This document shows positions 1 through 19,257 of a stretch of 19,257 bases of DNA, in pieces. Position 1 is the first letter of the stretch. Each line of letters opens with the position of its first letter. The position numbers and the translations under genes are program-made. Location of the stretch: NCBI GenBank assembly GCA_021107375.1, contig JAIOSY010000128.1, positions 1 to 19,257 on the forward strand, written 5' to 3'. This DNA comes from Sulfurimonas sp. GTDB taxonomy: Bacteria; Campylobacterota; Campylobacteria; Campylobacterales; Sulfurimonadaceae. Under the pieces are notes generated by a model. The model made no database searches and was not told where the DNA came from. It saw nothing but the letters and a program-made list of their open reading frames with translations.

Positions 1-681
1 ATGATTATTAATATATTTTACTTTTGGAAAAAGTTTTTTAAGTTCTTGAACTCTTTTAAAGATAGTTTTTTGAGAATCATTTACATGTAAAGTCATTGGT
101 TCTTCGGCATGACAATTTAAAGCTTCCATAGGTAAATGTACCATATAAAACCTCTCTTTAGCTGCTAATTTTGCTGAATTTGGACGAGCCTTACTTGGTG
201 GTAAAAAAGACATTGTAAGTGATAAACCTAAACTTTTTATAGCATTCACTTGAGATTTAACAGATACATCATCTATAATAATTGCCAATCGTGGTCTTTT
301 TGAACTTATTTTATTTGTTTCTCTTTTTATTCTTGCTGGTGGTTTAGATAAAGTGGCACTAGCATATTCATGAGATGCACCTAGATTCTCTTTTGCTTTA
401 ATAATCTCTTTTTTTGATTCTTTTTTCAAAACATCTTTAAGTCTGCTATTTACACTATTATTTGATTTTTTACTTTTTTGTTCAATCTTTTTTAAAAGAG
501 CTAATCTTTTCTCTTTTTTAAGTTGTTCTTTTTGTGTTATTTCAGTTTTTGCATTTTCATAACCTAAATAATATCCACCCACCAAACTACTCAATACTAA
601 AGCAATAATAGCAAGAGTAAATGCTATATATTTTAATATATTAGAAGCAACTTTTGAAGTGTTCTTTTTTCTTTTCGCCAA
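1..681 (-). CDS. Divergent polysaccharide deacetylase family protein (YibQ-like), 3' end missing
   Basis: 227 codons are visible and the frame is still open at the left edge. The protein starts with a basic segment (MAKRKK), one membrane helix at about residues 18-40, then a long Lys/Glu-rich, probably coiled or disordered linker (about 45-125). The start of the catalytic-like domain follows: RLAIIIDDVS at 131-140 and HLPMEA at 182-187, the hallmark segments of the divergent polysaccharide deacetylase family (Pfam Polysacc_deac_2). It is thus an inner-membrane-anchored protein with a periplasmic domain; the substrate of this family is poorly defined. I place the start at TTG 681-679, because it directly precedes the basic N-terminus and has an AAGG about ten bases upstream; no in-frame ATG comes before the helix. 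It is divergent from rpsF. The C-terminal part of the domain lies outside the window. Confidence 0.8.
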   Translation of the reverse strand, partial: MAKRKKNTSKVASNILKYIAFTLAIIALVLSSLVGGYYLGYENAKTEITQKEQLKKEKRLALLKKIEQKSKKSNNSVNSRLKDVLKKESKKEIIKAKENLGASHEYASATLSKPPARIKRETNKISSKRPRLAIIIDDVSVKSQVNAIKSLGLSLTMSFLPPSKARPNSAKLAAKERFYMVHLPMEALNCHAEEPMTLHVNDSQKTIFKRVQELKKLFPKVKYINNH

Positions 682-808
682 ACTTATTCACCTTAATTTA
701 TTTATTTATTTATTTATACTGACACTATATCAAATAAAATATAAAATATCTCACTTTATGACAAATTGTCATTTTTTTATATTAATTTAAAATACTTTTA
801 TAAATTTG

Positions 809-837
809 CTTTTTTTTAAGAAAATTTTCTGTATAAT
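809..837 (+). promoter_or_regulatory. Probable sigma70-type promoter of rpsF-ssb-rpsR
   Basis: A perfect TATAAT lies at 832-837, preceded by a T-rich stretch (809-818) at the position of the -35. Campylobacterota housekeeping promoters typically have a strong -10 and T-rich upstream DNA rather than a clear -35. Transcription would start near 844, giving a leader of about 120 bases before rpsF. The rest of the 682-963 intergenic region is AT-rich and holds only this promoter and the leader. Confidence 0.7.
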
Positions 838-893
838 CGCGAGTTCCTTTCTCTTTGTATCATTTTTATGATGATATATTATTGAAGTAACCA

Positions 894-938
894 GATGTTA
901 CTTACAACATCCGAAAGGGAAACATACGCCTAATAGGC
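894..938 (+). promoter_or_regulatory. Structured leader before rpsF, candidate S6:S18 autoregulatory site
   Basis: Two hairpins are readable: GATGTT/AACATC (894-899 with 906-911, six-base loop) and GCCT/AGGC (928-931 with 935-938). Between them lies CCGAAAGGG (911-919). rpsF leaders of many bacteria carry a motif bound by the S6:S18 complex in which an exposed CCG is essential. The CCG at 911-913, beside a stem and upstream of an operon encoding both S6 and S18, fits the idea. I have not matched the full consensus, so the regulatory role is inference. Confidence 0.4.
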
Positions 939-963
939 AAATACCAAAGGGAGAATATACTCT

Positions 964-1422
964 ATGAGAAAATACGAAAACTTAGTTATCGTTAAACCAA
1001 CATTAACAGCAGAAGAGATTCAAGCTAGCGTTAAAGCTATCGAAGAAGTAATCACTTCAAACGGTGGTGAAATCGCTACTACAGACACAATGGGAATGAG
1101 AAAACTTGCATACCCAATTGAAAAAAATGAGCGTGGATATTTCCATGTTATCTATTATTCAGTTGCACCAGCTTCAATCACTGAAATCGAAAGAAGATTC
1201 AGATTAAATGAAGAGCTTCTTCGTTTTGTTACTATCAAATATGATACAAACCGCGAAGTAAAAGCATGGAATGATTTAGTTGAAAAAGCTAACAAAAAAG
1301 CAGCAATGTCTGCAAAAGCAGCAGAAACTCCAGCAGCAACTGAAACTCCAGTAGTTGAAGAAGCAGCGGCACCAGTAGTTGAAGAGGCTCCAGTAGCTGA
1401 AGCAACTCCAGCAGCAGAGTAA
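964..1422 (+). CDS. rpsF: 30S ribosomal protein bS6
   Basis: bS6 is a 30S platform protein that binds 16S rRNA as a heterodimer with bS18, whose gene is two places downstream. The N-terminal 100 residues are a typical S6 ferredoxin-like fold: MRKYENLVIVKP at the start, GMRKLAYPIEKNERGYF at 44-60, and the ERRFRLNEELLRF helix at 76-88. Beyond about residue 112 comes a low-complexity tail of Ala, Glu, Pro and Val to residue 152, longer than the compact S6 of Thermus; acidic or alanine-rich tails of variable length are common in this family. AAAGGGAG at 946-953 is a strong ribosome-binding site ten bases before the ATG. First gene of rpsF-ssb-rpsR. Confidence 0.97.
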   Translation: MRKYENLVIVKPTLTAEEIQASVKAIEEVITSNGGEIATTDTMGMRKLAYPIEKNERGYFHVIYYSVAPASITEIERRFRLNEELLRFVTIKYDTNREVKAWNDLVEKANKKAAMSAKAAETPAATETPVVEEAAAPVVEEAPVAEATPAAE

Positions 1423-1456
1423 TTAGCTTTAAAGCTTAAACAATTAAGGAAAACCC

Positions 1457-2023
1457 ATGTTTAATAAAATTATATTAGTTGGTAACTTAACTCGCGACAT
1501 CGAACTTAGATATGCTCAGTCTGGTACTGCAATAGCTAAAACTGCTATCGCTACTAGTCGTAAGTTTACTTCTAACGGTGAGAAAAAAGAAGAAGTTTGT
1601 TTTGTAGATATTACATTCTTTGGAAGAAGTGGAGAAATCGCCAACCAATACCTTCGTAAAGGGAGTAAAATCTTGGTAGAAGGACGACTTAATTTTGAAC
1701 AATGGGTTGATCAAAATGGACAGAAACGCTCAAAACACTCAGTAATTGCTGAAACTATGCAAATGCTAGATTCTAAAGGTGACAACCAAGGTGGAGGTGG
1801 ATACAACACTCCTTCACAAAATGGACAACCTGCATATCAAGCACCAGCACAACAGCAACAACAAAGTTATCAAGCTCCTGCTCAGCAACAGCAAAGCTAT
1901 CAAGCACCACAACAACAGCAACAGCCTGCGTATAACAACCAAGCAAATGCTCAAAGTCGTGCAATGCCAAGCCCAGATTCTGTTCCTGTGATTGACATCG
2001 ATGAAGATGAAATTCCGTTTTAG
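1457..2023 (+). CDS. ssb: Single-stranded DNA-binding protein
   Basis: SSB coats single-stranded DNA in replication, repair and recombination and recruits partners through its C-terminal tip. The OB fold covers about residues 1-106 (start MFNKIILVGNLTRDIELRY; FVDITFFGRSGEIA at 49-62; KGSKILVEGRL at 68-78). Then comes a Gln/Pro/Tyr-rich linker (about 110-170) built from imperfect SYQAPAQQQQ units, and a canonical acidic tip DIDEDEIPF ending in the partner-binding Pro-Phe. The 188-residue length is normal. AAGGAAAA just upstream is the ribosome-binding site. It lies between rpsF and rpsR, the usual arrangement outside enterics, so its expression is tied to ribosomal protein synthesis. Confidence 0.97.
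   Translation: MFNKIILVGNLTRDIELRYAQSGTAIAKTAIATSRKFTSNGEKKEEVCFVDITFFGRSGEIANQYLRKGSKILVEGRLNFEQWVDQNGQKRSKHSVIAETMQMLDSKGDNQGGGGYNTPSQNGQPAYQAPAQQQQQSYQAPAQQQQSYQAPQQQQQPAYNNQANAQSRAMPSPDSVPVIDIDEDEIPF
1822..1925 (+). repeat. In-frame CAA/CAG-rich repeats coding the SSB linker
   Basis: Three imperfect copies of a unit coding (S)YQAPAQQQQ are stacked in the ssb linker, with runs of CAA and CAG codons. Such coding repeats can expand or contract by slippage; all units here stay in frame. Confidence 0.75.
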
Positions 2024-2050
2024 AAAATAGATAACATAAAAGGAAATACT

Positions 2051-2314
2051 ATGTCAGAAAAAAGAAAATATAAAAAAAGATATTGTAAATACTGTGAAGC
2101 AAAAGTTGACTTCATGGATTATAAAGAAGTTGGAGCATTAAGATTCTCACTTTCAGAAAGATATAAAATCATGCCTCGTCGTTTAACAGGTAACTGTAAA
2201 AGACATCAAGATATGATTTCTATCGTTATTAAAAGAGCTCGTGCAGCAGCATTAGTTCCATATACAGTAACTCGTAAAGCAGTTGTAACTCAACCATTTG
2301 AAAACCTTAGATAG
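2051..2314 (+). CDS. rpsR: 30S ribosomal protein bS18
   Basis: bS18 pairs with bS6 on the 30S platform. The 87 residues include the basic start [15 protein letters not shown], the central [25 protein letters not shown] segment (about 29-53) and the helix with [14 protein letters not shown], all typical. The CKYC at 12-15 together with the later C49 and H52 resembles the zinc-ribbon-like cysteine arrangement seen in some S18 proteins (C+ type); zinc binding is inference. AAAAGGA about seven bases upstream is the ribosome-binding site. Last gene of the operon, followed by a strong terminator. Confidence 0.97.
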
Positions 2315-2326
2315 TTTTTAAATACC

Positions 2327-2358
2327 AAATAAAGCCTTTAACCTAAAGGCTTTATTTT
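2327..2358 (+). terminator. Rho-independent terminator after rpsR
   Basis: A perfect 14-bp stem (2327-2340 with 2344-2357), core AAAGCCTTTA/TAAAGGCTTT, with a three-base loop and followed by TTT. The A-rich 5' arm makes it potentially bidirectional. Confidence 0.9.
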
Positions 2359-2469
2359 ACCACTTTATCTACCCTTTCCCCCACTCCATTATTTTTAATA
2401 ATTTATTTCAATAAAAAAAGTCATTTTACTATATTTGATTACATATAAGTATACTATTTATTAAAAGAT

Positions 2470-2501
2470 AATTATTTTCCCTTAAGAATAATTAGTATAA
2501 A
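2470..2501 (+). promoter_or_regulatory. Promoter region of the peroxidase/SOR pair with an inverted repeat
   Basis: A -10-like TATAAA lies at 2496-2501. Just upstream is a 7-bp inverted repeat AATTATT / AATAATT (2470-2476 and 2487-2493, ten-base spacer) spanning the -35 zone. AT-rich inverted repeats at this place suit a Fur- or PerR-type regulator, which commonly controls peroxide-defence genes in Campylobacter, but I do not see a full consensus box. Confidence 0.35.
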
Positions 2502-2530
2502 ATACGGATTAAATACATATAAGGTAAATC

Positions 2531-3544
2531 ATGAAAATAATCACTTCTGTAGCATTAGCTGCTCTAACACTGAGTGCTTCAAATCTAATAGAAAAGACAA
2601 AAGAAGCAGGTCTAAAACCAATTCCTAGTTCAAAAACTGAACTTATGAAACTAATTGATAATCCAAAAAATCATATCACAGATGAGAAAGTTGAGCTTGG
2701 TAAAAAACTTTATTTTGATCCAAGACTATCAAAAAGTGGTCTTATTAGTTGTAACTTTTGTCATAACCTTAGTGAAGGTGGAGATGATGGTGTATCCGCT
2801 GCTATAGGACATAAATGGACAGCAAATCCTCATCACTTAAACTCACCTACTGTTTACAATGCAGTATTTTTTGATGCTCAATTTTGGGATGGTAGAGATA
2901 AAGACTTAGAGGCTCAAGCTCAAGGTCCTATGCAAGCAGCTCCTGAGATGTCAGCAACACCAGAACATGTAGAAAAAGTTGTTACTTCAATGCCTGAGTA
3001 TGTATCTGAATTTCAAAATGCATATGGCAAAGATGTTAAAATTACATTTGAAAAAGTAACAGATACTATTGGTCTTTTTGAAAGAACATTAGTAACACCA
3101 TCAGTTTATGATGACTATTTAAATGGTGATGACAAAGCAATGACATCAGCACAAAAAAATGGTCTTGAAACTTTTATAGATAAAGGTTGTGCATCTTGTC
3201 ATAATGGTATTGCACTTGGTCAAAGTATGAATGCTATGAATGTTACTGCAACTTATAAGTACCAAAATGTAGGTGATTTTAAGGGTGATGCTAATGGTAT
3301 GGTAAAAGTACCAACACTTCGTAATATTACTCAAACTGCACCATACTTTCATAATGGTCAAATTTGGTCTTTAAAAGAAGCTATAGTTGAGATGGGTCGT
3401 ATCCAACTTGGAACAAAAATTACAGATAAAGAGGTATCTTCAATAGAAGAGTTCTTAAAAGCACTTGATGGTAGAAAAACAGATATAGTTGTTCCTCAAC
3501 TTCCTGCCTCTACAGATAAAACTCCTAAACCGAGTATGAACTAA
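2531..3544 (+). CDS. Di-haem cytochrome c peroxidase, periplasmic
   Basis: Reduces hydrogen peroxide to water in the periplasm with electrons from c-type cytochromes. Residues 1-17 look like a Sec signal peptide. Two haem c sites are visible: CNFCH at 74-78 (peroxidatic N-terminal haem) and CASCH at 220-224 (electron-transfer haem). Family hallmarks include LGKKLYFDPRLS (56-67), NSPTVYNAVF (104-113), FWDGRD (118-123), PTLRNITQTAPYFHNG (261-276) and EMGRIQLG (287-294), whose Met288 is the likely axial ligand of the second haem. The length, 337 residues, is normal. AAGG six bases before the ATG sets the start. The SOR-like gene follows 26 bases later on the same strand with no terminator between. 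A MauG-type enzyme is less likely given the layout. Confidence 0.93.
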   Translation: MKIITSVALAALTLSASNLIEKTKEAGLKPIPSSKTELMKLIDNPKNHITDEKVELGKKLYFDPRLSKSGLISCNFCHNLSEGGDDGVSAAIGHKWTANPHHLNSPTVYNAVFFDAQFWDGRDKDLEAQAQGPMQAAPEMSATPEHVEKVVTSMPEYVSEFQNAYGKDVKITFEKVTDTIGLFERTLVTPSVYDDYLNGDDKAMTSAQKNGLETFIDKGCASCHNGIALGQSMNAMNVTATYKYQNVGDFKGDANGMVKVPTLRNITQTAPYFHNGQIWSLKEAIVEMGRIQLGTKITDKEVSSIEEFLKALDGRKTDIVVPQLPASTDKTPKPSMN

Positions 3545-3570
3545 ATTTAAAATAAAACAAAGGAAAGAAC

Positions 3571-3999
3571 ATGAATAGAAGAGAAGCATTAAAAGTAGTT
3601 GGAGTAACAGCGATATTAGCAGCAGTAGGTGCTGAAGCTAAGATGAAAGAAGAGCATATGAATCGTCTTGAGATGAAACCAAAAAACCAAGCTAAAATGG
3701 AAAAAGGTGAACTTAAACACTCTCCACAGGTAACTATCAAAGATAAAGATGCTAAAGGTTATACTTTAGTAGAAATCACAGTAGGTCAAGGTGGAATAGT
3801 TCATCCAAGTACACCTGATCACTGGATTGATTTTATCTCATTAACTGCTGATGGTAAACTTATCGGAAAAAGCACTTTAGAACCAGAAATTTCTCGTGGA
3901 ATTGCTTCATTCGCAGTAAAACTAGATAATGTAAAAACACTAACAGCAAAAGCTGGATGTAACCTACACGGTATCTGGTCAACAACTGTTTCAATATAA
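3571..3999 (+). CDS. Tat-exported superoxide reductase-like (desulfoferrodoxin family) protein
   Basis: 142 residues. The N-terminus (MNRREALK, then a hydrophobic stretch ending GAEA at about 20-23) is a twin-arginine signal, implying export of a folded metalloprotein. After a Met/Lys-rich linker (24-46) comes the SOR iron domain with all five expected ligands: H50 in LKHSP, H78 and H84 in HPSTPDH, and C130 with H133 in AGCNLHGIW. The H-x5-H and C-x2-H spacings match desulfoferrodoxin and neelaredoxin. The N-terminal rubredoxin-like domain of class I enzymes is absent. Lys49 is kept, but the glutamate normally just before it in EKH is Leu48. SOR reduces superoxide to peroxide, which the peroxidase encoded upstream could remove. 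A ribosome-binding site (AAAGGAAAG) precedes the ATG. Confidence 0.87.
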   Translation: MNRREALKVVGVTAILAAVGAEAKMKEEHMNRLEMKPKNQAKMEKGELKHSPQVTIKDKDAKGYTLVEITVGQGGIVHPSTPDHWIDFISLTADGKLIGKSTLEPEISRGIASFAVKLDNVKTLTAKAGCNLHGIWSTTVSI

Positions 4000-4007
4000 C
4001 AACTTCC

Positions 4008-4031
4008 CTAACTGCTTTTTTTAGCAGTTAG
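4008..4031 (+). terminator. Hairpin terminator after the SOR-like gene
   Basis: A 9-bp perfect stem, CTAACTGCT (4008-4016) with AGCAGTTAG (4023-4031) and a T6 loop, nine bases after the stop codon. The downstream tract is only moderately T-rich (4035-4041). Confidence 0.6.
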
Positions 4032-4127
4032 CACTCTATTTTCTAAATATCTTTCAACAAAATATATATTAATAAATCAAATCAGCTTAAAAGTTTTAGG
4101 AATTAAATATTAGTAAGTTTATTAATG

Positions 4128-4211
4128 TGGTGCGCAGAGGGGGATTTGAACCCCCACACCCGAAGGCACAACGACCTCAACGTTGCGTGTCTACCGTTCC
4201 ACCACCTGCGC
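4128..4211 (-). tRNA. tRNA-Leu (anticodon GAG)
   Basis: Read on the minus strand, the acceptor GCGCAGG (from 4211) pairs with its complement just before A and the encoded CCA (4130-4128). The anticodon stem CAACG/CGTTG encloses TTGAGGT, giving anticodon GAG (codon CUC, also CUU). A short variable arm with a TTCG loop and a T arm GGGGG-TTCAAAT-CCCCC follow. The class II variable arm agrees with leucine. It begins 12 bases after the atpE terminator tract, with little room for its own promoter. Confidence 0.95.
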
Positions 4212-4223
4212 ATAAATGTGGTT

Positions 4224-4263
4224 AAATAAAAAAAGCCTAACCCGTAAAACGAGTCAGGCTTTT
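4224..4263 (-). terminator. Rho-independent terminator of atpE
   Basis: On the minus strand a 14-bp stem (4263-4250 with 4244-4231; two G-U pairs) with a five-base loop is followed by a T run interrupted by a single A (4230-4224). It is well placed 28 bases after the atpE stop codon. Confidence 0.88.
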
Positions 4264-4276
4264 GAGATATATTTAA

Positions 4277-4294
4277 TTAATCTTTAAAGATTAA
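4277..4294. repeat. 18-bp perfect palindrome across the atpE stop codon
   Basis: TTAATCTTTAAAGATTAA is perfectly self-complementary and includes the atpE stop codon. It could form a weak AT stem ahead of the terminator, or be a dimeric-protein site; no known consensus recognised. Confidence 0.45.
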
Positions 4295-4605
4295 CCTAAA
4301 TATGGGTTAGCATAAAGAGCGATTAATGCAATAACTAGTGCATAAATAACTTGTGCTTCGATCATTGCAAGAGCGATGAACATTGTAGTCATTAGTTTAG
4401 CACCTAAACCTGGGTTACGTGCAGTACCAGCAATAGTTGCAGCAGCAGTATGACCCATACAGATAGCTCCACCAAGAGCAGCAAGACCAAGACCAAGACC
4501 AGCAGCGATCATTGAGTAAGCTTTAAGAGTTTGGTTAGCAACCTCTCCGTCAGATGCCATTGCAGCAGTTGCAAGAGCTAGCATTAAAAATAGAACTTTT
4601 TTCAT
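4291..4605 (-). CDS. atpE: F-type ATP synthase subunit c
   Basis: The proteolipid of the membrane rotor of F1Fo ATP synthase. From ATG 4605 the product is 104 residues: a signal-like N-terminus (MKKVLFLMLALATAAMAS, 1-18), then two transmembrane helices (about 29-58 and 72-99) joined by the polar loop ARNPG (62-66). Glu83 in helix 2 (AMIEAQVIYALV) is the ion-binding carboxylate. The residue after it is Ala rather than Ser/Thr, so proton rather than sodium coupling is likely. The N-terminal extension is usual in Campylobacterota. I chose ATG 4605 over the in-frame TTG at 4617 because GGAG sits six bases before it (4615-4612). As often in this phylum, the gene lies apart from the rest of the atp operon. 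Confidence 0.95.
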   Translation of the reverse strand: MKKVLFLMLALATAAMASDGEVANQTLKAYSMIAAGLGLGLAALGGAICMGHTAAATIAGTARNPGLGAKLMTTMFIALAMIEAQVIYALVIALIALYANPYLG

Positions 4606-4682
4606 AAGTTTCTCCAAAATAAAATTATTACAAAGTTGTTCGGATAGCGTAACCTCATCGTAAAATGAAGCAACCTAAACAT
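4602..4682 (-). other. Possible 26-codon upstream ORF in the atpE leader
   Basis: An ATG at 4682 opens a 26-codon frame that ends in a TGA overlapping the atpE start (ATGA, 4605-4602). The arrangement would allow translational coupling, but there is no strong ribosome-binding site and no recognisable product; it may be chance. Confidence 0.2.
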
Positions 4683-4718
4683 AAATGCCCAGATTTCCCT
4701 ACTAAAAATTGATTCGGA

Positions 4719-4724
4719 ATTATA
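4719..4724 (-). promoter_or_regulatory. -10 element of the probable atpE promoter
   Basis: TATAAT on the minus strand, about 115 bases before the atpE start. It implies an unusually long leader of about 107 bases, containing a possible 6-bp hairpin (CTTCAT with ATGAGG) and the short frame noted above. Confidence 0.5.
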
Positions 4725-4758
4725 TTAAAAATGTGCTAAAAGGGAGTTTAAAGGAAGG

Positions 4759-4794
4759 TTGGCATGTGGGAATTAAAAATCTCCACATGTGCCA
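4759..4794 (-). terminator. Inverted pair of the CCACATGCCA motif after pnp, candidate terminator
   Basis: TTGGCATGTGG (4759-4769) and CCACATGTGCCAA (4783-4795) face each other nine bases after the pnp stop codon. On the minus strand they fold into an 11-bp stem (ATGTGG/CCACAT plus TTGGC/GCCAA) with a two-base bulge. No clean T run follows, so it may act as a weak terminator or a 3'-end stabiliser. Paired uptake sequences serve as terminators in Neisseria and Haemophilus. Confidence 0.5.
4760..4769 (-). repeat. CCACATGCCA motif copy 1 (intergenic, after pnp)
   Basis: Exact 10-mer on the minus strand; its partner at 4783-4794 is the same word with TG inserted (CCACATGTGCCA). Confidence 0.85.
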
Positions 4795-4803
4795 AAAAGA
4801 TAT

Positions 4804-6972
4804 TTATACACGACCTAAAGAGATTTTGTTACCTTTGAATTCTAAAATTTCAACTGTAATTTTTTCACCCTCACTTAAAACATCAGAAACTTTTTCTACT
4901 CTTTTATCTGAAATTTTAGAGATATGAAGTAATCCTTCTGTACCATCTGGAAGCTCAATAAATGCTCCAAAATCAACTATTTTCTTAACTGTTCCCTCGT
5001 GTTTATCACCAACTTCATATTTAATTTTAGCTACTTTTGGAGTATTTACAATCCCTTCTATATGACCTCTTGCTCCAGCTACACCATCTTTACTTTTACC
5101 AGTTATTTTAACTTTTCCTTCTTTTTTGTCAATATCTATAGCTACTTCAAATTTTTCTATCATTTCACGGATAGTTTTACCAGCCTGACCTATAACTTCA
5201 CCTATAAAACTAGGATCTATATGAAAAAAGTCTGTACTTGGTAAAACACCATCATTAAACTCTATTTTAGACTCAGCCTCAAGCATAATATCTATAATAT
5301 GACTTCTACCCTCTTTAGCTTGGTAAAGTGCCTCTTTTAAAACATCTAATGAAATTCCACCAAGTTTTATATCCATCTGCATTGCAGTGATACCATCTTT
5401 TGAACCAGTTACTTTAAAATCCATATCCCCATCATGATCTTCAAGACCCATAATATCTGAAAGAATTGCATAGTTGTCACCATCACTCACCATACCCATA
5501 GCAATTCCAGCCACAGTATCACTAGTATCAATATCAGCAGCACGAAGTGCCATATAACCACCACAAACAGTAGCCATAGAAGATGAACCGTTTGACTCTA
5601 AAATCTCAGAAACTAAACGAACCGTTTGCCCATCTAAATCAACAACAGGTGCTAAAGCTCTTTTTGCAAGATTTCCATGTCCTAACTCTCTTCTTTTTGT
5701 TCCCATAACCGGAGATGCTTCACCAACTGAAAAACCTGGAAAGTTGTAGTGAACCATAAAGTTTTCATTTTGAGTTCCACTGTCTGTTAAAGATTCAAAC
5801 ATCTGTGCATCTTTTGGTCCACCCATCGTAAGAACCACTAAAGCTTGTGTTTGACCACGAGTAAATAGACATGACGAGTGAGCATTCGGAAGTACATTTG
5901 TACTTATTGATATAGGTCTAACCTCTGTTAAAGCTCTTCCATCTGCACGGACTTTTTCATTTAAAATTTGAGAACGAACCTGCTCTTTTTTTACTTTTTC
6001 TATCGCATCTTTAAGTTCAACTTCTTCCCAATCAGTTTTCTCTATAATAATTCTTTTTCTAAGTTTTCTTAATGCAGTTGAACGCTCAGATTTTGCCATC
6101 TGATTCATTGCAGATGCAATGTCTGGCATGTGGTTATCTCTTACATAAACAACCATCTCTTCATTTGTGGTATGTGCTTTTAAGTCTATCTCAGTAGTAG
6201 GTTTTTTACAATTCTCAAAAGCTTCTTCATATTTGCTGTTTGTATCAAAAAGAACAGCTTGAGTTTTCTCAAATACCTCTATAAGCTCATCTTCACCCAT
6301 AGCATTTGATACATGAGAACTCATTACAGCTGTTCCCATAGTTGGGTCTAAAAGAGGGTCAACTATCATCTCATTTACTTCAACTTTTTCACCACCAAAA
6401 GAACGCATCTCTATCATTAGTAAATCATTTTTAGTTCCTGATAAATATAAATCTAGTGTAGAATCTTTAAGTTGTGAAAGAGTTGGATTTATAACTATCT
6501 CACCATCAACTTTTGCAGTACGAACGGCAGAAACTGAAGTATTAATATCTATATCTGAAGTATAAAGTGCAGCAGAAGCAGCATTTAAAGCTAGTACTTG
6601 TAAATCAGACTCTGCATCAGCAGAAAAAACCATAATTGTTATTTGAGTTGGATGCCCAAAACCTTTTGGAAAAAGTGGACGAAGTGAACGGTCAACTATA
6701 CGAGAAGTTAAAGTTTCAAAATCACTTGGTTTAGTTTCTCTTTTAAAGAAACCTCCTGGGATTTTACCAGCTGCATATGTTTTTTCAATATACTGAACTG
6801 TTAAAGGTAAAAAATCATCCTTTACAATCTCTGTTTCATCAATTACAACAGTTGCTAAGATTACAGATTTCCCTGATTTTATCCATGCACTACCATTAGC
6901 CTGCTTTGCTACATCACCAAACGAATAACTCTCTTCTCTATTTTCTAACTCTAAACTTACATCATATTTCAT
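4804..6972 (-). CDS. pnp: Polyribonucleotide nucleotidyltransferase (PNPase)
   Basis: Phosphorolytic 3'-5' exoribonuclease, a main RNA-decay enzyme. The 722 residues show the full domain order: first RNase PH domain (about 1-140) with GGFFKRE at 73-79; the helical domain; second RNase PH domain (about 305-540) with FTRGQTQAL and the catalytic Asp-bearing KDGITAMQMDIK; a KH domain with the IGQAGKTIREM loop; and an S1 domain (GAFIELPDGTEGLLHIS) ending right at ISLGRV, so the C-terminal tail is very short. The start ATG overlaps the stop of the upstream phosphoribosyltransferase-like gene (ATGA); the ribosome-binding site GAGGAA lies in that gene's last codons. Last gene of the purD-pnp operon. 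Confidence 0.97.
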   Translation of the reverse strand: MKYDVSLELENREESYSFGDVAKQANGSAWIKSGKSVILATVVIDETEIVKDDFLPLTVQYIEKTYAAGKIPGGFFKRETKPSDFETLTSRIVDRSLRPLFPKGFGHPTQITIMVFSADAESDLQVLALNAASAALYTSDIDINTSVSAVRTAKVDGEIVINPTLSQLKDSTLDLYLSGTKNDLLMIEMRSFGGEKVEVNEMIVDPLLDPTMGTAVMSSHVSNAMGEDELIEVFEKTQAVLFDTNSKYEEAFENCKKPTTEIDLKAHTTNEEMVVYVRDNHMPDIASAMNQMAKSERSTALRKLRKRIIIEKTDWEEVELKDAIEKVKKEQVRSQILNEKVRADGRALTEVRPISISTNVLPNAHSSCLFTRGQTQALVVLTMGGPKDAQMFESLTDSGTQNENFMVHYNFPGFSVGEASPVMGTKRRELGHGNLAKRALAPVVDLDGQTVRLVSEILESNGSSSMATVCGGYMALRAADIDTSDTVAGIAMGMVSDGDNYAILSDIMGLEDHDGDMDFKVTGSKDGITAMQMDIKLGGISLDVLKEALYQAKEGRSHIIDIMLEAESKIEFNDGVLPSTDFFHIDPSFIGEVIGQAGKTIREMIEKFEVAIDIDKKEGKVKITGKSKDGVAGARGHIEGIVNTPKVAKIKYEVGDKHEGTVKKIVDFGAFIELPDGTEGLLHISKISDKRVEKVSDVLSEGEKITVEILEFKGNKISLGRV
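6124..6133 (-). repeat. CCACATGCCA motif copy 2 (inside pnp)
   Basis: Exact 10-mer in the coding orientation, read as His-Met-Pro within DNHMPDIA of PNPase. Confidence 0.85.
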
Positions 6973-7625
6973 TTTATTTCCTCTAATAATTTTTCTATTG
7001 TCTCTTCTTCTACTTTTGGTAACTCTTCATAATATAATGATGTTTCAACATAATCATCTATGTCATGTAAAAAAAACACATCATCTGCGAATGGTTCTAA
7101 TAATTCTAAAACATCACTTGGAATTACAGGGACAGCTATATAAACAGCTTTTGGTTTTTGAGCCAAAATAGTTTTTAAAGCTGTCATAAACTTCAATCCC
7201 GTTTCACTACCTTCATCAACAACTAAAACAACCTCATTTTTCATTGATGAAAAATGTCGTCCTTTTCTATATTGGTATATATAACTTAAAATTTTTTCTT
7301 CATGTTTTCGACTAGCTTCACCATAGATATAATCATACTTAATATCAAAAGCAGACACCAAATCTTCATTTATAACTATCTCTTCACTCTCACTAACACG
7401 AGCAACCTCACATTCATCATTATTTGGAGTCATAATTGCTTCTGAGAATAAAAAATCAATTTTATTTAAATACTTACCCCTAATATATGAACTTAATTCA
7501 AGACCACCACTTGAAACAGAAATTACTTTCCAAGATTCATCTTTAAATCTTTGCATAGGTATAACGTCACAAAGTTTAATAGCAGCATCTTTTCTATTTT
7601 TTAGTATATGCTTATATTTATTCAT
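6969..7625 (-). CDS. Phosphoribosyltransferase-like protein
   Basis: 218 residues. The segment EVVLVVDEGSETGLKF (131-146) matches the PRPP-binding signature of type I phosphoribosyltransferases (hydrophobic strand, two acidic residues, G-x-x-TG). It is followed by a second strand, KAVYIAVPVIPSD, as in the Pfam Pribosyltran fold. The substrate cannot be told from sequence; the N-terminal hood region (about 30-100) is not one I recognise. The C-terminus is acidic (EEETIEKLLEEIK). The gene is squeezed between lptD (two bases upstream) and pnp (ATGA overlap), so it is co-translated with RNA decay and LPS export genes. A nucleotide or nucleobase salvage role is possible but unproven; a catalytically inactive regulatory member is also possible. 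Confidence 0.75.
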   Translation of the reverse strand: MNKYKHILKNRKDAAIKLCDVIPMQRFKDESWKVISVSSGGLELSSYIRGKYLNKIDFLFSEAIMTPNNDECEVARVSESEEIVINEDLVSAFDIKYDYIYGEASRKHEEKILSYIYQYRKGRHFSSMKNEVVLVVDEGSETGLKFMTALKTILAQKPKAVYIAVPVIPSDVLELLEPFADDVFFLHDIDDYVETSLYYEELPKVEEETIEKLLEEIK

Positions 7626-7627
7626 AA

Positions 7628-9844
7628 TTAATCATTATCATCTTCTGGAAGTTTAAATGCGAAAAATGGTTCACCACCTGATTGCATAAATGGTTTGAGT
7701 GCTAATGTAAAATAAATATATTTTTCATAATTATTAGTTATTCCATCTTCACCAAGTTCTGGTCTATTATTTTCAGCATAAGTAATCCCAAAATCCCAAC
7801 ATCGTTTACTATACAAGAAACCTAACTCTGCTCTTTTTTTAATTTCTAACTCTATATCATAATCATATGCAGCATGATATGAGTAGTGACTATCATAAGT
7901 ATATCTTACAGTAGCTGTTACATAATTTGTATAAGGAGTATATGCAGCTAATGTAGCTGTAGCTTCTCTAGAATCCAAAAATGTATCCTTATATAAATGA
8001 GATAAAGCAATATTAAAACCATAACCATCATAAGATAATCTAGTATAAATTTTTGAAAACTTATTTTCATCATAATTATAAAAGATATTATTATATACAT
8101 TTATGCTATCTGTTACACTATAATCAACCTCATTTTCTAAATCACCCATTACTGTATCTTCATTAAATAATATTTGTTGAGCTATTCTATGATAAAGTAT
8201 CTGTTTTCCGGCAGCATCATATATGTACTGAGTAAAATCAAATTTAAGTTCCTCTTGAGTTTCTGTTATATTGTAAAATTCACATCTATCATTATTAGCA
8301 TTTAATGGGTTCGCACAAAAATCTTCATTATATTCATAAAATCCATTTGTAGTTTCAGCTCCATCAAAATGGTAACTAGTACCAAATGATATTACATGTG
8401 AAAAATCTGTATATGCCTTCGTTAATTGAGTTGATACACTAAGAATATTATCAAATTTACCTATGTATCCATCTTCATATTCAGCTAATGTATTCTCATT
8501 TTGACCACTAAACTTTGAGTGTTGTGCATATAAATTTGTTTTAAAAGATATATCTAAATATTCATCAAATAATGTAGTATGTAATGACACTGGTACATTT
8601 AAATTTGTTTGAATAACTTTTGACCCAACTTTTCTATAAAAATTTTGACTTTGTATATCTATATTATAAGTCAAATGTTGATCTAGTAATGTTTCTATAT
8701 AATGGTGATAATGAAGTGTAGGTATATTTTGTAATGTTTTATCATTATTAAGTTCAGGTGCTTCAATATCATTTTCATTTAAATTTTGATAATATTTAAA
8801 ATATGCACCAAAATAATCAGTATCTGTATTATAAAACATATTTATTCTAGAGATCATTTGAGTTGCAGTAGATTTATTTATAGTGTCATTACTTACAAGA
8901 TTTATATAATCAACATCATTCATATAGCCAATATCAGCATAAATACCAGATTGACCATCTAAGTTTAAACCAAACCATTGATTTATAAAGTCACTATTTT
9001 CATACTTAAAATTATAACCATAATGAGTCTCATTTTTTAATTTATTTTCTACGAAATAATCATCATTTTCTTTAAAATAACCTGTAGTAAATGAGCCCTC
9101 TGAAACTTTTGAGTCAATAAATCTAAAAGTAGAATAGATACCCTTTCCACGATTAGTTCTAATCTGAGGGTTAAACTCCAAATCCCACCAATTTTGTTCG
9201 GCGATATAAATAGGTTGTTGATAATAGAAGCCTTCATCTCCTGAATAACCAAACGAAGGTCTTAACAAACCTGTTCTTCTCGTTTTATCAAGTGAATGAC
9301 CAAACCATGGTGTATAAAGAATCGGTATATCATAAAAATAAAGTCTTGCATTATATAAGTCTAGCCACTTATCATCTGTGTTATATTCAGATGAACTGAA
9401 TTCCATTTGCCATAATGGATTTTCTGGTTCGCAACCACTTACTACACCAGAAGAAATTTTTAACTCTTTATCTTTTGCATCTCCTCTATCAGCACTTATC
9501 CAAACTTTAGAATCCTCATCTAACATATAAAATGGCTGAAAACTTCTCTCTTTATTTTTGATATTTAGTTTTGCATAATTACCCAGTACTTTATATGAAG
9601 AGCCCTGATTTGCTCTAATATTATGAAACAGTTCTAAATCACCACTTGTTTTATCATAAATAGCTCGTGATGCAGTTAAATAATAATCTTTATAAACAAC
9701 AGCCACACCACCTGAAGCATGTACTATCTCTTTACTAGAGTTCATTTTTGTTGCAAATATTTCTACTTTATCATTTTGGGTTTCAATCTCATTTGAATAA
9801 AGAACACCCGTTATAGTTAGGATTAAAAATAATAACTTATACAT
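7628..9844 (-). CDS. lptD: LPS assembly outer-membrane protein LptD (OstA/Imp)
   Basis: LptD is the outer-membrane barrel that inserts lipopolysaccharide into the outer leaflet. From ATG 9844 the product is 738 residues: signal peptide MYKLLFLILTITGVLYS, an OstA-type periplasmic beta-jellyroll (about 25-130; VEIFATKMNSSKEIVHASGG start), then a barrel rich in alternating aromatic strands (FYYQQPIYIA, WWDLEFNPQIRTNRG). One Cys lies after the jellyroll (GCEPENPLW) and one near the C-terminus (KRCWDFGITY), with two more in a mid-barrel loop; these could form the inter-domain disulfides known for LptD. An earlier in-frame ATG (9874) exists, but the signal peptide starts at 9844, which also gives a short overlap (ATGTATAA) with the upstream RDD gene. 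No clear ribosome-binding site is visible, so coupling is likely. Confidence 0.93.
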   Translation of the reverse strand: MYKLLFLILTITGVLYSNEIETQNDKVEIFATKMNSSKEIVHASGGVAVVYKDYYLTASRAIYDKTSGDLELFHNIRANQGSSYKVLGNYAKLNIKNKERSFQPFYMLDEDSKVWISADRGDAKDKELKISSGVVSGCEPENPLWQMEFSSSEYNTDDKWLDLYNARLYFYDIPILYTPWFGHSLDKTRRTGLLRPSFGYSGDEGFYYQQPIYIAEQNWWDLEFNPQIRTNRGKGIYSTFRFIDSKVSEGSFTTGYFKENDDYFVENKLKNETHYGYNFKYENSDFINQWFGLNLDGQSGIYADIGYMNDVDYINLVSNDTINKSTATQMISRINMFYNTDTDYFGAYFKYYQNLNENDIEAPELNNDKTLQNIPTLHYHHYIETLLDQHLTYNIDIQSQNFYRKVGSKVIQTNLNVPVSLHTTLFDEYLDISFKTNLYAQHSKFSGQNENTLAEYEDGYIGKFDNILSVSTQLTKAYTDFSHVISFGTSYHFDGAETTNGFYEYNEDFCANPLNANNDRCEFYNITETQEELKFDFTQYIYDAAGKQILYHRIAQQILFNEDTVMGDLENEVDYSVTDSINVYNNIFYNYDENKFSKIYTRLSYDGYGFNIALSHLYKDTFLDSREATATLAAYTPYTNYVTATVRYTYDSHYSYHAAYDYDIELEIKKRAELGFLYSKRCWDFGITYAENNRPELGEDGITNNYEKYIYFTLALKPFMQSGGEPFFAFKLPEDDND

Positions 9845-10286
9845 TTGTAACCAATGTTTTTGCTGTTTTATCATGCCAAGTTTGACGCGATGGATCTAAC
9901 ATACCCCATAAAAAACCAAGATAAAAAAGCATCTCACTTATTACTCTAAAAACTGCACGATTAAATGAAGCAATTATGTTTGGATTTTGCAAAGTTCTTA
10001 TCTCTATTACTCTAATTTTCATAATAATTTTTCCTATACTAGCCCCGTACTGAAGTACAAAGAAAGTTTGATAAACAATTTTTAATGCCATATATTCTAA
10101 AACAAAAGTATTAGTAAGATTTATAATCTCTTCTGTGTTAGTCGCTGAGGCAAAAGAATCCCAAAAAGCAATAATAAATAAAAAAGACAACAACATCTCA
10201 TCTATAAAAAATGCTATTGCTCTTTTTTTTGTATCTGCTAAAGTTATACCTTCACGATGAAGTATATTTTGAATCTCTTCATTCAA
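9837..10286 (-). CDS. RDD family membrane protein
   Basis: 149 residues with three to four hydrophobic helices (about 24-44, 62-85, 109-130). The family signature starts with KKRAIAFFIDE (20-30), where the usual R..DD pattern reads R..DE. It continues with YGASIGKIIMKIRVI and ends with the typical TWHDKTAKTLV. The function of RDD proteins is mostly unknown; some have been linked to ion transport. It sits between purD (nine bases upstream) and lptD (eight-base overlap), an arrangement that suggests an envelope-related housekeeping role, which is inference. A GGAAAA element lies about 12 bases before the ATG. Confidence 0.88.
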   Translation of the reverse strand: MNEEIQNILHREGITLADTKKRAIAFFIDEMLLSFLFIIAFWDSFASATNTEEIINLTNTFVLEYMALKIVYQTFFVLQYGASIGKIIMKIRVIEIRTLQNPNIIASFNRAVFRVISEMLFYLGFLWGMLDPSRQTWHDKTAKTLVTNV

Positions 10287-10295
10287 ACTATTTTC

Positions 10296-11561
10296 CTATA
10301 GAGCTTGATAAGCTATATCTGTTCTGATTTTTTTACCAACAAAATGCACTTGTCCACATCTTAAATACGCTCTATTTCTAGCTTCTTTAATAGTATCACC
10401 TACACCAACACAAACTAAAACTCTACCACCATCAGCATATAAAACACCATCTTGCATACTTACACCAGCAAAAGAGATGTGAGTATTTTCTTCAATCTCA
10501 GCATGTTTCACATCATCTAAAATAATTTCAGCGGGAGTTGAACTTGAATAAGGATAGTTTCCACTAGCCATAACTACACCAACTGCGAACTGTTTTGAAA
10601 ATTCTACTTTGATTTCACTCAGTCTATTTGTTGAGGCTTTTAAAAACATATCTGAAACAGATGATGTCATTAGTGGCATTAAAATCTCACACTCTGGATC
10701 TCCAAAACGAACATTAAACTCTAATGTAATTGGCTCACCATTAACAACCATAATTCCGATAAATAAGACACCCTCAAACGGAGCATTTTCTTTTTTCATA
10801 CCATCTAGGGTTGGAGCGATTACTCTATCTCTAACTTTTTGATATAACTCTTCATCTACAAGTGGAGTTGGGGCATAAGCACCCATCCCACCAGTGTTTG
10901 GCCCCTCATCATTGTTTAAAAGTCTTTTATGATCTTGTGCAGCTGGTAGCAAGATATAGTCATCACCATCACAAACTGCAAACATTGAAAGTTCATAACC
11001 ATCTAAAAACTCTTCAACGATAACTTTTAGCCCTGCATCACCAAAACTCTTTCCACTTAACATCTCGCTAATTGCAATTTTTGCTTCATCATGGTTTTGT
11101 GCAATAATCACACCTTTACCACCACAAAGTCCATCAGCTTTTACAACGATAGGAGCAGTTAGAGTCATAGTAAATTTAAAAGCATCTTCAATAGAAGCAG
11201 TTTCAATATATCTTGCAGTTGGGATATTATACTTTGCTAAAAAGTTTTTCATGTAAACTTTTGAACCCTCAAGTTGAGCAGCCTCTTTGCTTGGTCCAAA
11301 GATTGTTAAACCTTTTTCTTTAAAAATATCTACAACACCATCAACTAAAGGTGCTTCTGGTCCAACTATAGTAAGTTCTATCTTATTATCAATTGCAAAC
11401 TGTGCTAACTCATCATAATCTTTAATATTTAGGTTAGTTCCTAGATTGTTTGTAGCACCATTTCCCGGCTGAAAAAAAAGTTCGTGTTCTTCTTGCTCAT
11501 TTTTGATTGCTCTTGCGATAGAATACTCTCTACCACCACTACCTAAAATTAAAATCTTCAT
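10296..11561 (-). CDS. purD: Phosphoribosylamine-glycine ligase (GAR synthetase)
   Basis: Second step of de novo purine synthesis: joins glycine to phosphoribosylamine using ATP. The 421 residues show the N-domain ([16 protein letters not shown]; the common GGREH reads GGREY here), [10 protein letters not shown], then the ATP-grasp domain with [14 protein letters not shown], the [24 protein letters not shown] signature, and [10 protein letters not shown] carrying the metal ligands. I choose ATG 11561 because GGAG lies six bases upstream; an ATG four codons earlier overlaps that site. First gene of the purD-RDD-lptD-PRT-pnp run, preceded by a structured RNA and a hairpin holding the CCACATGCCA motif. 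Confidence 0.97.
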
Positions 11562-11581
11562 CCACATCTCCATAAAATTTT

Positions 11582-11630
11582 AAAACTATTTAATCCACAT
11601 GCCAAAAAAGTATATGCAATAAATAGTTTT
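11582..11630. repeat. 11-bp inverted repeat with the CCACATGCCA motif in its loop
   Basis: AAAACTATTTA (11582-11592) and TAAATAGTTTT (11620-11630) are perfect complements flanking a 27-base loop. The loop holds an exact motif copy (11595-11604) and a run of six A. It lies between the structured RNA and the purD ribosome-binding site, so it could be a purD leader hairpin or part of the RNA's 3' end. Confidence 0.6.
11595..11604 (+). repeat. CCACATGCCA motif copy 3 (intergenic, before purD)
   Basis: Exact 10-mer on the plus strand, in the loop of an inverted repeat. Confidence 0.85.
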
Positions 11631-11637
11631 GTGATTA

Positions 11638-11840
11638 AATAGCCCGAAAAGCCGTCTCGCCATTGGCTTGGTTCTAAAAGCCGAATTTAGGTGAAGAGAG
11701 AGCAATCTATCGGCGACAATTTCTCGGCTGAAACTAATCAAACCTCAAATGAAATCATCGACACACAAAAACTCTACTAGTTCACGATTTGAAAATGTAG
11801 AACCCTCATATTTGCGTTGACACGAACTTCTCAGACTATT
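11638..11840 (-). ncRNA. ssrS: 6S RNA candidate (purD-RNA position)
   Basis: A 203-base stretch, visibly richer in G+C than neighbouring spacers and without an ORF, lies between hemD and purD. The two ends pair over 14 bp including four G-U pairs (11840-11827 with 11651-11638). An inner 7-bp perfect stem (GGTTCTA 11804-11798 with TAGAACC 11676-11670) closes the long apical arm. Between the two stems is a large asymmetric bubble whose 3' side carries a small hairpin GCC-AAT-GGC (11667-11659). Closing stem, central bubble with a 3'-side hairpin, and long apical arm are the 6S RNA plan, which mimics an open promoter and sequesters sigma70 RNA polymerase. From memory, a conserved structured RNA upstream of purD in Epsilonproteobacteria (purD RNA) was later assigned to 6S. 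Confidence 0.75.
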
Positions 11841-11841
11841 A

Positions 11842-11852
11842 ATTATATTATA
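11842..11852 (-). promoter_or_regulatory. -10 elements of the structured-RNA promoter
   Basis: Two overlapping TATAAT hexamers on the minus strand (11852-11847 and 11847-11842). The first places the start about seven bases on, at 11840, exactly the first base of the closing stem of the RNA. Confidence 0.7.
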
Positions 11853-11881
11853 CAAAATTGATACTTGATTTTTCTTTGAAA

Positions 11882-12511
11882 TTATAAAGTTTTTGCTATA
11901 TCTATACAACTATCTATACTAGTTTTTGAAGAAAGAATATATTTAACATTTTTAGGAAGTGCTTTTGCTGTAGTTTTTCCTATAACAATTACCTTGGCAT
12001 GTGGACTTATTGTATGATTTTGCAAAAAACAATTAACACTAGATGGTGAAGTGAAAATCAAAATAGCCTCATCTTCTACTTCCACATGCCAAATCTCTTT
12101 TGAACATCCACTCTCATAAACTATGATTTCATCAATATCATAACCATCTTTTTGGCAGATAGAGACAAAATCACTTGCTACAACTTTTGCTCTTAAATAT
12201 AACCATTTTTTAGATTTAGTGTACTCTTTTATTTTAGATACTAAATTATCCCCATAACCTCCACCAATATCTAAGACCTCTCCACCCATATCTTCATAAC
12301 TTTTTGCACTAGCGACAGAAACACATAAAGCAGGTTTTAAATCTGGATTTACATACTGTTTTAAAACCTCACTCGTTTGCTTAGAAGTGATAATAAAATA
12401 ATCATAGTTTGAAAAGTTTATTTCTGGTTTTAAGAATTTAATATCTAGTGAGTTTATACTCTTGGCATGTGGATGGGATGAGATTGAGAAAAGATAGATT
12501 TGTTTCTTCAT
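11882..12511 (-). CDS. hemD: Uroporphyrinogen-III synthase
   Basis: Cyclises hydroxymethylbilane to uroporphyrinogen III, the branch point to haem, sirohaem and cobalamin. HemD is poorly conserved, but the 209 residues show its usual landmarks: DYFIITSKQTSEVL (about 37-50), the Tyr-bearing IDEIIVYES (about 126-134), AILIFTSPSSVNCFL (about 147-161) and AKVIVIGKTTAKAL near the end. The length is slightly short for the family. The gene follows guaA by 15 bases; its ribosome-binding site GGGAG overlaps the guaA stop and can be locked in a hairpin (12512-12534). It contains three exact CCACATGCCA copies in 630 bp, read as PHA, WHV and PHA. Confidence 0.85.
   Translation of the reverse strand: MKKQIYLFSISSHPHAKSINSLDIKFLKPEINFSNYDYFIITSKQTSEVLKQYVNPDLKPALCVSVASAKSYEDMGGEVLDIGGGYGDNLVSKIKEYTKSKKWLYLRAKVVASDFVSICQKDGYDIDEIIVYESGCSKEIWHVEVEDEAILIFTSPSSVNCFLQNHTISPHAKVIVIGKTTAKALPKNVKYILSSKTSIDSCIDIAKTL
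11995..12004 (-). repeat. CCACATGCCA motif copy 4 (in hemD)
   Basis: Exact 10-mer in coding orientation, read as Pro-His-Ala in SPHAKV. Confidence 0.85.
12082..12091 (+). repeat. CCACATGCCA motif copy 5 (in hemD)
   Basis: Exact 10-mer antisense to the gene, read as Trp-His-Val in EIWHVEV; inverted relative to copy 4, 77 bases away. Confidence 0.85.
12463..12472 (-). repeat. CCACATGCCA motif copy 6 (in hemD)
   Basis: Exact 10-mer in coding orientation, read as Pro-His-Ala in SHPHAKS near the N-terminus. Confidence 0.85.
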
Positions 12512-12534
12512 GGGATAAGCTTTCGCTTACTCCC
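12512..12534 (-). promoter_or_regulatory. Hairpin masking the hemD ribosome-binding site, across the guaA stop
   Basis: On the minus strand GGGA-G-TAAGC pairs with GCTTA-TCCC: nine base pairs with one bulged G and a GAAA tetraloop. It contains the guaA stop codon and the only GGGAG before hemD, and ends at the hemD ATG. Ribosomes finishing guaA would open it, so translational coupling is likely. No T run follows, so it is not a terminator. Confidence 0.6.
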
Positions 12535-14065
12535 ACTCAATTGTTGCAGGTGGTTTAGATGAAATATCATAAACAACACGATTAATTCCATCAACTTCGT
12601 TGATAATTCTTCTACTTATTCTTTCTAGTAAATCATGTGGAAGATGTGCAAATGTTGCTGTCATTCCATCAACGGCTTCAACAACTCTTACACAAACAGT
12701 GTTATCATAAGTTCTGTTATCACCCATTACACCAACAGATTTTACATTTAGTAAAACTGCAAATGCTTGCCAAGTTTTAGCGTAGTATCCACTAGCTTTT
12801 AACTCATCAAGTAAAATAACATCAGCTTCTCTTAGAAGTGTTAAATCAGGTACATTAACATCACCCATAATACGAATCGCAAGTCCTGGACCAGGAAATG
12901 GATGACGGTTAATCATACCCTCTGGCAGACCTAACTCTAAACCAATTTTACGAACTTCATCTTTAAACAGTTCACGAAGTGGCTCGATTAACTCAAAGTC
13001 CATCCAATCTGGTAAACCCCCAACATTGTGATGAGATTTAATAACCTCAGATGGTCCATTTACAGAGATAGACTCGATAACATCGGGGTAAAGAGTACCT
13101 TGAGCAAGAAACTTAATCCCATCATGTTTTTTAGCCTCTTTTTCAAACTCTTCAATAAAAGTATGACCGATAATTTTTCTTTTCTCTTCTGGGTCTGAAA
13201 TACCTGCTAGTTTACCAAGAAAGTTATCAACAGCATCAACAGTGATAAGTGGAGTTTTCAAGTTGATTTTAAAAACCTCTTCAACTTGTTCTCTCTCACC
13301 TTTTCTTAAAAGTCCATTATCAACAAAAACTGGAATTAACTGATCTCCAATCGCTTCATAAAGCATAGCAGCAACAACAGAGCTATCAACCCCACCACTT
13401 AAACCACAAAGAACTTTACCAGTTCCCACTTTTTCACGGATGATTTTAATTTGCTCTTTAAGAAAATGCTCCATTTTCCATTTCTCAGTTACTCCACAAA
13501 TATTTTTTGCGAAGTTTCTAAGCATTAGATAACCCTCTTCTGAGTGTTGAACTTCTGGGTGAAATTGCATTGCATAAACTCTTTTTTCCTCATTTGCAAT
13601 AGCAGCATATGGAGAATTAGCTGAAGTTGCTATTGGAGAGAAACCATCAGGAAGAACATCAACTTTATCTGAGTGTGACATCCAAACTATGCGATTATCA
13701 TCACAATCTGCTAACAGTGGAGATTGTGTTTCTAGTTTTAACTCAGCTTTTCCATACTCATGATGAGATGAACGGATAACACTCCCACCAAAATCTACAG
13801 CAATTCTTTGCATACCATAACAAATTCCAAGAACTGGTATATCCATAGAGTAAACACCTTGATCTACTTCATAAGCATCTTCATTATAAACAGAAGATGG
13901 ACCACCACTAAGGATAAGACCTTTAGGATTTTTTGCTTTAATCTCATCTACAGAAGTATGATAAGGTAAAATCTCACAATAAATTTTATCTTCACGAAGA
14001 CGACGAGCTATAAGTTGAGTGTATTGAGAACCGAAATCTAAAACTATGATGCTAACATTTGTCAT
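12527..14065 (-). CDS. guaA: GMP synthase (glutamine-hydrolysing)
   Basis: Converts XMP to GMP using glutamine and ATP. From ATG 14065 the product is 512 residues. The class I amidotransferase domain (about 1-190) has the nucleophile Cys82 in GICYGMQ and the catalytic pair H169/E171 in QFHPEVQ. The ATP pyrophosphatase domain has the P-loop SGGVDSS at 223-229. The C-terminal dimerisation domain ends with [10 protein letters not shown], a family invariant. The longer frame reaching 14113 has no homology before [17 protein letters not shown] nine bases upstream of 14065 supports this start. hemD follows directly, a pairing of purine and tetrapyrrole genes without obvious pathway logic. Confidence 0.97.
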
Positions 14066-14167
14066 TTGAAATGCCTTTAAAAAAATAGGATAATTAATAT
14101 TGAAAGGATACACTAAATTAGATTAATTTTTGATTTGGAATTTAAAGGTTTAAAAGGAGAGCATACA

Positions 14168-14188
14168 TTCCCACGCAGAGCGTGGGAA
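14168..14188 (-). repeat. REP-like GC-rich hairpin after nhaD
   Basis: A 9-bp perfect stem TTCCCACGC / GCGTGGGAA (three-base loop), flanked on the minus strand by CTCG and TG. Its G+C stands out from the AT-rich spacer. The word GTTCCCACGCTCTGCGTGGGAA resembles a REP-type repeat I recall as scattered through many proteobacterial genomes, usually mobilised by RAYT transposases. It lies 15 bases after the nhaD stop and could also stabilise that transcript's 3' end; no T run follows. Confidence 0.6.
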
Positions 14189-14203
14189 CGAGTTTAAAAT
14201 AAG

Positions 14204-15583
14204 TTAGCGTTGAATATAAAGACCTAACATTTCATACTGAACATACCAAACAAGGACAGATACTACATAACCCACAAGGATAGCCCAAGAAAATTTCATA
14301 TGAGCACTAAAAGTATAAATACCTTTTAGTTTTCCCATTACACCAACACCAGCAGCAGAACCAAAAGAGATTAAACTACCACCAACACCAGCAGTTAGAG
14401 TAACTAACATCCACTGAGCTAAAGGTAAATCTGGACTTGCTTTAAGTACAGCAGACATAACTGGAACATTATCGATTAGAGCTGATAAGAAACCAACACC
14501 AACATTCACATAAGTTGGATCAAACATATCATAAAGTTTAACTGCGTGACCTAAGAAACCTGCAAAGTGTAAAGCACCAACAGCAGCTAAGATACCGAAG
14601 AAAAATAGTAGTGTGTCATTTTCAATTTTTGAAACAGATTTATAAATTTCAATATCATGATCATGATATTTTTTAAGAGTATATGCATAAAGTTGTAAAA
14701 GTGAAAGACCAAATAACATTCCCCACATCGGAGGTAAGTGCATTAGTTGTTTACCTAAAACAGCTGAAGCGATTGTAAATATACCTAAAAAGATGATAAC
14801 CTTACCACCATGGTGAATATGAACTGGCTCTGCATTCTCAACTTTCGCTGGAGTTCCCTCTGGAACAAAGCGAGAAAGAAGAAAACCTGTAATACCCCAA
14901 CCAAGGATAGAAGCAGGAAAAAGGAAAAGAAAGTCAACAAAAACACCCTTACCAGCTGACCATGCCATTAAAGTTGTGATATCACCAAACGGAGACCATG
15001 CACCACCAGCATTTGCTGCAACTACGATATTTATAGCCGCAGGAACTAAAAATGCCTTATTATCTCTTTCAATTGTAATTAAAACAGTTGAAAGTATAAG
15101 TGCCGTTGTTAAGTTATCTGCAACTGGAGAAAGGAAAAATGCGATAAAACCAGTTACCCAAAACAATTGTTTATAGTTATATCCAGCTTTTAATAACTTC
15201 TCTTTAAGTGCATCAAAAACATTTCTCTCAATAAGTGCTTCGATAAATGTCATCGCAACAAATAAGAAAAAGAAAATCTCTGCAATCTCTAAGATAAGGT
15301 GTGCAATTTCAGTATCAAATGCACCAAAATCTAAACCATTTACAGCATAATATCCACCAAGTAACATAAATAAAAATGTACCTGTAAATAAGGCTGGTTT
15401 AGCTTTATTTATATGGTATTTTTCCTCTGCAGCGATAAAATAATACCCAACCACAAATATAACTAACAACAACCAACCAAATGGTGTAGTTGCTAAATCA
15501 ACTGCATGACCTGCCTCATGAGCAGATGTAGTTGCAAATGCAGCTACACTTGTTACTCCAAGTAACGATAAAATCTTTAACAT
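14204..15583 (-). CDS. nhaD: NhaD-type sodium/proton antiporter
   Basis: Exports Na+ (or Li+) in exchange for protons across the inner membrane. The 459 residues are mostly hydrophobic, with about 12 helices and family landmarks: SPVADNLTTALI (about 152-163), NAGGAWSPFGDITT (about 190-203) and SALIDNVPVMSAVL in the second half, where the acidic and Asn residues fit ion-binding roles. A short His-rich hydrophilic loop (PVHIHHGG) and a second one (KKYHDHD) lie mid-protein. The N-terminal helix may be a signal-like segment. Its ATG overlaps the nadB stop (ATGTTAA) and is preceded by AGGAG six bases upstream. It fits a marine or saline lifestyle. Being last in an NAD-biosynthesis operon has no obvious pathway reason. 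Confidence 0.93.
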   Translation of the reverse strand: MLKILSLLGVTSVAAFATTSAHEAGHAVDLATTPFGWLLLVIFVVGYYFIAAEEKYHINKAKPALFTGTFLFMLLGGYYAVNGLDFGAFDTEIAHLILEIAEIFFFLFVAMTFIEALIERNVFDALKEKLLKAGYNYKQLFWVTGFIAFFLSPVADNLTTALILSTVLITIERDNKAFLVPAAINIVVAANAGGAWSPFGDITTLMAWSAGKGVFVDFLFLFPASILGWGITGFLLSRFVPEGTPAKVENAEPVHIHHGGKVIIFLGIFTIASAVLGKQLMHLPPMWGMLFGLSLLQLYAYTLKKYHDHDIEIYKSVSKIENDTLLFFFGILAAVGALHFAGFLGHAVKLYDMFDPTYVNVGVGFLSALIDNVPVMSAVLKASPDLPLAQWMLVTLTAGVGGSLISFGSAAGVGVMGKLKGIYTFSAHMKFSWAILVGYVVSVLVWYVQYEMLGLYIQR

Positions 15584-17028
15584 TCTTTCTCCTGTATAAT
15601 TGTGTGAACTCCAACAGATTTATCTCTAGCCAAAGCTGAAATAACAATCTCTCTTGCCGTAAGTAAACGAAATTTCAATAGTTTACCTACATTTTCTTGT
15701 AAAAGAGCATTAATTTTACTTAAAGCCTCATTTAATCCACTTTTTGTACGAACAATTGAGACATTTTCCCACATTATTTTACGAAGTAGATTTTTTTTAA
15801 CTTTATCAGCTTTTAAACTCATAACTTCATCACTAACTTCAAACTGGACAAACTCTTTGATATGTGGATTATTTAAAATATCATCAACTGCATTTTTTGC
15901 AAAAACTAAACCCTCTAAAAGTGAATTTGAAGCAAGACGATTGGCTCCGTGAACTTTAGTTGAAGCGACTTCACCAATAGCATAAAGATTTTTTACACTT
16001 GGTACTCTACCATTTAGGTCACTTTTTATTCCACCGATAGCATAATGAAAAGCTGGAGAAATAGGAACTCTTTGCGATGGAACATCATAACCCAAGTCTT
16101 GCAAATTTTTATAAATATTTGGAAATCTATTCATAAAATATTCATACTCAAAATTTGCCATACTAAGATAAATCTGCATCCCAGTTTTTTTAGAATAATC
16201 ATAAATAGATTTACTTACAATATCTCTTGAAGCAAGTTCCCCTCTCTTATCATAATCAAACAAAAATCTTTTTCCATTTTCATCTTCAATGGTAGCACCC
16301 TCACCTCTTAGTGCTTCAGTGAGTAACATTTTTTGAGCATTTTTAGAATCTACATAAACAGTTGGATGAAACTGCATCATCTCCATTCTCTCTAACTCTA
16401 TACCCTTCATCACACAAAGACCTTGCATATCAGCACTAATACACGGTGCATTCGTATGATACTCATAAAGTGAGCCAACTCCACCACTAGCAATTATCAC
16501 ATCTTTTGCATAGATATTTCTACTCTCTCTATGGTCAAGCACGGTAACACCATAACACTCACCATTTTTTATAAGTAAATCAACTACTCTTGTATTTGAA
16601 AGTTGGGCATGTGGATTGTTTTTTAGCAAAAAATGATGCATATATCTACCAGTAGCATCACCACCAGCATGTAAAATCCTCTCACAAGAGTGAGCAGCTT
16701 CTTTTGTATAAAGGAGATTTCCCGCCTTGTCTTTGTCAAATTCAAATCCACGTTCAATAATATCATCAATAACATCTCGTGAATTTTTACTCATCTCATT
16801 AACTGCTGCGTCACAACAAAGCCCATCACCTGCATTTAAAGTATCTTCTATATGCAAAGGAACATCTTTTTCATCTACTGCTAAAGCGACTCCACCTTGA
16901 GCATAAAAACTATTGCATTTAAAAGTTTCTCTTTTATTTATAACAAGAACTTTTTTATCTTTTGGCATGTGGATTGCAGCATAAAGCCCTGCAACTCCAG
17001 CTCCAATTATAATCACATCATAATGCAT
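15577..17028 (-). CDS. nadB: L-aspartate oxidase
   Basis: Flavoenzyme for the first step of de novo NAD synthesis: aspartate to iminoaspartate. The 483 residues contain the FAD-binding start DVIIIGAGVAGLYAA (4-18), NSFYAQGGVALAV (39-51), the substrate-site patterns MMQFHPT and LRGEGA, HYAIGGI, and the C-terminal FAD motif IGEVASTKVHGANRLASNSLLEGLVFA. The shorter-than-usual C-terminal region is the helical domain ending VGVHTIIQEKEC. Fumarate reductase or SdhA is excluded by length and by the aspartate-oxidase type NRLASNSLLEG. The start ATG overlaps the stop of the lipoprotein gene (TAATG). Two exact motif copies lie in it (PHA and HMP) and one decayed copy (15858-15867). Confidence 0.95.
   Translation of the reverse strand: MHYDVIIIGAGVAGLYAAIHMPKDKKVLVINKRETFKCNSFYAQGGVALAVDEKDVPLHIEDTLNAGDGLCCDAAVNEMSKNSRDVIDDIIERGFEFDKDKAGNLLYTKEAAHSCERILHAGGDATGRYMHHFLLKNNPHAQLSNTRVVDLLIKNGECYGVTVLDHRESRNIYAKDVIIASGGVGSLYEYHTNAPCISADMQGLCVMKGIELERMEMMQFHPTVYVDSKNAQKMLLTEALRGEGATIEDENGKRFLFDYDKRGELASRDIVSKSIYDYSKKTGMQIYLSMANFEYEYFMNRFPNIYKNLQDLGYDVPSQRVPISPAFHYAIGGIKSDLNGRVPSVKNLYAIGEVASTKVHGANRLASNSLLEGLVFAKNAVDDILNNPHIKEFVQFEVSDEVMSLKADKVKKNLLRKIMWENVSIVRTKSGLNEALSKINALLQENVGKLLKFRLLTAREIVISALARDKSVGVHTIIQEKEC
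16605..16614 (-). repeat. CCACATGCC motif copy 7 (in nadB)
   Basis: Nine of ten bases (CCACATGCCC on the minus strand), read as Pro-His-Ala in NPHAQL. Confidence 0.75.
16963..16972 (-). repeat. CCACATGCCA motif copy 8 (in nadB)
   Basis: Exact 10-mer in coding orientation, read as His-Met-Pro in AIHMPKD. Confidence 0.85.
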
Positions 17029-17210
17029 TAGTTCTCTTTGCTACTCTCAACATCTACTTTTTTTACTGTAAACTCAACATTTTCATCACTAGCTGGTGCA
17101 TCTTCTAAATAATAAGGAGGGGCTTTATATCCACATCCACTTAAACTTAATAAAAACACTGTTATAATTAGCATATGAAAAATGCTACTCAAATAATTAC
17201 TTCTCTTCAA
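17028..17210 (-). CDS. LptM-like small lipoprotein
   Basis: About 60 residues: a basic, hydrophobic signal ending in a lipobox LSGC, then GYKAPPYYLEDAP and a short acidic tail. The mature start CGYKAPPYY resembles the CGxKGPLYxP signature of LptM (formerly YifL), a lipoprotein that assists LptD maturation. The match is short, so the assignment is tentative; lptD itself lies 7 kb away. I prefer TTG 17210 as start: it has GAGG six bases upstream (17220-17217) and supplies Lys-Arg before the hydrophobic core. ATG 17174 has no ribosome-binding site and no positive charge. With the TTG start it overlaps the divergent DUF721 gene by 36 bases. First gene of the nadB-nhaD operon. Confidence 0.65.
   Translation of the reverse strand: MKRSNYLSSIFHMLIITVFLLSLSGCGYKAPPYYLEDAPASDENVEFTVKKVDVESSKEN
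17163..17168 (+). promoter_or_regulatory. -10 element of a probable leaderless dciA-uvrC promoter
   Basis: TATAAT six bases before ATG 17175, placing the transcription start on or next to the start codon. It lies inside the lptM-like coding region on the other strand. No good -35 is visible. Confidence 0.55.
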
Positions 17211-17618
17211 AATAAACCTCAATTTTCTAAACTTTCTAAATTTAAATGTATCCAAAGAATACAATCTATGTTTATGCCTACATTTACAAGATTTGTAAAA
17301 TTTGCATATATTCAAAATAATACACTATTTTTTGTATTAAATCATAATGCTGGTAAACAAGAGTTTAATAATAATGTACAAAATATTAAAAGTGCGTTAA
17401 ATTTTCACATGCCAAGTGAATGTAGTGAAACTTTAGTAGAAGATATTAAGGCTTTTGTAACTCATAGCCCTCAAAAAAAGAAAATAGAAAAAAAAGTGGT
17501 AAAACAATCTTATATAGAAAGAGCTTCTGGAAAGGTAGAAGTAAATATACACGATGAAAAACTTAACACACTTGTAAAAAGCATTCAAAATATTATAAAA
17601 GCTAAAAATGAATCTTAA
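17175..17618 (+). CDS. DUF721 / DciA-like protein
   Basis: 147 residues with the DUF721 pattern: N-terminal helices (about 1-30), [38 protein letters not shown] (about 39-76) matching the beta-beta-helix in which the chain usually ends with 'hxxxLxxxxxxIxxxLN', then a Lys-rich linker and a C-terminal helix. DciA members act as loaders or operators of the DnaB replicative helicase in most bacteria that lack DnaC. Alternatives in the same Pfam family cannot be excluded. The ATG has no ribosome-binding site, an in-frame TAG lies six bases upstream, and TATAAT is only six bases away, so translation from a leaderless mRNA is likely. Its 3' end overlaps uvrC by 11 bases. Confidence 0.7.
17405..17414 (+). 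repeat. CCACATGCCA motif copy 9 (in the DUF721 gene, one mismatch)
   Basis: TCACATGCCA, nine of ten bases, read as His-Met-Pro in FHMPSE. Confidence 0.7.
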
Positions 17619-19257
17619 AACAAAAATCCAACAACTTCCACATGCCGCAGGTATTTACCAATACTTTGATAAAGATGAAAAACTTCTTTATATAGGAAAA
17701 GCTAAAAATTTATCAAATAGGGTTAAAAGCTATTTTAACTTATCTCAAGATTTACAAGCAAAAACAAATCTTTCAAGCAGAATTACTAAAATGATAAAAC
17801 AAACTACTTCTATGCACTATATAGTGGTAAATTCAGAACATGATGCTCTTATTTTAGAAAATTCACTCATAAAGCAGTTAAACCCAAAGTATAATATTTT
17901 ACTTCGTGATGATAAAACATATCCATACATTTATGTAGATAATTCTCAAGAATATCCTAGATATGAGATAACCAGAAAAGTTATTAAAAGTTCAAATATT
18001 AACTACTTTGGTCCCTACTCTATTGGAGCAAGAGATATTTTAGATTCTATTTATGAACTTTGTAAACTTGTACAAAAAAAAGGCTCTCTAAAATCAAAAA
18101 AAATATGTCTTTATCATCAAATAGGAAAATGTTTAGCTCCTTGTGAACTAGATGTTCCACATGCCAAATATAAAAAAGAGCTTGATTTAGCTTTAAAATT
18201 TATTCAAAATAAAAAATTACTTATATCTAAACTTGAAGAAAAAATGTTGTTTTATGCTGAAGCTATGAGGTTTGAAGAGGCTGGAGAGTTAAGAGATAGG
18301 ATAGAAAAAATCTCTCGTTCAGAGATTAAAAGTGAGATTGATTTTGCTAATGGAGAGAATTATGATATTTTTGCCGTATCTAATAGTCAAAGTCGTGCTG
18401 TTGTTGTAAGAATATTTATGAGAGATGGGAAAATCATCTCATCTTCACATGATTTTATACAACTAAATGAGGGTTATGATGAGGACGAAATTTATCAAAG
18501 AGTTTTACTTGATTTTTATGGTGAACAAAAACCTCCAATCATCGCTCCAATACTTTTGGCATGTGACTTCAAAGAGATGGAAATTATCCAGAAGCATTTA
18601 AGTGTAGTTTTTGAGAAAAAAGCTCAACTTATTTATCCTAAACGAGGTGATAAAAAACACCTTATAGAGTTAGCACTTTTAAATGCAAAAGAGCTTTTAA
18701 AGAAAGATATTTCAACTGACTCTAAAAAGCTTTTAAGTGAGCTAAAAGAGTTGCTATCGCTAGAGAGAATTCCAACTAGAGTTGAAATCTTTGATAACTC
18801 CCACATGGCTGGAGTTGCAACAGTTGGAGCAATGGTAGTTTATGATAACTCTAAGTTTGATAAAAAAAGCTATAGAACTTACCATCTTGAAGCAAAAGAC
18901 GAGTATGCTCAGATGAGAGAAACGCTAACAAGAAGAGTTGAGAGTTTTTCCAAAGTTTCTCCACCAGATTTATGGATAATTGATGGTGGGACTACACTTT
19001 TAAAATTAGCAAAAGATATTTTAGATTCATCTGCTGTTTTTATAGATGTTATCGCTATATCAAAAGAAAAAATTGATGCTAAATCTCATCGTGCCAAAGG
19101 TAAAGCAAATGATATTATTCATACAATTAATGAAAGTTTTAAACTCAAACCAAGCGATAAAAGACTTCAGTGGACACAAAATCTAAGAGATGAAGCTCAT
19201 AGATCTGCTATAACTTTTCATAAAAAAACAAAACTAAAGCTTGATAAAGAATCAAAA
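17608..19257 (+). CDS. uvrC: UvrABC excinuclease subunit C, 3' end missing
   Basis: Makes both incisions in nucleotide excision repair. 550 codons are present, open at the right edge; about 50 residues (the helix-hairpin-helix end) are missing. The GIY-YIG nuclease domain is at the N-terminus (GIY 15-17, YIG 28-30). Four cysteines follow the first domain with C-x14-C-x7-C-x3-C spacing (ending GKCLAPC), matching the iron-sulfur ligand set described for UvrC. Next come a UVR helix pair for UvrB binding ([23 protein letters not shown]) and the RNase H-like domain with [10 protein letters not shown] and LWIIDGG. The start ATG 17608 overlaps the DUF721 stop by 11 bases and lacks a clear ribosome-binding site, suggesting coupling. 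Three motif copies lie inside. Confidence 0.96.
17638..17647 (+). repeat. CCACATGCC motif copy 10 (in uvrC)
   Basis: CCACATGCCG, nine of ten bases, read as Pro-His-Ala in QLPHAAG, where other UvrC proteins vary. Confidence 0.75.
18157..18166 (+). repeat. CCACATGCCA motif copy 11 (in uvrC)
   Basis: Exact 10-mer in coding orientation, read as Pro-His-Ala in DVPHAKY. Confidence 0.85.
18557..18566 (-). repeat. CCACATGCCA motif copy 12 (in uvrC, one mismatch)
   Basis: TCACATGCCA on the minus strand, antisense to the gene, read as Leu-Ala-Cys in LLACDF. Confidence 0.7.

Follow-up and report, generated by a model that had tools for sequence, protein, structure and literature searches.

The uptake sequences of the Neisseriaceae (DUS) are words of about 10–12 bases that occur in hundreds to thousands of copies, in genes as well as in spacers, and sections of three reports further describe inverted pairs that act as terminators, conservation above that of the surroundings and dialects that follow phylogeny (PMC3630211, PMC2397512, PMC12616744). 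Inverted copies of the Pasteurellaceae uptake sequence (USS) are placed in terminators in part of another report (PMC1852404), and the cyanobacterial HIP1 is reportedly a short word of high copy number that is low in some relatives (PMC4390886). The Neisseriaceae and Pasteurellaceae are named in a section of PMC12616744 as the only families known to have uptake sequences. Our literature search, which covered titles and the beginnings of abstracts among the matches listed and took in no preprints and few subscription journals, found no uptake-type word described in Campylobacterota and no paper joining Sulfurimonas with 'uptake sequence'. Uptake sequences are also reported by two surveys of terminators, the covered portions of which do not mention the phylum names searched (PMC13020248, PMC1852404).

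We analysed a stretch of 19,257 nucleotides, called the window here, which forms contig 151 of a Sulfurimonas MAG of 1.66 Mb that is 71.5% complete. An initial annotation of the window had listed a dispersed 10-mer, CCACATGCCA, and proposed it as a DNA-uptake-type sequence. All twelve sites that it listed are present, eight of them exact and four with one mismatch, as is the copy with an insertion (Table 1). By comparison, 0.52 sites are expected, and none of 200 dinucleotide shuffles reaches twelve or more. The genes that bear the word encode PNPase, HemD, NadB, UvrC and a 147-residue product, and the inverted pair at 4760 and 4783 has a predicted fold of -15.9 kcal/mol. At the places of the twelve sites, TCCACATGCC, a refined core of the word, is found six times in L003, seven times in L005 and three times in G275, and not once in the non-carriers L001, L008, L010, L012 and L022, although some sites did not align in all of the genomes. 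Separately, the spacer at 14141–14200 holds CCCACGCAGAGCGTGGGAACGAG, a possible dispersed repeat, and a similar word, CGTGGGAACG, recurs in G329.

Table 1. Copies of the word in the window and the state of the same place in relatives
Form	Position	Strand	Context	Same site in relatives
Exact word	4760..4769	-	Intergenic, just 3′ of PNPase gene; left arm of inverted pair	
Insertion copy CCACATGTGCC	4783..4793	+	Right arm of inverted pair, terminator-like hairpin	
Exact word	6124..6133	-	In PNPase gene (4804-6972, minus)	TCCACATGCC in L003 and L005; absent in non-carriers L001, L008
Exact word	11595..11604	+	Spacer beside 425-aa ORF (10296-11573, minus) that reads as purD	Word not shared by L003, L005
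Exact word	11995..12004	-	In hemD (11882-12511, minus)	Word not shared by L003, L005, G275
Exact word	12082..12091	+	In hemD, antisense	TCCACATGCC in L003, L005, G275
Exact word	12463..12472	-	In hemD	TCCACATGCC in L003 and L005; not in G275
CCACATGCCC, differs at base ten, which is loosely kept	16605..16614	-	In nadB (15577-17028, minus)	TCCACATGCC in L003 and L005; TCCACATGCT in G275
Exact word	16963..16972	-	In nadB	Word not shared by L003, L005, G275
TCACATGCCA, one mismatch	17405..17414	+	In 147-aa ORF without a name (17175-17618)	TCCACATGCC in L003, L005, G275
CCACATGCCG	17638..17647	+	Early in uvrC (from 17608 to the end of the window)	TCCACATGCC in L005; not in L003, G275
Exact word	18157..18166	+	In uvrC	TCCACATGCC in L003, L005, G275; absent in non-carriers L001, L008, L010, L012, L022
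TCACATGCCA, one mismatch	18557..18566	-	In uvrC, antisense	Word not shared by L003, L005, G275

The word extends far beyond this locus, and none of the outcomes that the initial annotation had named as refuting was seen: counts lie far above expectation, copies occur outside the locus and strand polarity is absent along 220 kb of the carrier G275. The MAG of the window (G000) carries 384 exact copies of CCACATGCCA, 200 forward and 184 reverse, and the reversed word, counted as a control, is found on neither strand (0/0). The flanks are also kept, as the initial annotation had suggested (T before, AA or AG after). Specifically, among 93 copies in carriers, the 5′ neighbour of CCACATGCC is T in 95%, and the two bases on its 3′ side are A in 74% and A in 66%, which gives a carrier consensus of T-CCACATGCC-A/G-A, with likeness fading within roughly three bases on either side. 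The better core is therefore TCCACATGCC, which is not a palindrome and from which kept bases reach out asymmetrically (T before, CC(A/G) after). Dialects are evident as well: eight of nine CCACATGCC copies in the L002 MAG end in CCG, an altered last C is tolerated in G275 and an altered first T or C in G000, and G489 has a mixed word ending together with the forms TCCACATGTA and TCCACATGCT.

The initial annotation was right that a dispersed word exists, but it had not seen that the word is restricted to part of one genus or that other species carry words of their own. In a sample of 398 genomes of the order, more than ten copies of CCACATGCCA occur in five genomes, all of them Sulfurimonas (384 in G000, 770 in G275, 541 in G371, 972 in G389 and 63 in G329), and no other genus carries it. 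We call a genome a TCCACATGCC carrier when it contains 150 or more hits to CCACATGCCA with one mismatch allowed, a cut-off of our own choosing that is reached by 20 of 135 Sulfurimonas genomes. The mean is 65 hits in the 115 others, and 27 for the reversed control across the full set of 135. Among the 40 genomes behind named loci, TCCACATGCC is counted 1302 times in that of the LacPavin_0818_WC45_MAG_34_15 locus, 1298 times in that of S03.Bin072 and 721 times in that of Modern_marine_glass mb.119; beyond these three, four genomes have 71–141 copies and 33 have 11 or fewer. A nadB tree of 54 rows places 11 of 18 carriers on one branch (96/93) and the remaining seven in several places off it, with deep forks poorly resolved. 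The word label changes three times on this tree vs 7.7 times when shuffled, a count that set the 18 carriers against nine rows bearing other words and did not include the 27 rows without a label.

At orthologous sites, conservation of the word was set against that of 9-mers lying 15–60 bases away. This was done in 25 comparisons, and the pooled figures represent six comparisons between active carriers and six with low-count lineages, with the other 13 left out. Low-count denotes few exact cores: the genomes of L004, L007 and L038, which were equated with G442, G494 and G329 by contig matching, have 141, 140 and 71 copies of TCCACATGCC, and the assignment of G503, G502 and G401 rests on samples of 135, 65 and 15 kb. 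The lower-count carriers G489 and G435 lie outside the test. Between active carriers, 35 of 59 sites are exact and four have one to three mismatches, vs matches of 4–22% for the flanking 9-mers. In the low-count lineages (G442, G503, G494, G329, G502 and G401), four of 69 sites are exact and 39 have one to three mismatches, vs 5–19% for the flanks. Thus, sites are mostly either exact or gone between active carriers and are decayed in six low-count relatives.

The comparisons outside the pool kept the following sites: G389 to G417, 10/10; G275 to G417, 5/8; G409 to G275, 6/11; G000 to G389, 5/9; G275 to G371, 1/2; G275 to G438, 1/2; G389 to G442, 0/10; G389 to G503, 1/6; G275 to G442, 0/8; G409 to G329, 0/5; G442 to G417, 1/2; G503 to G417, 1/1; and G000 to G275, which is the weakest comparison between active carriers, 4/16. 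Because the compared pairs share sites, the P values of this test are indicative only. The scarcity of half-decayed sites among active carriers resembles a report on Neisseria, a section of which states that many DUS of recent origin differ too much from their homologues for point mutation to have produced them (PMC2397512).

The word is dispersed, balanced between strands and independent of reading frame; it forms inverted pairs, is better conserved than its flanks, is distributed by clade with dialects and has decayed in relatives. All of this favours the reading first proposed for the window, and we consider it very probable that TCCACATGCC(A) is a DNA-uptake-type sequence maintained by sequence-specific uptake. 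Both this maintaining process and the type of receptor are our inference; sites would likewise be conserved above their flanks if some other sequence-specific process maintained them. If this model is correct, DNA that bears the word would be preferred by a surface DNA receptor of the competence machine, and this receptor is probably one of the minor pilins in an MSHA-like type IV pilus. Such DNA would enter through ComEC and then recombine with the chromosome, and the preferential re-import of word-bearing alleles would let the word build up and persist in the shared genome. Lineages that lose uptake, or in which its specificity is lost or shifts, would see their copies decay by ordinary mutation.

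A check for competence genes, which had been recommended in the initial annotation, gives a picture compatible with this model. A match to PF03772 (ComEC) is present in 18 of the 20 carriers, truncated in one of them, and a prepilin motif in 19 of 20; the genus as a whole has PF03772 in 123 of 135 genomes. The window's genome, at only 71.5% completeness, has no ComEC match, and its sister G434 has one. G442 is 100% complete and has one-ninth as many exact copies as G417 and G389, to which it is closely related (the genomes were matched through contig coordinates). Its comEC (L298:2355-3119) lacks the N-terminal part, and what is kept corresponds to residues 166–416 of the 420-residue G389 protein. 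The gene that abuts comEC in G389, G494 and G275, which reads as dnaB, was not found within the 6 kb examined in G442. Low-count G503, which is 99% complete, has no ComEC match. However, the low-count G494, G329, G502 and G401 have ComEC matches of normal length, and loss of comEC therefore does not explain all of the decay, so that the link between word decay and competence loss is suggestive only.

G275 carries an operon of minor pilins that we read as MSHA-like, with a DUF6701 protein (L082:14515-19956), and a pilin that we read as GspH/FimT-like (L160:17103-17795). Co-occurrence did not single out a receptor candidate, with prepilin genes found in carriers and non-carriers alike; since pilin genes are not specific to carriers, we claim no receptor. 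The type II secretion cluster was also considered for the role of uptake machine. GspD is present in all 12 TCCACATGCC carriers of at least 90% completeness vs 42 of 73 others. At the same completeness, however, GspD occurs in only seven of 16 YTACATGTAR carriers and one of five CTCACGCA carriers, and the secretin of the cluster scores as a true GspD; the candidate was dropped on both counts. A comparison of type II pseudopilins in 12 carriers and nine other genomes revealed no sharp difference.

The other words of the genus bear on the nature of the maintaining process. Of the 135 Sulfurimonas genomes, 23 have 99 or more YTACATGTAR sites, with a maximum of 551 (control 2–10 there), and G125, G335, G400 and G403 are among them. 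The word is also iterated at the loci L074, L079 and L028. It is a true palindrome and takes the form TTTACATGTAAA in Sulfurospirillum. Genomes of family f20, which we infer to contain Sulfurospirillum, have up to 1496 sites of TTACATGTAA, and sampled genomes belonging neither to f20 nor to the family of the window have 11 or fewer. CTCACGCA gives 621–962 strand-balanced hits in seven of the 135 genomes (G016, G076, G063, G419, G454, G456 and G469; control 22–39 there), which are without the other two counted words. AAACGCA, probably a fourth word, is dense in the Sulfurimonas MAGs L012, L020 and L026, at four to six times its synonymous-shuffle expectation.

With cut-offs that are again our own (at least 99 sites for YTACATGTAR and at least 600 hits for CTCACGCA, for which the next highest genome, G463, has 99), the words of Sulfurimonas are almost mutually exclusive. 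The three counted words, TCCACATGCC, YTACATGTAR and CTCACGCA, overlap in one genome only, G502, which also has the hybrid TCACATGTAA (permutation P = 0.011, phylogeny ignored). Sites of the other words are conserved too: 8 of 12 and 8 of 10 YTACATGTAR sites are exact in two Sulfurospirillum loci (flanks 10–17%), and six of 10 to 11 of 24 AAACGCA sites are exact (flanks 17–28%). In G400 and G405, YTACATGTAR stands weakly above the flanks (four of seven and four of six vs 41% and 35%). TAGATGC, found in G404, G488 and G317, was not counted as a further word because its excess over synonymous shuffles is 2–3.5-fold and mostly in two frames; the longer TAGATGCT in G488 reaches fivefold. Repeats of another appearance were also seen. 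G503 (loci L088 and L129-L132) has a hairpin repeat interspersed in 10 copies over 120 kb, which have the block CAACCCCCTAAAG in common and look REP-type, and in G329 (L090, L145 and L146) the repeated GTCATTGCGA and CGAAGCAATC are REP-like.

A different explanation is that TCCACATGCC is a modification or palindrome-maintenance site, kept by a DNA-binding or methylating enzyme centred on CATG. HIP1 is such a palindrome, linked in cyanobacteria to methyltransferases, and the core of the Sulfurimonas word does contain the palindromic CATG, with the full palindrome YTACATGTAR in high number in relatives. However, TCCACATGCC itself is non-palindromic with asymmetrically conserved bases, CTCACGCA and AAACGCA are without CATG, and the close inverted pairs in spacers are not predicted by such an enzyme. 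We regard this explanation as unlikely.

The orientation and placement of copies address two further explanations. Copies had been described in the window in both orientations, in genes and spacers and in several frames, and all of this recurs in G275, where 220 kb hold 44 plus and 41 minus copies and, over 412 kb, ORFs contain 101 copies of CCACATGCC, with each of the six frames used, and a further 34 copies fall outside ORFs vs 8.5 expected, a density between genes five times that within them. Nine close inverted pairs occur in these 412 kb, eight of them in or touching spacers, and inverted pairs fold as terminator-like hairpins. Similarly, a 123-kb sample of G000 has 37 copies in ORFs (five frames), six outside (2.2 expected) and one inverted pair. 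Hundreds of scattered copies could represent a chromosome-organisation signal such as Chi, KOPS, matS or a nucleoid-binding site, and strong polarity had been named as the mark of such a role. Yet no polarity is seen in the 220 kb of G275; instead, the strand alternates above chance (54 runs vs 43.4 expected, sd 4.6), to which close inverted pairs contribute. Totals are nearly even in the counted carriers, the most uneven being the fragmented G483 (370/459, one mismatch allowed), and most species of the genus lack the word. The largest copy-free gap in the 220 kb, of 17.5 kb, coincides with ORFs that look from their sequences to be tuf, ribosomal protein genes and rpoB/rpoC, and not with a replication domain. 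A role in chromosome organisation thus appears very unlikely.

A mobile micro-repeat or terminator element spread by transposition could account for the inverted pairs that form terminator-like hairpins, but it is hard to credit on the remaining evidence. Likeness fades about three bases from CCACATGCC on each side, most of the sampled copies in G275 (101/135) lie inside ORFs, and non-carriers usually show, at the aligned place, a stretch of equal length with other bases and not an empty site. Finally, the idea that the word is due to chance, or is a side effect of codon usage or of the encoded proteins, has next to no standing: one frame (PHAK) is favoured among coding copies, but the word is read in all six frames in G275 and in five in the sample of G000, coding CCACATGCC stands at 10–15 times its synonymous-shuffle expectation (96 vs 9.5 in G275, 31 vs 2.1 in G000 and 6 vs 0.42 in the window), expectation is exceeded 6 and 10 times by the shifted words TCCACATGC (G275) and CACATGCCA (G000), and the word is dense outside genes. 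Chance, codon usage, polarity and a mobile repeat were rejected on these shuffles, strand runs, frames and non-carrier alignments.

Sequence-specific uptake, our preferred reading, can be carried further, to a proposal that we hold at even chances. Campylobacterota may have evolved sequence-specific uptake independently, and the word of Sulfurimonas may have been replaced several times. In that case TCCACATGCC, YTACATGTAR (also in Sulfurospirillum), CTCACGCA and AAACGCA would be alternative self-recognition words, each genome-wide, that split the genus into transformation communities, with G502 (TCACATGTAA) and G489 (TCCACATGTA, TCCACATGCT) caught between words. If true, this would be a third independent case, in another phylum, and so a replicate for asking why such words evolve; it would also bear on how a receptor changes in step with a thousand copies spread over the genome. 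Active, decayed, hybrid and different words among close relatives make these questions testable within one genus of free-living sulfur oxidisers.

Campylobacter jejuni, of the same phylum, takes up methylated RAATTY DNA and accepts self DNA in a sequence-dependent manner, but its signal is a short methylated site and not a rare, specially accumulated word. Unlike Chi and KOPS, TCCACATGCC has no strand skew along 220 kb of G275, and unlike HIP1 it is non-palindromic; YTACATGTAR is nearer to HIP1 in form. Judged by its sequence, the word belongs to neither known uptake family. It is unrelated to the Pasteurellaceae USS (AAGTGCGGT), lacking the GCGG core and showing no AT tracts above background in the 12 flanking bases of its logo, whereas its genomic behaviour is the same. 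It is likewise unrelated to DUS, with no CTG on either strand (the CTG core is required in DUS), and differs further in its phylum, in its fewer copies and in that the words of its congeners share no clear core. In length, dispersal, inverted pairs, conservation and clade-wise dialects, however, it is like the Neisseriaceae DUS (GCCGTCTGAA, receptor ComP), and the best reading of these sequences is that TCCACATGCC is convergent with the DUS of Neisseria and the USS of Pasteurellaceae.
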